A stretch of DNA of 64,000 nt from an archaeon (lineage in GTDB: Archaea > Thermoproteota > Nitrososphaeria > Nitrososphaerales > Gagatemarchaeaceae): NCBI GenBank assembly GCA_021819105.1, contig JAKASK010000001.1, positions 66,448 through 130,447 on the forward strand, given 5' to 3'. The translations under genes and the position numbers were made by a program. This document shows, piece by piece, positions 1 through 64,000 of the stretch (positions within the stretch are counted from its first letter, which is position 1; every line of letters starts with the position of its first letter). The notes beneath the pieces were generated by a model. It did no database searches. It saw nothing but the letters and a program-made list of their open reading frames with translations, and was not told the origin of the DNA.

Positions 1-1014
1 CCCCAGCTCTTTCAGCGATTTCGGCACACCGAGCTCGGCCAGGATCCCCTTGACCTTCTGTGCGATGGCTTCGCCCAGCTCCTTTGGCCTCTTTGAGCCG
101 GCGTCCACGCCGTACGCCTCGGCCAACTTCTGCATCTTCGGAGCGACGGCTTCGGCGTATCCGGCGATAATGTAGGGGAGGGGGATGCCGCACGACACGC
201 CATGCGGCAGATTGAATCTCGTCGCTATCGTATACCCTATTGAGTGGCCGTAGACCATCCGCGCATGCAGGGCTATTCCGCCGAGCAGCGCGCCCAGGCT
301 CATCGCCTCCCTGGCTTTCCTGTCGTTCCCGTCCGTGTATGCCTTCACCAGGTTGCGGGAAACCAGCTTGGTTCCCTCCAAGGCGGCAGCGTCGGTGATC
401 ACATTCGCTTCGCCTGAAAGATACGCCTCGGTGTTGTGGCTGAGGGCATCCAGCCCGGTCGCCGCCGTCACGCCCTTCGGCATCGTTATCGTAAGCTCGG
501 GGTCCACAACGGCAACCGACGGCAGGAGCAGGGGGCTGTTTATCCACTGCTTGTGGCCTTCCACTGTGACCATCGATGTGACTGTGAGTTCGGCCCCGGT
601 CCCGGCGGTGGTGGGCACCATAATCGAAGGGAGCGGCCTTCGGCTGAATAGGTTGCTTCCCACGAACTGCCTCACGGGGCCGGGGTTTGTCGCGAACGCA
701 GCGGCGACCTTCGCCATGTCCATCGAGCTCCCTCCACCGACACCGACAACGGCGTCGAAGCTGCCTCTTCTGACCCGGTCTGCGACAGCCTCGGCCACCT
801 CCAGCTTTGGCTCGGCTTCCACCCCGTCGAATACCTCGGTGCGGACGTCCCCCAGTTTGGCTGTCACCTTCTCGACTATGCCTGTCTTAATCATCACCCT
901 GTCTGTCACTATCAGGGGCCTGTTGGCTGACAGCGCCTTGGTTTCTGCGGACAGCGCATCGAGAGAGCCGAATCCGAACACTACCTTTGTGGGAAGGTAG
1001 AAAGAAAAGGTCAT
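1..1014 (-). CDS. Iron-containing alcohol dehydrogenase (3' end outside window)
   Basis: NAD(P)H-linked interconversion of an aldehyde or ketone with an alcohol; substrate unknown. Translating back from the ATG at 1014 gives a Rossmann-type N-terminus with the family motif GGGSSMDMAK, then a second conserved block around VPTTAGTGAE. The metal-binding stretch GLDALSHNTEAY supplies Asp and His ligands, with further histidines in YGHSIGY and NLPHG. About 338 residues are present; the family is usually near 385, so the C-terminus lies beyond position 1. It starts 25 bases after the aldehyde dehydrogenase stop on the same strand, so the two probably form an operon. An aldehyde/alcohol pair fits the sugar-acid theme of the locus. 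Family assignment is firm; specificity is inference. Confidence 0.9.
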   Translation of the reverse strand, partial: MTFSFYLPTKVVFGFGSLDALSAETKALSANRPLIVTDRVMIKTGIVEKVTAKLGDVRTEVFDGVEAEPKLEVAEAVADRVRRGSFDAVVGVGGGSSMDMAKVAAAFATNPGPVRQFVGSNLFSRRPLPSIMVPTTAGTGAELTVTSMVTVEGHKQWINSPLLLPSVAVVDPELTITMPKGVTAATGLDALSHNTEAYLSGEANVITDAAALEGTKLVSRNLVKAYTDGNDRKAREAMSLGALLGGIALHARMVYGHSIGYTIATRFNLPHGVSCGIPLPYIIAGYAEAVAPKMQKLAEAYGVDAGSKRPKELGEAIAQKVKGILAELGVPKSLKELG

Positions 1015-1039
1015 TGCGCTACTACACCACTACATCCTG

Positions 1040-2512
1040 TTAGGATGACGGCGTGAAGTACCAGGGCCTGTCCGAGTACGAGTAGTCGATGAAGACTGTC
1101 TTCTTTTCTGTAAAGTGTTCGATGGCTTCGTCTCCCAGTTCCCTGCCGAAGCCCGAGCTCTTGACCCCGCCGAAGGGCGCGCCAACTTCGGGGCCTACGG
1201 TCCCCTGGTTCACGAATGTCATGCCCGCGTCGATCCCGTTGATCGCCTTGAACATATTCCCTATGTCCTTCGTGTAGATCGCCGACGACAGGCCGTACTC
1301 CGTGTCGTTCGCTATCTCGATGGCCTCGTCCACGCTCTTCGCCGGGATTATCGACGTCACCGGCCCGAAGATCTCGTCCCTGGCGATCTTCATGTCGTTG
1401 GTCACCGATCCGAAGACGGTCGGCTTTACGAAGTACCCCCGCTTCCTCTCCGGGTCTTCATAGACCCCGCCGCCGCTTAGGAGGACCGCCCCGTCGAGCG
1501 TCCCTGACTCTATGTACTCGAGGGACTTCTTCTGCTGGGAGCGGCTGACGACAGGTCCGACCTCCACGTCCTCCCTGAGGCCGTTGCCCACCACCAGCTT
1601 CGACGCCCCTTCCGCGAAGGCGCGAGAGAACTTGTCCACAATCCCCTTCTCTACGATGATGCGCGAAGCCGCCGTGCACTTCTGGCCTGCGCTGCTGAAC
1701 GAAGCGTAGAGCGCCGCATGCACGGCGACGGAGATCTCGGCGTCATCGGCCACTATGAGCGCGTTCTTGCCCCCCAGTTCCATGACCTGCTTGCGGAACA
1801 TGGGCGCGTTGACCTCTGCGATGTGCCTTCCCGTCGAGCTCTCCCCCGTGAACACAGTCAAGCCCACCTTCCTGTTCCTGATGAGCGCCTCCCCGACCTC
1901 CCCTCCTCCTCCGGTCACCATGTTCAGGACTCCCTTGGGCAGCCCTACCTTTTCGTAGACCTTCACCAGCTCTGCCGAAATCACAGCGCTGTTGGAGGCT
2001 GGTTTGAAGACCACGGTGTTCCCAGTCACCAGCGCAGGAGCGATCCCCCACATCCCCAGCGATGCCGGGTCGTTCCAAGGGGTAATCACCCCCACGATGC
2101 CTACCGGTCTCCTCACGGTCATCGTGAACTTCTTGGGCTGTTCGCTGTCCACGACGTTGGAGTACATCCTGCGCGCCAGGCCGGAGAAATAGATGGCCGC
2201 TGTAGCGGCGTTGCCTACCTCTCTCCGGGCTTCTTTGATGGGTTTGCCCACGTTGATCACGTCGACCTTCGCCACGGCGTCCAAGGTTTCCCTGATCAGC
2301 AGCCCCGCCTTCAGGACGTAGTCAGCGCGTTGGGCCGCCGGAGTGTCTCTCCAAGCCTTCTGGGCCGTCGCGGCGGCGTCAACGGCAGCCTTGACGTCCT
2401 CGTCGTTCCCCTTCGGCACCCTGTCGAATTCTTCTCCTGTCGCGGGATTTACCGCGCCGAATTCCTGGCCCGAAGAAGACCTGACCCACTCCCCGTCGAT
2501 GTACATTTTCAT
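1040..2512 (-). CDS. NAD(P)-dependent aldehyde dehydrogenase, possibly 2-oxoglutarate semialdehyde dehydrogenase
   Basis: Oxidises an aldehyde to a carboxylate. The 490-residue protein has the full ALDH fold: the PWNDP and GNTVVFKPAS cofactor region (145-174), FTGESSTGRHI (221-231), catalytic-base Glu245 in MELGGKN, and nucleophile Cys279 in SAGQKC. Length is normal for the family. A TATA-like TTATAA lies about 37 bases before the start. It is upstream of the iron alcohol dehydrogenase. Because a 2-keto-3-deoxy-arabinonate dehydratase-like gene lies at 9548-10417 and a sugar ABC importer between them, oxidation of 2-oxoglutarate semialdehyde is a reasonable specific guess. Other semialdehyde or glyceraldehyde substrates remain possible. 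Confidence 0.9.
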   Translation of the reverse strand: MKMYIDGEWVRSSSGQEFGAVNPATGEEFDRVPKGNDEDVKAAVDAAATAQKAWRDTPAAQRADYVLKAGLLIRETLDAVAKVDVINVGKPIKEARREVGNAATAAIYFSGLARRMYSNVVDSEQPKKFTMTVRRPVGIVGVITPWNDPASLGMWGIAPALVTGNTVVFKPASNSAVISAELVKVYEKVGLPKGVLNMVTGGGGEVGEALIRNRKVGLTVFTGESSTGRHIAEVNAPMFRKQVMELGGKNALIVADDAEISVAVHAALYASFSSAGQKCTAASRIIVEKGIVDKFSRAFAEGASKLVVGNGLREDVEVGPVVSRSQQKKSLEYIESGTLDGAVLLSGGGVYEDPERKRGYFVKPTVFGSVTNDMKIARDEIFGPVTSIIPAKSVDEAIEIANDTEYGLSSAIYTKDIGNMFKAINGIDAGMTFVNQGTVGPEVGAPFGGVKSSGFGRELGDEAIEHFTEKKTVFIDYSYSDRPWYFTPSS

Positions 2513-2548
2513 TCTATTCTGCTTTGTTCGGGAGGCCAGGCCGGGCGC

Positions 2549-2554
2549 TTATAA
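2549..2554 (-). promoter_or_regulatory. TATA box for the aldehyde dehydrogenase operon
   Basis: The minus strand reads TTATAA here, 37 bases before the ATG at 2512, in a short AT-rich patch inside a GC-rich background. This matches the archaeal TATA pattern seen before many other genes in the window. It separates the operon from the small upstream gene. Confidence 0.5.
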
Positions 2555-2570
2555 GAAAAACTCTGAGCAG

Positions 2571-2792
2571 CTAGCCGTCCCCAGGAAAAACGGGGAGCTG
2601 GGAGTATGCGCCGTTCTTCGACCTGTATACGGCAAGCCTCGCTTTCGTCTTCCCCTCCCGGATCTCCCTTAGGGTCACACTTAGCACTTCGTCCTTGGGG
2701 TCTTCGTTCCCGCTCCACACGGCCAACGATATGTAACTCTCATCGTCGAGCTCCTTCGTGAACCGAAACTTCGGTCGGACGCTCTGACGCAT
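2571..2792 (-). CDS. Small conserved-looking protein of unknown function (73 aa)
   Basis: I do not recognise this protein. From the ATG at 2792 it is 73 residues, with alternating charged and hydrophobic residues (for example YISLAVWSG and TKARLAVYRS) that suggest a small beta-rich domain. No cysteines, membrane segment or signal peptide are visible. A longer reading from 2888 is possible, but its extra N-terminus is Gly/Pro/Arg-rich and looks non-coding. It lies 58 bases upstream of the aldehyde dehydrogenase on the same strand, with a TATA box between them, so it is likely a separate transcript. That it is coding at all is inferred from amino-acid composition. Confidence 0.5.
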   Translation of the reverse strand: MRQSVRPKFRFTKELDDESYISLAVWSGNEDPKDEVLSVTLREIREGKTKARLAVYRSKNGAYSQLPVFPGDG

Positions 2793-3111
2793 GCACCTTC
2801 TGTCGAAGCACGACGCAGCAATAAGCCTTCGAGTGGCTCCCGGGAATCCCGTTCCTCCTTCCGGGGACCGACCCGGCCCGGCTCGCACGGATGCGGACCA
2901 ACATCTGGTCCACGAAGGCTTTGCACCCCCGCCTCCCTGCGATTGAGGGCCTGGTGGACCCTGGGGTTCCCCTCAGGCTGTTCGAGCATAGATCTGCAAG
3001 CGCTTCAGAGAAGCAAAGAACCTGGGACGTCGGCTCGATCCAGTCCCCAGGGTGGAAGACCTTTACACATTAGGCAAGAGGCTTTAAATGGTGTTTGACG
3101 CTAGAAGGTAG
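2793..3111. other. Intergenic region with three hairpins, no convincing gene
   Basis: This 319-base stretch between divergent genes has no credible ORF. It contains a perfect stem GGACCA/TGGTCC (2895-2911), a compact stem around 2960-2977, and a stem CCTGGGAC/GTCCCCAGG with one bulge (3021-3051). The parB-side TATA box is at 3083-3089. The hairpins could be part of a small RNA or chance structure in GC-rich DNA. Confidence 0.4.
3083..3089 (+). promoter_or_regulatory. TATA box for the ParB-like gene
   Basis: TTTAAAT lies 23-29 bases before the GTG at 3112. This places transcription start at or next to the start codon, supports that GTG as the true start, and implies a leaderless mRNA. Confidence 0.55.
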
Positions 3112-4035
3112 GTGCAACGGAACCTCTCTAGGGGGTTCTTCGAGGACATTGAGGAGAAGCGAATCAGGCCTTCGAGGCATCCGCTGAGGGACGACCTGGG
3201 CTTAACGGAAGAACTTCTCGCCTCGGTGGCAGAGAAGGGCCTGGTCCAGCCGATCGTGGTGAGGCCCTTGAGAGAGGAAGGCGGATTCGAGGTCGTGGCG
3301 GGGAACAGGAGATTGCAAGCGTGCAAGATGCTAGGGGTGAGAAAGGTCCCTTGCTCCGTGATAGACCTCGACGACAAGGATGCCTATGAATTGTCCCTCG
3401 TCGAGAACCTGCAGAGGAGGACACTCAACCCGATAGAAGAGGCCAAGGCGCTAAAGAAGTATGTGGACGAGTTCGGATACGGCAGCGAGACGTCCCTTGC
3501 GCGCGCCCTGGGGAAGAGCCCATCCTACGTGAGCAGGAGGGTCGCGCTCCTGAAGCTGCCCGCCAACGTCCAGGACGAACTTTTGCGCGGCGCAAAGGTC
3601 AGTCTGACGCAGGAGCTTTCCTCTCTGGATGAGGACGACAAGAACACTCTGGCCGCATTCATCGCTGAAGACAAACGTCTGACCAGAAACGACGTAAGGC
3701 GGGTCGCGCAGCTCATCAAGAAGGGGGATGGAATCGGTCCGGTGAAAGAGTCGCTCTCCTATTACACCGAGGAAGAAGCCCGCCAACACTACCTCGAACG
3801 GGTCGTGGGGAAGTTCATCGCCGTCAGCGAGGTCTGTGAGATGAGGCTGGACGAAATACTGGATGGCTTGGACAAAGACGAATGGGTCGTAAGGGACATC
3901 CTCGCCCAGCAAAGGATGTCGGTGCACAACCAGATCGACGCCCTGATGAAACTGAGACGGCGGCTTCATCACCACATGCCCCCTGCCGGGGCGGCCGCCC
4001 CTGGCCAGCCTGGCGCTGGCGACAGGCACCCTTGA
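3112..4035 (+). CDS. ParB-like nuclease/partition-domain protein
   Basis: Member of the ParB/Spo0J family, CTP-dependent DNA-sliding clamps that in bacteria load at parS sites; roles in archaea are poorly known. The 307-residue protein has the N-terminal ParB domain with the box I-like GNRRLQACK (about 65-73) and box II ENLQRRTLNPIEEA (about 103-116), then a KorB-type helix-turn-helix including ALGKSPSYVSRRVALLKLP. The C-terminus is helical and ends in a low-complexity His/Pro/Gly tail. A TATA box 23-29 bases before the GTG supports this start. No ParA is adjacent, so it may act as a DNA-binding regulator rather than in a partition system. Confidence 0.85.
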   Translation: MQRNLSRGFFEDIEEKRIRPSRHPLRDDLGLTEELLASVAEKGLVQPIVVRPLREEGGFEVVAGNRRLQACKMLGVRKVPCSVIDLDDKDAYELSLVENLQRRTLNPIEEAKALKKYVDEFGYGSETSLARALGKSPSYVSRRVALLKLPANVQDELLRGAKVSLTQELSSLDEDDKNTLAAFIAEDKRLTRNDVRRVAQLIKKGDGIGPVKESLSYYTEEEARQHYLERVVGKFIAVSEVCEMRLDEILDGLDKDEWVVRDILAQQRMSVHNQIDALMKLRRRLHHHMPPAGAAAPGQPGAGDRHP

Positions 4036-4100
4036 CCGGCCCGCCTTCGAGAACCGTGTAAATGCTATTATTTTAGGCAGTTGTAAGGAAATGTGAAAAA

Positions 4101-5588
4101 TTGGCTGAACGAACAGCGATTACTCGAACTGTCACTGTTGGAATCATAGTCGTTATCATCATCATCGCCGCGGCAGTCGGGATCTTATTCGCGACATCTT
4201 CGCCTTCCAGCACCACCACAACTACGTCCGGCGCTGTGACTACAACCAGCGCCTCTCCGACGACGCAGTCGTCCTTCGCATACCCCGTGGTGGCGAATGT
4301 CCCACAGAACCTGACCGACGCGTTCTATCCTACAACCCCGGTAACCATATCGATGTACGAGTGGAGCGGCATACCTCCCGCGTACATGATCCAGCAATTC
4401 GAGGCCGCTTTCCCCAACATCCAGATCCAGAGGACGTCCAACCAAGACGTGTCAGGGCTCCTTAGCGCACTGGACACCCACCAGCACGTCTACGACGGGT
4501 TCAGAGTCCTATACTCCCTCCTGCCTCAGGAGGTAGCGACCGGCCAGGTGTTGAACATCGCACCATACTTCAATGACTACCTCAGCTATCTGCACCAGCA
4601 GATATCTCCGGCAGCATTCAACCTGGTTTCCGCAGGGAAACCGGGGGCGATGTACTGCATCCCTGAGGACTTCGCACCAGTCGCCCTCGACTACAGGGTG
4701 GACATATTCAACAAGTACGGCCTGACCGTCCCGACGACTTGGGCGCAGTTCGCCCAGGACGCAGCGAAACTCCACTCGGAGAACAGCTCGATCTACATGA
4801 CCATCTTCCCACCCAACGAGCCCTCGTCTGACCTTATGGCGGTCTTCTCGCAGGGCGGAGGGAACATGATCGTGCCGGCGGGCAACAATTCGTGGGACGT
4901 GGTCATCAACAGCACACAGAACCTCAACGTGATCAACTACTGGGGCAACTTGATAACTTCCGGCAGCGTAACTGCAATGAACCTCTACACACCTCAATAC
5001 GACAAGATGCTCCAAGAAGGGCAGATTGCGTCGTTTGCCACAGCGGCTGCCTGGTATCCAGGCTACCTCATCGAACCAACGGCTCCAGGGGAATCCGGTC
5101 TCTGGAGGGTGGCCAACATGCCCCAATGGAACTCTACCGGTCCCTTCGTTTCAGGACAAATCTCTGCCAGTTGCATTGGTGTCACAACGAACTCAGTCGA
5201 CCCCAAGGCGACCTTCCTCTACGCCTTCTACACAACCCAGACCCCACAGGCGATGCCGTGGATGTGGGTGAACGAAGGCCAGTGGACGTCCAATACCTAC
5301 CAACTTGCCAACCTGAAGTACTCCAACGGATCTGCGGTCTTCTTGGGCAACAGCACCTACTTCGGCGGACAGGACATTGGAACGGTCTACCTGTACGCGC
5401 AGGAACACATGCCTACTCAGTGGCTGTGGAGCCCGTACCAGATCACAGTCCAAACAATTCTGCAGGAACAGCTCACGGAAGCTGCTGCAGGGCAAATCAC
5501 ATTCGCTGACGCACTTCAAAACACAGAAACAGTCATGATCCAATACGTGCAGTCGAGTGGCGGCACAGTCGTGGGAGTCGGCCACTAG
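4101..5588 (+). CDS. ABC transporter extracellular solute-binding protein, sugar type
   Basis: Captures a solute, probably a sugar or oligosaccharide, outside the membrane for the two permeases that follow. The 495-residue protein has a strongly hydrophobic N-terminal segment (about 11-31), then a Ser/Thr-rich linker (about 32-58) typical of archaeal membrane-anchored binding proteins. A family-1 type binding domain follows, rich in aromatic residues (WSGIPPAY, WYPGYL, WMWVNEGQW). It begins with TTG; an AT-rich box around 4067-4076 lies at the expected distance. The first permease starts 30 bases after its stop, so the three genes form an operon. The substrate cannot be read from the sequence; a pentose-containing sugar is inferred from context. 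Confidence 0.88.
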   Translation: MAERTAITRTVTVGIIVVIIIIAAAVGILFATSSPSSTTTTTSGAVTTTSASPTTQSSFAYPVVANVPQNLTDAFYPTTPVTISMYEWSGIPPAYMIQQFEAAFPNIQIQRTSNQDVSGLLSALDTHQHVYDGFRVLYSLLPQEVATGQVLNIAPYFNDYLSYLHQQISPAAFNLVSAGKPGAMYCIPEDFAPVALDYRVDIFNKYGLTVPTTWAQFAQDAAKLHSENSSIYMTIFPPNEPSSDLMAVFSQGGGNMIVPAGNNSWDVVINSTQNLNVINYWGNLITSGSVTAMNLYTPQYDKMLQEGQIASFATAAAWYPGYLIEPTAPGESGLWRVANMPQWNSTGPFVSGQISASCIGVTTNSVDPKATFLYAFYTTQTPQAMPWMWVNEGQWTSNTYQLANLKYSNGSAVFLGNSTYFGGQDIGTVYLYAQEHMPTQWLWSPYQITVQTILQEQLTEAAAGQITFADALQNTETVMIQYVQSSGGTVVGVGH

Positions 5589-5618
5589 GCACTATATCGG
5601 CTGGGAAACCTGCTATAG

Positions 5619-6488
5619 GTGCCAAAGTTGGCTAGACTCACCCACTTCTTTTTCCTGCTTCCTTTCCTCGCCCTGTTTTTCATATTCATAGTCACCCCGA
5701 TATTCTACGCGTTCGGGCTCAGTTTCTTCAACGCTTCCGTCTCTCAAGCGTCCCTGTTCATGAATTATGTGGGGGCGACGCAGTACAGCCGTGTCCTGGG
5801 AGACAGCACCTTCTGGGGAGGGTACGCGACCATGCTCTACTTTACTCTGCTCTGGGTGCCCCTCATGTTCGTCCTGTCTTTTCTCATAGCGTTGTTCTTG
5901 GATTCAAGAAGAGGCAAGCTAGGGTCGCTGGGGAAGGTGATGGTCTTCCTCCCCTATGGGGTGCCGACGGTGATCGGGACCCTGATGTGGGGCTACATGT
6001 ACACGCCGGGAGCCCCCATGGCTTCGGTTTACTCTCTGTTGGGCCTGGGGAACGAAGCCCTGGCACCGGGTTTCATCATCTACGCGATGCTCAACATCGT
6101 GGTGTGGGAGTGGGTGGGGTACAACGTGGTGATACTTCTGGCGGGGCTCGGCGCTATCCCTAAGACGTTCTACGACGCGGCGAGGCTCGACGGCGCTTCT
6201 TCCTGGCAGGTCACCCGCTATGTGAAGCTCCCGATGCTAAAGAGGTATTTTGCGTTCATAGCCATGCTGGCGATAATCGGGGACCAGCTGCTGTTCAACG
6301 AACCATTCACCCTGTCCAACCTGAGCAGCGTCCCGTTCGGGTACACGCCAAACTTGTACATATTCCACGTGACGTACTTCCTTTCGGAGTTCAACTACGC
6401 CGCCGCGGTCGCCTTCGTGCTCATCGCGATATCTTTCGTGATCGCGGTCATCGGAGTCCGCTTCTTCATGCCTGAAAGGAGCCGATGA
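5619..6488 (+). CDS. ABC sugar transporter permease, MalF/UgpA type
   Basis: Membrane subunit forming half of the transport channel. The 289-residue protein has six predicted membrane helices, beginning with FFFLLPFLALFFIFIV. The cytoplasmic EAA loop YDAARLDGASSWQVTRYVKLP (about 188-208), which docks onto the ATPase, has the conserved Gly. It starts with GTG after the binding-protein gene, and the second permease follows 4 bases after its stop, consistent with translational coupling. Length and topology match the MalF/UgpA subgroup lacking the large periplasmic loop. Confidence 0.92.
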   Translation: MPKLARLTHFFFLLPFLALFFIFIVTPIFYAFGLSFFNASVSQASLFMNYVGATQYSRVLGDSTFWGGYATMLYFTLLWVPLMFVLSFLIALFLDSRRGKLGSLGKVMVFLPYGVPTVIGTLMWGYMYTPGAPMASVYSLLGLGNEALAPGFIIYAMLNIVVWEWVGYNVVILLAGLGAIPKTFYDAARLDGASSWQVTRYVKLPMLKRYFAFIAMLAIIGDQLLFNEPFTLSNLSSVPFGYTPNLYIFHVTYFLSEFNYAAAVAFVLIAISFVIAVIGVRFFMPERSR

Positions 6489-6492
6489 CGGG

Positions 6493-7326
6493 TTGGCAAA
6501 GCTAGGCAGGCACGCGATAACGATAATCGTCGTAGCTCTGCTCGCGGTATACTTCCTGCTGCCCCTCTGGTGGGTGGTGGTCGCCAGCACGAAGCCTTAC
6601 GCCAGCGCCTTCATCGGGAACGCCATCTGGTTCCAGAATCCGACGCTGTACAACTACGTGTACGCCTTTACCAACTCCAGCCTCCCCCTTTGGCTGTTCA
6701 ACAGCGTCGTAGAGGCGGGTGCCGCGGGAATAATCGGCGCCTTCTTCGCCGCGATGATGGGGTACTCCTTGGGGAAGTTCAACTTTCGGGGGAGAAGGGC
6801 GCTCACGCTGCTCGTCGCCATCGCGCTGATGATCCCCAGCACCGCCATAGCCTATCCGACATTCGTGCTCGAAGCGCAGCTGGGCATCGCGGACACGTAC
6901 TGGGCCATGGTGTTGCCTTCGTCGGTGAGCGCTTTTGGGGCGTATTTCATGACGATATACACGGAAGAGACCATACCCAAGGAGGTCCTGGACGCGGCCA
7001 GAGTCGACGGGGCATCCGAATTCAGGGTCTTCAGGTCGGTTGCCATCCCCTACTTCAAGCCCGCCCTGATAACCCTCTTCATCATCATTTTCGCCGCTAC
7101 ATGGAACAACTACCTCCTGGCCCTGTTCGTGCTGAGGAGCGGCAGCCTCTTCATGATACCCCAGGGGCTTGAGAGCGTCCTGATCAACGGAAGCTCCTTC
7201 CCTCAGTACCAGTATGCGATCCAGATGGCGGGGTCGGTGACCACGGTGCTGCTGATGGTGGGGTTATTCCTGGCCCTCGAGAAATACATCGAGGCCGGCC
7301 TCGGGCTGGGCGCCGTCAAGGGCTAG
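6493..7326 (+). CDS. ABC sugar transporter permease, MalG/UgpE type
   Basis: Second membrane subunit of the importer. The 277-residue protein has six predicted helices and an EAA loop LDAARVDGASEFRVFRSVAIP (about 164-184) with the conserved Asp-Gly-Ala pattern. It starts with TTG only 4 bases after the MalF-type stop. The C-terminus ends in KYIEAGLGLGAVKG, the usual MalG-like ending that contacts the ATPase. The ATPase gene lies just downstream in convergent orientation, so the four components are linked but not all co-transcribed. Confidence 0.92.
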   Translation: MAKLGRHAITIIVVALLAVYFLLPLWWVVVASTKPYASAFIGNAIWFQNPTLYNYVYAFTNSSLPLWLFNSVVEAGAAGIIGAFFAAMMGYSLGKFNFRGRRALTLLVAIALMIPSTAIAYPTFVLEAQLGIADTYWAMVLPSSVSAFGAYFMTIYTEETIPKEVLDAARVDGASEFRVFRSVAIPYFKPALITLFIIIFAATWNNYLLALFVLRSGSLFMIPQGLESVLINGSSFPQYQYAIQMAGSVTTVLLMVGLFLALEKYIEAGLGLGAVKG

Positions 7327-7346
7327 CTGGCCAGACGAGCGCAGGC

Positions 7347-8435
7347 CTACTCTATTCTGTTCCCCGATCTGGCGTCGAAGATGTTGAGCTTCCCTTGCTT
7401 CACCCGGATCATCCCCTTCGTACCCAAGTCAGGAGCGAAACTGGGGGGCATGACCACCTTAACCTGGCCCACCGACTCGCCTACCTTCAAGGTGAGGAGC
7501 ATGTGGGTCCCAGACGGCTCCTCGACGCTGACCTCGGTTGGAATGCCCTCCTGGCCGCCAATCTCGAATTCTGCGTCCTCGGGCCTGAACCCTATCCTGA
7601 TCTCGCCGACGCCGCTCAGTGACGCCAACTTCGACGCCTCAGGCCGCCTTATCGCTATATCGACCCCGTCCTTGATCATTATCGTGTCTGGCTTGGTGTA
7701 CCTCGCGTCGAGCACGTTCATCGTGGGCGAACCGAGGAACTGAGCGACCATCACGTTGGCGGGCTTCCCGTAGGTCTCGGCTGGAGTGCCGATCTGCTGC
7801 AGGCTGCCTAGGTTCATGACCGCTATCCTGTCCGCGAGCGCCATGGCTTCCGCCTGGTCGTGGGTGACGAATATCGTGGTTATCCCGAGCTCCTTCTGAA
7901 GCTTCTTGATCTCCGACCTGGTCTCTATCCTTAGCTTCGCGTCGAGGTTGGAAAACGGTTCGTCCAGGAGGAAGAGCTTTGGGTCGCGGACGAGAGCTCT
8001 CCCGACTGCCACCCTCTGCTGCTCGCCGCCGCTCAGCTCCTTGGGTTTCCTGGGGAGGAGATGGGTGATGTGAAGCATCTCGGACACTTCCTGCAGCTTT
8101 CTTTCCACCTGGTCCTTGGGGACTTTATGGAGCCGAAGGGGGAACGTGATGTTGTTCCTGACAGTCATGAAAGGGTAGAGCGCGTAATTCTGGAAGACCA
8201 TGGCCATGTCCCTATCCTGCGGCGGCTTGTCGTTCACGACCTGGTCGTCCACCACGATCTTCCCCGAATCCAACGTTTCGAGCCCGGCGATGCACCTGAG
8301 GGTGGTCGTCTTGCCGCACCCCGAGGGGCCCAGAAGGGTGACGAACTCTTTGTCGTTGATCTTGAGGTTCAGGTCGTCTACGACCTTGCTCGACCCAAAG
8401 CTCTTCGAAACATCTTCCAGGACGACCTTGGCCAT
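7347..8435 (-). CDS. ABC transporter ATP-binding protein, MalK/UgpC type
   Basis: ATPase powering the importer encoded by the three preceding plus-strand genes. The 362-residue protein has Walker A GPSGCGKTT (36-44), signature LSGGEQQR, Walker B LFLLDEP, D-loop SNLDAKLR and the switch His in VTHDQAEAMALADRI. The last third is an OB-fold TOBE regulatory domain typical of MalK-type proteins that serve multiple sugar importers. It is convergent with the permease genes, 20 bases from the MalG-type stop. A TATA-like element lies around 8463-8475 (reading cttata on the minus strand). Confidence 0.93.
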   Translation of the reverse strand: MAKVVLEDVSKSFGSSKVVDDLNLKINDKEFVTLLGPSGCGKTTTLRCIAGLETLDSGKIVVDDQVVNDKPPQDRDMAMVFQNYALYPFMTVRNNITFPLRLHKVPKDQVERKLQEVSEMLHITHLLPRKPKELSGGEQQRVAVGRALVRDPKLFLLDEPFSNLDAKLRIETRSEIKKLQKELGITTIFVTHDQAEAMALADRIAVMNLGSLQQIGTPAETYGKPANVMVAQFLGSPTMNVLDARYTKPDTIMIKDGVDIAIRRPEASKLASLSGVGEIRIGFRPEDAEFEIGGQEGIPTEVSVEEPSGTHMLLTLKVGESVGQVKVVMPPSFAPDLGTKGMIRVKQGKLNIFDARSGNRIE

Positions 8436-8541
8436 ACTGACGACAGTTGGGTCATGGCAAAAAACTATAAGGATTTTGTCAGAGACCGGGGGAGAGCCAT
8501 CTGAGGCGTCGGCAGCGGCCCCGCCGCGCGCTGAGGGGAGC

Positions 8542-9351
8542 TTATCCTGTGAATACCACGCTTATGTCTGACGGGTGGAGGAGGACGTAGAGGCTCGCGT
8601 TGCCGTCCTGGATCACGGCGTACGAGATTAGTGTATAGCTGCCGGAAGGAACCACGTGGCTCGTCCCATTGGTCGAGAATACTGTCCCGTTCCATCTGAG
8701 GGTCGTCTTCCAGACCTCGCCAGGTCGGAGTTGGACGTACTGCGGACCGTTGGGGGTGCTGAAGTTGATGTGCGACCTGAAAGCCACTACCTGCTCCCCG
8801 GCGGTGTTGTTGAAGACCATGCTGAACTGGCCGCCGAAGAAGAATGAGGGGGTGGTGAGGGAGTAGGAATTGTCTGTAAGCACGTACTGTGCGGTGAAGT
8901 TCTGGCCCAACGGCACAGTCGTAGGGCCGTAGTTCACCGCGAAGGTGAACCCCTGACCTGAGTCCTGTATTGTAGCGACCGCCGGCGCTGTCGACGCGAT
9001 AGAAAGGACCGAACCGAGGAGCAAGCCCACCAATGCAGCGGAGGCCACGACCGACATAGACGGCGCATGCCTGTCCCTTCGCTCCTTCGGCCACGAAGCC
9101 AAGCCGAGTAACACCACCAGCACGATCGAGAGATAACCCAAGGAGACAGGGCCCAGCGGGACCCCGTACGGAGAGGGGCCAACAGAAGCCACCAGCGAAA
9201 TCGGGCTCGGAAGCCTGCCATATGCGAGCACCGCAAGATAGACCAACAGGGAGACGACGTAGGCCAGAAGCAAGAACAAAGCCACGCCGCTGGACGTGAT
9301 CCTGACCTGAGACCCGCTCTTCATTCGACGCCTCATGGCGGAACGGTACAT
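8542..9351 (-). CDS. Membrane protein with extracellular beta-domain, unknown function
   Basis: I do not recognise a named family. The 269-residue protein has three N-terminal hydrophobic segments (about 20-45, 65-85 and 98-122), then an extracellular part of about 145 residues. The external part is rich in Thr, Ser, Asn and aromatic residues, with several N-glycosylation sequons (for example NFT, NNT, NFS, NGT), and looks like an immunoglobulin-like or jelly-roll beta domain. It sits between the ABC ATPase and the dehydratase gene on the same strand. A cell-surface or envelope role is inferred from topology only. Confidence 0.7.
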   Translation of the reverse strand: MYRSAMRRRMKSGSQVRITSSGVALFLLLAYVVSLLVYLAVLAYGRLPSPISLVASVGPSPYGVPLGPVSLGYLSIVLVVLLGLASWPKERRDRHAPSMSVVASAALVGLLLGSVLSIASTAPAVATIQDSGQGFTFAVNYGPTTVPLGQNFTAQYVLTDNSYSLTTPSFFFGGQFSMVFNNTAGEQVVAFRSHINFSTPNGPQYVQLRPGEVWKTTLRWNGTVFSTNGTSHVVPSGSYTLISYAVIQDGNASLYVLLHPSDISVVFTG

Positions 9352-9547
9352 GCTTGCCTCTGGACTCCTGGATGGCTTCTAAACATTTGTTGGTGGCGCA
9401 GGCCATGGCATGCTGTCATCGCGGCGGTCACCCCCGGACCTTTCCGCCCTCTGTCCCAGCCTGGAAGGCTGCCCCTGACCATCGCAGTCGGGAACCCCGT
9501 GGGGTTCGAGCTGTGCTGAAGGCGCCTCCGCGTCCCCCCCGCCAGGG

Positions 9548-10417
9548 CTAGTCGCTGAGTTGTCTGACGGGGTTGCTGAGGACTCCCACCCTCTCTATCT
9601 CGATGTCCACCACGTCGCCGCCTTGGAGGGTGAAGTCGTCAGGCGGGACCAGGGAGGTCCCGGTCATGAGCACCGTGAAGGTCCTTATCGCGTTGCTCCG
9701 CCGTAGGTACCCCACGAGCTCCTCGACGGTCCGTTTCAGCTGCGACGTGTTGACCTCCCCCTCGAAGACGACCCCCGACTTCCTCTTCACGCGCATCCTG
9801 ATCCCAAGGGAACGCGGCTCTGGTATCTCGTCTGCGGTCGTGACCACCGGGCCCAGGGAGGCTGACCCCCGGTAGACTTTCGCCTGGGGGAGGTAGAGGG
9901 GGTTCTCTCCCTCTATGTCCCTTGAGGAGACGTCGTTCCCCGCGGTGTACCCTACGACCCTGAACGAAGAGTCGAGGACCACGCAGAGCTCCGGCTCGGG
10001 GACCGACCATTTGCTGTCGGCCCTCACGCAGACTTCCTCTCCCGGCCCCACGCATCTGAAGCCGCTGTCCTTGAGGAAGAGCTCAGGACGAACGGCCGAG
10101 TATACGTGGTCGTAAATCCCCTTCGTCTTAGTCTCTGTCTCTCTCGCCTCCCTGCTCCGAAAGTAGGTGACACCAGCGGCCCAGATCTCAGGCTGGACCA
10201 GTGGGGCCCTGAGGAGGTTGTAGTCGTAGGGGACCCTTTTCGCCTGTTTTTTCGCTCTCCCCAAGGAGGCTACAAGCTCCTCCACCGAGCCTGCGGCCTC
10301 GTAGGCAGAAGCCCAGTCGCGGTACTGGGGGCCCGCCGAACGGAAGTCGAGGAGCGTCGCCCCGTCGAGGATCCCTATGCTCGTCCCTTCACCTGAGGCG
10401 AACCTGGCTAGCTTCAA
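9548..10417 (-). CDS. Fumarylacetoacetase-family dehydratase, likely 2-keto-3-deoxy-D-arabinonate dehydratase
   Basis: Likely dehydrates 2-keto-3-deoxy-arabinonate to 2-oxoglutarate semialdehyde in oxidative pentose breakdown. The 289-residue protein carries the FAH-fold C-terminal domain with acidic metal ligands around VPEPEL (about 139-144) and DVSSRDIEGENPLYLPQAK (about 164-182). From memory, the stretches VRPELFLKD, CVGPGEEV, SKWSVPEPELCVVLDS and ENPLYLPQAK resemble the Sulfolobus enzyme closely. The start is a TTG preceded by GAGGT. With the aldehyde dehydrogenase at 1040-2512 and the sugar importer it would form a Weimberg-like route. Plain FAH hydrolases are the alternative, but overall resemblance favours the dehydratase. 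Confidence 0.82.
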   Translation of the reverse strand: MKLARFASGEGTSIGILDGATLLDFRSAGPQYRDWASAYEAAGSVEELVASLGRAKKQAKRVPYDYNLLRAPLVQPEIWAAGVTYFRSREARETETKTKGIYDHVYSAVRPELFLKDSGFRCVGPGEEVCVRADSKWSVPEPELCVVLDSSFRVVGYTAGNDVSSRDIEGENPLYLPQAKVYRGSASLGPVVTTADEIPEPRSLGIRMRVKRKSGVVFEGEVNTSQLKRTVEELVGYLRRSNAIRTFTVLMTGTSLVPPDDFTLQGGDVVDIEIERVGVLSNPVRQLSD

Positions 10418-10604
10418 TGACCTCGCATAGGGTAAGGGGCGAGGGCCGATTTATCCCCTGTGCCTCATCCTTCTGGACCCGTCGCACGAAGCGTCCGAGC
10501 GGGGGGCCGTGGAACCCGTGAAGAAGGAGACGGGCGCGAAACACCGAAGGCTTCGGTGGAAGCGGACCGGGATGACGGGCGACTGGTGTAATCTCGATAA
10601 GCTG

Positions 10605-10662
10605 GCCGTTAAGATAGTTCGGCCTGTGATGCTATCCGTCCTAGGCGGCTAACTTAACGGCA
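10605..10662. promoter_or_regulatory. Inverted GCCGTTAA ... TTAACGGC half-sites
   Basis: GCCGTTAA at 10605-10612 and TTAACGGC at 10654-10661 are exact reverse complements, 41 bases apart. The right half lies in a 13-base stretch (10650-10662) that recurs exactly at 19087-19099 inside a perfect palindrome before pgk. They lie directly upstream of the transposase-like gene at 10666. A transcription-factor operator is the simplest reading. Confidence 0.4.
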
Positions 10663-10665
10663 GGA

Positions 10666-11241
10666 ATGTCGAAGCCAGGCCTCCAGGGCGCAGCCAACCC
10701 CTTCGGCCCCCTCGCAATCCTCAGCGAGTGGGCACTTTCCGTCCGCGCCTTCCAGCGGAACAAAGTCTCGGTCCCCAAGAAGGTCCTCGCAGCGGCGCTC
10801 TGCAATTCAGGCTACTCCTACAGGGACGTGGCGAGGATGGTGGGGGGCATGTCGTACATAGCAGCCCGTGACGCCTACATTTCGCTGATGTCCAGCCTCC
10901 CCCAGGAGGAGAAGATGCACAGGCGCGCGGTCGCCATCGACGGCTCCGATGTCACCGTTGGAGGCGAGAGCTACCACGTTTGGCTCGCCCGGGATGTAGA
11001 CACGGGGAAAATAATGTGCTTCCAGGCCTCGCCTGACGCCTCCGCCGACGACGGGGTGAGGTTCCTTGCCAACGTCGCGGGCCAGTGCGCCAACAGGCCC
11101 ATGCTCAGGCTCGGCTCAGGCCCCACCGCTCCGCGTGGCCTCGTGAACCTCGACCTCTACTTCGCGCTGGACCAGGGGCAGGACCCTTCGCCTTCTTTCA
11201 TCAGCAGGCTGGGGCGCCTCTTCAGAGGGAGCGCGGCCTAG
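10666..11241 (+). CDS. Transposase-derived protein, probably not catalytically active
   Basis: The 191-residue protein resembles IS6/IS240-type DDE transposases: an N-terminal helical part with YSYRDVARMVGGMSY (a resolvase-like helix-turn-helix), then AIDGSDVTVGGESYHVWLARDVDTGKI (residues about 88-115). The latter matches the first-Asp strand and following hairpin of the DDE fold. After NVAGQC, where the second catalytic Asp should follow, the sequence reads RPMLRLGSGPTAPRGL with no matching Asp or distal Glu. The protein ends far short of the usual length of about 230. I see no terminal inverted repeats or target duplications. Codon use matches the host. It could be a remnant or a domesticated DNA-binding protein. 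Confidence 0.65.
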   Translation: MSKPGLQGAANPFGPLAILSEWALSVRAFQRNKVSVPKKVLAAALCNSGYSYRDVARMVGGMSYIAARDAYISLMSSLPQEEKMHRRAVAIDGSDVTVGGESYHVWLARDVDTGKIMCFQASPDASADDGVRFLANVAGQCANRPMLRLGSGPTAPRGLVNLDLYFALDQGQDPSPSFISRLGRLFRGSAA

Positions 11242-11301
11242 CCGCGAAACGGCAGGTCCCCATCAGCAACCTGTAAAAGGCGGGGCCGCGTCAAAGGACC
11301 C

Positions 11302-11658
11302 ATGGAGTACACCCTCGTCTACGACGCCGGCTGCGGTCCCTGCACGACGTTCAGGAACGCCGTCTACTTCCTCGACGCGAGGCACAGGATGGCATACGCG
11401 GGGCTCGACGCAGCCGAGGAACGGGGGCTCCTCTCCACCGTCCCCGAGGGCCAGCGCCGCAGGTCCTTCCACCTCGTCCCGGGATCGGGCCCTGCGCTGA
11501 GCGGCAGCGCCGCCTTCGCCGACCTCGCTGCGCAGCTCCCCGGCGGCCTGCTCACTTCCGCGGCGATCAGGTCGTGCCCGCCCCTCTCCGGCGCCCTTGG
11601 GTCAGCCTACGCGACCCTCTCCCGGCTGCACGGCTCCGGGTCCTGCGCGACGAGATAG
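11302..11658 (+). CDS. DCC-family (DUF393-like) thiol-disulfide protein
   Basis: The 118-residue protein opens with YTLVYDAGCGPCTTF, the D-x-x-C-x-x-C signature of the DCC family of thioredoxin-fold proteins, whose precise substrates are generally unknown. The rest has alternating short helices and strands, with two more cysteines near the C-terminus (RSCPPLSG and GSCATR). An AAAGGA sequence lies shortly before the ATG. It follows the transposase-like gene by 60 bases on the same strand and may share its transcript. Family call rests mainly on the N-terminal motif. Confidence 0.65.
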   Translation: MEYTLVYDAGCGPCTTFRNAVYFLDARHRMAYAGLDAAEERGLLSTVPEGQRRRSFHLVPGSGPALSGSAAFADLAAQLPGGLLTSAAIRSCPPLSGALGSAYATLSRLHGSGSCATR

Positions 11659-11699
11659 CAATCAGGATAAGAACCCGGTACGCGGCACGCGCCGACAGT

Positions 11700-11717
11700 A
11701 GTCGACGTCGATATCAA
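11700..11717 (+). repeat. Copy 1 of an 18-bp repeat (with an adjacent dyad)
   Basis: AGTCGACGTCGATATCAA occurs here and, as an exact 18/18 reverse complement, at 14049-14066. Fifteen bases of it recur in the same orientation at 15493-15507. It is followed by GG and TTGAT, giving a dyad ATCAA-GG-TTGAT. It lies 105 bases upstream of the cdvA start, upstream of its TATA box. Confidence 0.7.
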
Positions 11718-11792
11718 GGTTGATGGTAGCAGGGTGCCCGCATCTTGTCATCTAATTTGACCTATTTGCGCCCAGAAGTTCACCCTTTCCAC

Positions 11793-11797
11793 TATAT
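11793..11797 (+). promoter_or_regulatory. TATA box for the cdvA operon
   Basis: TATAT lies 25-29 bases before the cdvA ATG at 11822, the spacing for a leaderless transcript. This supports the chosen start. Confidence 0.5.
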
Positions 11798-11821
11798 CCG
11801 GAGCGCGCGCCTTTCATCATC

Positions 11822-12493
11822 ATGCGAGCTGAAGCTTTGGAAAAGCTGGTCGATAGGCCAGTGAAGGACAGCTACGGGAGGTACGTCGGTTTTGTTGTCG
11901 GGTTCTCCGTCGACACCTCCGGTGAGCTGAAGTCGATAGGCGTGGACCAGGGGAACGGAGAGTTCACAGAGTATCCCAGCCAGAGGGTCGTGTCGACGTC
12001 GGACGGTTTCGTCGTGATCCCTGCCTGGAGGGTCGAAAGCGACGCCCTCGGAAAGGAGATCGAAGGGGTGAAGAGGAGGGCGAAGGCGCTCCAGGACCTG
12101 GCCCGCGAAGGCGAGATACCCAGGACCATCTACGACGACATGATGGCGAAGTACTCGACCGAGGCGTCGAAGATCCAGGGCTCCTACAAGTCGCTGGCCG
12201 AAGGGATGGTGGTCAGAGTCGGCGAGCTCGAGGGGCAAAGGGAGTCGCTGCAGAGGTTCCTGGTGGACATCAAGGTCCAGTTCAGGGCGGGGGAAATAGA
12301 CGAGGCCGCCTTCAAGGTCGCGTCCGAGTCCTGCGAGTCGATGCAGACGAGGAACGCCCAGGAGATGGACGACCTTTCGAAGATGCTGAAGTCGGTCACC
12401 GAGCCCATATCTCAGCAGGCACAGCAGCCCCAGCAGCAGAGGAAGGTAGAGGAACCCCCGGTCCAGAAGGCAGTCCAGGCAACCGCAGAGTAG
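11822..12493 (+). CDS. cdvA: CdvA, archaeal cell-division scaffold protein
   Basis: CdvA binds membrane or DNA at mid-cell and recruits the ESCRT-III-like CdvB in archaeal division. The 223-residue protein has an N-terminal PRC-barrel (about 1-75: RPVKDSYGRYVGFVVG then DGFVVIPAWRVE), then a long charged coiled coil (about 78-200) containing GEIPRTIYDDM and RAGEIDEAAFKVA. Both of these closely resemble Sulfolobus CdvA as I remember it. The C-terminus is a Gln/Pro-rich linker ending in PPVQKAVQATAE, which may carry the CdvB-binding element. No cdvB or cdvC is nearby. Downstream genes encode an FtsX/FtsE-like ABC transporter on the same strand. Confidence 0.82.
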   Translation: MRAEALEKLVDRPVKDSYGRYVGFVVGFSVDTSGELKSIGVDQGNGEFTEYPSQRVVSTSDGFVVIPAWRVESDALGKEIEGVKRRAKALQDLAREGEIPRTIYDDMMAKYSTEASKIQGSYKSLAEGMVVRVGELEGQRESLQRFLVDIKVQFRAGEIDEAAFKVASESCESMQTRNAQEMDDLSKMLKSVTEPISQQAQQPQQQRKVEEPPVQKAVQATAE

Positions 12494-12556
12494 CCGGGGC
12501 TGGTTCTCGAGGGGGGAGAGACTACCCATGCCGTCCTTCGCGGAGGCACGCAGCCG

Positions 12557-13042
12557 ATGAAGGCGGGGGCTCTGCTCGAACGCGGCGGGCCGGTGGCTCG
12601 CTCGCTTAGGATCTCCGGCTCGACCCACGTCATGGCCGCGGCCATCTCCGCCGCCGTGTCGCTCAACGGGACCATAGCGCTGCAGACGCTGGGGGTCCTG
12701 GGACAGGCCGCAGTCGTCGCCGTGGTCTTCTTGTCCGTGGCAGCCTGCACGGCTGCGATATCGGTCGACATCCTCGGGAGGTCGACGAAGGCTGTGTCAG
12801 ACCTCCGCTCCATAGGGGCGTCCCGATGGAGCATCTCCTCTGCCCTGTTCGGGTCGATGCTGGTCTACGGGGCCGCCGGGTCCTTCCTCGGAGGGGTCGT
12901 CGGGGCTACGGCCGGCTCGGCGCTGTTCGGAGGCGCCCTCGGGGCCCAGACCCTGGCAGAAGTGCTCGCAGTCCTGGCCGCCTCGGTCGGCGCGGTCGCT
13001 GCGGGAGCCTACGCAGGAGGGAGGATAACCTGGCGCAGCTAG
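12557..13042 (+). CDS. FtsX-like membrane protein, minimal ABC permease
   Basis: The 161-residue protein consists almost entirely of three or four membrane helices (about 26-66, 96-125 and 131-155). It contains SDLRSIGASRWSISSALFGS, the cytoplasmic coupling helix pattern of FtsX/MacB-type permeases, followed by a glycine-rich helix. It has only the FtsX core and no sizeable extracellular domain. It begins 63 bases after cdvA and overlaps the start of an ATPase gene, so the two form a transporter pair. FtsX family membership is inferred from that motif and from the partner ATPase. The function might be mechanotransmission or lipid/peptide export. Confidence 0.7.
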   Translation: MKAGALLERGGPVARSLRISGSTHVMAAAISAAVSLNGTIALQTLGVLGQAAVVAVVFLSVAACTAAISVDILGRSTKAVSDLRSIGASRWSISSALFGSMLVYGAAGSFLGGVVGATAGSALFGGALGAQTLAEVLAVLAASVGAVAAGAYAGGRITWRS

Positions 13043-13731
13043 CGACGCTGAGGCCGCCGCAGGCGCAGGCCCTGGACCGCTACTCGGTGGTCCTGAGGCA
13101 CGTGCGCAAGTCCTACGGCGCATCGGAGGTCTACACCGACCTTCACTTCCAGCTCCTGAAGGGGACCTTCGTCGCCCTCGCAGGGCCGATAGGGAGCGGC
13201 AAGACGACGCTCGTGAACATGTTCGCAGGGATAGAGAGGCCGACGGAGGGTACGATCATCGTGATGGGCCAGGACATAACGGCGATGGACGACGACGCAC
13301 TGGCGGCGTTCAGGGCGAAGACCATCGGCCTCGTCCCCCAGGTCCAGACACTCATCCCCGAGCTGACGGTCTACGAGAACGTGGAGCTGCCGCTCTATTT
13401 CCTCAAGGTCGACAGGGACGCCAGGAAGAAGAAGGTGGACGCAGCCATGTCGAGGGTCGGCGTAAGCGGAGAAGCCAAGCGCGCAGCCGGGACTTTGAGC
13501 GTGGGCGAGCGCCAGATGGTCTCGTTCGCGCGAGCCCTGGTCAACGACCCACCGATCCTGCTCCTGGATGAGCCAACCGAGGCCCTGGACCCCCTGATGT
13601 CAGAGGTCGTTTTGGGGCTCCTCAGAGGAGACAACATGACCGAGGGGAGGACGATATTCGTCACGACCCACGACAGGAAGGTCTCTGACCTGGCCAGGCG
13701 GACCCTGCGGGTCAGCAAGAAGATACCGTAG
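13030..13731 (+). CDS. ABC transporter ATPase, FtsE/LolD/MacB type, with CTG start
   Basis: ATPase partner of the FtsX-like protein. It has Walker A GPIGSGKTT, Q-loop LVPQVQ, Walker B ILLLDEP, D-loop EALDP and switch His in TTHDRK. The signature reads LSVGERQ rather than LSGGQ, a notable change at the usually invariant second position. No ATG, GTG or TTG fits well at the 5' end: a CTG at 13030 has GGAGG just 5-9 bases before it and gives 233 residues overlapping the permease stop by 13 bases. The alternative GTG at 13087 has no visible ribosome-binding site. FtsE-like is a family-level call. Confidence 0.85.
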   Translation: MAQLATLRPPQAQALDRYSVVLRHVRKSYGASEVYTDLHFQLLKGTFVALAGPIGSGKTTLVNMFAGIERPTEGTIIVMGQDITAMDDDALAAFRAKTIGLVPQVQTLIPELTVYENVELPLYFLKVDRDARKKKVDAAMSRVGVSGEAKRAAGTLSVGERQMVSFARALVNDPPILLLDEPTEALDPLMSEVVLGLLRGDNMTEGRTIFVTTHDRKVSDLARRTLRVSKKIP

Positions 13732-14333
13732 CGGATCCACCCTGCGCTGTCTCCCAAGAGCTCGGCTCAGCCGTCCTTCCTCCACGCGCGTCCGCAGCCA
13801 GTCGGGGCCGACCATCCCGGGACTTTGCGAACGGCTGCTCTCGCATCGGCCCGCCGGCCGGCTTAGACTAGGGGGACCGAGGCCTCTCTTTAGAACCAGA
13901 AGTGTCCGGCTCCGATTTTACGGAGCGTCTCCGTCGTTTCAGGCGGCGGGCTGTTCTGATTGCCCCACTGGACAGGCAGAGGTTGTAGGGGGCGGGATAA
14001 AAACCCTGCCCATATAGAATAGAGAGGACTCCAGAGGCCACATCGATATTGATATCGACGTCGACTGGACTCGGTCCACTCCACCCCTGTTCCGGGAGGG
14101 TAATCAGCGGCACCGCCCGGTTCGAAAGGCTATCCTAAACGCGTGGCAGGGTCGGACGTTCGCCAGGCGGCCAGGCGGACATCCGGGGTGGATCCAGCCG
14201 CGGGCCCGTTGACCAAGGAGGGCGAGCCTGACGCACCCCCGCTGTCTTCGTGGCCGGCTCCTGGTCCCGGTCGGAGCCCTCCCATAGGTCGAGCAGGACA
14301 GAAGGGGAGGACAGGGGAGCCGCGTCGGGCTTG
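13732..14333. other. 602-base intergenic region without a convincing gene
   Basis: No credible coding frame is visible on either strand; short frames here are Arg/Pro/Ser-rich. It contains a stem CTCCG-ATTTTA-CGGAG, a GGGCGGG/CCCTGCCC stem with an A-rich loop near 13990-14015, the second copy of the 18-bp repeat (14049-14066), and a small stem TGGAC-TCG-GTCCA immediately after it. It separates the cdvA cluster from a convergent regulator gene. Confidence 0.5.
14049..14066 (-). repeat. Copy 2 of the 18-bp repeat, inverted
   Basis: The minus strand reads exactly the same 18 bases as 11700-11717. The surrounding sequence 14043-14058 is close to palindromic, TCGATAT-TG-ATATCGA, so each copy seems to lie in its own dyad. 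It sits downstream of the FtsE-like gene. Confidence 0.7.
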
Positions 14334-14516
14334 CTAGCCTGGCTGCCCAGCCGGGTCACTGACGCCGTCTCTGAGCATCTTTTCTATCAGGCTGCTCCTG
14401 GTCGAAAGCGACCTGCGGGCCTTCAGCTCCTTCTCCTGGACGTTCCTGAGCAGATCGTCGACGTCCCGGAGCACGTCCCTGTCTATGGTGACGGAGATGG
14501 CGACTTTCTTTGCCAT
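14334..14516 (-). CDS. Ribbon-helix-helix (CopG-like) regulator, 60 aa
   Basis: Small DNA-binding protein. From the ATG at 14516 it reads MAKKVAISVTIDRDVLRDVDDLL, the beta-strand and first helix of a ribbon-helix-helix fold, then a polar linker and a second helix STRSSLIEKMLRDGV. The internal ATG is preferred over one at 14561 because the domain begins directly there. Such proteins are dimeric repressors or antitoxins. No toxin-like partner is next to it: the neighbours are non-coding DNA and, beyond it, a divergent gene of unknown function. The hairpin-rich DNA upstream may be its target. Confidence 0.7.
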   Translation of the reverse strand: MAKKVAISVTIDRDVLRDVDDLLRNVQEKELKARRSLSTRSSLIEKMLRDGVSDPAGQPG

Positions 14517-14968
14517 GACGCTCAAACATATGATGATGTGATTTAGTTTGGAGGGTGACAAGGCATGGTGTCACGGGTCAACAATTGCTCTCCCCGGACA
14601 GAATCTGTTCGGGGAGCCGGGGAGCCCCCGCCGCCCGCAGGCGCAGCCGTCAGGACCCCTGTCCTGTCCCCCTGTAGGGTCACCAGCTGCGGACCAAAAT
14701 CCTGCTGCCACGACATGGGGATTCTTTGGTCCTAGGGGGTGGTTTGTGACCCTCTAGGATACACTATACATTTCGCTGGGACCCTGGTTTGTGTTCCTCT
14801 CCAGGGGGACAAATGGGAACGGGGATTTTCCCCCTGTCCGCGGCGCTTCCGACCCTTTGGGAAGATCGCTTTCCGCTTCGGACCATGGCCGGCTGTCTCC
14901 TTTTTGACCGCGTAGTCCGTCAAAACATACCCGGCAACTAATCTGGACCCCGCAGGGGAACTGGCCAT
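14517..14968. other. Hairpin-rich non-coding region between divergent genes
   Basis: No credible ORF. At least four stems are visible: GTGACA/TGTCAC (14555-14574, perfect), CTCCCCGGACAG/CTGTTCGGGGAG with a 3-base loop (14590-14616, one G-T wobble), an 11-bp stem with one mismatch (14730-14759), and CCCTGG/CCAGGG (14782-14806). The last two share GGTTTGTG (14741-14748 and 14786-14793). It may hold a structured RNA or clustered operators. Confidence 0.5.
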
Positions 14969-15400
14969 ATGTCGACCAAGAGTCTGAAGCTTTGGTGGTC
15001 CACCGAGTCCATCGGAAGGGGGAACGTGCTCGGCTTCCTCTTCGGGGAAAGGGACGAGACGATCAGGGCGGCCAAGCTTACCATAGACAAGATGAAGCAG
15101 GTCAGCACCCTTTCGATGACCAAGCGGGAGCTGAGGTTCTTCGCCAAGGACCTCGAGTCGGGGAAGTTCGGGGTGAAGTACAGCTACCACAACTTCTACA
15201 CGAAGCTGATCCGGAAGTTGCTCGACATGGGGTTCATGGAGAAGGACGTGGCGGTCTGGGACCCGAAGCGCCAGAAGACCCCAAGGGTCTACCAGCTGAA
15301 GCTCCAGCCCATATCAGAGCGCCCTCCTCAGTCGGGGTTCGTCAAGCAGGCCTGGCAGGTGGCCAAGGCCTGGAACGACCTCATCCAGAGCCCGGCCTAG
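14969..15400 (+). CDS. Protein of unknown function, possible winged-helix domain
   Basis: I do not recognise a named family. The 143-residue protein has a basic, helix-rich central part: TLSMTKRELRFFAKDLESGKFG followed by YSYHNFYTKLIRKLLDMGFME and a strand-turn with DVAVWDPKRQKTPRVYQLKL. This layout resembles a winged helix with recognition helix and wing. No membrane segments or cysteine clusters. The ATG follows AGGGGAA. It is transcribed divergently from the ribbon-helix-helix gene, across the hairpin-rich region. A transcription-regulator role is inference from the fold pattern. Confidence 0.6.
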   Translation: MSTKSLKLWWSTESIGRGNVLGFLFGERDETIRAAKLTIDKMKQVSTLSMTKRELRFFAKDLESGKFGVKYSYHNFYTKLIRKLLDMGFMEKDVAVWDPKRQKTPRVYQLKLQPISERPPQSGFVKQAWQVAKAWNDLIQSPA

Positions 15401-15492
15401 CTGCGCTGCCTCCGCTCGGTCCAGCGGCGGCGCTGCCGCTGGGTGCAAGGCACGCCAATCGGGAGGCGAGGCCAGGGCCGTGGAGTGGGTAA

Positions 15493-15507
15493 CGACGTCG
15501 ATATCAA
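15493..15507 (+). repeat. Copy 3 of the repeat (15 of 18 bases)
   Basis: CGACGTCGATATCAA matches 11703-11717 exactly and is followed by CC and TTGA, again making a TCAA-NN-TTGA dyad. It lies between convergent genes, after 14969-15400 and just beyond the MFS transporter stop. Confidence 0.65.
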
Positions 15508-15520
15508 CCTTGACACGCGT

Positions 15521-16759
15521 CTAGACCGTGTTCGCCCGCTCGGGTATCCTCCTCCCCACCCACTCGTAGAGCAGGATCGCCGGTATGCAGGGGAGGGCCA
15601 GCACCAGCCAGACCGCCAGCGGGTTGGCGAACGCAGCGAGTGCGAGCCCTCCCACCAGGGGAGACAGGCTGTTCCCTATGCCGTTGAACAGGCCGAAGAC
15701 CCCGTTGTAGTTCCCGATCTCCGCGGCCGGGGCGACGTTGGACGCCAGGGTCATCGACGGGATGGCCCCCAGGTTCTCCCCGATGGTCAGGAGCACCACG
15801 AAGGAGAAGACGGCGACCAGGGCGGCGCCGCTCACGAGGCTGACCCCGCCGAGGACGATGAACGCGACCCCCATCAACACGACGGCCAGGACGGCGGAAA
15901 ACGTGTGTTTTCTCCCCGTCATCAACTTCGTCATCGGGAGCTGACCGAAGATGACTATGAGCCCGTTGAGCGCGAGGGCGACCCCGAGCACCGCGTAGGG
16001 GACGAGGAGCTTCGTGTTGATGAACAGGACGAAGGTCGTCCCCCAGTGCCCGTACACGAGCCCGGAGAAGAGCGAGGCGGCGCAGAGCACAAGGAAGGTC
16101 CTGTCCCTGACCAGCCCCCTGATGCTGTCCTTCATGGAACCCGGCCTGACGGCGGGGGCCGGCTCAGCGGGGGACTCCCCTCTCGCGAGCCTGAGGTCGT
16201 AGGGGGACGGCTCGAGCATGAGGAACATGAAGACGACCCCGGAGGCGAGTATCGCCGTGGTCACGAACGCCGTGTCGGCGTAGCCGAGGAACCCCACCAG
16301 GAGGCCACCGATGGTCACCCCCGCGGTGAACCCCGCGTTGAACCCGACCCTGATCCATGTGTATGCCATGGTCCTCTGAGAGATGTCTGTCATGTCGGCG
16401 ACGTACGCCTGTATCGCCGGCTGGGCTACCGACCCGGCCACCCCGGTGAGGGCCCCGAAGATCAGGACCCCGGGGACGAAGCCGAAGTACATGCTCAGTG
16501 CGAGGAAGAAGATTGCCCCCGCCTCCCCCGCGAGGCAGGCGAGGAAGATCCGCCGCCTGCCGTGCCTGTCTGTGATCAGGCCCCCGAATGGTGAGACGGC
16601 AAGGGGGAGGACCGAGACGAGGAGTATCAGGGCCCCGATGACGGCGTAGCCGAGCCCCGCTATGTGGTAGAAGTAGAGGGAGAGGAACGGGTACACCATG
16701 GCGGCCCCGAAGAGCCTGAGCCCCATGGCGACGCCGAGGAGACGGACGTTCCGATTCAA
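15521..16759 (-). CDS. Major facilitator superfamily transporter
   Basis: The 412-residue protein has twelve predicted membrane helices and the MFS loop 2-3 signature GGLITDRHGRRR (about 59-70), with a cytoplasmic central loop (about 187-215) between the two six-helix halves. Drug or metabolite efflux members share this layout, but the substrate cannot be determined. The ATG at 16759 begins just before the first helix. The gene is divergent from the zinc-finger gene at 16847 and convergent with 14969-15400. Confidence 0.88.
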   Translation of the reverse strand: MNRNVRLLGVAMGLRLFGAAMVYPFLSLYFYHIAGLGYAVIGALILLVSVLPLAVSPFGGLITDRHGRRRIFLACLAGEAGAIFFLALSMYFGFVPGVLIFGALTGVAGSVAQPAIQAYVADMTDISQRTMAYTWIRVGFNAGFTAGVTIGGLLVGFLGYADTAFVTTAILASGVVFMFLMLEPSPYDLRLARGESPAEPAPAVRPGSMKDSIRGLVRDRTFLVLCAASLFSGLVYGHWGTTFVLFINTKLLVPYAVLGVALALNGLIVIFGQLPMTKLMTGRKHTFSAVLAVVLMGVAFIVLGGVSLVSGAALVAVFSFVVLLTIGENLGAIPSMTLASNVAPAAEIGNYNGVFGLFNGIGNSLSPLVGGLALAAFANPLAVWLVLALPCIPAILLYEWVGRRIPERANTV

Positions 16760-16846
16760 CTCGGCGGCCGCGGACTACGGGCTGTTTAATCTTCGCCCGT
16801 TTTCGGGGCAGGGCCGGGCGGAAGTCGTTTATCCCCCCACCGTCGC

Positions 16847-17245
16847 GTGCGCCCGTTGATCGAGATAGACTGCACGGAGATGGACCTGGACGACCAGCTT
16901 GGGCTCGCATCGGCCGTCTCCGACGCCCTCGGGGGCAGGGGGGTCGCCCTCGTCAAAGACGCGAAGCTGGTGATAGACGCGGTGTCAGCGCTTGCCGCCG
17001 GCGACGTGGCTGCGGCCGTGAGGGCATACGTCGCGAAGCGGGCCGACGCCAGCCACTACTCAGTCGAGACCGAGGGGGACGTCATCAAAGTCCACACCCC
17101 CGACCCGCTGGCGAGGTCCAGGGGGAGGAGGGACACCGGTGAGCTCCTCCCGCCCAACCTGATGAAGTGCCCTTTCTGCGGCTTCGTGACGCCGTACAAG
17201 GAGCTCTACGACATCCACTTCAGGTCGCACGGGTTCATGATGTAG
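16847..17245 (+). CDS. Small protein with C-terminal C2H2 zinc finger
   Basis: The 132-residue protein has an N-terminal alpha/beta part of unknown type and a C-terminal finger CPFCGFVTPYKELYDIHFRSH (about 108-128), with C-x2-C spacing and two histidines four residues apart. This finger is a plausible Zn-binding, nucleic-acid or protein-contact module. The start is a GTG; the following Pro-Leu-Ile-Glu strand starts the domain. It stands alone between a divergent transporter and a convergent membrane protein. Specific function unknown. Confidence 0.68.
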   Translation: MRPLIEIDCTEMDLDDQLGLASAVSDALGGRGVALVKDAKLVIDAVSALAAGDVAAAVRAYVAKRADASHYSVETEGDVIKVHTPDPLARSRGRRDTGELLPPNLMKCPFCGFVTPYKELYDIHFRSHGFMM

Positions 17246-17251
17246 GGGGAC

Positions 17252-17671
17252 CTACTTCCCGAAGTGCCCCTTGACGGCTGGCCTGTCGAGGTAGGCAACG
17301 GCGCCGATCGAAGTGAGCATAGGGAGGAACATCGCCTCGGTCTCGGTGAAGTCGCCGTAGGTCGCGAGGAAGTAGGCACCCATCCCCACCGCGAACACAA
17401 GGACGGCCACCCCGAGATACACCGCCAGGCTCCACCCCCACCCCCTCTGGGTCCAGAGGCCGTACCCTGCCGGGATCGCCAGGACCCCCAGGACGATCTC
17501 CCCGGCGAAGAAACTGTAGAAGTCGGGGATGTTCGCCGCCCCCAGCCCCACCGAGGAGGCGATGGAGTTCACCGCGTTGAGGAAGTAAGCGCCGATGACT
17601 ATCGTCCCGGCTCCGCCGAGGACCTCTATCAGCGAAAGCGCAGAGACCCCGTCCGGCCTCGCACCAGTCAC
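17252..17671 (-). CDS. Small four-helix membrane protein, unknown
   Basis: From the GTG at 17671 the protein is 139 residues with about four hydrophobic helices (for example LIEVLGGAGTIVIGAYFL, GEIVLGVLAIPAGYGLW, SLAVYLGVAVLVFAVGMGAYFL). It ends in AVKGHFGK. A longer reading from 17809 is open, but its extra N-terminus is Arg/Gly/Pro-rich and unlike the rest. No enzyme or transport motif is apparent. It is tail-to-tail with the zinc-finger gene, 6 bases apart. Confidence 0.6.
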   Translation of the reverse strand: MTGARPDGVSALSLIEVLGGAGTIVIGAYFLNAVNSIASSVGLGAANIPDFYSFFAGEIVLGVLAIPAGYGLWTQRGWGWSLAVYLGVAVLVFAVGMGAYFLATYGDFTETEAMFLPMLTSIGAVAYLDRPAVKGHFGK

Positions 17672-17905
17672 GACCGACCTCCCGGCGGAGAACCGGATAA
17701 GGGTGACCTGGCGCCCTCTGCCTGCGCCAGGGTGACGTGCTCGGCAGAAAACAGTCGACCAGTCGGACTCTGAGCCGAGGTCCCTCGGCTCCTCGACGCT
17801 GGGCGCCAATGGGGGGCGCTGCCTCGTGACCGCAAAGTCAAAGGGATGCGCGTATCCTCGGAGGACTCCTGCCGCGTCTTCTTTGGTCGCCTTGCGCGCC
17901 GATCC

Positions 17906-18244
17906 CTAGTAGGTCTGGAAGTTCCTCGTCCTGAAGGCCCCGATCACGAGGGCGACCCCGACTATTATCAGGAGCTCGGGGAGGAACGGCACGGCGTTGC
18001 CGAAGATCAGCACGAAGGCGTTGGCGACGGCCAGGACCGCCCCCAGGGCGATGGTGAGTATGCTGAGCCTCAGCCTGAGGGCCGACCTCGTGACGTTGAG
18101 GAGCAGGAGCAGGGCGCCGGTCCCGACGGCGAACACGGGGGAGTTGACCGTGGAGCCGAAGTCGCCCTTCAGCCAGACGGCAACGACCCCGAACCAGATG
18201 AGGAAGAGCCCCCAGAAAACGTTCGTGACTGTGCCGTTCTGCAC
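17906..18244 (-). CDS. Small four-helix membrane protein, unknown
   Basis: The 112-residue protein has four hydrophobic helices: VFWGLFLIWFGVVAVWL, VFAVGTGALLLLLNV, LSILTIALGAVLAVANAFVLIF and LPELLIIVGVALVIGAF. The arrangement resembles the membrane part found in LiaF-like and DUF-type bacterial proteins, but no extracellular domain is attached. It lies in a run of minus-strand membrane-protein genes between 17.2 and 19 kb. No functional residue stands out. Confidence 0.65.
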   Translation of the reverse strand: MQNGTVTNVFWGLFLIWFGVVAVWLKGDFGSTVNSPVFAVGTGALLLLLNVTRSALRLRLSILTIALGAVLAVANAFVLIFGNAVPFLPELLIIVGVALVIGAFRTRNFQTY

Positions 18245-18294
18245 CGATTCTCTTGGGGCGCCCGGCCTATCGTGGCTTTAAGGATACCAGGCGG

Positions 18295-18984
18295 TCAGAC
18301 CCGGAGGGGCCCGTTTCTGAAGACCTTCACGAGGAGGTCGGCCAGGTACTCCGCGGCCCCCTTCAGGTACCTCCTCCCCAGGAATATCCCACCCAGTGCG
18401 ACGGCGCTCCCCAGGGCGACGCCGGCGACGACGTCGGTGGGGAAGTGCTCGAAGAGGAAGACCCGGGAGAAGCAGACCACCGCGGCTTCGAGGGAAAGCG
18501 CGCCGGCGACCCACCTCCTACGGAACGTCGCTGCGGCGTAGACGGCGCCTATGGACACGATGAGGGCGTGGCCCGAAGGGAAGGAGTAGTCGGTGTCGAG
18601 CGGGATGCGCACCACTGGGGTCCCGCCCCCGACGGCTGCGAGGAGCTCGTCGGGCCTCCCCCTAGCGACCGCGTACTTCGCCGCTTCGCCGACCACTATC
18701 CCTCCGAGGAAGACCCCGCAGAGCCCCACCGCCACCAGCTTCGTGCGCCTGTCGCCGAAGACGAGAAGGACGGCCGTGATCGGGATCCAGAAGTACTCCC
18801 TGCCGTAGAGGCTGGCGGCGACCATCAGGGAGCTGAAGGCCTCTCCTAGCCGCAGGTTGTTGAGCCAGAGGGCGGCCTGCAGGTCGACACGGTCCAGACT
18901 GGGAGACGCTTTGACCGCGACCGCGAGGGCGACGAAGACGACTAGCCCGACCGCTGTGATGTAAGCCAGCCGCCTGTCGTTCAC
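18295..18984 (-). CDS. PAP2-family membrane phosphatase
   Basis: Lipid- or polyprenyl-phosphate phosphatase. The 229-residue protein has six predicted helices and all three PAP2 motifs: KYAVARGRP (K-x6-RP), PSGH, and SRVFLFEHFPTD (SR-x5-H-x3-D, with the catalytic His). A role in recycling the polyprenyl carrier of glycosylation, or in phospholipid turnover, would fit. The GTG at 18984 is chosen because the first helix starts right after it. A longer frame from 19164 would run through the pgk promoter palindrome. It is divergent from pgk. Confidence 0.88.
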   Translation of the reverse strand: MNDRRLAYITAVGLVVFVALAVAVKASPSLDRVDLQAALWLNNLRLGEAFSSLMVAASLYGREYFWIPITAVLLVFGDRRTKLVAVGLCGVFLGGIVVGEAAKYAVARGRPDELLAAVGGGTPVVRIPLDTDYSFPSGHALIVSIGAVYAAATFRRRWVAGALSLEAAVVCFSRVFLFEHFPTDVVAGVALGSAVALGGIFLGRRYLKGAAEYLADLLVKVFRNGPLRV

Positions 18985-19081
18985 GACACCGAGCCGGGAG
19001 AGCTGCGTATATCTTCCCTTCGCCGGCGAGCAGGTCAGGCGTGGCGTTAGGATAAGCTCGGCAGGAGCTGCGCGTATCATC

Positions 19082-19098
19082 GCCGTTAACTTAACGGC
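19082..19098. promoter_or_regulatory. 17-bp perfect palindrome before pgk
   Basis: GCCGTTAA-C-TTAACGGC is a perfect palindrome in the divergent pgk/PAP2 promoter region, about 30 bases upstream of the pgk TATA box. Thirteen bases of it with one flanking base (19087-19099) recur exactly at 10650-10662. The size and symmetry are typical of a dimeric regulator's operator. Confidence 0.6.
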
Positions 19099-19126
19099 AC
19101 GGCCATGCCAAATGCGTGCACAACAC

Positions 19127-19133
19127 ATATAAT
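19127..19133 (+). promoter_or_regulatory. TATA box for the pgk-gap operon
   Basis: An AT-rich box, ATATAAT, lies 31-37 bases before the pgk ATG. A short GC-rich inverted repeat (TGGCGC ... GCGCCA, 19142-19163) falls between it and the start codon. Confidence 0.5.
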
Positions 19134-19163
19134 CATTAGACTGGCGCGCCTCCTCAGGCGCCA

Positions 19164-20384
19164 ATGCCCATCAGGATGCTGACCCTGGAGGACCTGGACC
19201 TCGACGGGAAGCGCGTATTCATGCGGGTCGACATCAACACCCCGATCCACCCTGAGACCGGCCAGCTGATGGAGCAGGAGCGGCTGAAGGAGGCTGCCAT
19301 GACGATACAGGACCTGCCGAAGTCAAGGGTGATCGTCGCGTCTCACCAGGGGAGGGTCGGGAGGTCGGACTACACGTCGCTGGAAGCTCACTCCAGGGCG
19401 CTCGGGGAGATACTTGGGAGGAAGGTCGGATTCGTCCCTGACGTATTCGGCCCGGCGGCGCTGTCAGAGATGGACTCGCTCGGAGACGGCGAGGTGCTCA
19501 TGCTCGACAACCTCAGGTTCACGGCCGAAGAGAACCAGGAGTACAAGCCCGCCGACGCGGAGAAGACGTTCCTGGTGAAGAGGCTGAAGGAGCACGTCGA
19601 CGCCTGCGTCCTGGACGCGTTCTCCACGGCACACCGGTCGTCTCCCACCATCGTGGGGTTCGCCGGGCTGGTCCCCACCTGCGCGGGGAGGACGGTCGGG
19701 AGGGAGCTCAGGATGCTGGACAGGATCGCATCCGTCGAGAAGGGACCTTACGTGACAGTCCTCGGGGGGGCCAAGGTCAACGACCGGCTTGAGGCCATAG
19801 ACGCGCTGATAGCCAACAACAGGGCGGACAAGGTCCTCCTCTGCGGGCTGGTGGGGCTCGTCTTCCTGAAGGCGGCGGGGAAGCTCAGGGGAGACGTGGG
19901 GATCGAAGGGGAGCAGAAGTACGTCCTGAAGGCGAGGCAGCTCATGGACGAAGACCCCGACAGGTTCGCCCTCCCGACGGACGTCGCCGTGAGGGGAGAC
20001 GGGGGGCGGAAGGAGGTGGATGCTTCAGCGCTGACTGCCCAGGCCCAGGTGCTGGACATCGGGTCGAAGACCATCGACCGATATTCGAGATACATCAAAG
20101 GGGCGGGGACGGTGTTCATGAGCGGCCCCCCTGGCGCCTTCGAGTGGGACGAGTTCAGCCGGGGGACGGAGGGGCTGCTGAGGGCCATGGCGTCGTCGCT
20201 TGGGACCACCATAATCAGCGGCGGGCACCTCTCGACCGCCCTTCACAAGTACGGCATCCGCGAGGAGATAGACCACATAAGCACCGCCGGAGGAGCCCTC
20301 GTCCAGTTCCTCGCAGGCAAGCGGCTCCCCCTCATCGACGCCCTCGAGAGGGCTGCAGACAAGTGGGGGAAGAAGGCGGAGTGA
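19164..20384 (+). CDS. pgk: Phosphoglycerate kinase
   Basis: Transfers phosphate between 1,3-bisphosphoglycerate and ADP in glycolysis and gluconeogenesis. The 406-residue protein has the N-domain substrate site FMRVDINTP (about 19-27) and LDNLRF, ASHQGR with the conserved Arg, and the DAFSTAHR loop (bacterial and eukaryotic enzymes have DAFGTAHR). The C-domain nucleotide site includes LGGAKV and, near the end, ISGGHLSTAL (usually GGGD-type). Length is normal. The gene is followed 34 bases later by gap, forming a glycolytic operon under the palindrome-bearing promoter. Confidence 0.95.
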   Translation: MPIRMLTLEDLDLDGKRVFMRVDINTPIHPETGQLMEQERLKEAAMTIQDLPKSRVIVASHQGRVGRSDYTSLEAHSRALGEILGRKVGFVPDVFGPAALSEMDSLGDGEVLMLDNLRFTAEENQEYKPADAEKTFLVKRLKEHVDACVLDAFSTAHRSSPTIVGFAGLVPTCAGRTVGRELRMLDRIASVEKGPYVTVLGGAKVNDRLEAIDALIANNRADKVLLCGLVGLVFLKAAGKLRGDVGIEGEQKYVLKARQLMDEDPDRFALPTDVAVRGDGGRKEVDASALTAQAQVLDIGSKTIDRYSRYIKGAGTVFMSGPPGAFEWDEFSRGTEGLLRAMASSLGTTIISGGHLSTALHKYGIREEIDHISTAGGALVQFLAGKRLPLIDALERAADKWGKKAE

Positions 20385-20418
20385 GTCTCTTAAGAGGGGC
20401 CCCGGGGCGTCAAAGCCG

Positions 20419-21441
20419 ATGATCAGGGTAGGGGTCAACGGCTACGGCACCATAGGGAGGAGGGTGGCGGACGCGGTCAGGAAGCAGAAGGACATGGAGC
20501 TGGTCGGGGTCACGGCGGCCCACCCCCACTACAAGTACTCCCTGGCACAAGAGAAGGGGATCCCGCTCTACGCCCTCGACATGAAGAGCCTCGAAGCGTT
20601 CAACTCCGCGGGGTACGCCCTTAGGGGGACCCTCAACGACCTGCTGCAGAGGGTGGACGTGGTGGTGGACGGCGCCCCCGAAGACAGCGGGCCGACGAAC
20701 AAGGCCGCCTACCAGGCAGCCGGGGTGAAGGCAGTCTTCCAGGGGGGCGAGGAGCACGGGCTGACCGGGACGTCCTTCGTAGCCCAGTGCAACTTCGAAG
20801 AGGCGGTAGGGAAGGGGATGGTGAGGGTCGTGTCCTGCAACACAACCGGGCTCTGCAGGACCATAGGGGCTGTAAACAGGGCGGTGGGGGTGTCGAAGGC
20901 GAGGGCGGTGCTCGCGAGGAGGGCGACCGACCCCGACGACGTGAAGAAGGGGCCCATCGACGCCGTCGTGCTCGACCCCACCACGGTCCCGTCGCATCAC
21001 GGGCCCGACGTCCAGACGGTGCTGCACGGGCTCCCCATAGTCACCATGGCGTTCAAGGTACCCACGACGCACATGCACCTGCACAGCCTGATACTGAGCC
21101 TGAAGAGCCCCGCGGCCAAGGAAGACGTGGTCAGGGCCCTGCAGTCGGCACCGAGGACCACCCTCGTGGACGGGAAGTCAGGGTTCAAGTCGACGGCGAG
21201 CATCATGGACTGGGCGAGGGAGAAGGGGCGGGACAGGAACGACGTCTACGAGGGGTCGGTCTGGAAGGACTCCGTCACCGTGGTCGACGGCGAGGCGTAC
21301 ATGTTCCTGGGGGTCCACCAGGAAGCCATAGTCGTGCCGGAGAACGTGGACGCCATCAGGGCCCTCAAAGGGGGATACGCCCGAGAAGAGTCGATGAAGC
21401 TCACCGACGAGTCCCTGGGGATAGCGCACCGCCCTGGCTAG
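20419..21441 (+). CDS. gap: Archaeal-type phosphorylating glyceraldehyde-3-phosphate dehydrogenase
   Basis: Catalyses NAD(P)-dependent oxidation of glyceraldehyde-3-phosphate to 1,3-bisphosphoglycerate; in many archaea it runs mainly in the gluconeogenic direction. The 340-residue protein has the Rossmann motif GVNGYGTIGRR (5-15) and the archaeal active site SCNTTGLCR with nucleophile Cys140. VPTTHMHLHS is also typical of the archaeal class. Co-transcription with pgk directly couples consecutive reactions. The ATG is preceded by few bases of leader and the frame starts exactly at the first Rossmann strand. Confidence 0.95.
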   Translation: MIRVGVNGYGTIGRRVADAVRKQKDMELVGVTAAHPHYKYSLAQEKGIPLYALDMKSLEAFNSAGYALRGTLNDLLQRVDVVVDGAPEDSGPTNKAAYQAAGVKAVFQGGEEHGLTGTSFVAQCNFEEAVGKGMVRVVSCNTTGLCRTIGAVNRAVGVSKARAVLARRATDPDDVKKGPIDAVVLDPTTVPSHHGPDVQTVLHGLPIVTMAFKVPTTHMHLHSLILSLKSPAAKEDVVRALQSAPRTTLVDGKSGFKSTASIMDWAREKGRDRNDVYEGSVWKDSVTVVDGEAYMFLGVHQEAIVVPENVDAIRALKGGYAREESMKLTDESLGIAHRPG

Positions 21442-21577
21442 AGCCGCGGAGATGCGCCGGCGCCGCCGACGAGCAGGGAGGCCTGGCTGGAGCCACAGGC
21501 CGTCGGAGCGAAACGTTGCAGCTCGCCTCCTCTAGGTCCTCGTCGGGTGCTGGGCCGCGTTGGGTCAGGCTGCTACC

Positions 21578-22771
21578 CTACTCCGGCAGCTTCGGGAAGG
21601 ACGTCAGCACGAACCTGGGCTGCTGGAACTGTTTGACCAGGGACTTCACCTTCTTCTGGACAAAGTCCGGCGGCTTCTTGCCGAGGACGATCTGTGACAG
21701 CAGCTCGGCCACCGTCTCCATGTCACCGGGGCCGTAGCCCAGCCGGGTAAGCTCTGACGTACCGATTCTCCCACCCTCGTCCACTATGATGTTCGCCTGC
21801 TCCAGCCGCACGGAGAGCGCTTTGAGCCTCGCCGGGTCGTAGTCGAGGAGGACCTGATGCGACTCGCTGTACCCCCGCGACGCCCCTTTCACCTTGACCC
21901 CCTCTGCGGCGAGCGCCTTGGCAAGGGCCTTCGAGTTCTTGACCACCGCCTGTGCGTATGCCTTCCCGAACTGCAGCATCTCGATCAGCGCCACCGCCAG
22001 CGCGGCCACCCTGTCCAGATGGATGTTGTCGACTATCCCCGGGTGTATCTTCCCGGCCACCCTGTTGAACACCTCTTCGTCGTTGGACAGGATGATCCCC
22101 CCCTGGGGCCCCGGGAAGCTCTTGTGGGTGGACCCTATCATCAGGGAGCACCCCTCCCTCAGCGGGTCCTGGAACTCCCCTCCTGCGATAAGTCCGAGGA
22201 CGTGCGAGGCGTCGTAGACGCAGACCCCTTCGGCCTCCGACGACAGCTGCCTCGTGGGGTGCGGGAAGGGGATGAAGCTCGAGCCGAAGAAGACCACCTT
22301 GGGGGCGCGCATCATTGGAGTGGCCCCCCTGACGTCTATGTTCACGGCGTGGTCGTCGTAGGGGAAGTAGCGGTTCTCCAGCCTTAGGATCTTCCCCAGC
22401 CCCAGGTGGGTGATGCCGGGGTATCCCCCGTTGGCCGGGTCGACGGAGAGGACCTGGTCTCCCGGCTCGGTGAGGGACAGCAGCACCGCCATGTCAGCGG
22501 TGTGCCCAGACAGGGCCCTGACGTCGGCGTAGCGGGCGTTGAAGACCTTCCGCGCGAGCTCCTCGGCAAGGGACTGCAGCTCGTCGGAGAACTTCGTCCC
22601 CCTGTAGAACCGGTCGGGGGCGTTGTACCTGTTCCCGAGGTCGGACAGGAACATGGACTTCATCTGCGCGCTCCCCCTGTTCTCCGACGGGATCAGGTTG
22701 AGGCACTCCTTGGTCCTCCACTCCTGATGCTGCCTCAGCGTCCTGTCGAGCCGTTCGACGTAACCTGACAT
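21578..22771 (-). CDS. glyA: Serine hydroxymethyltransferase, archaeal form
   Basis: PLP enzyme interconverting serine and glycine with transfer of a one-carbon unit to a pterin. The 397-residue protein contains ECLNLIPSEN (about 22-31), the YDASHVLGLIAGG stretch, and the PLP lysine Lys217 in STHKSFPGPQGG. Like other archaeal forms it is diverged and shorter than the bacterial enzyme. The pterin carrier may be tetrahydromethanopterin or a related cofactor, which I infer from taxonomy. The gene is convergent with gap. About 150 bases without a gene separate it from the FixCX gene upstream on the same strand. Confidence 0.92.
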   Translation of the reverse strand: MSGYVERLDRTLRQHQEWRTKECLNLIPSENRGSAQMKSMFLSDLGNRYNAPDRFYRGTKFSDELQSLAEELARKVFNARYADVRALSGHTADMAVLLSLTEPGDQVLSVDPANGGYPGITHLGLGKILRLENRYFPYDDHAVNIDVRGATPMMRAPKVVFFGSSFIPFPHPTRQLSSEAEGVCVYDASHVLGLIAGGEFQDPLREGCSLMIGSTHKSFPGPQGGIILSNDEEVFNRVAGKIHPGIVDNIHLDRVAALAVALIEMLQFGKAYAQAVVKNSKALAKALAAEGVKVKGASRGYSESHQVLLDYDPARLKALSVRLEQANIIVDEGGRIGTSELTRLGYGPGDMETVAELLSQIVLGKKPPDFVQKKVKSLVKQFQQPRFVLTSFPKLPE

Positions 22772-22928
22772 TTCTGGGACCCCCTATTTTCCTGCGGGTT
22801 TAAGCGATGCGACGCAGAGAGAGCTCCCCGCCCTGGTCCTGGTGGTCCCCTCCCTGAAGCCGAAGGACCTGCCCTGGGTCAACGGGACTGACCCTTGCCT
22901 GTTATGTAATTAGGCTTGGCGCCGCGGC

Positions 22929-24602
22929 CTAGCCGAACCTGTACCTGACGCCGTGCCCGTCCCTCTCGTGGCCGAACTTCACCATCTCCGGCGGCCCGAT
23001 GGCGCCGCAGGTCCCGCAGGCGACGCATGCGACGTGGTCGAAGCGCAGCTGGGCGGAGCCGATGTCGTCGAGGGTGCGGGACATCGCCTTTGCCCTGTTC
23101 CCTCCCTCCTGGGAGAGGTTCTGCTCGTAGACGTCCTTGAACGAGGCGAAGACCCCCTTGGGGGTGAGGATGGTGTAGCAGTTGGTGGGGCAAGCCGGGA
23201 CCCAGGGCTTGGTGACGGACTTGGACGCCAGCTCTGCGTCCACCTTGATGTGCGAGTAGCCCTCGTCCTCGTCGTAGTTGAGGAGCCCTGTCCCGTCCTG
23301 GATTCTGGCGGTCGCGTCTCTGGGGGGCCGGGGGTCGATGCCTGGCGCGAACTTGTAGACGCTCGAAACCAGCCTGGTCGCGAACATTATCTTGGGGAGC
23401 GTGTGGTAGGTGAACGAGCTCTCGGAGACGAAGCTGTCCCTCCCGGACCTCCCGACGTCCTCGTAGATCGGAGTCAGCAGGTCCTTGTACCTCGACAGGT
23501 TCTTGGTCCTGTAGGACCCAGAAGTGCTGGCAGAGATGTAGGCTGACGCCGCCATCATCCCCGACGTGATGGCGCGGCGCATCCCGTCGATCATGGGGCC
23601 GATCTTCACGAAGGAGCCAAGCGCGTCCCCTGCGACCATGAACCCGTCGGCGTAGGGCTGCTTGAGCATTGCCTTGTGCCCCTTCGGTATGTTGTGCGCC
23701 GAGTACTCCACCGCCTCCGCCCCTTCGAGCAGCTCGGCCACCATCGGGTGCGCCTCGAAGGCGTCGAGGACGTCGAGCAGCTTCCCGACCCGGTCGAAGT
23801 GCTCTGTGGTCCGCCTGATCAGCGAGTCCATGGACACCACCAGCCCGACGGAGAGCGTGTCCCTGTTGGTGTAGATGAAGGCGCCCCCGCCTATCTCCTG
23901 CATGAACTCTCCGAGGAAGAAGAGCGCCCTCCCCTCCCCGGCGTGCACCCTGAACCGCTTCTCCAGTTCACCAGGGTCCATCTTGTACACGCGCTTGATC
24001 CCGTGGTACAGCTGCCTCGGCGTCAGCCTGTCCCTGAGCCCCGCCTCGGTCACCAGGTTGGAGGTGACCCCGGACGCGTCTATCACCAGCTTCGCCCTGA
24101 GCTCCTCGCTTGGGGTCCTGACCCCCACCACCGCCCCCCCTTCCTTGATCAGCCCCTCGGCCGTCGTCCCGGTGGAGAGCATGGCCCCTGCCTTGACGGC
24201 GAGGGCTGCGAACCATCTGTCGAAGGGGCGCCTCAGGACCGAGTAGTCGTGGCCCGTCTCGAAGGTGAGGGGGAAGAGCCCCACCTTGGTGGCAAGAGAG
24301 GTCTTGGACAGCCGGTAGTACCTGCTTGTCCGGCTCTTGTAGTCGGGGGCGCCGAGCACCACCACTTCGTGGGAGATGATCCGTCTCTCCAGGGGCGCCG
24401 TCGACTCGAAGTCAGGGACGAGGCTGATGAGGCCCCACTCCCCGGGGAAGTCGCCGTAGATGACCCCGCCAGTCATGTTCCTTTCCCCTGGGACGCGGGC
24501 CTTCTCCAACATGAGGACGTTGGCCCCCTTCCGGGCCAGGGAGAGCGCCGCGGCCGAGCCTGCTGGGCCCGCGCCGACCACTATGACGTCGAAGTCAGCC
24601 AG
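22929..24602 (-). CDS. FixC-FixX fusion: ETF:quinone oxidoreductase with fused ferredoxin (EtfC-EtfX)
   Basis: Flavoprotein that passes electrons from the EtfAB below to quinone. The N-terminus has the FAD dinucleotide motif VVGAGPAGSAA, and about 440 residues match FixC. The last ~110 residues match FixX: CPTNCY, then HVACVACGTCGAIGPPEMVKFGHE and the ending GVRYRFG, enough for one iron-sulfur cluster. In most organisms these are separate genes. With GTG at 24581 the protein would start inside the first strand. A CTG at 24602, seven bases after GGAGGT, gives MADFDVIVVG, the expected N-terminus, and overlaps the etfA stop. Etf quinone-bifurcation complexes of Pyrobaculum and Thermotoga (EtfABCX) have the same four parts. 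Confidence 0.9.
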   Translation of the reverse strand: MADFDVIVVGAGPAGSAAALSLARKGANVLMLEKARVPGERNMTGGVIYGDFPGEWGLISLVPDFESTAPLERRIISHEVVVLGAPDYKSRTSRYYRLSKTSLATKVGLFPLTFETGHDYSVLRRPFDRWFAALAVKAGAMLSTGTTAEGLIKEGGAVVGVRTPSEELRAKLVIDASGVTSNLVTEAGLRDRLTPRQLYHGIKRVYKMDPGELEKRFRVHAGEGRALFFLGEFMQEIGGGAFIYTNRDTLSVGLVVSMDSLIRRTTEHFDRVGKLLDVLDAFEAHPMVAELLEGAEAVEYSAHNIPKGHKAMLKQPYADGFMVAGDALGSFVKIGPMIDGMRRAITSGMMAASAYISASTSGSYRTKNLSRYKDLLTPIYEDVGRSGRDSFVSESSFTYHTLPKIMFATRLVSSVYKFAPGIDPRPPRDATARIQDGTGLLNYDEDEGYSHIKVDAELASKSVTKPWVPACPTNCYTILTPKGVFASFKDVYEQNLSQEGGNRAKAMSRTLDDIGSAQLRFDHVACVACGTCGAIGPPEMVKFGHERDGHGVRYRFG

Positions 24603-25677
24603 ATGCAGGACCTCCGATGGCGGCGATCAGCTTAGGCAGCTCCTCGTAGACGTCCCCGACCATAGGGTAGTGGGCTATCTTGAATATAGGTGCCTCCGGG
24701 TCGGTGTTTATCGCCACTATCTTGGCGGAGTTCTGCATCCCCACCCTGTGCTGGAGGGCGCCGCTGATCCCGACGGCGATGTACACCTTGGGTTTGACAG
24801 TCGCCCCCGTCTGGCCCACCTGGTTGGACCTGCCTATCATCCCGTCCAGCTCCTTGACCTCTGCGTAGACCAGGGCCCTCGACGCGCCGATCTCTGCCTT
24901 CAGGTGGTAGCGGGCCTCGAAGATGTCTTTCAACTGCTTGGCGTAGCCGTAGGCCTCGCGGGGGTCCTTGGGGTTCCCATGGCCGTCCTTCAGTATGCCC
25001 ATCCCCAGGCTGATCACTACGTCTGCCGAGCCCAGGTCAGGGAAAGGCGGAGGGAGCTCGGTGACCTTGGTGACCTTGGCGGGATAGATCCCGGGCTTGA
25101 AGTCGACCTTCTCCAGCTTCCCCTTGCGCTTCGGGTCTGGTTCGAGGGGGGCGAAGCTCCCGGGCCTCACCGTGGCCATCTGCGGCCTGTGCTTGGGGGT
25201 GTAGATGCGGGCGAGCCGGGTGCCGAAGTCGGGGCGGATCTGAATCAGCAGGTCCTTGAACTGGCCCAGGGCGGGGTTGTTGTAGTCCTCCACGGCGAGC
25301 TGGACGTTGTCCGTGGCCAGCCCGGTAGGGACCCTGTAGGCGACCCTGGCCGCTATGTCCTTCCCGATCTCGTTGGCTGAAAATAGGAAGACGTAGGGCC
25401 TCTTCTCGACCACCATCGAATAGATGGCATCGGCGTAGGCCAGGTTGAAGTACACCTCGAGGGCCGGGTCGTCCACCACCAGGACGGAGTCGGCCCCGTA
25501 CTCGAACGCGCGCTTCTCCATCGACTCGAGCCCGCTCCCGATGAGGACCCCCACCACCTTCTGCTTGAGCTTCTCCGCCACGCTCTTCCCTGCCGCTATG
25601 AGCTCCAGCGAGTCCTTGGTGAGGTCCCCCTTGGTGTGCTGGAGGTAGACCCATACCCCGGTCGGCTGTTCGCTCAT
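24595..25677 (-). CDS. etfA: Electron transfer flavoprotein alpha subunit
   Basis: FAD-binding subunit of the electron transfer flavoprotein. From the ATG at 25677 it has 360 residues. The N-terminal domain begins VWVYLQHTKGDLTKDSLELI. The C-terminal FAD domain includes EIGASRALVY, NQVGQTGATVKPKVYIAVGISGALQH, which is the hallmark ETF-alpha FAD loop, and AINTDPEAPIFKIAHYPMVGD. Its ATG overlaps the etfB stop by 4 bases and its own stop is overlapped by the FixCX start, so the three proteins are tightly co-translated. This arrangement fits an EtfABCX complex. Confidence 0.94.
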   Translation of the reverse strand: MSEQPTGVWVYLQHTKGDLTKDSLELIAAGKSVAEKLKQKVVGVLIGSGLESMEKRAFEYGADSVLVVDDPALEVYFNLAYADAIYSMVVEKRPYVFLFSANEIGKDIAARVAYRVPTGLATDNVQLAVEDYNNPALGQFKDLLIQIRPDFGTRLARIYTPKHRPQMATVRPGSFAPLEPDPKRKGKLEKVDFKPGIYPAKVTKVTELPPPFPDLGSADVVISLGMGILKDGHGNPKDPREAYGYAKQLKDIFEARYHLKAEIGASRALVYAEVKELDGMIGRSNQVGQTGATVKPKVYIAVGISGALQHRVGMQNSAKIVAINTDPEAPIFKIAHYPMVGDVYEELPKLIAAIGGPASG

Positions 25678-26852
25678 GACACCAGCTCCTTGGCGAGCAT
25701 CGCGACGTCGAAGAGCGCCAGCGAGCCGTCGGCCTTCAGCCTGTCGAGGAGCTGCGGGGGGAGGGCGTTGGGCAGGTCTCCCGGGGAGTAGGGGCCGTAC
25801 TTCTTCGTCTCGAACTCGAACTGCCCGACCTGCTTTGCGAAGACCAGGGACTCTCCCACCTTCTTCTGCACCGGGGGCTTCCCGATGTCTATGCCCGTGC
25901 CCACGATGGTGGGGGAGCCGGCCAGCCCGAGCCTCTTCGGGTCCGCGCCGAGGTCCTCGGCGGTCCACTTCATGGCCTGAGGCAACTTCCCGCGGTAGCT
26001 GGAGGCCCTGACGCGCGCCTGGTCCCCGGCCGGGGCGCTGCTGGGCCTGTACTCGTGCGAGACGGTCAGGAGGGCAGGGAGCTGCATCACAAGCTTCTGG
26101 GAGAGGTAGCCTATCCTCCGCTCGGAGGTCACGGTCCCGGTCTCCGGGTCCGCTTCGAAGGCCTCGACGTAGGTCGCGTGGGGGATGGTCTTCCCCAGGA
26201 GCTCGGACACCCCTTCTGCCACCTGGGGGCCGACGCTGCCGGTCTCGCCGTCAGTGGTCTTGACCCCTGCTACGACTATGAACTTCGAGAGCCTCTCCTT
26301 CTCGGCGGCGAGCTCTGCGACGGCAGTGTCGGCGGTGATCTTCCCCTCGAGGAACCGCTGCACGATGCTGTCCCTGACCGAAGGGAGGTCGCTGTAGACC
26401 CCGTTGGGGATGAGGTTGGCCCGGTAGAGCTCCTCGGCCTTCGCTTTGACCGCCTCGGAGTACCCCGCCTTCCTGATCGCCTCGGCCAGCTCGTCGATGG
26501 GGGCGAGGTGCCTCTCCACGAGCTTCTTGACACCCAGCGCCACGGCGTATGAAGTGGCGAGGGTGTCTGAGCCGGCCATCTTACGGTCGCTCAGGACGTA
26601 CTCTTCGTCGACGCCGCTGACTTCCGCGTCGAAGAGGGGCTTCATCAGAGGGATGAGCTTCATGTCGGGGCCCATGGTCAGGGCGACGATCTTCCCGCCT
26701 GCCCTGCGCTTCAGGTAGTCTGCCGCCTCGACGGCCTTGGCGTCGTGGGGGTTGAGCACGAGGTCCATTGCCTCGCGGTTGAGGACCCCGCCTATCTGCA
26801 CGGCCTGCGTCGTCCTCGCTGGGACCCCCTTGAGCAGGACAACGATCAGCAT
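25674..26852 (-). CDS. etfB: Electron transfer flavoprotein beta subunit, enlarged
   Basis: Partner of EtfA; in bifurcating ETFs this subunit binds the bifurcating FAD and takes electrons from NADH. The core is clear: LNPHDAKAVEAA, GSDTLATSYA (94-102) and GVKTTDGETGSVGPQ (196-210), the nucleotide loop. At 392 residues it is far longer than the usual 250-280. A helical insertion of about 78 residues (about 112-190) separates the LATSYA helix from the following strand, and the C-terminus carries an extra segment of about 60 residues. It is the first gene of the etfB-etfA-fixCX operon. Confidence 0.92.
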   Translation of the reverse strand: MLIVVLLKGVPARTTQAVQIGGVLNREAMDLVLNPHDAKAVEAADYLKRRAGGKIVALTMGPDMKLIPLMKPLFDAEVSGVDEEYVLSDRKMAGSDTLATSYAVALGVKKLVERHLAPIDELAEAIRKAGYSEAVKAKAEELYRANLIPNGVYSDLPSVRDSIVQRFLEGKITADTAVAELAAEKERLSKFIVVAGVKTTDGETGSVGPQVAEGVSELLGKTIPHATYVEAFEADPETGTVTSERRIGYLSQKLVMQLPALLTVSHEYRPSSAPAGDQARVRASSYRGKLPQAMKWTAEDLGADPKRLGLAGSPTIVGTGIDIGKPPVQKKVGESLVFAKQVGQFEFETKKYGPYSPGDLPNALPPQLLDRLKADGSLALFDVAMLAKELVS

Positions 26853-26998
26853 GGCTGAATCGACGGCGAAATGAGACAGTTCTTAGGCTTTCTGATTTCG
26901 CCCAGCCTTGGCCCGGGAGCACGGGGAACGACGGGCGAAGGGACGGACGACGCCCTATGACGCGATGTCGCCAAGCCAGACAGCGGGGGGCTGGTTTC

Positions 26999-27910
26999 TC
27001 AGAACTTGAGGTTCGCCAGCGCTTCCCTCAGCGTGTCGGCGCCCTTGTTGAACCAGTCCCTTTCCTTGTCGGAGAGCTTCAGCTCGTAGATCTTCTCGAT
27101 GCCCCCGCTTCCGAGCTTGAGGGGGACCCCTATGCAGAGCCCGCTGAGCCCGTACTCCCCTTCGAGGTACGCAGAGGCCGGGACCACTTCCTTCGTGTCG
27201 TCCACCACAGCCTTCGCCATCCGGGCCACCACCCTGCCGGGAGCGAAGACGGTCGCCCCTTTCTTCGCTATGACGTCGGCCGCGACCTTCCTGGTGTCGT
27301 CGATGGCCTGCTGCACCTCGGCTTCGCTGAGGAGCGAGGACAGCGGGACGCCGCTCACATAGGTGTGGCTGGCGACGGGTATCATGTTCTCGCCGTGCTC
27401 GCCGAGGACCAGGGACGTGATGGAGCCCCTGGACACCCCCAGCTTCTTCGCCAGGACGTACTTGAACCGCGAATTGTCCAGCAGCCCTCCCTGGCCAACC
27501 ACCCTCTGCTTGGGGAACCCAGACGTCTTCAGGGCCACGTAGGTCAGGACGTCCATGGGGTTCGTCATCATGAGCAGCACCGCGTCTGGGGCGTGCTTCG
27601 CGACCTCTTTGGTCACCGGGGCGACGATGCCCGCGTTCTTGGCGAGGAGGTCCATCCTCGTCATGCCGGGCTTCCGCCCCATGCCGGCTGCGATCACGAC
27701 CAGGCTCGCGCCGTCCAGCACCGAGTAGTCCGTCGAACCGGTCACGTCGACGTCGACCCCGGCGTCAGACAGCCTGTGGCTTATGTCGAGGGCTTCCCCC
27801 TCGGCCAGCCCCGGGACTATGTCCACCAGGGCCACGTCGTCCAGCCCCATCGACGCAATCTCCAGCGCCGACTGGGCACCTATCTTGCCTGCCCCCGCTA
27901 CACCGATCAT
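26999..27910 (-). CDS. mdh: Malate dehydrogenase (LDH-like family)
   Basis: Oxidises malate to oxaloacetate with NAD(P). The 303-residue protein has the Rossmann motif VAGAGKIGA (4-12), the substrate-loop GMGRKPGMTRMDLL with arginines that favour malate over lactate, MTNPMDVLTY, and the catalytic pair in GEHGENMIP with the His. It matches the malate-type branch of the LDH/MDH superfamily common in archaea. It stands as a single gene, 146 bases beyond the start of etfB on the same strand. Confidence 0.93.
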   Translation of the reverse strand: MIGVAGAGKIGAQSALEIASMGLDDVALVDIVPGLAEGEALDISHRLSDAGVDVDVTGSTDYSVLDGASLVVIAAGMGRKPGMTRMDLLAKNAGIVAPVTKEVAKHAPDAVLLMMTNPMDVLTYVALKTSGFPKQRVVGQGGLLDNSRFKYVLAKKLGVSRGSITSLVLGEHGENMIPVASHTYVSGVPLSSLLSEAEVQQAIDDTRKVAADVIAKKGATVFAPGRVVARMAKAVVDDTKEVVPASAYLEGEYGLSGLCIGVPLKLGSGGIEKIYELKLSDKERDWFNKGADTLREALANLKF

Positions 27911-28081
27911 CGCGACCAGCCCCTCAGACGCACTATAAACTGATTTCTCTCACGCGGCGACCCGGGCGCAAGACGGCTGCGGCGGACCCGCAGCGGGCCT
28001 GCTCGCCGTCAGCTCGCGTCCGTCCCTTCGGGGTCAGACCGGCCAAGAAGATTCCCGACCCCTGCACGGACAGAGGTCTGC

Positions 28082-28369
28082 CTAGAGCCTGAGCCCGAAA
28101 GACTGGGCGAAGTCCTCGAAGGAGTGGTAGGCTGTCAGGAACTGGACCCCCTTGTCGGATATCATGTACTTCGATATCTTGTCGCCGCTTAGCTCAGTCA
28201 GCAACCCGGAGCCGACCAGCTCTGAGAGGAGCTTCGTCATCCTGCCGTAGGACATGTTCCCCCTTCGAAGGAGGGCTGTAATCCCCACCCCGTTCCCCTC
28301 GACGTTCATGTCTCGGGCTGTGCTGAGCACGTCAGCGATTATCTTTACCTGAGTCCTATATTGTGTCAT
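28082..28369 (-). CDS. Winged-helix transcriptional regulator, 95 aa
   Basis: The 95-residue protein is a compact winged helix: IIADVLSTARD, then GITALLRRGNMSYGRMTKLLSELVGSGLL (recognition helix) and a wing ELSGDKISKYMISDKG, followed by a dimerisation helix. Such small archaeal regulators often control the gene next to them. It overlaps the end of the upstream membrane-protein gene by 14 bases, so the pair is co-translated. This suggests a membrane sensor with a cytoplasmic DNA-binding partner. Target genes unknown. Confidence 0.8.
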   Translation of the reverse strand: MTQYRTQVKIIADVLSTARDMNVEGNGVGITALLRRGNMSYGRMTKLLSELVGSGLLTELSGDKISKYMISDKGVQFLTAYHSFEDFAQSFGLRL

Positions 28370-29000
28370 CTAGCTTCACTCCTCTCCTTGCGAACCCCAA
28401 CACGGGCGTGAACAATATCAGTAGACCCATCTCCTGGAGTATAATCTGCAGTAGTGAAAGAACTCCCACATATTGGTACAATAGTGATAACCATTGGAAG
28501 AAGATTCCAGAGCTGATCAGCCCCAGCCCGAGGGCGATGAGCAAGGTATCCGGCCTCTTATTCTTGGAATAGGAGTGCACCGTCTCGACCACCCCGTAGA
28601 GCACGAAGTAGAATGCGAAGAAGCTGAGGACGTTCTGCAGCTGGGTCAGGCTGAGGGTGAGCACCGGGAAGAGCATCAGCACGGGGCCCAGCCTCTTCGA
28701 GAGCATGACGTCGACCGCATGGGAGAACGCGAGGAAGAAGTACCCGGTCGTCTCGAGCAGCAGCCCCCCGATGACTATCACGGTGGCCGTGATGGGCAGG
28801 AAGGACACGAACTGGTCGAGGCCCACCAGCGCCTCCACCAGGAACCCGAAGCCGAGGAACACGAACGCCGTGGCCAGCCGGAGGAGGCTGGAGCTTTCGA
28901 TCTGCCTCACCCCCCTGTAGGCGACGTAGGCGATGGAAAACGAAACGAACACCCCGATGAACTGCAGCATGTCCGCTATCAGCACCATATCGGACTGCAT
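28356..29000 (-). CDS. Seven-helix-type membrane protein paired with winged-helix regulator
   Basis: From the ATG at 29000 the protein has 214 residues and about seven hydrophobic helices, for example MLQFIGVFVSFSIAYVAY, LATAFVFLGFGFLVEALVGL and TATVIVIGGLLLETTGYFFLAF. A TATA-like box (29035-29041 on the minus strand) lies 35 bases before that ATG, so it is preferred over the in-frame ATG at 29060, which lies upstream of the box. Seven-helix archaeal proteins of this kind are often sensory. I see no retinal lysine or enzymatic motif. Its overlap with the winged-helix gene suggests a signalling pair. Confidence 0.7.
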   Translation of the reverse strand: MQSDMVLIADMLQFIGVFVSFSIAYVAYRGVRQIESSSLLRLATAFVFLGFGFLVEALVGLDQFVSFLPITATVIVIGGLLLETTGYFFLAFSHAVDVMLSKRLGPVLMLFPVLTLSLTQLQNVLSFFAFYFVLYGVVETVHSYSKNKRPDTLLIALGLGLISSGIFFQWLSLLYQYVGVLSLLQIILQEMGLLILFTPVLGFARRGVKLDDTI

Positions 29001-29034
29001 GGGCAATTTCTGTCGGATGTAACCCGGATTCTGG

Positions 29035-29041
29035 TATAAAA
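29035..29041 (-). promoter_or_regulatory. TATA box deciding the start of the membrane-sensor gene
   Basis: The minus strand reads TTTTATA, 35-41 bases upstream of the ATG at 29000. Because it lies downstream of the alternative ATG at 29060, it favours the shorter protein. Confidence 0.5.
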
Positions 29042-29093
29042 GTGTGACGAGCGGTTGCACGATGTGGGAACAGGCGCCGCCTGTCGCAGCCGC

Positions 29094-29252
29094 TCAGCGC
29101 CTGCGCCGCAGCGCCCTGACGGCCGCGAACGCGAGAAGGCCGGTCCCCACAGCCATGACGAACAGCTTGAGCACGGCGCCGCCGTAGGGGAAGACCAGCA
29201 CCCCCCCGAGGACGATGAGGGTCACGACGACCATGGTGTTAGTCTCAGGCAT
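29094..29252 (-). CDS. 52-aa membrane protein abutting the DRG GTPase
   Basis: A short frame begins with ATG immediately after the GTPase TAG stop, with no base between, and encodes 52 residues: a short polar N-terminus, two hydrophobic segments (VVVTLIVLGGVLVF and LKLFVMAVGTGLLAFAAV) around a PYGG turn, and a basic tail LRRRRR. The zero spacing, good hydrophobic periodicity and positive-inside tail support a real translationally coupled gene. Function unknown. Confidence 0.55.
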   Translation of the reverse strand: MPETNTMVVVTLIVLGGVLVFPYGGAVLKLFVMAVGTGLLAFAAVRALRRRR

Positions 29253-30350
29253 CTACTTCGTCACTATGGTGAGCACGTCCTGGTCCATCAGCCTGTGGGT
29301 CATCCCGACCCTCTGGCCCCCGAACTTCACGCTCTTCCCCCACACCAGGGCGTACCTGAAGCCGTCCTTCATGTTCCTGTGGACCATGTCGCAGACGTCG
29401 CCGATGGTCGCCCCGCCGCGCACCACCATGGGCTCTTCGAAGTCTGTCTCCCCGGTCCTGCGGCGCATGTAGATCCTGAGGAAGTCGAGTCTCTTGTAGA
29501 TCTCCTCCTTCAGTGCAAGTATGTTGACGTCCGACTCGGCCGATATCGGCACGAACCTGTAGGTGAGCTTCCGGGTGAGCTCCTCCGTGAACCCTGCGTT
29601 GACCAGGTCTATCTTGTTCATCACCGTAAGCGAGGGGACGTAGACCCGGTTCCCCGCGAGAACGTCCACCAGCTGCTGGTCGTCGATGTCCTGGCGTATC
29701 ACCACCCTGGCGCCGTTCACGTCGTAGACCCTGAGGATGTCCTTGACGAGGGACTCGCTCATCTTCGTCAGCTTCACCAGCGACGCTACGCTGATCCCCC
29801 CGGAGTCCACCTTCTCGATGACCACGTTCGGTGGGGACTCGTCGGCCCTTATCCCGGTGGACCTGAGCTCCCTTTCCAGGACGTCCCTGGCCTCCGGCTG
29901 GAAGACGTCGACGATGAAGAGGATCAGGTCGGCGCTCCGGGCGACCGCGAGGACCCTCTTGCCGAGCCCCTTCCCCGACGAAGCTCCCTTGATTATCCCC
30001 GGGAGGTCGAGGACCTGGATCCTAGCTCCCCCGAACTCCATCACCCCCGGGACCACGTCGAGGGTGGTGAACTGGTAGGCGGCCACCTTGGACTTCGCGT
30101 TCGTCAGCCTGTTCAGGAGGGTGGACTTGCCGACGCTCGGCAGCCCGATGAGCACCACGGTGGCGTCCCCCGATTTCTTGACGTCGTAGCCGGTCCTGGA
30201 GCCGCTCTTCCTGGACTGCTGCTCCTCCATCTCCGCCTTGAGCTTCGCGATCTTAGCGCGCAGGAGCCCGATGTGGTGCTCGGTCTTCTTGTTGACCTGG
30301 GTCTTGTGGATGTCGTCCTCCAGTTTCTTGATCTTCTCCGGAAGCCCCAT
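29253..30350 (-). CDS. DRG-family GTPase with TGS domain
   Basis: Conserved archaeal-eukaryotic developmentally-regulated GTP-binding protein, which associates with ribosomes. The 365-residue protein starts with a charged coiled coil (1-55), then the G domain: G1 GLPSVGKST (about 69-77), G3 DLPGIIKGA, an internal S5D2L-like insert, and G4 NKID. The C-terminus is a TGS domain ending in LTIVTK. ATG at 30350 is chosen over an adjacent TTG at 30353. It is followed with no gap by a 52-residue membrane protein, an unusual partner. Confidence 0.92.
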   Translation of the reverse strand: MGLPEKIKKLEDDIHKTQVNKKTEHHIGLLRAKIAKLKAEMEEQQSRKSGSRTGYDVKKSGDATVVLIGLPSVGKSTLLNRLTNAKSKVAAYQFTTLDVVPGVMEFGGARIQVLDLPGIIKGASSGKGLGKRVLAVARSADLILFIVDVFQPEARDVLERELRSTGIRADESPPNVVIEKVDSGGISVASLVKLTKMSESLVKDILRVYDVNGARVVIRQDIDDQQLVDVLAGNRVYVPSLTVMNKIDLVNAGFTEELTRKLTYRFVPISAESDVNILALKEEIYKRLDFLRIYMRRRTGETDFEEPMVVRGGATIGDVCDMVHRNMKDGFRYALVWGKSVKFGGQRVGMTHRLMDQDVLTIVTK

Positions 30351-30599
30351 CAATGGCGTCGCGGAGCTCCTCGGGTTAAGAAGTTTCAGACGTGCGCCGC
30401 CGGGGGGTCAGGGCCCCTGAGGCCGGGTCAGCCGCCACCCCGGGGAGGACGCAGCACCCTCCCTCCCAGACCCGGCGCGACAGCCGAGCCACCCGGCTTC
30501 CCCTGCGTCTGCTTCTCGAGCCTCAGGTGGACGAGCCTCAGGTTCTACGCCGCAGCACGGCGCATCGGGACCAGCGCGACGGCTGGCTTGGCAGGCTCG

Positions 30600-31193
30600 C
30601 TACGCCGGATTCAGCTCCCCAAGGGAGTAGAGTTGGAAGGTGCAGGGGAATAGGAGTTCCCCTGGAACGCAGTCCCCCATGCTGTACGTGGCTGCGAAGG
30701 CTGCGTATCCGTGGGCCTGGGCGTCTCCCATCCCTGTTTCGATGACGAACTCTGGCATGCCCGGGCCACCCAGGGTGCAGCCCGAAGTGATGTTCTGCTG
30801 GATCAGCTGATTCTGAATCCAGAACGTGATGCCGGAGAGCGTTGTAGAATTTGCAGCGTAGACAGCGACCAACTCGATGTACGACTCGTTCTTCGGCTCT
30901 GTCCTCTGACATGTCGGTGGAGCGTTGGGCGCGCTGGCTGCGGCCACAGATATGTTGTATCGGACGCTGAACCGGACCGGTCCTGCCGGCGGGGCCCCGC
31001 ACGCCCCTATCCCCTCGCAGATCGTTTCGTTCGCGGGGAGCTGCTGAGTGACCAGCGACGTGGTGGTAAACACAGAAGTCGTGACCGAAGTGACTGTGGT
31101 AGTCCTGCGACCGGTCACCCCGCCGACGTAACCTACGCCTGCACCCGCCACCAGCACAAGGACGACGACCACCGCGACGATAGTCTGTCGCAA
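30600..31193 (-). CDS. Membrane-anchored extracellular protein, unknown
   Basis: The 197-residue protein has an N-terminal hydrophobic anchor (TIVAVVVVLVLVAGAGVGYVGG), a Thr/Ser/Val-rich linker (about 30-52), and an extracellular domain with several N-glycosylation sequons (NET, NIS, NES, NST, NIT) and six cysteines, likely forming disulfides. The pattern matches other surface proteins in this window. No catalytic motif is visible. The TTG start is directly before the anchor. It is isolated between the GTPase operon and a divergent dehydrogenase. Confidence 0.68.
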   Translation of the reverse strand: MRQTIVAVVVVLVLVAGAGVGYVGGVTGRRTTTVTSVTTSVFTTTSLVTQQLPANETICEGIGACGAPPAGPVRFSVRYNISVAAASAPNAPPTCQRTEPKNESYIELVAVYAANSTTLSGITFWIQNQLIQQNITSGCTLGGPGMPEFVIETGMGDAQAHGYAAFAATYSMGDCVPGELLFPCTFQLYSLGELNPA

Positions 31194-31352
31194 TGCGCAG
31201 AATCTGTCCGGCTCCCTGCTATTGAGCCTTCTCGCACCTATCGGGTATCCGCCATCGACGAGGAGCCAATGAGAGCGGTCTGGACTATTGGGGCCTTCAG
31301 GTCGCGTCAGCTCCCGGCCCTGGGCTGCTCCCCCCGCCCCTGCGTGTCTGCC

Positions 31353-31358
31353 TTATAT
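31353..31358 (+). promoter_or_regulatory. TATA box deciding the start of the Zn-dependent dehydrogenase
   Basis: TTATAT lies 26-31 bases before the TTG at 31384, supporting a leaderless start there rather than the in-frame GTG/ATG-type codons further upstream. Confidence 0.5.
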
Positions 31359-31383
31359 CTGCCGGGGGAGCCGGAACGCTGGT

Positions 31384-32418
31384 TTGAAGTCGGTGGTCCT
31401 CGCAGCCGCCGAGGGCGGCCGCGGCTACGTCCCCAGGCTGGTGGAGTCCCCGGAGCCCCGCCCCGTAGGAGGAGAGATAGTGGTCGAGATGAAGGCCTGC
31501 GGCCTCTGCGGCACCGACATCGAGAAGATCCGCGGAGAGTACACGGCGTCCATGCCCGTGGTCGGCCACGAGGCCGTAGGAGTGGTCAAAGAGGCGGGGA
31601 GGGACACGAGCGGGCTGGACCCGGGCGACAGGGTCTTCCCGCACCATCACGTCCCGGACTACGACTGCTACCTCTGCAAGGCGGGGAACGAGACGATGTG
31701 CGACCGCTACAGGTCGAGCAACCTGGTCCCCGGAGGGTTCGCGGAGGCGTTCACCGTCCCCGGGTGGAACGTGGCAAAGGGGGGCGTGTTGAAGCTCCCT
31801 GACAAAATGAGCTTCGAGGTCGCCTCCCTCATCGAGCCCCTCGCCTGCTGCATCCGCGCTGTCAGGAAGTGCGGCGCAGGGGTGGGAGAGTCGGTGCTGA
31901 TCGCCGGGGCCGGGCCGGTCGGGATGATGCACGCCCTGCTCCTGAAGCCCCTGGGCGCGAAGGTCATCGTCAGCGACGTGAGCCAGGACAGGCTCAGGTT
32001 CGCGGAGAAGTCGGGCGCAGGGAGGGTCCTGGACGCGAAGGGGGACGTCCCGGCCGCTGCGAGGTCCGAGACCGAGGGGAGGGGAGTCGACCTGGCGATC
32101 GTCGCTTCGGGGAGCAAGGCGGCCATACTCCAGGGGCTCAGGTCTGTCAGGAAGGGAGGGAGGGTCTGCCTGTTCGGGGTCCCGGCCAAAGGCTCGGTGC
32201 TCGACTACGACATCGGGGACCTCTACAACTCCGAGCAGGGTGTCGTCACCAGCTACGGCGCCACCGAGACCGACACCAAGGCGGCGTTGAAGGTCCTCGC
32301 GTCCCGGGGGGCTGAGTTCGGGAGCCTCATCACCCACAGGTTCACCCTGTCCAGGTTCGATGAGGCCCTGGCCGCCGCCAGCGGAGGCGCGGCCATGAAG
32401 GTGGTGCTGACCCCGTGA
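31384..32418 (+). CDS. Zinc-dependent medium-chain dehydrogenase, sugar/polyol type
   Basis: NAD(P)-dependent oxidation of an alcohol, likely a sugar or polyol. From TTG at 31384 the protein has 344 residues. It has catalytic-zinc residues in CGLCGTD and VGHEAVG, and the Rossmann motif AGAGPVGMM. The structural-zinc loop is DYDCYLCKAGNETMC: spacing matches C-x2-C-x2-C-x7-C, but the first Cys is replaced by Asp. Related sugar dehydrogenases tolerate such changes. It is followed 55 bases later by an LsrF-like aldolase/thiolase, suggesting one pathway for a phosphorylated or keto-sugar. Substrate unknown. Confidence 0.88.
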   Translation: MKSVVLAAAEGGRGYVPRLVESPEPRPVGGEIVVEMKACGLCGTDIEKIRGEYTASMPVVGHEAVGVVKEAGRDTSGLDPGDRVFPHHHVPDYDCYLCKAGNETMCDRYRSSNLVPGGFAEAFTVPGWNVAKGGVLKLPDKMSFEVASLIEPLACCIRAVRKCGAGVGESVLIAGAGPVGMMHALLLKPLGAKVIVSDVSQDRLRFAEKSGAGRVLDAKGDVPAAARSETEGRGVDLAIVASGSKAAILQGLRSVRKGGRVCLFGVPAKGSVLDYDIGDLYNSEQGVVTSYGATETDTKAALKVLASRGAEFGSLITHRFTLSRFDEALAAASGGAAMKVVLTP

Positions 32419-32473
32419 CTTCAGGCAGGCTTAAAACGGGATTGGGGAGCTCGGGGCCGGTAAGGCGACAGTA

Positions 32474-33262
32474 TTGACCTGGGGTCTTCAGAACAGGGTC
32501 TCGAGGCTGATGAAGGACGGCCGCACCGTCATGCTGGCCGTCGACCACGGCTACTTCCAGGGGCCTACGACGGGGCTTGAGAACCCGAGGCGGACGGTGA
32601 CCCCGCTCCTCCCCTACGCCGACTCGCTCATGCTCACCAGGGGGGTCCTCCGCACCTCGGTGGACCCGTCGCAGCCCCTCCCGATCGTCCTAAGGGTATC
32701 CGGGGGGACGAGCGTCCTCAAGGAGCTGTCCGACGAGGTGGTGACCACCTCGATGGAGGAGGCCATCAGGCTGAACGCCTCGGCGGTGGCGGTGTCGATC
32801 TTCGTGGGGTCGGAGCACGAGAAGGAGACCCTCGCCAACCTTTCGGAGACGGTGAACGCGGGCGAGCGCTACGGCATGCCCGTCCTCGCGGTGACCGCCG
32901 TCGGGCGGGAGATGGCCAGGGACGCGAGGTACCTGGGGCTCGCCTGCAGGATCGCGGCCGAGCTGGGGGCGAGCATCGTCAAGACCTACTACTGCGAAGG
33001 ATTCCGCAAGGTGGTCGAAGGGTGCCCGGTCCCGGTGATAATCGCAGGAGGCAAGAAGGTCCCCGAGAGGGACGCCCTCCAGCTGGCCGCCAGCGCGGTC
33101 AAGGACGGGGCCGTGGGAGTGGACATGGGGAGGAACGTCTTCCAGTCGTCGAACCCGGTGGGGATGATCAGGGCGGTGCGGGCTGTGGTCCACGAGGGGA
33201 AGGGCCCAGACGCCGCCATGCAGATCTTCGAGAAGGCGCCGACCCCCAAGCTGGTCCGCTGA
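32474..33262 (+). CDS. LsrF-like class I aldolase/thiolase
   Basis: The 262-residue TIM-barrel protein closely resembles E. coli LsrF, which cleaves the AI-2 derived 3-hydroxy-5-phosphooxypentane-2,4-dione: compare WGLQNRVSRL, VMLAVDHGYFQGPTTGLE, VKTYY with the Schiff-base lysine at Lys170, CPVPVIIAGGKK and GVDMGRNVFQS. These are much nearer to LsrF, as I remember it, than to archaeal aminodeoxyheptulosonate synthase or class I fructose-bisphosphate aldolase. It begins with TTG, with a TTAAAA box about 40 bases upstream. The dehydrogenase just upstream suggests a shared sugar pathway. The AI-2 role should not be assumed. Confidence 0.85.
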   Translation: MTWGLQNRVSRLMKDGRTVMLAVDHGYFQGPTTGLENPRRTVTPLLPYADSLMLTRGVLRTSVDPSQPLPIVLRVSGGTSVLKELSDEVVTTSMEEAIRLNASAVAVSIFVGSEHEKETLANLSETVNAGERYGMPVLAVTAVGREMARDARYLGLACRIAAELGASIVKTYYCEGFRKVVEGCPVPVIIAGGKKVPERDALQLAASAVKDGAVGVDMGRNVFQSSNPVGMIRAVRAVVHEGKGPDAAMQIFEKAPTPKLVR

Positions 33263-33410
33263 CCCTATCTCGGGAGCCCCGAGACGTCTTCGCAGTCGAG
33301 ATCACAGAGGGAGGGAAGGTGATTCCATATCCCTAGATTATACCATCCATTTGGTAATGGGAAACCGTCTTACCATACTGACAGAGGAAGCAGAGATGTA
33401 ACAAGGCCCA

Positions 33411-33539
33411 CTATCTAGGAAGACCGGAAACATCGGCGCAGTCCAGGAGCGCTCCGCAGTTAGGACATCGAAATTTACAAGCCTGGATTCCGATCATATC
33501 CGCGCCGCAGGCGTAGCACTCCTCTGACGGCACTTTCAC
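33411..33539 (-). CDS. Small zinc-ribbon protein, 42 aa
   Basis: From a GTG at 33539 the frame encodes 42 residues with two zinc knuckles: CYACGAD and CPNCGA, ending LLDCADVSGLPR. The two C-x2-C pairs 14 residues apart form a typical small archaeal zinc ribbon. A TTTTAA box (33558-33563) shared with the divergent gene lies about 20-25 bases before the GTG, supporting this start. A frame open to 33917 exists but overlaps two plus-strand genes and is not credible beyond the GTG. Function unknown; such ribbons often bind RNA or proteins. Confidence 0.62.
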   Translation of the reverse strand: MKVPSEECYACGADMIGIQACKFRCPNCGALLDCADVSGLPR

Positions 33540-33557
33540 GGCTGATGGAAAGAACGG

Positions 33558-33563
33558 TTTTAA
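33558..33563. promoter_or_regulatory. Shared TATA box between two divergent zinc-ribbon genes
   Basis: TTTTAA reads as a TATA-like element on both strands: 25-30 bases before the GTG at 33588 on the plus strand and about 19-24 before the GTG at 33539 on the minus strand. Confidence 0.45.
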
Positions 33564-33587
33564 GCCCACCGGGACGGCAGTGAATTT

Positions 33588-33821
33588 GTGGAGCGGGAGG
33601 GCGCTGACGAGCGCGAGCCGAAGCTGGCAAGGAGGAGCCCCTTCGCCGCCGAAGTCAAGCTCTGCCCGAAGTGCCTCTCGCCCGTGCGGAGCATGAACAA
33701 GGACCTGATGGGGTTCGTCCCCGCGGAGTACTTCTGTCCGAAGTGCGGCTACTCGGGGATGGTCTACGTGGTCAAGGACAGTGACGGCTCGCAGGGGGAG
33801 GGTGGGCGCGGAAGCGGGTGA
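33588..33821 (+). CDS. Zinc-ribbon protein, 77 aa
   Basis: The 77-residue protein has two C-x2-C knuckles, LCPKCLSP and FCPKCGYSG, about 24 residues apart, flanked by charged tails. The layout is typical of archaeal zinc ribbons found in transcription or translation accessory proteins. The GTG start is 25-30 bases after the shared TATA box. Its 3' end overlaps the beginning of the CPBP protease-like gene, so they are probably co-transcribed. Role unknown. Confidence 0.65.
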   Translation: MEREGADEREPKLARRSPFAAEVKLCPKCLSPVRSMNKDLMGFVPAEYFCPKCGYSGMVYVVKDSDGSQGEGGRGSG

Positions 33822-34869
33822 AGGCAGGGTAACCGCCAGGGTGCTCCCCCTGGGGGTGTTCCTCGCCCTGCTCGCGTTCACCGTCGTCCTGGTGGCGGCC
33901 TCGGTCCCGGCGGGCATCTACGCCATGTTCTCCGGCAAGCTTTCTGCCACCGCGTCGGCCGCGACCCTGGTGCGCCCATACCTCTGGCTGGGCCCGGTCC
34001 CCATAGTCTTCGGGTACTACGTCCCCGCAGGCGTCCTCTTTGGCGCCGTCATGGCGGTCTACGTCGCGATGCTTGTCTACGGGGTACTCCAGCAGGCCAG
34101 GCCGTGGAGGGCGGTCGCCGCCTCGGTCCGCGAGGGGTTCGGGGCCCTGGGGTCCAGCCCCTTCGTGGTGATGATGGTCTCCATCGGGTTCCTCACCTTC
34201 ACCGCGTCCATGATCGACAACGTCACTTCGGCCGCCGGGGTTCCCATCGGGGCCCCGGCCGGAGACCCCCTGGAGCTCTTCCTCGGGTTCACCGTCGCCC
34301 CGGTCGTGGAGGAGCTGGGGTTCAGGGTCGTCCTGATCGGCCTCGTGGCGCTTGTGCTCTCCCTGGGCAAGTCATGGAAGGAAGCGCTGGGTGCGCTCTG
34401 GAGGCCGTCCATGGCCATGGACGGGCTGGCCGTGGGAGGCGGCACCGCGATCATCATCTGGGCTGCGACGGGGCTGAGCTCCGTCGCCTTCGGGGCGTGC
34501 CATGTGGCCTGCGGCGGGTCGGGGTGGCAGATCGGCAAGTTCCCCGAGGCGGCCTTCGGGGGGCTGGTGCTCGGGTACGTCTACGTGAAGTACGGGTTCC
34601 ACGTCGCCGTCATCACCCACTGGGGGATAGACTACTTCGGAAGCGCGTTCTCGTTCTACGGCCAGGCCGCCTATGGGATCCCCTGGAACTCGGGGACCAC
34701 AGAGTACGTCGGCCAGTACCTGGTCGACTACGACCTCCTATTGCTCTTCGGGCTGGCGAGCTTCCTCCTCGTGGCCTACCTGGGGCTCAGCCGGATAGCG
34801 AGGAGGAGGAGGCCGGCCGAGGCCGAGCCATTTATCCCCCCGCCGCCGGGGGGAGGACCGGGACCATGA
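33802..34869 (+). CDS. CPBP-family intramembrane protease homologue
   Basis: Polytopic membrane protein of the CPBP/Abi family (related to Rce1 prenyl proteases). About eight helices are visible. The three family motifs are present: VVEELGFR (E-E-x3-R), FGACH (F-x3-H) and THWGIDY (H-x3-D/N). From the GTG at 33802 it has 355 residues; a GTG at 33781 is also open. It ends in a cytoplasmic Arg- and Pro-rich tail whose stop overlaps the ATG of the dCTP deaminase-like gene by 4 bases. Substrate unknown. Confidence 0.85.
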   Translation: MGAEAGEGRVTARVLPLGVFLALLAFTVVLVAASVPAGIYAMFSGKLSATASAATLVRPYLWLGPVPIVFGYYVPAGVLFGAVMAVYVAMLVYGVLQQARPWRAVAASVREGFGALGSSPFVVMMVSIGFLTFTASMIDNVTSAAGVPIGAPAGDPLELFLGFTVAPVVEELGFRVVLIGLVALVLSLGKSWKEALGALWRPSMAMDGLAVGGGTAIIIWAATGLSSVAFGACHVACGGSGWQIGKFPEAAFGGLVLGYVYVKYGFHVAVITHWGIDYFGSAFSFYGQAAYGIPWNSGTTEYVGQYLVDYDLLLLFGLASFLLVAYLGLSRIARRRRPAEAEPFIPPPPGGGPGP

Positions 34870-35396
34870 CGGTGATGGGAGCGCCGCTGCTGCGGGACCT
34901 GGTCGCGAAGTACAGGTGCATCTACCCCTCGGAGGACTCTGCGTTCGACGGGGACGGGTACGTGCTCACTGTGAGGGAGGACAGGACCCTCAATTACCTG
35001 GAGCACAGGAACATGGTGTCGAGGGAGATAGTGTTCACACCCCCGGACTGCGTGGCCCACCTGACGTCGAAGAGCAAGTTCGGGAGGCTGGGGCTTTCGT
35101 TCCTCAACTCGGTGAAGGTCCACAGCGGGTTCGTGGGGAGGCTCGCACTGGAGCTGGTCAACCTCAGCAACGAGAGGACCCCCATAACGATCAGGCAGGG
35201 CGACCCGCTCATCCACATCGAGTTCATGAGGAGGGAGGGGCCCCCCGAGCCCTACTCCGGGAGGTACATGTTCCAGTTCATGGACGACGGCGAGTCGTCG
35301 ATGTACGTCGACACGCTTTCGAAGGGGTTCCCGGAGCTCTTCCGCAGGGAAGACCTCGAGCGAAGGGCGAGAGAGAGGGTCGTCGTCGAAGGCTGA
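34866..35396 (+). CDS. dcd: dCTP deaminase / dUTPase-superfamily protein
   Basis: The 176-residue protein has the trimeric dUTPase/dCTP deaminase beta fold: LTVREDRTLNYLEHRN, then LTSKSKFGRLGLSFLNSVKVHSGF, which resembles the substrate-binding S-S-x-G-R and G-x-V-H-x-G-F/D blocks, and ALELVNLSNERTPITIRQGDPLIHIEF. These act on dCTP or dUTP to supply dUMP for thymidylate synthesis. Deaminase versus diphosphatase cannot be told for sure; the conserved dCTP deaminase Glu is not clearly placed. The ATG overlaps the stop of the upstream protease-like gene. Confidence 0.75.
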   Translation: MTVMGAPLLRDLVAKYRCIYPSEDSAFDGDGYVLTVREDRTLNYLEHRNMVSREIVFTPPDCVAHLTSKSKFGRLGLSFLNSVKVHSGFVGRLALELVNLSNERTPITIRQGDPLIHIEFMRREGPPEPYSGRYMFQFMDDGESSMYVDTLSKGFPELFRREDLERRARERVVVEG

Positions 35397-35468
35397 AGCC
35401 GGGCCCGCCCGGGAAGGCGCGCGGCCCACTATCACCTGGCCACTGGAGCCGCAGATTAGAGGTCATGG

Positions 35469-35476
35469 TTATATAA
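35469..35476 (+). promoter_or_regulatory. TATA box of the surface protein gene at 35496
   Basis: TTATATAA, within the 10-bp palindrome GTTATATAAC, lies 20-27 bases before the TTG at 35496, fixing the start and implying a leaderless mRNA. Confidence 0.6.
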
Positions 35477-35495
35477 CGCAGTTTGGGATTCGCCA

Positions 35496-36401
35496 TTGTT
35501 GGACGTTTTTCGCCGTAGAGGGATAGCCACCGTAGCTATCGTCGTCGTGATTGTAGTGGTCATAGCAGCCGCAGGGGTCGGCGCATACCTCGTGATCAGC
35601 TCCGGCGGGGGCAACGGGAGCACCACCTCCCACTCGACCAGCACAGGGCTTACGACAACGAGGAGCACCAGCACCCAGACCCAGAGCCAGGGCCAGTCCA
35701 CTACCCAGACAACCACTCAGACAACCACGCAGTCGACCCTCACGACCAGCTATAACACGCAGTCCTGCACCGTGACAGGAACCGCGACAACGACGCAAAG
35801 CACAACTGACAGCATACGCCTTGACGTTATACCGCTCTTCGAGCAGTTTACGAACATGACCATGACTTACGCCGGTTCGACCAGCAGCGGGAATTTCAGC
35901 ATGACAGAATCATACCGGGTGACGTCGACCAGCACCTCGGGCGGCGTGACCGTCTACACGGTTGACCTGGCCTACAGGGTCGGCGGTTCGGTGCTGAACT
36001 CGTCGGCCGCCGTCGACTCGAACGGCAATGTCCTGTGGGTGGACGAGTACGGTCAGAACTTCACGACCAACGCCCAGCAGTACTTCTTGGGCGGGATCTC
36101 CGCGTTCCTGATCGAGGGAACCTATCAGGGTCAGCTGCAGGCCTACACCGGAAGTTCCTTCACTTCCACCAGCAAGGGCTCACAGACCATCGGTTCGGTG
36201 AGCGTACAGGTCACCGAGTACACTCTGTCGTCGACGCCTCAGACCTTCACCGAGTGCGGGGTCTCTGGGTCCCTAAGCACCTACCTGCTGGACGTCGGGC
36301 AGACAACGAGCTCCTTCTCGTTCATCACGTACATGCACATGGTCGGAACCATCAACGGGCAGAGCATAGACATGACGATTCAGGTCACCTCGCTCACTTA
36401 G
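35496..36401 (+). CDS. Membrane-anchored extracellular protein with Thr/Ser/Gln-rich linker
   Basis: The 301-residue protein has an N-terminal anchor (TVAIVVVIVVVIAAAGVGAYLVI), a long Thr/Ser/Gln-rich stretch (about 40-105) likely O-glycosylated and able to span the S-layer, then a beta-rich extracellular domain of about 195 residues. The domain has few cysteines and repeated Thr/Ser/Tyr strands. It resembles the outer-surface proteins common in this lineage but has no enzyme motif I can recognise. It begins with TTG after a strong TATA box. Confidence 0.7.
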   Translation: MLDVFRRRGIATVAIVVVIVVVIAAAGVGAYLVISSGGGNGSTTSHSTSTGLTTTRSTSTQTQSQGQSTTQTTTQTTTQSTLTTSYNTQSCTVTGTATTTQSTTDSIRLDVIPLFEQFTNMTMTYAGSTSSGNFSMTESYRVTSTSTSGGVTVYTVDLAYRVGGSVLNSSAAVDSNGNVLWVDEYGQNFTTNAQQYFLGGISAFLIEGTYQGQLQAYTGSSFTSTSKGSQTIGSVSVQVTEYTLSSTPQTFTECGVSGSLSTYLLDVGQTTSSFSFITYMHMVGTINGQSIDMTIQVTSLT

Positions 36402-36490
36402 CAACAACAGCGCCCAGCCCCGTCCGTTCTACATGCAGGCGAACAGCCTAATCCGAGTGAGGTCTGGCCGGCTGAGAGTCCCGCAAAGTC

Positions 36491-36508
36491 TGGCGGCTCC
36501 GACCGCCA
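36491..36508 (+). terminator. Possible terminator hairpin between convergent genes
   Basis: TGGCGG-CTCCGA-CCGCCA forms a perfect 6-bp stem about 90 bases after the surface-protein stop, before the convergent tfb stop. A short pyrimidine run follows at 36519-36526. It could end either transcript. Confidence 0.35.
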
Positions 36509-36557
36509 ATGGATGGGTTCCCCCTTTGGGCCGTGGGCCTTTATGAAATCGGACAGC

Positions 36558-37499
36558 CTAGATGCCTAGCGCGGACCTGAGCCCCTTGTACCTGTTCCGA
36601 ATGGTGACCTCGGTCACCCCGGCCGCCTCGGCGACGTCCTTCTGGGTCTTGTCCTCCCCCTCGAGGGTGCAGGCCACGTAGAGCGCGGCCGCCGCCAGCC
36701 CCATGGGGTCCTTCCCGGCCGAAATCCTGGTCTCCTCGGCGCGCTTCAGTATCTCGAGGGCCCTCCTCTTCGTCTTCTCCGTCAGCTGCGCCTTCGAAGC
36801 GATGCGCGAGATGCACTTCGTCGGGTCGACGACGGGCATCTTGATGTCCATCTCCTTGAGCAGCAGCCTGTAGCACCTGGCGATGTCCTTCTTCTTGACG
36901 TTGCTCACCGCCGCGAGGTCCTTCAGCGTCCTGGGGGTCTGCGTGTCCCTGCAGGCGGCGTAGAGCGAAGCGGCGATAATCGCAGAAATCGACCTGCCCC
37001 TCACCAGGCCCCTCTCGAGGGCCTTCCTGTAGATGTAGGCGGCCTTCTCCACCACCGCGTCGGAGACGGAGAGCTTGTCGGACAGCCTGTCGAGCTCGCT
37101 GAACGCCTGCCTTAGGTTCCTGTCGACGGGCTCGTGCACCTGGCTCCTCGAGTCCCAGGTCCTCAGCCTTTCGACCGTGGCCTTCATCGACGCCGAGAGC
37201 GACTTCCCCGACGCATCCTTGTTGACCCCCCCGATGACCGTGGCCAGCCCCATGTCGTGCATGGCTATGGACGTGGGTATCCCTCCCCTGCTCCTGTCGT
37301 CCTTCTCCTCCTTCGAGAAGGCCCTCCACTCGGGGCCGACCTCCTCGATCTTCTCCTTCACCACAAAGCCGCAGGCGCCGCAGAAGAGCTCGCCCCCGGC
37401 GGAATCTACGATCATCGGCCCCTTCCCGCACCTGGGGCACTTGTCCATCGCCTTCTGCAGGCGCATCAACCTCGACATGTCTTTGTTATCTGAGAACAT
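36558..37499 (-). CDS. tfb: Transcription initiation factor B
   Basis: Archaeal TFIIB, which binds TBP-TATA DNA and recruits RNA polymerase. From the ATG at 37499 it has 313 residues: an N-terminal zinc ribbon CPRCG...CGACG, the B-finger/linker GPEWRAFSKEEKDDRSR, and two cyclin repeats (about 110-205 and 210-313), the second ending in VTEVTIRNRYKGL, the BRE-recognising helix-turn-helix. The upstream ATG-less extension to 37544 is not needed. Repeated TGCAGATATTG motifs lie upstream. Many archaea of this group carry several TFBs, so this may be one of a set. Confidence 0.95.
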   Translation of the reverse strand: MFSDNKDMSRLMRLQKAMDKCPRCGKGPMIVDSAGGELFCGACGFVVKEKIEEVGPEWRAFSKEEKDDRSRGGIPTSIAMHDMGLATVIGGVNKDASGKSLSASMKATVERLRTWDSRSQVHEPVDRNLRQAFSELDRLSDKLSVSDAVVEKAAYIYRKALERGLVRGRSISAIIAASLYAACRDTQTPRTLKDLAAVSNVKKKDIARCYRLLLKEMDIKMPVVDPTKCISRIASKAQLTEKTKRRALEILKRAEETRISAGKDPMGLAAAALYVACTLEGEDKTQKDVAEAAGVTEVTIRNRYKGLRSALGI

Positions 37500-37567
37500 A
37501 TTCACCACTGGCGAAATGCTTACAAGGAACTCCCTCCCTCTCACATATTTATGTCTTACTGCTGATT

Positions 37568-37626
37568 TGCAGATATTGCATGTCCACCCCGCATACTTAG
37601 CAATATTGGATGCAGATATTGTATGT
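37568..37626. repeat. Two 16-bp direct repeats upstream of tfb
   Basis: TGCAGATATTGCATGT (37568-37583) and TGCAGATATTGTATGT (37611-37626) differ at one base and start 43 bases apart, about four helical turns. Between them lies the palindrome CAATATTG (37601-37608). They sit between tfb and the divergent gene at 37691. Confidence 0.55.
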
Positions 37627-37690
37627 TTCTTGGCTCCCGCCCTGGCACGTTTTCATATGCCGTTTTCAGAGGCACAGGCGCGTAAAGCCA

Positions 37691-38656
37691 GTGAAAGGTA
37701 AGACCCCGGCTGCCGCCTATCTGAGGCCGATCCTCGACACCTACATGGGCTCGGCCGTCGCCCTCGTCGGGTGCACTTCCCGGGGGATCGAAAGGTACTC
37801 CTGCGAGTTCGACGTCCTCGTCGTGTCGAACGAGAAGCACTCCCCGGCTACCCTGAAGATGGGGGACGTGTACGCTGACGTCGCGTTCGCCACCGAGAAG
37901 GAGTTCCTGTCTCCCGCGGACCCCGAGAGGTCCCTGGCCATCGCCGCGGCCAAGCCGGTCAGGGACACTGCCCTGGTCCTCTCCACCGGGAGCGCCGCCA
38001 GCGCGGCCACCTACTCCGCCTCGGCCAAGGTCGCCTGCAGGACCCGGCTCACCTCCGCCCTGAAGACGACGGTCAGGGCCGAAGAATCGCTCACAAAGGG
38101 CGCGGCCATCGACGCAGACTTCTGGCTCCTCGCGGCTTCCTACGAGCTCGCCTACGCCCTGCTCCTCTCAAGGGAGGCTATCCCGTCCCCCAGCCACCTC
38201 CTCCACCAGCTCAGGACGGAGACGAAGTGGGCGAAGGGGTTCGAGGGGGTGTCGATAGGGGCAGGACTGGAGGCAGCCACCAGGGCGGCCTGCGGGACCC
38301 GGCTGGACGGGCTCGCGGTGCTCCACGACCTGATCAGGGAAGGTTCAGACTCGGGGGCGGACTCCGAGTGGTCCACCGTGCGCACAGAGATCCTGGGGGC
38401 GAAGGCCCGGGAGCTCGTGACGCGGGCAGAGCTCGCGGAGTGCTATTCTTTCCTCGGCCAGGAGCTCGTGGACGACCTGCTCGCGGTCATGCGGGCACAC
38501 CCAAAGCAGAGCGTCGGGACCCTGGCCGAGGGGGGGAACAGGCTGCTCGGCGAGAGGCTCATGAAGCAGCTCGGCCTGGCCAGGGGCGAGAAGTCTCTGC
38601 GGGCAGGGCTGGACGTGGTCAGGAGGCAGGTCACCCTCCTCATGAAGAAGACCTGA
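37691..38656 (+). CDS. Unknown protein with a nucleotidyltransferase-like N-terminus
   Basis: I do not recognise a named family. From the GTG at 37691 it has 321 residues. The N-terminus, YMGSAVALVGCTSRGIERYSCEFDVLVVS (about 18-46), resembles the helix-turn and D-x-D strand of nucleotidyltransferases (G-S-x8-S-D-x-D), with only one clear acidic residue (EFDV). The remainder is largely helical with many Ala, Leu and Glu and could be a HEPN-like or helical domain. It is divergent from tfb across the repeated motif. It may be a minimal-NTase derivative; catalytic capacity is uncertain. Confidence 0.6.
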   Translation: MKGKTPAAAYLRPILDTYMGSAVALVGCTSRGIERYSCEFDVLVVSNEKHSPATLKMGDVYADVAFATEKEFLSPADPERSLAIAAAKPVRDTALVLSTGSAASAATYSASAKVACRTRLTSALKTTVRAEESLTKGAAIDADFWLLAASYELAYALLLSREAIPSPSHLLHQLRTETKWAKGFEGVSIGAGLEAATRAACGTRLDGLAVLHDLIREGSDSGADSEWSTVRTEILGAKARELVTRAELAECYSFLGQELVDDLLAVMRAHPKQSVGTLAEGGNRLLGERLMKQLGLARGEKSLRAGLDVVRRQVTLLMKKT

Positions 38657-38679
38657 CCGCGGCAGGGTTCGCTCAACCC

Positions 38680-38685
38680 TTAATT
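38680..38685 (+). promoter_or_regulatory. TATA-like box for the XRE regulator gene
   Basis: TTAATT lies 26-31 bases before the TTG at 38711, which supports that codon as the start instead of the TTG at 38684, which overlaps the box itself. Confidence 0.4.
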
Positions 38686-38710
38686 GCACTTCGACAGGAG
38701 CCAAAGATGC

Positions 38711-39418
38711 TTGGAAGGGTCAAGCAGCGACGCTGTCGCAAAGATAGCAGGCAATGTTGTGTCCAGCCCCGACGCAGGCAGGGCGATGAAGGCCTGGAGG
38801 GAGAAGCTCGGGATCAAGCAGAAGTCCCTGGCAGACTCACTTCACATCTCGGCGTCGGTCCTGAGCGACTACGAGTCGGGGCGCCGGCCGTCCCCCGGGG
38901 TGAAGTTCGTCAGGAAATACATAGAGGCGCTCGTCACCCTCGACGAAGGGAAGGGGAGGGTGGTCTCGACTCTGCTCTCGAGCGAGAAGGACGAAGCGAT
39001 ATTGTCCATCGGGGAGTTCAGCTCCCCCATCGAGGCTTCGAGGGTCCTGAAGCTCCTCGACGCGACCGTCCTTACTGGGAGCCCGTCCGACATCAAGCTC
39101 TACGGCTACACGGTGGTGGACAGCATCAAGACGATCTACGCCCTTTCGGGCTACGACTTCTACCGGATCTTCGGCGCCACCACCGAGAGAGCCCTCGTCT
39201 TCACCAAGGTAGGGATGGGACGCAGCCCCCTCGTCGCCATCAGGGTCTCGCAGCTGAAGCCAAGGGTGGTGATAATCCACGGCCCCCGGGAGGTTGACCC
39301 CCTGGCGGTCGACCTCGCCCGCAGGGAGGGGCTGGTGCTCGCCCTTTCCGGAGCAACGAGCGAGGAGGCAATGATAGCCGCCCTCAGGGGGCTGCTCCAG
39401 CGCTCGGCCCAGCCCTGA
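38711..39418 (+). CDS. Archaeal XRE-type helix-turn-helix regulator
   Basis: From TTG at 38711 the protein has 235 residues. The HTH spans MKAWREKLGIKQKSLADSLHISASVLSDYESGRRPSPG, with the highly conserved SDYESGRR helix, as in the archaeal family typified by methanogen and Pyrococcus predicted regulators. The C-terminal half (about 95-235) is an alpha/beta domain that may bind a ligand; it contains EVDPLAVDLARREG and a final helix. The 3' end overlaps the convergent glycosyltransferase by 35 bases. Target genes unknown. Confidence 0.85.
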   Translation: MEGSSSDAVAKIAGNVVSSPDAGRAMKAWREKLGIKQKSLADSLHISASVLSDYESGRRPSPGVKFVRKYIEALVTLDEGKGRVVSTLLSSEKDEAILSIGEFSSPIEASRVLKLLDATVLTGSPSDIKLYGYTVVDSIKTIYALSGYDFYRIFGATTERALVFTKVGMGRSPLVAIRVSQLKPRVVIIHGPREVDPLAVDLARREGLVLALSGATSEEAMIAALRGLLQRSAQP

Positions 39419-40466
39419 ACGGCGGCTGCCTCGGCGCCTGGGCCACGGCCATGATATGCCTGGCAGCGGCTTCTTCTCCCCTGTACTCCCTGGGCGCGCT
39501 CCTCCTTCCGATCTTCTGCTCGACCAGCTCCCCCAGCCTTGCCATGTCCTCCCAGTCGTAGCCGAGGTCCGCCGCGTTCCTCTCCTGCTCCGCGTGATGG
39601 CGTATGGGGATGACCACGATGGGGGTCCCCGACGAGGCGGCCTCGTCGATGGTGCTCTTGCCTGCGGTGGAGACGACGAGGTCGGCGCAGGCGACAAGGT
39701 CTTGGTTGTCCCCGACTACCCCGAGGTCGCGGACCCTGGGGCCCTCGAACCTCTTCCCCCGGTTCCCGGTCACGACGAGGGTCGCGTCCCGGAGGGGGTC
39801 GGCGTCCAGCGCCGAGAGGAGCCGGGACCCCAGTTCCCTCCCTATGCCGCTCCCGCTCATGCTGAACAGGACAAGCCGCCCCTCAGGGAAGCCGAACCGC
39901 TTCCTGACTTCTTCCGCCGGCATGGTGGGCCTTCGGACTATGGGGCCTACGTACCTCCTGTTCGCCCCGTCCTCCCCCTCCTCGGGGACGATCACCAGGT
40001 CCGCCGAGGCCAGCAGGCCGGCGTACCACCTCTCCACCCTCCCCTCTATCTTCCGCGCGAGCCACCCTCTGGCGAACCCCAGCAAGAGCTCGTCAGCTAT
40101 GAAAGCCCGCTTGAGCCCAGCCTCACCTGCCGCCGCCATCCCCGAGAATTCTTCGTCGCAGACCAGGATGTCTGGACGGAACCTGCCGACGAGCTCCTTC
40201 ACCCGCGGCACGTTCCTCCGTTGTGCGAGCCAGGACCTGGCGTACCAGAGCGAGACCCCGTACATCTCCAGCCCGTCCACCCGGGGGACCGCCTCGTCCA
40301 CCACGTCGTCCGGCCCCAGGCCCCGCTCCCTCAGGAACTCGGCCGCCCTGCCGCCTGAAAAGACCCTCACCTCCGCCCCATTCCTCCTGAGCTCCTCCAC
40401 GATCACGGACGACCTCGTGGCGTGGCCCAGGCCGATGGGGCTGATGCCGTAGAGTATCCTCGGCAC
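39384..40466 (-). CDS. GT-B glycosyltransferase, MurG/UGT-like
   Basis: Transfers a sugar from a nucleotide sugar; acceptor unknown. From the GTG at 40466 it has 360 residues. It begins PRILYGISPIGLGHATRS, with the glycine-rich GHATR loop typical of GT28/MurG-like and related archaeal enzymes, and the C-terminal domain has GSGIGRELGS, VVSTAGKSTIDEAASSGTP (donor-binding, with conserved Glu) and IPIRHHAEQERNA. The frame is open to 40502, but the GTG starts exactly at the first strand. It may act in surface glycosylation or glycolipid synthesis. Its 3' end overlaps the convergent regulator gene by 35 bases. Confidence 0.85.
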   Translation of the reverse strand: MPRILYGISPIGLGHATRSSVIVEELRRNGAEVRVFSGGRAAEFLRERGLGPDDVVDEAVPRVDGLEMYGVSLWYARSWLAQRRNVPRVKELVGRFRPDILVCDEEFSGMAAAGEAGLKRAFIADELLLGFARGWLARKIEGRVERWYAGLLASADLVIVPEEGEDGANRRYVGPIVRRPTMPAEEVRKRFGFPEGRLVLFSMSGSGIGRELGSRLLSALDADPLRDATLVVTGNRGKRFEGPRVRDLGVVGDNQDLVACADLVVSTAGKSTIDEAASSGTPIVVIPIRHHAEQERNAADLGYDWEDMARLGELVEQKIGRRSAPREYRGEEAAARHIMAVAQAPRQPPFRAGPSAGAAP

Positions 40467-40525
40467 GGTCGCCGAACCCCGGAGGTGCGTATTTAACGCC
40501 ACGAAGGAGGGGCGGTGGAGAAGCC

Positions 40526-41335
40526 TTGCTCCTGGTCCTCGCGGTGGCCGAGTTCTTCGTGGTCCTCGCCGTCACCCTGGCCGCGGTGCTCCTCAAGACC
40601 ATCGACGCCAGGGGGTTCCTGTCCAGCGCCGCCGTCGGGTTCGCGGTGATGTACGGGGGAGGCATCCAGTGGTTCGTCATAGTGGCGGTGTTCTTCGTCC
40701 TCGGGGTGGCGTTCACGCTCTACAAGTACGGGTACAAGCGGAAGCTGGGGGGCGCCCAAGGGAAGGGGGGCGCGCGCAACTGGCCCCACATACTGGCCAA
40801 CGGGGGGGTCGCCTCCCTGGCGGCCGTCTGGAACTTCTTCTATCCCGGGCCCCTGGCCACCGCCGTCTTCCTGGGGGCCATATCCGCCGCCGGCTCGGAC
40901 ACGGCGGCCACCGAGCTGGGGCTGCTGAGCCGCAGCCAGCCGAGGCTGATCACTAACCCGTCGAAGGCGGTCCCTCCGGGGACGTCGGGCGGGGTCTCGA
41001 CCCTCGGGTTCCTGGGGGCGGTGCTCGCCTCCCTCGTCATCGGCATCATCGCCCTCCTCCTCGGCGTCGGCGCCTTCGCGCCCTTCGTGCTCCCCGCCTG
41101 CGTCATAGGCGGGGTGGTCGGTGCGGTGGCCGACAGCGTCGTCGGCGCCGCCGTCCAGCGGAAGGGGTACTGCGTCGTCTGCCTGAAGCCCACCGAGGCG
41201 TTGAAGCACTGCGGGGAGAAGACCAGGACCACCAGGGGCTCCCCCTACGTGGAGAACAACGTGGTCAACGTCCTGTCCACCGTCGTGGGGGCGGCGGCCG
41301 CTACGGCTCTGCTGCTCGCTGTCTCCGCTGTATAG
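40526..41335 (+). CDS. DUF92-family membrane protein (VTE6-like)
   Basis: The 269-residue membrane protein has about seven helices and matches the DUF92 family, whose plant member VTE6 phosphorylates phytyl phosphate; archaeal members may act on isoprenyl phosphates. Typical blocks include GGVASLAAVWNFFYPG, AAGSDTAATELGLLS, TNPSKAVPPGTSGGVSTLGF, with conserved Asp and Thr residues, and ENNVVNVLSTVVGA. The TTG start sits before the first helix. The 3' end overlaps convergent glyS by 35 bases. A role in prenyl-phosphate metabolism is inference. Confidence 0.88.
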   Translation: MLLVLAVAEFFVVLAVTLAAVLLKTIDARGFLSSAAVGFAVMYGGGIQWFVIVAVFFVLGVAFTLYKYGYKRKLGGAQGKGGARNWPHILANGGVASLAAVWNFFYPGPLATAVFLGAISAAGSDTAATELGLLSRSQPRLITNPSKAVPPGTSGGVSTLGFLGAVLASLVIGIIALLLGVGAFAPFVLPACVIGGVVGAVADSVVGAAVQRKGYCVVCLKPTEALKHCGEKTRTTRGSPYVENNVVNVLSTVVGAAAATALLLAVSAV

Positions 41336-42785
41336 CAGGGTAGGCGGTGACCGAGGCGAGCCGCGCCCTGAGGTCTGAGACCCCCACCCTCTCCTGCTGG
41401 CGGGTGTCCCTGTCCCTGAGCGTGACCGTCCCGTCCTTCAGGGTGTCGTAGTCGAGGGTGACGCAGGCCGGGACCCCTGCCTCGTCGGCCCGGGCGTACC
41501 TGCGCCCGATGGCGCCGGAGTCGTCGTAGAAGGCGTCGAAAGACTCCCTGAGGTCGACGAACAGTTCCTTCGCCTTCTCCTGGAGCCCGTCCTTGTTGAC
41601 CAAGGGGAAGACGCAGACCTGGGTCGGGGACAGGTAGGGCTTGAGGGCCATCACCCTCCGCTCCCCCTCGCCTCTCATGGAGGACTCTATCACCGCGAAG
41701 ATGCTCCTGTCGATCCCAAGAGACAGCTCGAAGACGTGAGGGAGTACCTTCTCGCCGTCGTCGTCGACTGTGAAGTTGGTCCCGCTGACCCGGGCGTGCC
41801 CTCCGAGGTCGTAGTCGCCCCTGTAGTTGCACGCCACCAGCTCCACCCACCCCCAGGAGAGCCTCACCTCGAGGTCGAAGGCCGCCCTCGAGTAGAAGGC
41901 CTTGTCCTCCTCCGAGAGCACCCTGAGCCTGATGTCGGCCGACGGGATCCCCGCGGCCTCGTAGAACTCGGTGATGAGCGCGAGGTAGTGGCCGGCGAGC
42001 TTGCTCGGGACGACCCCCTTCCGCAGCGCTTCGGCGACGGAGACCTTCTCGTCTGACCCGTCGGGGAGCCTGAAGCTCAGCTCCTTCTGAAGGGCCCAGT
42101 CGAACCTTGCGTCGTCCGCCTTCTTCGGGTTGAAGAACACCTCCACCTCCGCCTGGTTGAGCTCCCTCAGCCTGATGAGCGCCTGCCGCGGGGCTATCTC
42201 GTTCCTGAAGCTCCGGCCCACCTGGGCTATGCCGATGGGGAGCTTGACCCTCTGGGTCTTGAAGAGCAGAGGGAAGTCCACGAAGATGCTCTGGCAGGTC
42301 TCTGGCCTCAGGTACGCCTCCTCCTGCGAGGGCCCTATGCCGACCCTGAACATCATGTTGAAGCGTGACGTCCCTGTCAGCCTGCTCCCGCACTTCAGGC
42401 ACTTCACCCCGGACTCGGCCATCAGGCCGTCGTAGTCGGAGTCGCCCAGCTTCTCGGGGACCGGCTTCCTGGTCTTCTCTTCGATCAGCTTGTCAGGCCG
42501 AAACACCGACCCGCACTTCGAGCAGCGGACGAATGGGTCTGTGAAGCTGGCGAGGTGCCCGGAGGCTTCGAACACCGCCTTCGGGAGTATCTGGGAGCCG
42601 TCGATCTCGAGCATCCCGTCCCTCCTGACCACGACCCTCCTCCAGAGCTCGACCAGCCTGTTCTTGAGCCCGACCCCCAGGGGGCCGTAGTCCAGGAACC
42701 CGGCTGGCGCGTTGGGGTAGCTCTCGGCGGTCTTGAAGAAGAAGCCCCGCTGCTGTCCCAGCCTCACCACTTCATCGAAGCTCAT
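41301..42785 (-). CDS. glyS: Glycyl-tRNA synthetase (class II, dimeric type)
   Basis: Charges tRNA-Gly. The 494-residue protein has the class II core: RGFFFKTAESY (substrate loop), motif 1 region LVELWRR, motif 2 GRSFRNEIAPRQALIRLRELNQAEVE, and motif 3 LGIDRSIFAVIE. The insertion after motif 1 carries zinc-ribbon pairs CSKCG and CLKCG. The C-terminal anticodon-binding domain is present (CVFPLVNK onward). Length resembles the compact alpha2 form. The gene starts with ATG and the upstream antiporter gene overlaps it by 14 bases, so they are co-transcribed. Confidence 0.95.
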   Translation of the reverse strand: MSFDEVVRLGQQRGFFFKTAESYPNAPAGFLDYGPLGVGLKNRLVELWRRVVVRRDGMLEIDGSQILPKAVFEASGHLASFTDPFVRCSKCGSVFRPDKLIEEKTRKPVPEKLGDSDYDGLMAESGVKCLKCGSRLTGTSRFNMMFRVGIGPSQEEAYLRPETCQSIFVDFPLLFKTQRVKLPIGIAQVGRSFRNEIAPRQALIRLRELNQAEVEVFFNPKKADDARFDWALQKELSFRLPDGSDEKVSVAEALRKGVVPSKLAGHYLALITEFYEAAGIPSADIRLRVLSEEDKAFYSRAAFDLEVRLSWGWVELVACNYRGDYDLGGHARVSGTNFTVDDDGEKVLPHVFELSLGIDRSIFAVIESSMRGEGERRVMALKPYLSPTQVCVFPLVNKDGLQEKAKELFVDLRESFDAFYDDSGAIGRRYARADEAGVPACVTLDYDTLKDGTVTLRDRDTRQQERVGVSDLRARLASVTAYPAIQRRQRAAEP

Positions 42786-44082
42786 CGGTCTCCCGGCCTC
42801 CGGGTTCGGGAGTTAAAGCCTCTGCACCCCTGGGCTTCCCTTCAAGGTCATAGATCGCCTCGTACCCTGTGTACTGCTGCAGGGTCTCCTGGCGGCCGAA
42901 GGTCTGCCTGGCGTAGCTCGAAAGCAGGGGCCCTTGCACGAGGATGCTCAGCATCACGACCCCGAACGTGAGGGTAGCCACCTGTGCCCGGATCCCCGGC
43001 GGGACTGCCGACACCAGGACTATGGCGAGGGCTCCCCTCATCCCTCCGAGGGCCGAGGTGTTCATCCACGACGACGGGATCGTGGACCCCCCCACCTTTG
43101 TCACGCTGAGTATCGGGTAGACTGACGTTATCCTGGCCATCACGACCACTCCGTAGGCGACCAGGAAAGCTCCGAAGCTCGTGGCGAGCAGGTAGATGTT
43201 GGTGCTCACGCCGATGAAGAGGAACGCCGCGGCGTTGGCCACGAAGGCGAGCACCTCCCAGAACTCCCTCGTCGTCTCCGCCACCTGCTTGCTCTCGACC
43301 CTGAAAAGGGCCGAGTTGCCGTAGAAGAGCCCGGTCACAGCCACGGCGATGAGCCCCGACGTCCCAAGGGCGGTCGCCAGCGCGTATGCGCCGTATACTG
43401 CGACGAGGGTGAGCACCACCTGGGTTACGGAGTCCTCTATCAGAGCCTGCACGCGCCGCGCGGCCCAGGCGACGCCCAGCCCCACCAGTATCCCCCCGGA
43501 GAGTATGTAGCTGAAGTCGGCGACCGCTTCGACCGGCTGCAGGGTGGCCGCAGCCGAGGTCGTGAGCACCACCGTGAAGATGGCGATCCCTGTCGCGTCG
43601 TTGAACACAGACTCCATCTCGACGAGGGTGGCTAGCCTCGTGGGGACCTTGACGCGGCTGAAGACGTCAAGGACCGTGGCGACGTCGGTGGGAGATATCA
43701 TGGCGGCGAAGAGGAACGAGACGAGTATCGAGAGCCCGACGACCTTCCAGAGCACCACTCCGACCACCAGGGCCGAGATGAGCACCCCGACGGTGGCCAT
43801 GAGGAGCGCCGGCCTGTAGACCGCTCGGAAGTCCGCCAGCCTGACCTCGACAACGCTCTCGAAGAGCAGCGGCGGGAGGATCAGCCCGATGAAGAGCTGG
43901 TCGTTGACCAGCCCGCTGAAGAAGCCCCCGAGCCCGGTGAACGTCGAGATCGGCAGTGCGGTCATGGCAAGCCCCACCAGCACGAGCAGGATTGTGTACG
44001 GCGCCCGGATCTTGCGCGCCGAGAGCACCGAGGCCAGCGCGATGAAGAAGAACACCGCCAGTACTTCGACTGAGATGGCCAC
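42772..44082 (-). CDS. Na+/H+ antiporter, CPA1/NhaP type
   Basis: The 436-residue protein has about twelve to thirteen membrane helices. Family motifs include PYTILLVLVGLA, LILPPLLFES, AAMISPTDVATVLDVF and the ESVFNDATGIAIF block with ND at the ion site. SALGGMRGALAIVLVSAVPP is also typical. It exchanges sodium or potassium for protons to hold pH and ion balance. A cytoplasmic tail of about 45 residues follows the last helix. The stop overlaps glyS by 14 bases. Confidence 0.93.
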   Translation of the reverse strand: MAISVEVLAVFFFIALASVLSARKIRAPYTILLVLVGLAMTALPISTFTGLGGFFSGLVNDQLFIGLILPPLLFESVVEVRLADFRAVYRPALLMATVGVLISALVVGVVLWKVVGLSILVSFLFAAMISPTDVATVLDVFSRVKVPTRLATLVEMESVFNDATGIAIFTVVLTTSAAATLQPVEAVADFSYILSGGILVGLGVAWAARRVQALIEDSVTQVVLTLVAVYGAYALATALGTSGLIAVAVTGLFYGNSALFRVESKQVAETTREFWEVLAFVANAAAFLFIGVSTNIYLLATSFGAFLVAYGVVVMARITSVYPILSVTKVGGSTIPSSWMNTSALGGMRGALAIVLVSAVPPGIRAQVATLTFGVVMLSILVQGPLLSSYARQTFGRQETLQQYTGYEAIYDLEGKPRGAEALTPEPGGRETDELR

Positions 44083-44194
44083 GGCCGCACTCCTTGCGAC
44101 GCATTCGACTTAACTCTCGTGCCCCGCGAGGGGTGGGACCCCGGGCCCTGCCCCCCGAAGCTTTAGGTAACTCCCCTCCAGGCTGACCGCGGCG

Positions 44195-44779
44195 TTGCCC
44201 GGCGCCCCGCTGACCACGAAGGAGATGTCCAAGGGGACCTGGGAGGATTTCCAGAGGCTCTTCGAGAAGCCTGGGGAGTGGGGGGCGTGCTGGTGCGTCT
44301 ACTACCAGAGGGCCTCGCCTCCGCCGAGCGCCGGGATGTCACTCCAGCAGAGGGCCGACAGGAACCGGAAGGACAAGAAGAGCCTGGTCGACTCGGGGGA
44401 CGCCCACGGAATCATCGTCTATGCGGGGAAGGAGCCCGTCGGGTGGTGCCAGTACGGCGTCAGCCACGAGATCCCCAGGATAGACGCGACCAGGAGGTAT
44501 CGGCGCCTTTCTCCCGACTACGGGGGGGAGAGGGTCTGGAGGATAAGCTGCTTCTGCACGGACAGGAAACATCGGGGGAAGGGGGTCGCGGGCGTGGCCC
44601 TCGAAGGCGCGCTGCGGTCCATCAAGAAGAAGGGAGGCGGGGTCGTCGAGGCCTATCCGGCGACCCGGAGGGGCGCCCTGGCGGCCTGGTTCGGCACCGT
44701 CTCCATGTTCGAGAAGCAGGGGTTCAGGGTGGCCGCCCCCTTCGGGAGGAGCAACGTGCTGATGACGAAGACTGTCTGA
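44195..44779 (+). CDS. GNAT-family N-acetyltransferase
   Basis: The 194-residue protein has a GNAT fold: GIIVYAGKEPVGWCQYG (strands 2-3), then the acetyl-CoA loop CFCTDRKHRGKGVAGVALEGALRSI (R-x2-G-x-G/A pattern) and a C-terminal strand and helix ending in MFEKQGFRVAAPFGRSNVLMTKTV. The N-terminus contains ACWCVYY, as in some GNAT proteins described with a Cys-Trp-Cys motif. The substrate may be an amine or a protein N-terminus and cannot be told. It stands alone and begins with TTG. Confidence 0.82.
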   Translation: MPGAPLTTKEMSKGTWEDFQRLFEKPGEWGACWCVYYQRASPPPSAGMSLQQRADRNRKDKKSLVDSGDAHGIIVYAGKEPVGWCQYGVSHEIPRIDATRRYRRLSPDYGGERVWRISCFCTDRKHRGKGVAGVALEGALRSIKKKGGGVVEAYPATRRGALAAWFGTVSMFEKQGFRVAAPFGRSNVLMTKTV

Positions 44780-44784
44780 CGCCC

Positions 44785-45150
44785 TCAGCACGAAGCGTCC
44801 AGGGTCTGCGACCATCCGAGGGTGTTGAGGATCAGGGTCCCTGCAGAGCAGTTGGCCCCGGCCGCGTTCCCTGCCGTCGAGTAGCCGACGTAGACGAGGT
44901 AGGTGTGGCCGTTCTGGAGGGAGATGGAGTAGGTCCCCGACGCCCCCACCGCCGCGGGGTAAGGGATCCCGTTCTCGTCGACGAAGGTCACGTTGGTCGC
45001 CGTGGCCCCGGCCCTCGACGCGGTGCCGCTCACGGTGACGTTGAAGAAGAGTATCGGCGGGGTCGCCACGACGGCGCCGACTGAAAAGAAGACGGCTGCG
45101 AAGACGATGATGGCGTTCCTCAGGAGGTGGCTCTTCTTGGGCTTGGACAT
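44785..45150 (-). CDS. Small membrane-anchored extracellular protein, unknown
   Basis: The 121-residue protein has a basic N-terminus, an anchor (AIIVFAAVFFSVGAVVATPPILFF), and a small beta-rich domain of about 80 residues resembling a carboxypeptidase-regulatory-like or bacterial Ig fold (VTVSGTASRAGATATNVTFVDENG and GTYSISLQNGHTYLVYVGY). Two cysteines near the C-terminus could form a disulfide. It follows the DUF35 gene by 10 bases on the same strand, so it may be co-transcribed with the mevalonate cluster. That link may be incidental. Confidence 0.68.
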   Translation of the reverse strand: MSKPKKSHLLRNAIIVFAAVFFSVGAVVATPPILFFNVTVSGTASRAGATATNVTFVDENGIPYPAAVGASGTYSISLQNGHTYLVYVGYSTAGNAAGANCSAGTLILNTLGWSQTLDASC

Positions 45151-45160
45151 CCGGGGACCC

Positions 45161-45547
45161 CTATACGACGGTGAACTTGTATCCGTATACTATCTGGCCC
45201 GAGTCGCCGTCCACCCTGGCCCTTCTGACCGTCGCCCTGACCTTGGCCCCGGTCTTCACCGACCCGTCCGGCGAGTCGACTATCTGGGTGAGTATCTTGG
45301 CCCCGTTCCCGAGCTTCACGACCGCGATGTAGAACGGCGCCTGGGCCTCGAACCCGGGGAGCGGCTCGTGCAGATGGGTGTAGGTCACTATGGTCCCGGT
45401 CTGGGGCATCTCCCTGTCCTCGATCTCCTCCGACCCGCACTTCCTGCACCTGTAGACTGGAGGGAAGAACTCCGCCCCGCAGCTCTTGCAGCGGCTCCCG
45501 ATGAGCCTGTAGTACCTGTCCCTCTGCCTCCAGTACCTGATGGTCAG
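45161..45547 (-). CDS. DUF35 OB-fold/zinc-ribbon protein of the thiolase-HMG-CoA synthase complex, CTG start
   Basis: In archaea this small protein bridges acetyl-CoA thiolase and HMG-CoA synthase so that acetoacetyl-CoA is passed between them. The reading frame is 128 residues from a CTG at 45547: N-terminus IRYWRQRDRYYRLIGSRC, a zinc ribbon C-x2-C (RCKSCGAEFFPP and RCRKCGS), then an OB fold. The first ATG, Met47 of this reading (45409), lies after the zinc ribbon and would remove it. No ATG, GTG or TTG is found nearer, whereas GGAGG lies 9 bases before the CTG, inside the thiolase 3' end. The length fits relatives I recall. It is the third gene of the operon. Confidence 0.85.
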   Translation of the reverse strand: MTIRYWRQRDRYYRLIGSRCKSCGAEFFPPVYRCRKCGSEEIEDREMPQTGTIVTYTHLHEPLPGFEAQAPFYIAVVKLGNGAKILTQIVDSPDGSVKTGAKVRATVRRARVDGDSGQIVYGYKFTVV

Positions 45548-45548
45548 C

Positions 45549-46709
45549 CTAGGCCGCCTCCCCGAAGACGTGCACGGCGCTCGTGGAGTCCACCCCTCCG
45601 ATGTTCTGGGTGGCCGCGTAGCGGGCCCCGGGCACCTGGTTCTTTCCCGCCATCCCTGTCAGCTGGAGGTAGGCCTCGGCTATCTGGTACATCCCGGTGG
45701 CCCCAACGGGGTGCCCCCTGGCCTTCAGGCCCCCGAAGGTGTTGATGGGGAGCTCCCCGCCTGGGCTGTACTTCCCTGCCTTCGCGTCGCTGGGACCGCG
45801 GCCGCGCTTCGAGTACCCCATTGCCTCCAGCGAAAGCGCGCCGACGACCGAGAAGGCGTCGTGAACCTCGACGAGGCTGAGCTTCTTGGGCGCCAGCCCT
45901 GCCTGGGCGATGGCCCCCTTGAACGCCTCCCTGGTGGCCTTGAAGTCGAGCATGTCTTCTCTCTCGTAGATGCTGAACTGGCTCGTGGCGATCTTCCCCC
46001 CGAGTATCTCGACGAGCTTCTTCGACCTCGGCGTCGCGCTGTCGTTGACCACCAGGGCCGCTGCCGCGCCGTCACCCACCGGGGCGCAGTCGAAGAGCCT
46101 GAGGGGGTCTGCGATCATCGTCGACCTCCCGACCACCTCTGGGGTGATCGGCTTGCGGAACTGGGCGTGGGCGGCGGTGACCGCGTTGGCGTGGTCGAGG
46201 ACGGGGATCGAGCTCAGGTCGTCTCTCGTCACGTTCAACTGCTCCATATAGTACCTGGCGAGGAGGCCGTTGAGGGCCGCGAAGGTCGCGCCGACGAACT
46301 GGGTGTACTCGGCCGACTCGGCCATGGCCAGCGCCTGGGACACTTCCTCCGGCTCGAGGTCCCTCATCTTCTCGACCCCGACGACCAGGGCGGAGTCGAT
46401 GGCGCCGGACTTCACCAGGTTGTAGGCGACGTTGAAGGCCGACCCCCCCGACGAGCAGGCAGCCTCGACCTTGTAGGCAGGGGTCCCGGCCATCCCCAGG
46501 GCGCTCGCAAGGTACGCCCCCAGGTGCTCCTGGCTCGCCCCCACGGCGCTGAACATGTTGCCTACGATGATCTGGTCGGGGGCCTTCTTCCCGAAGGGCT
46601 TCAGCGCCCCCCGGGCCGCGTCCACGGCCAGGTCGATGAGCGACTTCTCCCAGTGGTCCCCGACAGGGGTGAACCCGACGGAAGCGACGTATGCCCTGGA
46701 TCTTGCCAA
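45549..46709 (-). CDS. Archaeal acetyl-CoA C-acetyltransferase (thiolase)
   Basis: Condenses two acetyl-CoA to acetoacetyl-CoA, the first step of the mevalonate pathway. The 386-residue protein has nucleophile Cys85 in VEAACSSGGSA, the downstream EVHDAFSVVGALSLEAMG block with the conserved His, and ARGHPVGATGMYQ near the C-terminus. This is the archaeal SCP-x-like branch. The start is a TTG and it lies between HMG-CoA synthase and the DUF35 gene, as in other archaea, where the three products form one complex. Confidence 0.93.
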   Translation of the reverse strand: MARSRAYVASVGFTPVGDHWEKSLIDLAVDAARGALKPFGKKAPDQIIVGNMFSAVGASQEHLGAYLASALGMAGTPAYKVEAACSSGGSAFNVAYNLVKSGAIDSALVVGVEKMRDLEPEEVSQALAMAESAEYTQFVGATFAALNGLLARYYMEQLNVTRDDLSSIPVLDHANAVTAAHAQFRKPITPEVVGRSTMIADPLRLFDCAPVGDGAAAALVVNDSATPRSKKLVEILGGKIATSQFSIYEREDMLDFKATREAFKGAIAQAGLAPKKLSLVEVHDAFSVVGALSLEAMGYSKRGRGPSDAKAGKYSPGGELPINTFGGLKARGHPVGATGMYQIAEAYLQLTGMAGKNQVPGARYAATQNIGGVDSTSAVHVFGEAA

Positions 46710-46717
46710 GCGATCGC

Positions 46718-47752
46718 CTACCTATGGAGCTTGTCGCGGAACTTCGAGTAGGTGGAGTAGTCGATCTTGGTGCTCCTCTCCAACAGCGACTTCACCGTGG
46801 GGTTGACCCCCCTCGACCGGGTTATCCCGTCAAGCACTTCGATGCAGAACGCGTCGGAGCCGGCGCCGGACCCGAAGCTCGCCATGAGCACCTTGTCCCC
46901 GGGGCGCGCTTCGTCCAGGACCGCCGCCAGCCCGATGGGGGAGCTGCCTGCATAGGTGTTGCCTATGAACGGGTTGAGAAGCCCCGTCTTGATCTGGTCC
47001 ATGGTGAAGCCGAGCCTGGCCGCCACCTCGACCGGGAACCTGGGGTTCGGCTGGTGGAAGACGGCGTACTTGAAGTCCGAGGCCTTGTGGCCGGTCTCCT
47101 TGAAGAGGGTCTTCACCGAGTTCTCGATGTGGTAGAAGTACGCGGGCTCGCCGGTGAACCTCGACAGGTGCCGCGGGTACCTTTCGTGGGCCCGCCTCCA
47201 AAAGTCACCGGTGTCTGACACGAAAGAAGTGCTGCAGTCGATCACCGCCAGGGCGTCGCTGCTCTTCCTGCCGATCACGAAGGCGGCCCCCCCGCTGGCG
47301 GCCGTGTACTCCAGTTCGTCCCCGGGCCTCCCCTGTGCCGTGTCCATGCCGATTGCTAGGCCAGCCTCTATCATCCCCGACCCCACCAGCCCCGTGACGA
47401 CCTGCATGGCCTCGGTCCCCGCCTTGCAAGCGAATTCGAGGTCTGCGGCGAGGGTATGGTGCTGCCCCAGCGCCTGGGCGACCATGGTGCTGGTCGGCTT
47501 CACGGCGTAGGGCTTCGACTCGGTGCCCACGAAGACCGCCCCGAGCCTCTCCACCTTCGACATCTTCATCGCGTACCTCCCCGCCTCGATGGCCATGGTG
47601 GCCGTGTCCTCGTCGATGGACGCGACCGCCTTCTCCACATTGGGGCCCGACCCGCCGCCCTTCCAGACCCTCGCTATCTCTGTGGTGGGGAGCCGGTAGT
47701 GTGGGACGTAGGCGCCGTAGCCCAATATCGCCGCCCTCCGTTTGCTCTGCAT
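46718..47752 (-). CDS. Hydroxymethylglutaryl-CoA synthase
   Basis: Condenses acetoacetyl-CoA with acetyl-CoA to HMG-CoA for isoprenoid lipid synthesis. From the ATG at 47752 it has 344 residues. The nucleophile Cys is in LEFACKAGTEAM (about residue 109), with the catalytic Glu in SKVERL and His in AVFHQPNPRFP. C-terminal NPFIGNTYAGSSPIGLAAVL is also typical. Its stop and the thiolase start are 8 bases apart. An AT-rich box at 47791-47800 is about 40 bases upstream. Confidence 0.94.
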   Translation of the reverse strand: MQSKRRAAILGYGAYVPHYRLPTTEIARVWKGGGSGPNVEKAVASIDEDTATMAIEAGRYAMKMSKVERLGAVFVGTESKPYAVKPTSTMVAQALGQHHTLAADLEFACKAGTEAMQVVTGLVGSGMIEAGLAIGMDTAQGRPGDELEYTAASGGAAFVIGRKSSDALAVIDCSTSFVSDTGDFWRRAHERYPRHLSRFTGEPAYFYHIENSVKTLFKETGHKASDFKYAVFHQPNPRFPVEVAARLGFTMDQIKTGLLNPFIGNTYAGSSPIGLAAVLDEARPGDKVLMASFGSGAGSDAFCIEVLDGITRSRGVNPTVKSLLERSTKIDYSTYSKFRDKLHR

Positions 47753-47790
47753 GAGATACAAGTAGCTGCGACGGGCCGAATGAGGCGCCT

Positions 47791-47800
47791 AAATAAATTG
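47791..47800 (-). promoter_or_regulatory. TATA box for the HMG-CoA synthase-thiolase-DUF35 operon
   Basis: The minus strand reads AATTTATTTA, about 40 bases upstream of the ATG at 47752, in the only AT-rich patch of the intergenic region. Confidence 0.5.
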
Positions 47801-47842
47801 TGTATGGCAGATATGCAATCGCCGAACGGGCCCCCGCTGAGC

Positions 47843-48061
47843 TCAGATGGCTTTGATCTGCTTCACTACCGCCGGCCGGGCCTTCCTGAACACCCGGTAG
47901 CCGCAGATGCACTTCACTTCAGGGAGCTTCGCGAGCTCCTCCTGGGTGGTCCGGGTCCCGCACCTGACGCACTCGTAGACCGCTCCTGTGAAGACCTTCG
48001 CTGGCTGCTCCTTCGGAGCCGCCGGGGCCCCCGGCGCAGGCGCCTGTGTTCCTTCGCTCAA
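47843..48061 (-). CDS. rpoP: RNA polymerase subunit P (Rpo12) with N-terminal extension
   Basis: Zinc-binding small subunit of archaeal RNA polymerase. The C-terminal ~45 residues match: VYECVRCGTRTTQEEL, then KCICGYRVFRKARPAVVKQIKAI, with the CxxC and CxCG zinc ligands. Most homologues are about 45-50 residues; here a Pro/Ala-rich extension of about 28 residues precedes the ribbon, using a TTG at 48061. A later GTG (in AKVFTGAVYE) would give a standard-sized protein, so the extension is uncertain. It is not beside the ribosomal protein genes that often accompany it. Confidence 0.85.
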   Translation of the reverse strand: MSEGTQAPAPGAPAAPKEQPAKVFTGAVYECVRCGTRTTQEELAKLPEVKCICGYRVFRKARPAVVKQIKAI

Positions 48062-48168
48062 TTCAGAGGGCGCCCAGCTCCGCCCCGTATTTCTGCATAT
48101 CGTAGACCGGTGGGGCCGACGGGGGCCGGGGCCAAGCTGGTCCGGGGCGGCTCCCCCAGGCGGCGGGC

Positions 48169-48888
48169 CTAGACTCCCAGCGCCCTGATCTTCAGGATGT
48201 TGCCGAAGAACCTGGCCATCTCCCCGAGCCCCATCTTCGACCTCCCTGCCTTCCTTGGCTCGAAGACGAAGGGGACCTCGGTCATCTTCATGCCGCGCTT
48301 CTGCAGGTAGAAGAGGGAAGCGACCTGGAAGGAGTAGCTCGAAGTGGGGAGGCGCGCCTCCACCAGCGCCCCGGCTGCCCCCCCGCTGAGCGCCCTGAAC
48401 CCCGAAGTCGAGTCCTTCACCTTCAGCCCGAGGACCCCCCTGGCCAGCAGGTTCGCGCCCCGGCTCACCGCCCTCCTCCACAGGGACCAGTTGGTCGTCC
48501 CGCCCCCCTCCACCTTCCTTGACGCCACGGCCACGTCGTACCCTCTGCCGAGGGCCGAGACCAGTTCCGGGACCTTGGCGGGGGGGTGCTGGAGGTCCGA
48601 GTCCATCTCGACCAGGACCTGGGCGCCGAGCTCGTCCATGGCGTGACGGAACCCGTCCATGTGGGCGCTCCCGATCCCCATCTTACCTTCCCTTACGAGG
48701 AGGTGCACGTTGGCGTGGCTGGCCGCCATCCTCCTGACTTCGTCCGCCGTGCCGTCCGGGCTCGAGTCGTCCACGAATAGCATCTGGAAGGCCGGGTCGA
48801 CCGCAGACACGGCCAGGACAACGGCCTCGACGTTCTCCTTTTCGTTGTAGGTGGGGATCACTATGCAGGTCCGTGCCGGAGCTTCCAA
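48169..48888 (-). CDS. Dolichol-phosphate mannosyltransferase-like GT2 glycosyltransferase
   Basis: Transfers a sugar to polyprenyl phosphate, supplying lipid-linked sugars for glycosylation. The 239-residue protein has the GT-A fold: CIVIPTYNEKENVEAV, the first D-x-D region LFVDDSSPDGT (about 38-48), LVEMDSDLQHPP with metal-binding Asp, and PFVFEPRKAGRSKMG, matching archaeal DPM1. It has no membrane helices, so it is soluble or peripheral. It starts with TTG. Neighbours (DegT aminotransferase, a multi-helix GT-like protein) suggest surface glycan synthesis. Confidence 0.9.
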   Translation of the reverse strand: MEAPARTCIVIPTYNEKENVEAVVLAVSAVDPAFQMLFVDDSSPDGTADEVRRMAASHANVHLLVREGKMGIGSAHMDGFRHAMDELGAQVLVEMDSDLQHPPAKVPELVSALGRGYDVAVASRKVEGGGTTNWSLWRRAVSRGANLLARGVLGLKVKDSTSGFRALSGGAAGALVEARLPTSSYSFQVASLFYLQKRGMKMTEVPFVFEPRKAGRSKMGLGEMARFFGNILKIRALGV

Positions 48889-48901
48889 GCCCCAGGGGCA
48901 C

Positions 48902-50014
48902 CTACAGGTATTCGCGGGCGGCCCTGACGAACCCGTCAGCCACCCTTTCGAGGTCGGACTGGCTCAGGCCAGGATAGACGGGGAGCGAAAGCACGTGGCC
49001 CGCCGCCGCGTCCGTCTTCTTCAGCTTCTTCTTCGCATAGCCGAGCTTCGCGTAGAGCGGGGCCCTGTGGACGGGGACGTGCCAGTAGACTGCGGCGCCG
49101 ACCCCCGCGGAGTTGAGGGCCCTGAGCACTTTCTCCCTGTTCTTCCTGAGGAAGAGGGTGTAGAGGTAGAACACGTGGGACCGATCGGGTGCGTCCTGGG
49201 TGAACTTCGCCCCGTCGACCGCAGCGAGCCTTTCGCCGAGGTACCTGGCGTTCCTTTCGCGGGCCCGGAGGAACCCTTCGAGCCTGTCCATCTGGACCGA
49301 CGCCAGGGCAGCGCTCATCTCCGGGAGCCTGTAGTTGAACCCCAGGTGGCGCGAGTCGTAGCCGCGGACCTGGCCGTGGTTCCTGACCAGCCTCAGGAGG
49401 TCGGCGAGCTCGTCGTCGTCGGTGGACACGGCGCCCCCTTCGCCCGAAGTCACTACCTTGGTCGCGTAGAGGCTGAAGCACCCTGCATCCGAGAGCCTTC
49501 CGGTCTGGGTCCCCTTGTAGGTGGCCCCCAGGGACTCGGCCGCGTCTTCGACCACCTTTATCGACCTGGCGGCCGCGGTCTCCCTGATCTCGTCCATGTC
49601 CGCCGGATAGCCGTAGATGTGCACCGGGATGACAGCCTTGGTCTTCTTGGTGACGGCCCTCCTGAAGGCCACCGGGTCCATGTTGTAGTCGTCCTTGATG
49701 TCGACGAACACGGGCTTGGCCCCGCAGGCGAGCACGACGTTCGCCGTGGCAAGGAACGTGAAGGACGGGACTATCACCTCGTCCCCGGGCCCGACCCCGA
49801 GGGCCAGCAGCGCCGTGTGGAGGGCGGCCGTCCCCGAGTTCACCGCGACGACGTGCTTCGCGCCGAGGAGCCTCTTCACCTTCCCTTCGAAGGCCCTGAC
49901 CTGTGGCCCCCCCTCGTAGGAGGAGTTGACGAGCACCCCCGACGAAACGACGTCAAGCACGGCCCGTTTCTCCTCCTCGCCGATAATCGGCCTGTTCACC
50001 GGGATGAAGTCCAA
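48902..50014 (-). CDS. DegT/DnrJ/EryC1-family sugar aminotransferase
   Basis: PLP enzyme that aminates keto-sugars of nucleotide sugars. From the TTG at 50014 it has 370 residues. It begins FIPVNRPIIGEEE, followed by SGTAALHTALLALGVGPGDEVIVPSFTF (PLP-phosphate site), EDAAESLG with the conserved Asp, and SLYATKVVTSGEGG, with the PLP lysine in the ATK motif. TTAAAAA, about 27 bases before the TTG, sets the start. It lies upstream of the DPM1-like gene; both likely serve surface-glycan sugar synthesis. Confidence 0.93.
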   Translation of the reverse strand: MDFIPVNRPIIGEEEKRAVLDVVSSGVLVNSSYEGGPQVRAFEGKVKRLLGAKHVVAVNSGTAALHTALLALGVGPGDEVIVPSFTFLATANVVLACGAKPVFVDIKDDYNMDPVAFRRAVTKKTKAVIPVHIYGYPADMDEIRETAAARSIKVVEDAAESLGATYKGTQTGRLSDAGCFSLYATKVVTSGEGGAVSTDDDELADLLRLVRNHGQVRGYDSRHLGFNYRLPEMSAALASVQMDRLEGFLRARERNARYLGERLAAVDGAKFTQDAPDRSHVFYLYTLFLRKNREKVLRALNSAGVGAAVYWHVPVHRAPLYAKLGYAKKKLKKTDAAAGHVLSLPVYPGLSQSDLERVADGFVRAAREYL

Positions 50015-50040
50015 GCGCGAGCGTTCTCCCCCTTCGGGTG

Positions 50041-50048
50041 TTTTTAAG
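50041..50048. promoter_or_regulatory. Bidirectional TATA box between DegT and membrane protein genes
   Basis: TTTTTAAG reads as a TATA-like element on both strands, 27-34 bases before the TTG at 50014 (minus strand) and about 36-43 before the ATG at 50084 (plus strand). Confidence 0.5.
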
Positions 50049-50083
50049 CTCGGCACCGGCCGGCGGCTCCGGTCACTTCTGAC

Positions 50084-51115
50084 ATGGGGGAGGCGCATTC
50101 AGGGAGGGGGTGGAGGCTGCCGGCTCCCGGCCTGGTCCTGGCCGCCCTGGCGGCGGGGATCGCCATCAGGGCGCTGCTCCTCGCCCTCCCTCCGCTCTTC
50201 GTGACGGACGTCGCATACTACAACGTCCAGGCGGTGGGCTACATCCTCCGGGGGGTCGACCCCTACGGGGCGAGCTACTCGGTCCCTGCGGCCCTGCAGA
50301 CGCCGGGGGCCGCGAACGTCTTCGCCTACCTCCCGGGGGTCTTCGTCTTCCTCGTGCCGGGGGGCGCGGACGCGAGGGTCGGCCTCGTCGCCTGCGACGT
50401 CGTCGCGGCGGTGTCGCTCCTGCTCTTCCGGCCGGGGCGCGGCGGGCAGTTGGGGGCGCTCTTCCTCCTCTTCCCTCCCGCGGTCCTCTTCTCGACCTCC
50501 TTCCTCAACGACTCCCTCCCGTCCATCGCATTCGTGGCTGTGGCTCTCCTCCTCGAGTCGCGGGGGAGGCGGCTCTTCGCCGCCGGGGCGCTGGGGCTGG
50601 CCCTCGCCTCCAGCCAGGAGGCGTGGTTCATCCTCCCGGTCTATCTGGCCTACTCCTTCAGGAACAGGAGCTACGCTCCGCCTCTGGTCACCCTCGCGGT
50701 CGGAGGAGCGACGTTGGCCCCCTTCGCCGCCTGGGGCCCGGCCGCTTTCGTGTCGAACACCCTGCTGTTCCAGTTCCAGAGGCCGGTCGCGCCGCTCTTC
50801 TCCGCCGGTCCCTTCGGGCTCAGCGTCAACCCCAGCCTCCAGGGGATGCTGCTGGGGGTCGGGGCAGCCCTCCCTCTGGCGGCGAGGGGGGCGGTGGCCG
50901 CCGCGTTCCTGGCGTACCTCCTGTGGAGGTCGAAGGGAGCCATGTCCTACCTCGCCTGGGGGTCGGCGGCCTCGGTGGCAGTCTCGCTCTTCGTCCTGGC
51001 TGGGAACTTCTACTGGAGCTACCTCGAGCTCCCCTTCGTCCTCCTCCTCTTCTGGGTGGCCCTGAGGCCCGAAGGAGCGGCCGACCCTTCAACGCTTAAA
51101 GATGCAGCGCGCTAG
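50084..51115 (+). CDS. Polytopic membrane protein, possibly GT-C glycosyltransferase-like
   Basis: The 343-residue protein has about nine membrane helices. After the first helix it reads VTDVAYYNVQAVGYILRGVDPYGASY, a luminal loop with an Asp near the beginning, as in the DxD/ExD loop of GT-C enzymes and the DUF2029/mannosyltransferase group. No other motif is certain. Its location next to DegT and a DPM1-like gene supports a role in lipid-linked sugar transfer or export. It may equally be an unrelated membrane protein. Confidence 0.62.
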   Translation: MGEAHSGRGWRLPAPGLVLAALAAGIAIRALLLALPPLFVTDVAYYNVQAVGYILRGVDPYGASYSVPAALQTPGAANVFAYLPGVFVFLVPGGADARVGLVACDVVAAVSLLLFRPGRGGQLGALFLLFPPAVLFSTSFLNDSLPSIAFVAVALLLESRGRRLFAAGALGLALASSQEAWFILPVYLAYSFRNRSYAPPLVTLAVGGATLAPFAAWGPAAFVSNTLLFQFQRPVAPLFSAGPFGLSVNPSLQGMLLGVGAALPLAARGAVAAAFLAYLLWRSKGAMSYLAWGSAASVAVSLFVLAGNFYWSYLELPFVLLLFWVALRPEGAADPSTLKDAAR

Positions 51116-51132
51116 CTCGGCGGCGTTCCCAG

Positions 51133-51660
51133 ATGGACGCAGTCACCAGGCGGATGTACAAGGTGATCGCTTGGGCATCCCTCATCATAATAGTCATCGT
51201 CTCGCTCTACGGCATCGCGGAGTCCCTCTACGTGACGGGCGAGGCCATAGGGAAGGTGTGGGTCGACGTGTACTTCCCCTTCCCACCCTACTTCGCGCAG
51301 CCCGTGACTTACTTCAGCGTCGCCTGCGTCGCCCTCTTCTACTGCGGGCTGAGGCTCTGGGAGGAGAGGATCTCGAAGTGGCCCGGGTGGCTGGTCGCAT
51401 TCCTCCAGTTGGTGGGGTTCGTGGTGGCGTTCTCAGCGGCCTACGAGGTCATGTACAACTTCATGGTGTGGGGGTCCCTATTCGTGATCGCCTGCCAGCA
51501 GGGGGTCGCCAGCGTCACCTGCAACCCTGACACCCTTTCCACGGTCTACCCGTCGCAGTGGAGCCTCGTCTTCGCGACCAGGGCGTTCAGCGCTCTCTTC
51601 GTGATAAGCGGGTACTCGGTCTACTTCCTGAGGAAGTACTCTAGCTCGTCCCTGGTCTGA
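51133..51660 (+). CDS. Four-helix membrane protein, unknown
   Basis: The 175-residue protein has four hydrophobic helices (VIAWASLIIIVIVSLYGIAESLY, TYFSVACVALFYCGLRLW, WLVAFLQLVGFVVAFSAAYEVMYNFMVWGSLFVIA and ATRAFSALFVISGYSVYFL), with an external loop containing QQGVASVTCNP. No catalytic motif. It begins 17 bases after the preceding membrane protein and may be co-transcribed. Its last 20 bases overlap the convergent gene. Confidence 0.68.
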   Translation: MDAVTRRMYKVIAWASLIIIVIVSLYGIAESLYVTGEAIGKVWVDVYFPFPPYFAQPVTYFSVACVALFYCGLRLWEERISKWPGWLVAFLQLVGFVVAFSAAYEVMYNFMVWGSLFVIACQQGVASVTCNPDTLSTVYPSQWSLVFATRAFSALFVISGYSVYFLRKYSSSSLV

Positions 51661-52018
51661 CCGACCTCTGAGACCAGGCGCCTGTGAAGAACAGCAGCAC
51701 GTGCACCAGGGCGAAGACTGCGAACCCCGCTGTCGCCTCGTCGGCCAGCGTCGAGAAGGCCCCTCCCACCAGCGGCGACCAGGCGTAGACCTGGTATACG
51801 GAAACCAAGAACCCCATGGCCGCCGTGGCGACCAGCCAGGGCCAGGTGAGCCTGTGGCTCGGCACGAGCAGCAACAGCGCGCCCCCGGCGATGCAGGCGA
51901 CCGCCGGCCAGGCGACCAGCGCCAGGTCCGAGAGGAGTCCGACCACCGCCCAGACCACACCGACGGCGATGAAAAAGTAGGCCGCCCTCCCCCTCAGCAT
52001 GCCGTAGACGCTGGCCAT
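51641..52018 (-). CDS. Four-helix membrane protein, unknown
   Basis: From the ATG at 52018 the protein has 125 residues with four hydrophobic helices: AAYFFIAVGVVWAVVGLLSDLAL, ACIAGGALLLLVP, WLVATAAMGFLVSVYQVY and AGFAVFALVHVLLFFTG. A TTTATAA box lies about 28-34 bases upstream, which favours this ATG over the longer frame to 52150. Function unknown. It is convergent with 51133-51660 (20-base overlap) and divergent from polB. Confidence 0.65.
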   Translation of the reverse strand: MASVYGMLRGRAAYFFIAVGVVWAVVGLLSDLALVAWPAVACIAGGALLLLVPSHRLTWPWLVATAAMGFLVSVYQVYAWSPLVGGAFSTLADEATAGFAVFALVHVLLFFTGAWSQRSVRPGTS

Positions 52019-52122
52019 CTGCCCCTGGCGGCCCGGACTCGCGTTATAAATTGTCCGAATGCCGCGGAGGCGAGGGAGGTCATGCTTATTTGCCGACGGA
52101 CGGGAACGGCCCTGCTTCTCAG

Positions 52123-55100
52123 ATGTCGCTTCAGTCTCAGGCGCAGGCACGGGGTCTCAGGGCCAAGCTCGCCGAGCTCACGAAGCCCGCCAGCGAGGTG
52201 GGGGAGTCCCTGCTGGCGTCTGCCTCCTACGACGGCGGCACCAGGAAGGCGATACTGAAGTTCTACGACCAGAAGGCAGGGAGGTTCTGGCTCTGGGAGG
52301 ACAACACCGGGCACAGGCCCTACTGCCTCACGAGGCTCCCGATGGAGGAGCTGGCGAGAATCAGGGCGAGGAAGGACGTGATAGAGATCAAAGAAGAAGA
52401 GAGGTTGGACCTCCTCAACGACACGGTCGCCAAGGTCCGCAAGATCGTGACGACCGACCCGCTCGCGGTGGGGGGCGGGAACGACAGCATCCGCGACGCC
52501 ATACGCGCCTGGGAGGCGGACATCAAGTACTACGAGAACTACGCCTACGACCTCGGGCTGAGGATGGGGACCTACTACACGGTCACCGGTGGGAGGATCG
52601 TCCCGGTCAAGCACGAGCCCCCGGAGAGGGTCAGCCGCTCGCTGGAGGAGGTGACCCGGAGGAACCCCAAGGAGTTCCAGCCCTACCTCAGGGAGTGGGC
52701 GGAGCTGCTGAGCGAGCCCCTCGCCGACTTCCGGAGGGTGGCCCTGGACATAGAGGTGGCCAACGAGACAGGGAGGCTCCCAGACACCGACGACCCGAAG
52801 CAGCCTGTCATAGCCGTGTCGTTCGTCAGCGCCGAGGAGCGGGCGGTATACCTCCTCAGGTCAGGGAAGGACCCCTCGGGGCTGGAGGGGAGCCCCTTCG
52901 CCTACGAGCTCTTCGAAAGCGAGGACGACCTGCTCAGGGCGGTCATGTCGAAGGTGATGGACTACCCGGTGGTCGTCACCTTCAACGGAGACGACTTCGA
53001 CCTCCGCTACCTCCAGCACAGGGCGGAGCGCCTGGGGATAGCCGAGGAGGAGGACCCGATACAGCTCGAGCGGGTGGCCGCGTCCCTCAAGCACGGCATC
53101 CACGTCGACCTCTACCAGTTCTTCCGCAACCGCTCGGTCCAGGTCTACGCCTTCGGCAACAGGTACACCGAGCACACCCTCGACGCCATATCGGAGTCCC
53201 TCCTCAAGAAGAACAAGATCCCCTTCGACGGCGAGATTGGGGAGCTCCCCCTGAACGAGCTCGCCCGGTACTGCCTCAACGACTCCCAGCTGACCTACGA
53301 GCTGACGACCATGAGCGACTCGCTGGTGATGAAGCTCCTCCTGATGATCTCCAGGATCGGGAAGATGCCCATGAACGACGTGTCGAGGCTCGGGATCTCC
53401 AACTGGATCAGGAGCATGCTCTTCTTCGAGCACCGCAGGATCGGGGCCCTGATCCCCCGGCCGGACGAGCTCGCCGAGAAGGGCGGGGCGTCTTCAAAGT
53501 CCGTCATCAAGGGGAAGAAGTACAAGGGGGGCCTGGTCATCGAGCCGAAGCCCGGGGTCTACTTCGACGTGTCAGTCCTCGACTTCGCGAGCCTCTACCC
53601 GTCGCTCATGAAGGTCCACAACCTGTCCTATGAGACGGTCAACTGCCCACACCCCGAGTGCAGGCCCAACAAGATCCCCGACACCGACTCCTGGGAGTGC
53701 ACGCGCAGGAAGGGGGTCACCAGCCTCGTCATCGGCTCCCTCCGGGACCTCAGGGTGGGCCACTACAAGCAGCTCGCGAAGGACCCGACCCTCACCAAGG
53801 AGGACAGGGAGCTCTACAGCGTGGTCTCGCAGAGCCTGAAGGTCTACCTCAACGGGGCCTACGGGAGCTTCGGGTTCGAGTCGTTCGCCTTCTACTGCCT
53901 CCCGGTCGCCGAGGCCACCGCTGCCCTGGGGCGCGACGCCATAACGAGGACCATCGCGAAGTGCAAGGAGATCGGGGTCGACGTCCTCTACTCCGACACT
54001 GACAGCCTGTTCTTGCGCGCGCCGTCGAAGGACCAGGTGTCCACGGTGATCCGCTGGGCGGACTCCGACCTGGGCGTCGAGCTGGACCTCGACAAGCTGT
54101 ACAGGTACGTCGCCTTCAGCAGCAGGAAGAAGAACTACTTCGGGGTCTTCCCGGACGGGACGGTGGACATCAAGGGGTTGACAGGGAAGAAATCTGTGCA
54201 CGGGAAGACACCCATGATCGCACGTCTTGATGACAAGGTTCAGCTGACGGATGTAGCAAGCGTGTTCGACGCCTTCAAGGCAGGCAAGGACGTTGAAGTC
54301 CTCACTGTGGTCGACGAACTGAACACAGCCTGGGTCAACATCGCGGATGCGACGAAACACAGAGTTGACGACGCTTACAGGGTAACCACTGGCAAAGGAA
54401 GAGAGCTGGTTCTGTCAGGAGACCATAGTGTCTACCTTATTGATTCACTGGGCCGGCTCTACCACAAGGAGACCCAATTATTGAAGCCAGGGGACGTCGT
54501 CGTTGGGGCCCAATACGTTCCGCCGCGCCGGCCATCTTCAGACCTTCTAGTCCTCCATCACCTGGTCAGCCCTGTGCGACTTCAGCAGGGTCTTGCCTAT
54601 TCGGCTAGGCCGCATGCAACCGGTGGCGTTCCGATTCCGACCAGATTGCCGCTGAGCCCCGAACTTGCGTCCATCCTGGGTCTTTACGCTACCGAAGGAA
54701 ACGCGTCGAAAGACAGAGCGTCCCGCAACAATTTCATCACCCAGAACAGAATCGTCAATCCCGAGGTATGCGCCGAAGTCGAGCGGGCGTGGCCGATTCT
54801 CTTTCAGAGACCCGCGAAGGTCTACCTCCGCAAGAGGGGGGTCAATTCTTACTATCTTCCGAAGCTTCACGCGGAGCTATTCGAGCAGCTCTGCGGTGGG
54901 TCAAGTGAAAGCAAGCGAGTTCCACAGATTGTGTTCGATGGCAACGATCACTTCGTGGCCGCCTTTCTGAGAGCGGTGTTTTCGGGAGACGGCTACGGCA
55001 GCGGGAAGAGGGTGAGCATGGCATCAAAGAGCAGAATGTTCGTGATAGGGATCGCGTACCTTCTTGCCCGGTTTGACATCGGCGTATCTTTGCGGAGATT

Positions 55101-56046
55101 CCGAGTTAATGGAAAGCTGTACTACCAACTGAGCGTAGTCGGCGCTTTCAGCCGAGAACGGTTTTACCGCATCGTAGGATTCATGCAACCCAGGTTCAAC
55201 AGGCCTGTCGGAACCAGCCCGAGAAACAAGGAACTGATTCCCATAACCACGAAGGGTCTCATCGCGGTGAAGGACGAAATCTTGCGCCGAAGAGGTCAGA
55301 GCGACCTAAGGAGGGTGAACATGCACGACCTAAGATATTACAATCTTTCAATGCTGAATCATTACAACACAGTCCTGGGTACGCTGATGCAAGTTGCAAA
55401 TGCCGACGAGAAGAAGAAGCTAGTCAGCATCGCCAGGATGCTAAACGTCAGAGACGTGAATTATGACGAGATTACATCAGTTAAGAGGCTTCGCCGAGGC
55501 GCGATCATGTATGACTTCACGATTCCCTACTTCCAGCGTTTTGTCGCTGGCAACATCCCCACCCTCTTGCACAACAGCCAGACGCCGGAGTACCTCAAGA
55601 AGTCGTTCTACGAGACCCTGGACATACTGAGCTCTGTGAAGAACCCCGAGGACTTCGAGCGGGCCCGGGCCAGCACCAAGGAGCTCCTCACCAAGATGAT
55701 ATCGGCCATCAAGGGGAAGGCGGTCCCGGTCCAGGAACTGGCGTTCACAGTGATGATGGGGAAGCCGGCGGACAAGTACAACGGGACCACCCCCCAGCAC
55801 GTCAGGGCGGCGATGCAGCTCCAGGAGAAGGGGGAGGAGGTCAAGGCAGGGGAGATCATAGCATATGTGAAGACCAAGAACCCCCCCTACGTCAAGCCGG
55901 CCAAGATGGCGAGGCCCGACGAAATAGACGCCGACAAGTACATCGAATACGCCCACTCCATGTTCGACCAGCTCCTCGACGCCCTGGACTTCTCCTTCGA
56001 CGAGATAATGGGGGCGACGACGCTGGACCTGTTCTGGGGAAACTAG
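52123..56046 (+). CDS. polB: Family-B replicative DNA polymerase with intein
   Basis: Replicative polymerase; the precursor has 1307 residues and the spliced protein about 846. Exonuclease motifs: ALDIEV (207), VVTFNGDDFD (285-294) and YCLND (383). Polymerase motifs: A, DFASLYPS (487-494); B, KVYLNGAYGSFG (573-584); C, YSDTDS (623-628). All catalytic aspartates are present. An intein (residues 691-1151) interrupts the palm/thumb region, after LTGKK and before SQTPEYLKK. The thumb follows. The style matches thaumarchaeal-type PolB as I recall. ATG at 52123 is chosen over 52051, whose extra N-terminus is unlike the family. The stop overlaps the convergent MscS gene by 4 bases. Confidence 0.95.
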   Translation: MSLQSQAQARGLRAKLAELTKPASEVGESLLASASYDGGTRKAILKFYDQKAGRFWLWEDNTGHRPYCLTRLPMEELARIRARKDVIEIKEEERLDLLNDTVAKVRKIVTTDPLAVGGGNDSIRDAIRAWEADIKYYENYAYDLGLRMGTYYTVTGGRIVPVKHEPPERVSRSLEEVTRRNPKEFQPYLREWAELLSEPLADFRRVALDIEVANETGRLPDTDDPKQPVIAVSFVSAEERAVYLLRSGKDPSGLEGSPFAYELFESEDDLLRAVMSKVMDYPVVVTFNGDDFDLRYLQHRAERLGIAEEEDPIQLERVAASLKHGIHVDLYQFFRNRSVQVYAFGNRYTEHTLDAISESLLKKNKIPFDGEIGELPLNELARYCLNDSQLTYELTTMSDSLVMKLLLMISRIGKMPMNDVSRLGISNWIRSMLFFEHRRIGALIPRPDELAEKGGASSKSVIKGKKYKGGLVIEPKPGVYFDVSVLDFASLYPSLMKVHNLSYETVNCPHPECRPNKIPDTDSWECTRRKGVTSLVIGSLRDLRVGHYKQLAKDPTLTKEDRELYSVVSQSLKVYLNGAYGSFGFESFAFYCLPVAEATAALGRDAITRTIAKCKEIGVDVLYSDTDSLFLRAPSKDQVSTVIRWADSDLGVELDLDKLYRYVAFSSRKKNYFGVFPDGTVDIKGLTGKKSVHGKTPMIARLDDKVQLTDVASVFDAFKAGKDVEVLTVVDELNTAWVNIADATKHRVDDAYRVTTGKGRELVLSGDHSVYLIDSLGRLYHKETQLLKPGDVVVGAQYVPPRRPSSDLLVLHHLVSPVRLQQGLAYSARPHATGGVPIPTRLPLSPELASILGLYATEGNASKDRASRNNFITQNRIVNPEVCAEVERAWPILFQRPAKVYLRKRGVNSYYLPKLHAELFEQLCGGSSESKRVPQIVFDGNDHFVAAFLRAVFSGDGYGSGKRVSMASKSRMFVIGIAYLLARFDIGVSLRRFRVNGKLYYQLSVVGAFSRERFYRIVGFMQPRFNRPVGTSPRNKELIPITTKGLIAVKDEILRRRGQSDLRRVNMHDLRYYNLSMLNHYNTVLGTLMQVANADEKKKLVSIARMLNVRDVNYDEITSVKRLRRGAIMYDFTIPYFQRFVAGNIPTLLHNSQTPEYLKKSFYETLDILSSVKNPEDFERARASTKELLTKMISAIKGKAVPVQELAFTVMMGKPADKYNGTTPQHVRAAMQLQEKGEEVKAGEIIAYVKTKNPPYVKPAKMARPDEIDADKYIEYAHSMFDQLLDALDFSFDEIMGATTLDLFWGN
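54193..55575 (+). mobile_element. PolB intein with LAGLIDADG homing endonuclease
   Basis: The 461-residue in-frame insertion starts with Ser (SVHGKTP, splicing block A) and ends IPTLLHN before an extein Ser, the canonical His-Asn|Ser junction. The endonuclease has two dodecapeptide-like motifs, LASILGLYATEG (about precursor residue 847) and FLRAVFSGDGYG (about 948), the second with its Asp; the first has Glu in place of Asp. By eye the insert is richer in A/T than the flanking polymerase. It occupies the site after the motif C strand-pair, in KGLTGKK|S. Confidence 0.92.
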
Positions 56047-56642
56047 ACGCTCAGCTTCTTCTCGAGCCTCGGCCGGGCTGAGTAGTTCAATATCGGGCCG
56101 GCGGAGAGGTTTCCGTTGCCGATCACCGTTATCACCCCGTCCTGGGTCCTCAGCCAGGTGGTCCTCAGGGACAGCTTGACCACCTCCCCGCGGACCCCTC
56201 CGGGTCCGCCGTACTGTATGTCGTCGCCCAGGCGGATGACCCCGTCGTTGAGGAGCAGGACCCCCGCGATGATGTTCGAGAGGGTGTTCTGGAGGGCGAG
56301 CGAGACAGCCAGCCCCGCTATCCCGGATATCGTGAGCGTCGTGATGTCCGTCGACAGCCCAGTCAGGTAGGCCACCCCCGCCAGGGTCCCGATTATGATG
56401 AGCACGCTCAGCCACTGCCTGGTGGTGTGGACCACCCCCTTGTGCGCCCCCGCCCTTGCGGCGATGGAGGTGACCAGCCTGGTGAACAGCGTGCCGACGA
56501 TGGCCGCCCCGGCGACGAAGGCCACGACCTCCACGGCCATGAGCCAGAGGGGCTTGCCTGAGGCGCCGAAGCTCGAAATGGTGGTGACGGCCTGGAGCGC
56601 ACCGCCCGGAGACAGCATCTCCTGACCGCCCCGACCCTGCAC
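56043..56642 (-). CDS. Small mechanosensitive channel, MscS family
   Basis: Tension-gated membrane channel releasing solutes under hypo-osmotic shock. The 199-residue protein has three membrane helices, the last being the pore helix GIAGLAVSLALQNTLSNIIAGVLLL with the Gly/Ala pattern and conserved Asn, and then the beta domain DDIQYGGPGGVRGEVVKLSLRTTWLRTQDGVITVIGNG, which is diagnostic. It lacks the large C-terminal domain of E. coli MscS. GTG at 56642 is used, with an ATG at 56618 also possible. A TATTTAA box (about 56673-56679) is shared with the divergent gene. Confidence 0.9.
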   Translation of the reverse strand: MQGRGGQEMLSPGGALQAVTTISSFGASGKPLWLMAVEVVAFVAGAAIVGTLFTRLVTSIAARAGAHKGVVHTTRQWLSVLIIIGTLAGVAYLTGLSTDITTLTISGIAGLAVSLALQNTLSNIIAGVLLLNDGVIRLGDDIQYGGPGGVRGEVVKLSLRTTWLRTQDGVITVIGNGNLSAGPILNYSARPRLEKKLSV

Positions 56643-56696
56643 CGGAAAAAACGTTTGCAGGAACCGTCGGCGGGTTAAATACGGGAGGCGCCCCGG

Positions 56697-57170
56697 ATGT
56701 CAGGGTTGGCCTCTCCAGAGGTGACTTTCACGAGGGCCCCGAAGATGCAGGTCGCCTACGTCGAGTGGAGGGGGCCCTACGAAAAGATCGGAGAGCAGAT
56801 GAGGCGGCTCAAGGAATGGATGGACCAGAAGGGGGTGGAGCAGCGCGGCTACCCTTTCTGCATGTTCTACGACAACCCCGGGGAGACCCCGGCGGCGGAC
56901 CTCCGGAGCGTCGCATGCATCCCGGTGGCGCGGACGACCGAGCCCCAGGGGGAGTTCGGGTTCAAGGACCTACCGGAAGCGGACGTCGCAGAGACGAGGC
57001 ACGAAGGGCCGCCGGAAGAGTTCGCCAGGACCTACGGCCCCTTCCTCGAGGGGCTCCTCCGTGGAGGCTATCGGCTCGAGGGGCCCGCAAGGGAGTACTT
57101 CATGAGCGTGGCCGACGTCAGGGGGCCCGGGACCGGCTTCGTGATACGGCAGCCAATCTCGAAGAAGTAG
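56697..57170 (+). CDS. GyrI-like small-molecule-binding domain protein
   Basis: The 157-residue protein has the GyrI-like (AraC effector-binding, SOUL-related) fold: PKMQVAYVEWRGPYEKIGEQMRRLKEWM, then YPFCMFYDNPGETPAADLRSVACIPV, GEFGFKDLPEADVAETRHEGP and a final strand FMSVADVRGPGTGFVIRQPI. It probably binds a hydrophobic ligand, although the role in archaea is unknown. It is immediately upstream of aguB on the same strand. A TTAAAT box (about 56675-56680) precedes the ATG at 56697. Confidence 0.8.
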   Translation: MSGLASPEVTFTRAPKMQVAYVEWRGPYEKIGEQMRRLKEWMDQKGVEQRGYPFCMFYDNPGETPAADLRSVACIPVARTTEPQGEFGFKDLPEADVAETRHEGPPEEFARTYGPFLEGLLRGGYRLEGPAREYFMSVADVRGPGTGFVIRQPISKK

Positions 57171-57197
57171 CGCGCTGTTTGTATAGGGTGGACGGAG

Positions 57198-58052
57198 GTG
57201 GCTGACATGTTGGCGAGGAGGAAGGTCAGGGTGGGCCTGGTCCAGATGGCCATGGGGGAGGAACCCAAGGCGAACCTCGAGAAGTCGCTCGCCTTCGTCC
57301 GCGATGCGTCAGAAAGGGGGGCCGATGTCGTCTGCCTGCCGGAGCTCTTCACACAGACCTACTTCCCGACGGCGAGGAGGTCGAAGGCCCTCCCCGAGCC
57401 CATCCCGGGGCCGACCAGCAGGGCCCTGGCGGCCGCGGCGAAGAAAGACGGGGTGATACTCGTCGGGGGCTCGATCTACGAGGCAGACGGCAAAGGGAGG
57501 TACAACACGTGCATGGTGTTCGACGAAGGCGGGAGGACCATCTCGAAATACAGGAAGGTCCACATCCCCCAGGACGAGCACTACTACGAGCAGGACTACT
57601 TCGGGGCTGGAAACAGCTACTCCGTGGCGAAGAGCCGCCTGGGCGGCCTCGGGACGCTCATCTGCTTCGACCAGTGGTACCCGGAGGCGGCCCGGGTGGA
57701 CCGGCTGCTGGGGGCGGACATCATCTTCTACCCCACGGCCATCGGATGGGTGAAGGGCATCGAGCAGGTGGAAGGCGACTGGAAGAGGGCCTGGGAGGGG
57801 GTACAGGTGGGTCACGCCATAGCCAACAGCGTGGTGGTCTGCGCGGTGAACCGCGTCGGGACCGAGGGGGCGACGACCTTCTGGGGAGGCTCGTTCGTCT
57901 GCGACCAGTTCGGCAAGGTGCTCTTCAGGGCGGGGGATCGGGAGGGGGCCTACACCGTCGACTGCGACCTCGCGTTGGCGGGGGTGGTGGAGGGGGGGTG
58001 GGGGTTCATGAGGAACAGGCGGAAGTCGACCTACGGGCGGCTGACAGAGTAG
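57198..58052 (+). CDS. aguB: N-carbamoylputrescine amidohydrolase
   Basis: Hydrolyses N-carbamoylputrescine to putrescine, CO2 and ammonia. The 284-residue nitrilase-fold protein has the catalytic triad: Glu49 in CLPELF, Lys120 in YRKVHIP and Cys156 in LICFDQWYPEAAR. The FDQWYPEAAR pattern is characteristic of the AguB subgroup, in contrast to other nitrilases. Length is normal. The next gene is agmatine deiminase, which supplies its substrate. Start is GTG. Confidence 0.93.
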   Translation: MADMLARRKVRVGLVQMAMGEEPKANLEKSLAFVRDASERGADVVCLPELFTQTYFPTARRSKALPEPIPGPTSRALAAAAKKDGVILVGGSIYEADGKGRYNTCMVFDEGGRTISKYRKVHIPQDEHYYEQDYFGAGNSYSVAKSRLGGLGTLICFDQWYPEAARVDRLLGADIIFYPTAIGWVKGIEQVEGDWKRAWEGVQVGHAIANSVVVCAVNRVGTEGATTFWGGSFVCDQFGKVLFRAGDREGAYTVDCDLALAGVVEGGWGFMRNRRKSTYGRLTE

Positions 58053-58057
58053 TCGCG

Positions 58058-59080
58058 ATGAAGGAGACACCGTCCGAGCTCGGGTACCGGATGCCTGCCG
58101 AGTGGGAGAAGCACGACGCGACGTGGCTGTCGTGGCCCAAGGACCCCGACACCTTCCCGCCTGAGACCCTCCCGAAGGTGGAAGCCGCCTACGCGAAGAT
58201 GGTCGCCGCGCTCAGCCGGGAGGAAGAGGTGAGGATCCTGGTCGACGACGACAGGACGAAGGCCAGGGTCGCGTCGATGCTCGGGAGGGCGGGGAGGGTC
58301 AGGTTCATCGTCCTGAAGACCGCGGACGTCTGGACCAGGGACTACGCCCCCACCTGCGTCAGAGGGAGGGACGTCGCCCTCGTCAAATGGAGGTTCAACG
58401 CCTGGGGGGGCAAGTACGACGACCTGCTCCCCGACGACGACGCCGGCGCCAAGCTGGCTGAGCTGACCGGGCTGCGGACCTTCACCCCAGGGGTCGTCCT
58501 GGAAGGAGGGTCCATCGACGTCAACGGGACCGGGAGCGTGCTGACGACGGAGCAGTGCCTCCTGAACCCCAACAGGAACCCATCGCTCTCGAGGGCAGAC
58601 ATAGAGGCGGTGCTCAGGGAGAACCTGGGGGTGACCAACGTGGTCTGGCTGCGGGAAGGCATCGAAGGAGACGACACGGACGGCCACGTGGACGACGTGG
58701 CCAGGTTCGTGGGTGAGAGGACCGTGCTGGCGGCGTCGGAACCGGACAGGGGCGACCCCAACCACCGGCCGCTGGAGGAAGACATGGCGCTCCTGAGAGG
58801 CGCCGCAGACGAGCGCGGGAGGGACCTGGAGGTGGTCGGGGTCCCGATGCCGCCGCGGGTCGACGGGCCGGACGGGAGGCTCCCGGCGAGCCATCTCAAC
58901 TTCTACATCGGGAACGGCTCCGTGGTCGTCCCGACCTTCGGGGGAGACACTGACAGGGTCGCCCTGAGGGCCCTCGAGAGGGCGTTTCCCAGGAGAGACG
59001 TGGTGGGGATAGACTGCAGAGCGCTCGTCTACGGGCTGGGGACGCTCCACTGCGTTACGCAGCAGGTGCCGGCGCCCTAG
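58058..59080 (+). CDS. aguA: Agmatine deiminase
   Basis: Converts agmatine to N-carbamoylputrescine and ammonia. From the ATG at 58058 it has 340 residues. It shows MPAEWEKHDATWLSWP at the N-terminus, VWTRDYAP with catalytic Asp, FNAWGGKYD, EGGSIDVNGTG, DGHVDDVARF with catalytic His and Asp, and GTLHCVTQQ with nucleophile Cys332. All match agmatine/peptidyl-arginine deiminases. Six bases separate it from aguB. Together they form a two-step route to putrescine, upstream of polyamines. Confidence 0.95.
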   Translation: MKETPSELGYRMPAEWEKHDATWLSWPKDPDTFPPETLPKVEAAYAKMVAALSREEEVRILVDDDRTKARVASMLGRAGRVRFIVLKTADVWTRDYAPTCVRGRDVALVKWRFNAWGGKYDDLLPDDDAGAKLAELTGLRTFTPGVVLEGGSIDVNGTGSVLTTEQCLLNPNRNPSLSRADIEAVLRENLGVTNVVWLREGIEGDDTDGHVDDVARFVGERTVLAASEPDRGDPNHRPLEEDMALLRGAADERGRDLEVVGVPMPPRVDGPDGRLPASHLNFYIGNGSVVVPTFGGDTDRVALRALERAFPRRDVVGIDCRALVYGLGTLHCVTQQVPAP

Positions 59081-59086
59081 GTCCGC

Positions 59087-60778
59087 TCACCTGTGGGCAG
59101 CGACCTCGCCCTCCACCCTGGCGACGAAGTCGTCCACCTTCACCCCGAAGGTCTGCTCCCCGGACCTGGTCCTCAGTGCGACGGTGCCCGAGTCCTCCTC
59201 CTTCTTGCCGACGACGAGCATGTATGGTATCTTCTGGAGCTGGGCTCCCCTGATCTTGCCTCCCATGGTGCCGCTGGCGAAGTCCCCCTCGGCCCTCACT
59301 CCCCCCGCCCTGAGGGCGTCGAGGACCACTTTGGCGTAGGCCAGGTGCTCGTCGGACAGCGGTATCACCATGGCCTGGACCGGCGAGAGCCAGACCGGGA
59401 GGGCTCCCCTGTAGTGCTCGAGCATTATCCCCATGAACCTCTCCAGAGAGCCGAGTATGGTGCGGTGGAGCACCACCGGGGTGTGCTCCTTGCCGTCAGA
59501 GCCGGTGTAGGCCAGGCCGAACCTCTTGGGCATCTGCAGGTCCAGCTGGAAGGTGCCGCACTGCCACTCCCTCCCGAGGGAGTCCTTGATGTCGACGTCG
59601 ATCTTCGGCGAGTAGAAGTTCCCCTCCTTCTCCTTGATCTCGTAGGCCCACCCCCTCGACTTCACGGCGCTGACCAGGGTGTCCGTGGCCCTTTCCCACT
59701 CCTCGTCGCTCCCCATCGAGTCGTCTGGTCTGGTGGAGATCTTGACCTTGTACTGCAGCCCGAAGACGCCGTAGACCCTCTCCATGAGGTCGAGGAGCTT
59801 GGAGAGCTCCTCTCCCGCCTGTTCCTCCATCGCTATGACGTGGGCGTCGTCCTGGGTGAGCGCCTTGACCCTGAAGAGCCCGCTGGCGACCCCGCTCAGC
59901 TCGTTGCGGAAGAGGGAGTCGAAGGTGGCGTACCTCACCGGGAGCTCTCTGAAACTCCATTTTCTTGTCTTGTAAATCAGGAAGTGCGAGGGGCAGTTCA
60001 TGGGCTTCATCCCCATCTCCTCGTCCCCGAGGGCGGTCAGGAACATGTTCTCTTTGTAGTGCGCCGAGTGGCCGCTCACCTGCCAGAGCGCCGTGTTGGC
60101 CAGGCTCGGGGTGGTGACCTCCTTGTACCCCATCCTGGCGAGCTCCCCCCTGAGGTAGTCGACCAGCAGGTTCCTCAGCACGAGCCCCTTCTCGTGGAGA
60201 TAGACCATGCCTGGGGACACCTCCTGGAAGCTGAAGAGGTCCAGCTTCTCGCCTATTACCCTGTGGTCGGTCTCAGGGAGGTTGACGAAGTCGCTCCTCT
60301 TTATCCGCGCCATGGCCTCGGACTCGGTCAGCTCCCGCCTCGGCTTCGGCCGCTGGGCCTGCGGCGCCGACTTCGAGTAGCTCCTGGACATCTCGGCCAG
60401 GGGGTGCCCCTTCACCTTGATCTGGAGGGCCTTGGTCCATCCGAAGGGCGCCCTGTAGACCTCGAGCCCGGCCGCCTTCGCTTCCTTCTCCATGGCCAGC
60501 AGGAGGGCCAGCGCCTCGGCAGGCGGGGCCAGGTCCTGACTGAGATGCGCGAAAGGGTAGATCATGACACGCCTGGTGCCGAGCTTGGCGAGGAAGTCCT
60601 TCGACTCGCCCACCGCCGTCGCAGTGAGCCCCGCGTCGTCCCCCCTCTCGAAGGCGGTGAACAGGACGACGATGTCCTGCTCCTTCACCGTCTTGGGGGA
60701 AATGTCTTCGGCCGCCCGGATCTCCTTCTTGACGGGGGTGTACTCGATGAAGTCGGCGTGCAGCTGCAGTATCTTCAA
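59087..60778 (-). CDS. thrS: Archaeal threonyl-tRNA synthetase
   Basis: Charges tRNA-Thr. The 563-residue protein has the archaeal D-aminoacyl-tRNA deacylase-like editing domain (about 1-130: MKILQLHADFIEYTPV) in place of the bacterial one, then the class II catalytic core: MKPMNCPSHFLIYK with the zinc-binding Cys, RYATFDSLFRNE (motif 2), TQDDAHVIA and HRTILGSLERF (motif 3). The C-terminal anticodon-binding domain starts near LSPVQAMVIPLS. It is somewhat shorter than typical. TTG start; it is preceded 9 bases upstream by a small zinc-finger gene. Confidence 0.95.
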   Translation of the reverse strand: MKILQLHADFIEYTPVKKEIRAAEDISPKTVKEQDIVVLFTAFERGDDAGLTATAVGESKDFLAKLGTRRVMIYPFAHLSQDLAPPAEALALLLAMEKEAKAAGLEVYRAPFGWTKALQIKVKGHPLAEMSRSYSKSAPQAQRPKPRRELTESEAMARIKRSDFVNLPETDHRVIGEKLDLFSFQEVSPGMVYLHEKGLVLRNLLVDYLRGELARMGYKEVTTPSLANTALWQVSGHSAHYKENMFLTALGDEEMGMKPMNCPSHFLIYKTRKWSFRELPVRYATFDSLFRNELSGVASGLFRVKALTQDDAHVIAMEEQAGEELSKLLDLMERVYGVFGLQYKVKISTRPDDSMGSDEEWERATDTLVSAVKSRGWAYEIKEKEGNFYSPKIDVDIKDSLGREWQCGTFQLDLQMPKRFGLAYTGSDGKEHTPVVLHRTILGSLERFMGIMLEHYRGALPVWLSPVQAMVIPLSDEHLAYAKVVLDALRAGGVRAEGDFASGTMGGKIRGAQLQKIPYMLVVGKKEEDSGTVALRTRSGEQTFGVKVDDFVARVEGEVAAHR

Positions 60779-60787
60779 CCTGGCCCC

Positions 60788-60991
60788 CTACCATCTCGAC
60801 CGTTCGAGCGTCCTAGATTTCTTGGTCGCCTTCTTCCAGGCCTTGTAGTGGTCTTTGCAGAGGTAGACGCGCCTCCCCTCCCCCCCGACGCTGAGGCCGC
60901 TCCCGCCCATGTCCTCCCTGCTCAGGGAGCGCTCCGCGGGGTTCTTGCACCCCACCACCCCGCACCCGACCCCCTTGTCGACCCTGCCCAA
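60788..60991 (-). CDS. Small Cys/His-rich protein, 67 aa
   Basis: The 67-residue protein has GCGVVGCKNPAERSL and, later, VYLCKDHYKAWKK, giving a possible C-x4-C...C-x2-H zinc site of treble-clef type, followed by a basic tail. This layout occurs in small archaeal proteins of unknown role. A TATA box at 61017-61026 (minus strand) lies 26-35 bases before the TTG at 60991. It is 9 bases from thrS and likely co-transcribed with it. Confidence 0.65.
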   Translation of the reverse strand: MGRVDKGVGCGVVGCKNPAERSLSREDMGGSGLSVGGEGRRVYLCKDHYKAWKKATKKSRTLERSRW

Positions 60992-61016
60992 CTATACCGA
61001 CTCCGGCTCCCCTTAG

Positions 61017-61026
61017 TATATTAAAA
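61017..61026. promoter_or_regulatory. Bidirectional TATA box deciding the phosphatidyltransferase start
   Basis: TATATTAAAA is shared by the divergent genes at 60991 (minus) and 61048 (plus). It ends only 7 bases before the in-frame ATG at 61033, too near for that codon to be in the mRNA, so the ATG at 61048 (22-31 bases downstream) is preferred. Confidence 0.55.
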
Positions 61027-61047
61027 AGGAAGATGGAGGCGGCCCCA

Positions 61048-61668
61048 ATGCTAGACAGGCTCAGGTCCAGGCTGGGCTCGTCACTTTCGTCCGTCGGCTC
61101 GTTCTTCGCGCGGCTGGACCTTTCTCCCACCGCCTGGACCGTGGTGGGGCTCGTGGTGTCCCTGCTGGCGGCCTGGGCTTACTCCTCGGGGGGGTACTCG
61201 GGGGAGCTACTGGGCGGGGTGCTCATCCTCGTCTCGGGGTGGTTCGACATAGTCGACGGCGCCGTCGCCCGGGTCACCGGGAGGACGTCAGCGAGGGGCG
61301 CGTTCCTCGACTCCACCCTCGACCGCGTCGCCGAGGTCGCCCTGTTCACCGGGATACTTCTGGGGGGGTACGCGAGCCCAGTCTACGTCCTGGTCGCGCT
61401 TTCGTTCAGCCTCCTGGTGAGCTACACCAGGGCCAAGGGGGACGCCCTCGGGGTGAAGCTCGCGGGGGTCGGCATAGGGGAGAGGAGCGAGAGGCTGCTG
61501 ATACTCGCCCTGTCATCGCTCGTCGGGCTCCTGGGGTGGGGGATACTGCTGGTGGCCCTGGTCGCCGCCTTCACTTTCGTGGAGAGGAGCTACACGGCGG
61601 TCCGCGCCCTAGGCAGGAGCCAGAAACCGAAGGATATTTCTACGGAACCACAGCCGGCTTCGCTCTAG
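61048..61668 (+). CDS. CDP-alcohol phosphatidyltransferase, archaeal lipid head-group enzyme
   Basis: Membrane enzyme that attaches a head group to CDP-archaeol. The protein has about six helices and the family motif D-G-x2-A-R-x8-G-x3-D-x3-D as DGAVARVTGRTSARGAFLDSTLD. ATG at 61048 is chosen because of the TATA box position (206 residues; 211 from 61033). It most resembles archaetidylinositol-phosphate synthase-type enzymes, but glycerol- or serine-transferring members share the motif. The next gene starts 2 bases after its stop. Confidence 0.9.
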   Translation: MLDRLRSRLGSSLSSVGSFFARLDLSPTAWTVVGLVVSLLAAWAYSSGGYSGELLGGVLILVSGWFDIVDGAVARVTGRTSARGAFLDSTLDRVAEVALFTGILLGGYASPVYVLVALSFSLLVSYTRAKGDALGVKLAGVGIGERSERLLILALSSLVGLLGWGILLVALVAAFTFVERSYTAVRALGRSQKPKDISTEPQPASL

Positions 61669-61669
61669 T

Positions 61670-62359
61670 TTGGTCGACAAGCCTGGAAGGAGAAAGAAGC
61701 AGACCTTCCCCTGGGTGAAGGTCGCTGCGGTGGCGATAGCGGCCCTCGTCGTGGTCGGAGCGGGCTGGCAGGTCTACTGGACCTACTTCTACAAGGCGCC
61801 CCCTGTCTATGCGATGTTCAACACCACCGACGGGTCCTTCGAGGTCGAGCTCTTTCCCGCCTGCGCGCCGCAGACTGTGGCCAACTTCGTGAACCTCGCC
61901 AACTCGGGGTTCTACAACGGCCTCGTGTGGCACAGGATAGTGTCAGGGTTCGTGATACAGAGCGGAGACAACTACACGAAGGGGGGGCTGAACAGCACCC
62001 GGTCCAAGTGGGGGGCCGGAGGGACTGCGGCCACCGTCCCCCTCGAGTGGTGCGGCTGGCTCCACAACTACCAGGGGTACATCGCGATGGCGCACACCCA
62101 GCTGTCCACGAAGGCAGGGTCGCAGTTCTTCATCAACCTGTCCAACAGCTCGGCCAACCTCGCCCTTGACGGCAACTACACGGTGTTCGGGAAGGTGATC
62201 AGCAACTGGAACGTCGTGCAGGCCATCGCAAAGTCCCCTCTCTGCCTCCCCCCTACCTGCCCCCAGGGGTGGCAGCCCGACGAGCCCCTGCCCCCAGTCT
62301 TCATCGACAGCGTGGTCATCCTCGGCCAGGCGAACGGCACCACGAGCTCCACGGCCTAG
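61670..62359 (+). CDS. Membrane-anchored cyclophilin-type peptidyl-prolyl isomerase
   Basis: Accelerates proline isomerisation in protein folding. The 229-residue protein has a basic N-terminus, one hydrophobic anchor (VAAVAIAALVVVGAGWQVYW, about 18-37), then a cyclophilin domain of about 185 residues facing outward: FNTTDGSFEVELFPACAPQTVANFVNLA, GFYNGLVWHRIVSGFVIQSGD, GYIAMAH and GSQFFINLSNS. The catalytic Arg is in HRIV, and the phenylalanines of QFFI are present. Several glycosylation sequons support an extracellular location. Membrane-anchored cyclophilins are uncommon in archaea. TTG start, 2 bases after the lipid-enzyme stop. Confidence 0.9.
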   Translation: MVDKPGRRKKQTFPWVKVAAVAIAALVVVGAGWQVYWTYFYKAPPVYAMFNTTDGSFEVELFPACAPQTVANFVNLANSGFYNGLVWHRIVSGFVIQSGDNYTKGGLNSTRSKWGAGGTAATVPLEWCGWLHNYQGYIAMAHTQLSTKAGSQFFINLSNSSANLALDGNYTVFGKVISNWNVVQAIAKSPLCLPPTCPQGWQPDEPLPPVFIDSVVILGQANGTTSSTA

Positions 62360-62377
62360 GCGGAGGATGAACTTTAC

Positions 62378-63550
62378 ATGGCGCGACGGGGGCCGAGAGG
62401 GGGGTTGAGCGCGCCGTCGATGTTCCCTACCACCGTGGTCGGGAGCCTCCCTAGGCCGGAGTGGCTCCTGGAAGGCATCTCCGCCTTCGAAGAAGGCTCG
62501 ATGACAGGGGCCCAGCTGAAGGAGTACTACGACGAGGCCGTGGTCCTCGCGATAAAGCAGCAGGAGCTGGCGGGGCTGGACGAGGTCTCCGACGGGGAGC
62601 AGAGGCGGTTCTCGTTCCTTGCGTTCGTGGCCGAAAGGATCCCTTCATTCAAGCTCGTCCCCACGGCGGAGCTGATGACCAGGGACGCGGAGCGGTACGC
62701 GAGGTCCATGAACCTCCACGTTGGGGTCATCAGCAACCCCATCATCGTGGGGAAGATCGAGAGGACGGCGCCGCTGGTCGCCGACGAGGTCAGGTTCGCC
62801 ATGGAGCGCACCCAGAAACCGGTGATGGCCCCCCTGATAGGGCCGCTCACCCTGCTCATCAACTCCTGGAACAGCAGGCTGTCCAGCGGCTACTACAGGG
62901 CCCCGGAGGACGCCTTCGGCGACCTCACCAGGCTGCTGAGGGAGGAGATCCTGGCGCTCAGGGACGCGGGGGCTAGCTTCGTCCAGCTCGACGAGCCGGC
63001 CGTGGGAAACTTCGTGGACTTCCGCTACACAAAGTGGCTCCTGGCCCTCAACGGCTGGAAGCTTGGAGACCTCGGCGAGCTGCACAGGGTGGCATCGGAG
63101 CTGGTCAACAGGACTGTGAAGGGGGTCACGGGGATAAAGGTGGGAGTGCACATCTGCAGGGGGAACTGGCGCTCCGACGAGCTGCACTACTCCCACGGCG
63201 GCTACGAGAAGATGATCGGCGAGATACTCGAGATGAAGGTGAAGAGGCTGGTCCTGGAGTACGCCACGAAGAGGGCGGGGACCTACCGGGTGTTCAAGGA
63301 CAATCCCTGGCACGGCGAGATAGGGCTGGGAGTGATCGACGTGAAGGACCCCAGGGTGGAGGCCCCCAGGGAGATAGTTCGCCGGGTCGAAGAGGCGTCC
63401 AAGGTCTTCGGCGCCGAGAACATCGTGCTGAACCCCGACTGCGGCTTCGCCTCGGGGAGGCCCTGGCCGGTGGTGACGAGGCAGATAGCCTACGCGAAGC
63501 TCGCCGCCCAGACGGAAGCCGCGAAGCTGCTGAGGAAGAAGTACGCCTAG
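62378..63550 (+). CDS. metE: Cobalamin-independent methionine synthase family (archaeal MetE)
   Basis: Methyl transfer to homocysteine from a methyl donor. The 390-residue protein corresponds to the C-terminal catalytic half of MetE: VVGSLPRPEWL (N-terminal homocysteine-domain signature), DEVSDGEQRRFSF, QLDEPA (core acidic residues), GVHICRGNW (His and Cys zinc ligands) and NPDCGFASG (Cys ligand). Archaeal forms lack the N-terminal folate domain and probably use a corrinoid protein or methylated pterin, which I infer from the family. ATG at 62378 is used; an ATG at 62420 is equally open. Confidence 0.9.
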   Translation: MARRGPRGGLSAPSMFPTTVVGSLPRPEWLLEGISAFEEGSMTGAQLKEYYDEAVVLAIKQQELAGLDEVSDGEQRRFSFLAFVAERIPSFKLVPTAELMTRDAERYARSMNLHVGVISNPIIVGKIERTAPLVADEVRFAMERTQKPVMAPLIGPLTLLINSWNSRLSSGYYRAPEDAFGDLTRLLREEILALRDAGASFVQLDEPAVGNFVDFRYTKWLLALNGWKLGDLGELHRVASELVNRTVKGVTGIKVGVHICRGNWRSDELHYSHGGYEKMIGEILEMKVKRLVLEYATKRAGTYRVFKDNPWHGEIGLGVIDVKDPRVEAPREIVRRVEEASKVFGAENIVLNPDCGFASGRPWPVVTRQIAYAKLAAQTEAAKLLRKKYA

Positions 63551-63675
63551 CCACACCGTCTGCGGCCCGGGGGCCGGCTCGCCGGACCTGCAGGTTTCAG
63601 GACGTAGCAGGGCGTGCTTGCCCGGGTCGACGGAAAGCGAGACTGAACCAGTGACTCGGAAGGTTGTGCTGCCGC

Positions 63676-63951
63676 TTACCAGCTGCGCCTTTCTTTCTTC
63701 GCTCTTACCTTTACGATCCCGTAGTGTACGCTGCAGCTGATGCAGTAGTACCTCACGGTGGTGGGCGAAGCGATGTAGGCGCCTGCCGCCCTGAGCTCCC
63801 TGGCGAGGGTCGGTTCGACGAGGCTGGTCCTCGTGGTGACCTTCTTCGCCTTGTCCCTCGGGACCGCGGCCCCGCAGTTGCTGCAGTAGATGATGTCGCT
63901 CCGTCCCTTCCCTCCCTTCGACCGGCCGCGACTCTTCCTCTTCTTAGACAA
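63676..63951 (-). CDS. rps26e: Ribosomal protein eS26
   Basis: Small-subunit protein of TACK archaea and eukaryotes that contacts mRNA near the exit channel. The 91-residue protein has a basic N-terminus (KKRKSRGRSKGGKG), zinc pairs YCSNCGA and YCISC, and the eS26 core VPRDKAKKVTTRT and VEPTLARELRAAGAY. It starts with TTG at 63951. A TTTAA box (about 63975-63981 on the minus strand) is about 25-30 bases upstream. Its presence supports TACK affiliation, as euryarchaea lack eS26. Confidence 0.93.
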   Translation of the reverse strand: MSKKRKSRGRSKGGKGRSDIIYCSNCGAAVPRDKAKKVTTRTSLVEPTLARELRAAGAYIASPTTVRYYCISCSVHYGIVKVRAKKERRSW

Positions 63952-64000
63952 CTTTGGCTTTTGGCCTCGAATGCTGACTGTTCTTAAACATATGCGGAGC

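Follow-up and report, generated by a model that had tools for sequence, protein, structure and literature searches.

A cdvA gene joined to a minimal type VII ABC transporter in two archaeal orders, a candidate membrane partner of a division filament protein

Introduction

The extracellular domain of the bacterial permease FtsX controls wall hydrolases. In archaea that divide with the Cdv machinery, the membrane recruitment of CdvA filaments has been named as an explicit open question (PMC12818579). The filaments neither have a membrane-binding surface in their structure nor bind membranes in vitro, and the authors proposed an unidentified tether or activator (PMC12818579). An association of ABC proteins with ESCRT genes has been described for Asgard archaea, in which ESCRT operons are extended by a transmembrane protein and an ABC ATPase (PMC11237479). 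A linkage of cdvA with ABC genes is mentioned neither in a recent survey of ESCRT systems nor in a study of Cdv domain architectures, and we found no report of it in the open-access literature searched, in line with a first-pass annotation of the DNA studied here, which knew of no established partnership between Cdv proteins and an FtsEX-type transporter.

Here we analyze a cdvA gene that is followed by the genes of a small ABC permease and an ABC ATPase. It lies in a stretch of 64,000 nucleotides, called the window throughout, from a genome (G000) that is 65% complete and comprises 0.91 Mb.

Results

The locus and its gene products

The locus contains the following features, all on the forward strand:

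11757..11800, +, conserved promoter-like box TTGAC..AARTTCAC..CCACTATA, roughly 22-65 nt upstream of the cdvA ATG, seen in the alignment of 10 genomes from the genus
11822..12493, +, cdvA (module type), with a PRC barrel at about residues 13-65, coiled-coil helices at 68-193, a disordered Q-rich linker and the conserved C-terminal peptide PPVQKAVQATAE
12557..13042, +, short FtsX-like permease of 161 aa, with an N-terminal helix, four transmembrane helices, a coupling helix at 77-85 and a 4-residue TM1-TM2 loop
13030..13731, +, ABC ATPase of the FtsE/LolD/MacB type, with a probable CTG start preceded by GGAGG, conserved catalytic motifs and the signature LSVGE

An interval of 63 bp lies between the stop codon of cdvA and the start codon of the permease gene, and permease and ATPase genes overlap by 13 bp, provided that the ATPase begins at the CTG at 13030. 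The listed open reading frame opens further upstream, at 12826, and this is the start that ORF listers would pick. The CTG is the likely start, because nine aligned homologs from congeners have an ATG, GTG or TTG at this position and a GGAGG is located just upstream. Both the arrangement given in the first-pass annotation, i.e., three genes on the same strand with the last two overlapping, and its assignment to CdvA, FtsX-like permease and FtsE-like ATPase families were borne out by the coordinates, the Pfam and NCBIfam scores, and the fold matches.

The first gene encodes a true CdvA. Its product matches Pfam PF18822 with 78.5 bits (cut-off 30) and has a weak PRC-barrel match besides. A profile built from CdvAs of this type matches the solved CdvA of S. 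islandicus (9s9g) with an E-value of 3.7e-39, and the AlphaFold (AF2) model of the window protein superimposes on 9s9g and 9s9i with TM scores of 0.71-0.86 over the PRC barrel and the helices. The scores with the NCBIfam equivalog NF041007 are below its cut-off of 350 bits (104.6 bits for the window, 117 bits for the homolog in genome G316, see below). However, this cut-off marks a narrow clade, because it also shuts out the CdvA of G040 (81 bits), which is of the other type and is encoded directly after cdvB and cdvC.

The permease reaches 22.3 bits with the FtsX profile PF02687, just below the cut-off of 25.5, which two related permeases (L218 and L147) exceed with 29.6-30.6 bits; the homologs span 150-190 aa. 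The AF2 model (pLDDT 84) contains an N-terminal helix, four transmembrane helices, and a coupling helix, and TM1 and TM2 are joined by only 4 residues, so that an extracellular domain is absent. In profile comparisons the best match was LolE (E 1.2e-8), and LolF, HrtB, and MacB were also found. HrtB was on top of the Foldseek results, and the top eight matches were all HrtB, FtsX, LolC, or LolE; their E-values are weak (best 0.016), as expected for a short helical protein. The ATPase matches PF00005 with 119 bits, and it is close to MJ0796, MacB, and LolD. The residues of Walker A, Q-loop, Walker B, and H-loop are invariant among the homologs, and the signature is LSVGE or a close variant. The best NCBIfam model is FtsE (TIGR02673), with 170 bits versus a cut-off of 265 (264.85).

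From sequence and model, the two proteins are predicted to form a minimal type VII (MacB superfamily) ABC transporter, with a four-helix permease, a coupling helix, and an ATPase of the MacB/FtsE type; one trait of this type, the extracytoplasmic domain for mechanotransmission, is absent from the permease model. The FtsEX-like transporter of the first-pass annotation thus holds as a type VII pair related to FtsEX, but not as a bona fide FtsEX, which is ruled out by the FtsE score below the equivalog cut-off and by the lack of an extracellular domain. For the same two reasons a wall-remodeling role copied from bacterial FtsEX is unlikely.

The core pattern of the upstream box, AARTTCACNCNNNCCACTAWA, occurs with zero mismatches once per genome, and only before cdvA, in G000, G022, G009, and G016; G016 has a single further match elsewhere, with 2 mismatches. 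The pattern is absent from G005, a genome that lacks the three genes. Between cdvA and the permease gene no conserved element was found in the aligned genomes of the genus. A box solely in front of cdvA and none in this interval would fit transcription as one operon. The box as a cell-cycle promoter common to other division genes was rejected, because it was found only before cdvA and thus offers no link to cdvB, cdvC, or ftsZ. A scan for sigma-70 promoters and terminators and an Rfam search yielded nothing useful.

Conservation of the three-gene order

Among 300 genomes sampled from the order to which the window belongs, 27 have a strong match to the short permease (at least 49 bits). The intact unit, with cdvA as the immediate upstream neighbor of the permease gene on the same strand, was found in 24 of the 300, distributed over four families (f1, f7, f14, and f17), and every strong permease match that shares a contig with a CdvA (24 genomes) adjoins it. 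In two further genomes (G078 and G085) the CdvA runs into a contig edge, and the assembly of G071 yielded the strong permease match and no CdvA. A permease/ATPase pair standing apart from CdvA was not seen among the 300 genomes. A sample of 398 genomes of the phylum added one unit, in G316, which belongs to another class and another order. In this second order (family f31) six of eight genomes carry the unit, one of them (L220) with a CdvA split across two frames. Conservation thus extends to at least five families, which belong to two orders from different classes, and the gene order is not unique to the genome at hand. Most of the surveyed genomes are MAGs, and the named public records that carry the unit bear the labels Thaumarchaeota, Nitrososphaeria, unclassified archaeal MAGs and, in one case, a bacterium. 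A further 28 CdvA loci, the majority from other parts of Thermoproteota, had neither the permease nor the ATPase within 1.5 kb.

In representatives of the families the three genes are kept side by side between flanking genes that mostly differ. Exceptions are a gene for transcription factor B (TFB) common to f31 and f7, which is convergent with and adjoins the ATPase gene (L147:6525-7454, L250:9218-10156, and L086:12030-12911), and a UbiA-family gene in f14. Within the genus of the window the flanking genes are conserved, too. There, ten congeners have all three genes in order, and the distribution is patchy: in the congener G003 (L085) a CdvA of the same type lies without ABC genes and in reverse orientation, flanked by two of the genes that also flank the unit. 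The distance matrices of the three genes correlate pairwise with r values of 0.92-0.97, which was not reached in any of 2000 permutations, and dN/dS values of 0.03-0.37 reveal purifying selection on all three. That the three genes form one functional unit is well supported, and the conservation across families rules out chance adjacency.

Types of CdvA and links to division genes

In a phylogenetic tree the ABC-linked CdvAs of the window's order cluster with solo CdvAs from f1 (support 90/77). The CdvAs that are not of this type branch apart and mostly end in a W[LIF] motif, and the linked CdvAs of the second order branch below both groups. A single origin of all linked CdvAs is not rejected (p-AU 0.19), and likewise not demonstrated. 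In f7 and f14 both types can occur in the same genome, and the linked copy lacks the W[LIF] tail of the second one. The second CdvA gene of f7 (L164/G056 and L165/G042) is oriented divergently to its neighbors, which encode another FtsX permease, full-length at about 417 aa, and an ABC ATPase. The tail of the window CdvA, PPVQKAVQATAE, is conserved in the genus and unlike E3B, while the linked CdvAs of the second order end in EPIVVRV, EPLVVRL, or EPLVVKV, which by visual comparison resemble the crenarchaeal CdvB-binding E3B tails.

Genes for CdvB, CdvC, SepF, and FtsZ-family proteins are nearly universal in the genus of the window, and the cdvBC locus contains no CdvA in the four genomes examined (L205-L208). 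The congener G005, a single contig with 100% completeness, encodes CdvB, CdvC, SepF, and FtsZ-family proteins, and no CdvA was detectable. Hence, neither CdvA nor its ABC partner is essential for division in this genus. In G316, of which about 1.21 Mb of contigs were read, the ABC-linked CdvA is the only one found. The genome encodes SepF and four CdvB-like proteins, one of which has a C-terminal winged-helix-like region and lies beside CdvC, and phmmer searches with three FtsZ queries found no canonical FtsZ in this 1.21 Mb. G316 also encodes a 961-aa protein of the tubulin/FtsZ family (L287:12404-15286; PF00091, 34 bits).

Two further observations concern CdvB and CdvC. The winged-helix domain of CdvB has been reported to be absent from Thaumarchaeota (PMC8970359); CdvBs of f1 and f14 (L206, L207, and L210) bear a C-terminal winged-helix-like region, and the match of the L207 protein to the NCBIfam CdvB profile covers 18 to 258 of 260, with a score below the cut-off. 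The CdvC of G022 (L208:7017-9338) has an apparent intein in the Walker A region, and similarly long CdvC frames (about 800 aa) are present in G009, G012, G013, G017, G018, and G024.

Discussion

A role of the unit in cell division is suggested by the homology of CdvA, by the tail of the linked CdvAs in the second order, which resembles E3B, and by the presence of CdvB and CdvC in G316 together with the lack of a detected canonical FtsZ. The best evidence that a linked CdvA is part of a set of Cdv division proteins comes from the gene content of G316. Judged from tails and gene content, the link of the unit to Cdv division would be stronger in the second order than in the window: there the tail is another one, and a complete congener has no CdvA. 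The first-pass annotation had suggested an undescribed envelope module of archaeal division. A conserved unit of CdvA and ABC genes, unreported in the literature searched, is indeed supported, but division is its presumed role only, and a remodeling of the wall is improbable.

We propose, with a probability of about 0.5, that the ABC complex anchors CdvA at the membrane and gates its assembly or hand-off through the ATP cycle. The permease, probably a dimer like those of other type VII ABC transporters, would form together with the ATPase a minimal membrane complex that exposes almost nothing outside the cell. CdvA, which forms cytoplasmic filaments, would be the partner of this complex and would be held by it at the cell membrane. 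The ATP cycle might then gate the assembly of CdvA or its hand-off to CdvB and CdvC, in division or a closely related membrane-remodeling step. An action from the cytoplasmic side is expected because the permease lacks an extracellular domain, and since all ATPase motifs are conserved, an ATP-driven step is favored over a passive anchor. An integral membrane complex that is co-encoded with CdvA fits the role of the proposed tether, and the conserved operon offers a concrete and testable candidate in some archaea for the recruitment of CdvA filaments (PMC12818579). However, such a tether cannot be universal, because the CdvAs of Sulfolobales and ammonia oxidizers have no ABC unit beside them. 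A more far-reaching version, which we put forward only tentatively, is that the missing membrane tether of CdvA in these archaea is a stripped-down ABC complex of the FtsEX type, so that a type VII ABC machine would be coupled to a division filament in bacteria and in Cdv-dividing archaea alike, in the archaea exclusively from the cytoplasmic side.

The unit might instead serve membrane remodeling outside division, e.g., vesicle release or the repair of envelope stress, with a CdvA paralog. This is unlikely, although a second CdvA coexists with the linked one in f7 and f14, the linked copy lacks the W[LIF] tail of the former, and the unit is patchy in the genus of the window. In G316 the linked CdvA is the sole one found, accompanied by CdvB and CdvC and by no detected canonical FtsZ, and E3B-like tails are found on the linked CdvAs of its order. 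It is likewise rather improbable that the ABC pair exports or extracts a hydrophobic substrate, such as a lipid, a lipoprotein, or a haem-like molecule, with CdvA as a recruited regulator or scaffold that has no role in division. The neighbors of the permease in sequence and fold, i.e., HrtB, LolE/LolF, LolC, MacB, and YbbP, mostly move or extract hydrophobic compounds, and the motifs of the ATPase are intact. However, the relatives known from this class have large extracellular domains, which are missing from the permease, no periplasmic partner or substrate-binding protein is consistently encoded alongside, and the constant partner is a division filament protein, not an enzyme or a binding protein. 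An inherited gene order or hitch-hiking devoid of functional meaning is very improbable: flanks are shared within the genus and a TFB gene neighbors the unit in two lineages, but across families the flanks mostly differ while the three genes stay joined, overlap or nearly abut, and co-diverge, and each strong permease match on a contig with a CdvA lies next to it.

The reading of the ABC complex as an anchor and gate of CdvA can be set against the known systems. With the Asgard operons (PMC11237479) the unit shares an ABC ATPase and a membrane protein adjoining ESCRT genes. This parallel is only partial, because the Asgard operons involve Snf7 and Vps4 and not CdvA, and the likeness of the ABC proteins is one by description. 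The CdvA of Sulfolobus, which belongs to the Cdv/ESCRT-III system (PDB 9s9g, PMC12818579), has the same fold over the whole core, a PRC barrel and a helical coiled-coil. In contrast, the CdvA described here is encoded outside the cdvBC operon and together with an ABC permease and ATPase, and only the second order has an E3B-like tail, whereas the genus of the window has a different conserved peptide. LolCDE, HrtBA, and MacB resemble the ABC pair in the permease, with LolE as the best profile match and HrtB as the top fold, and in the ATPase, which is close to MJ0796, MacB, and LolD. However, all these transporters have extracellular domains and roles in transport or extraction, and we know of none that is encoded with CdvA. 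Bacterial FtsEX is likewise a type VII pair of ATPase and permease with a link to a division filament, FtsE is the best NCBIfam match of the ATPase, and the permease model resembles the transmembrane domain of FtsX. It differs in that the archaeal ATPase scores below the FtsE cut-off, the archaeal permease lacks the extracellular domain, and the filament partner is CdvA instead of FtsZ/FtsA. If the tether reading is true, the unit would represent a possible parallel between the division machines of bacteria and archaea.
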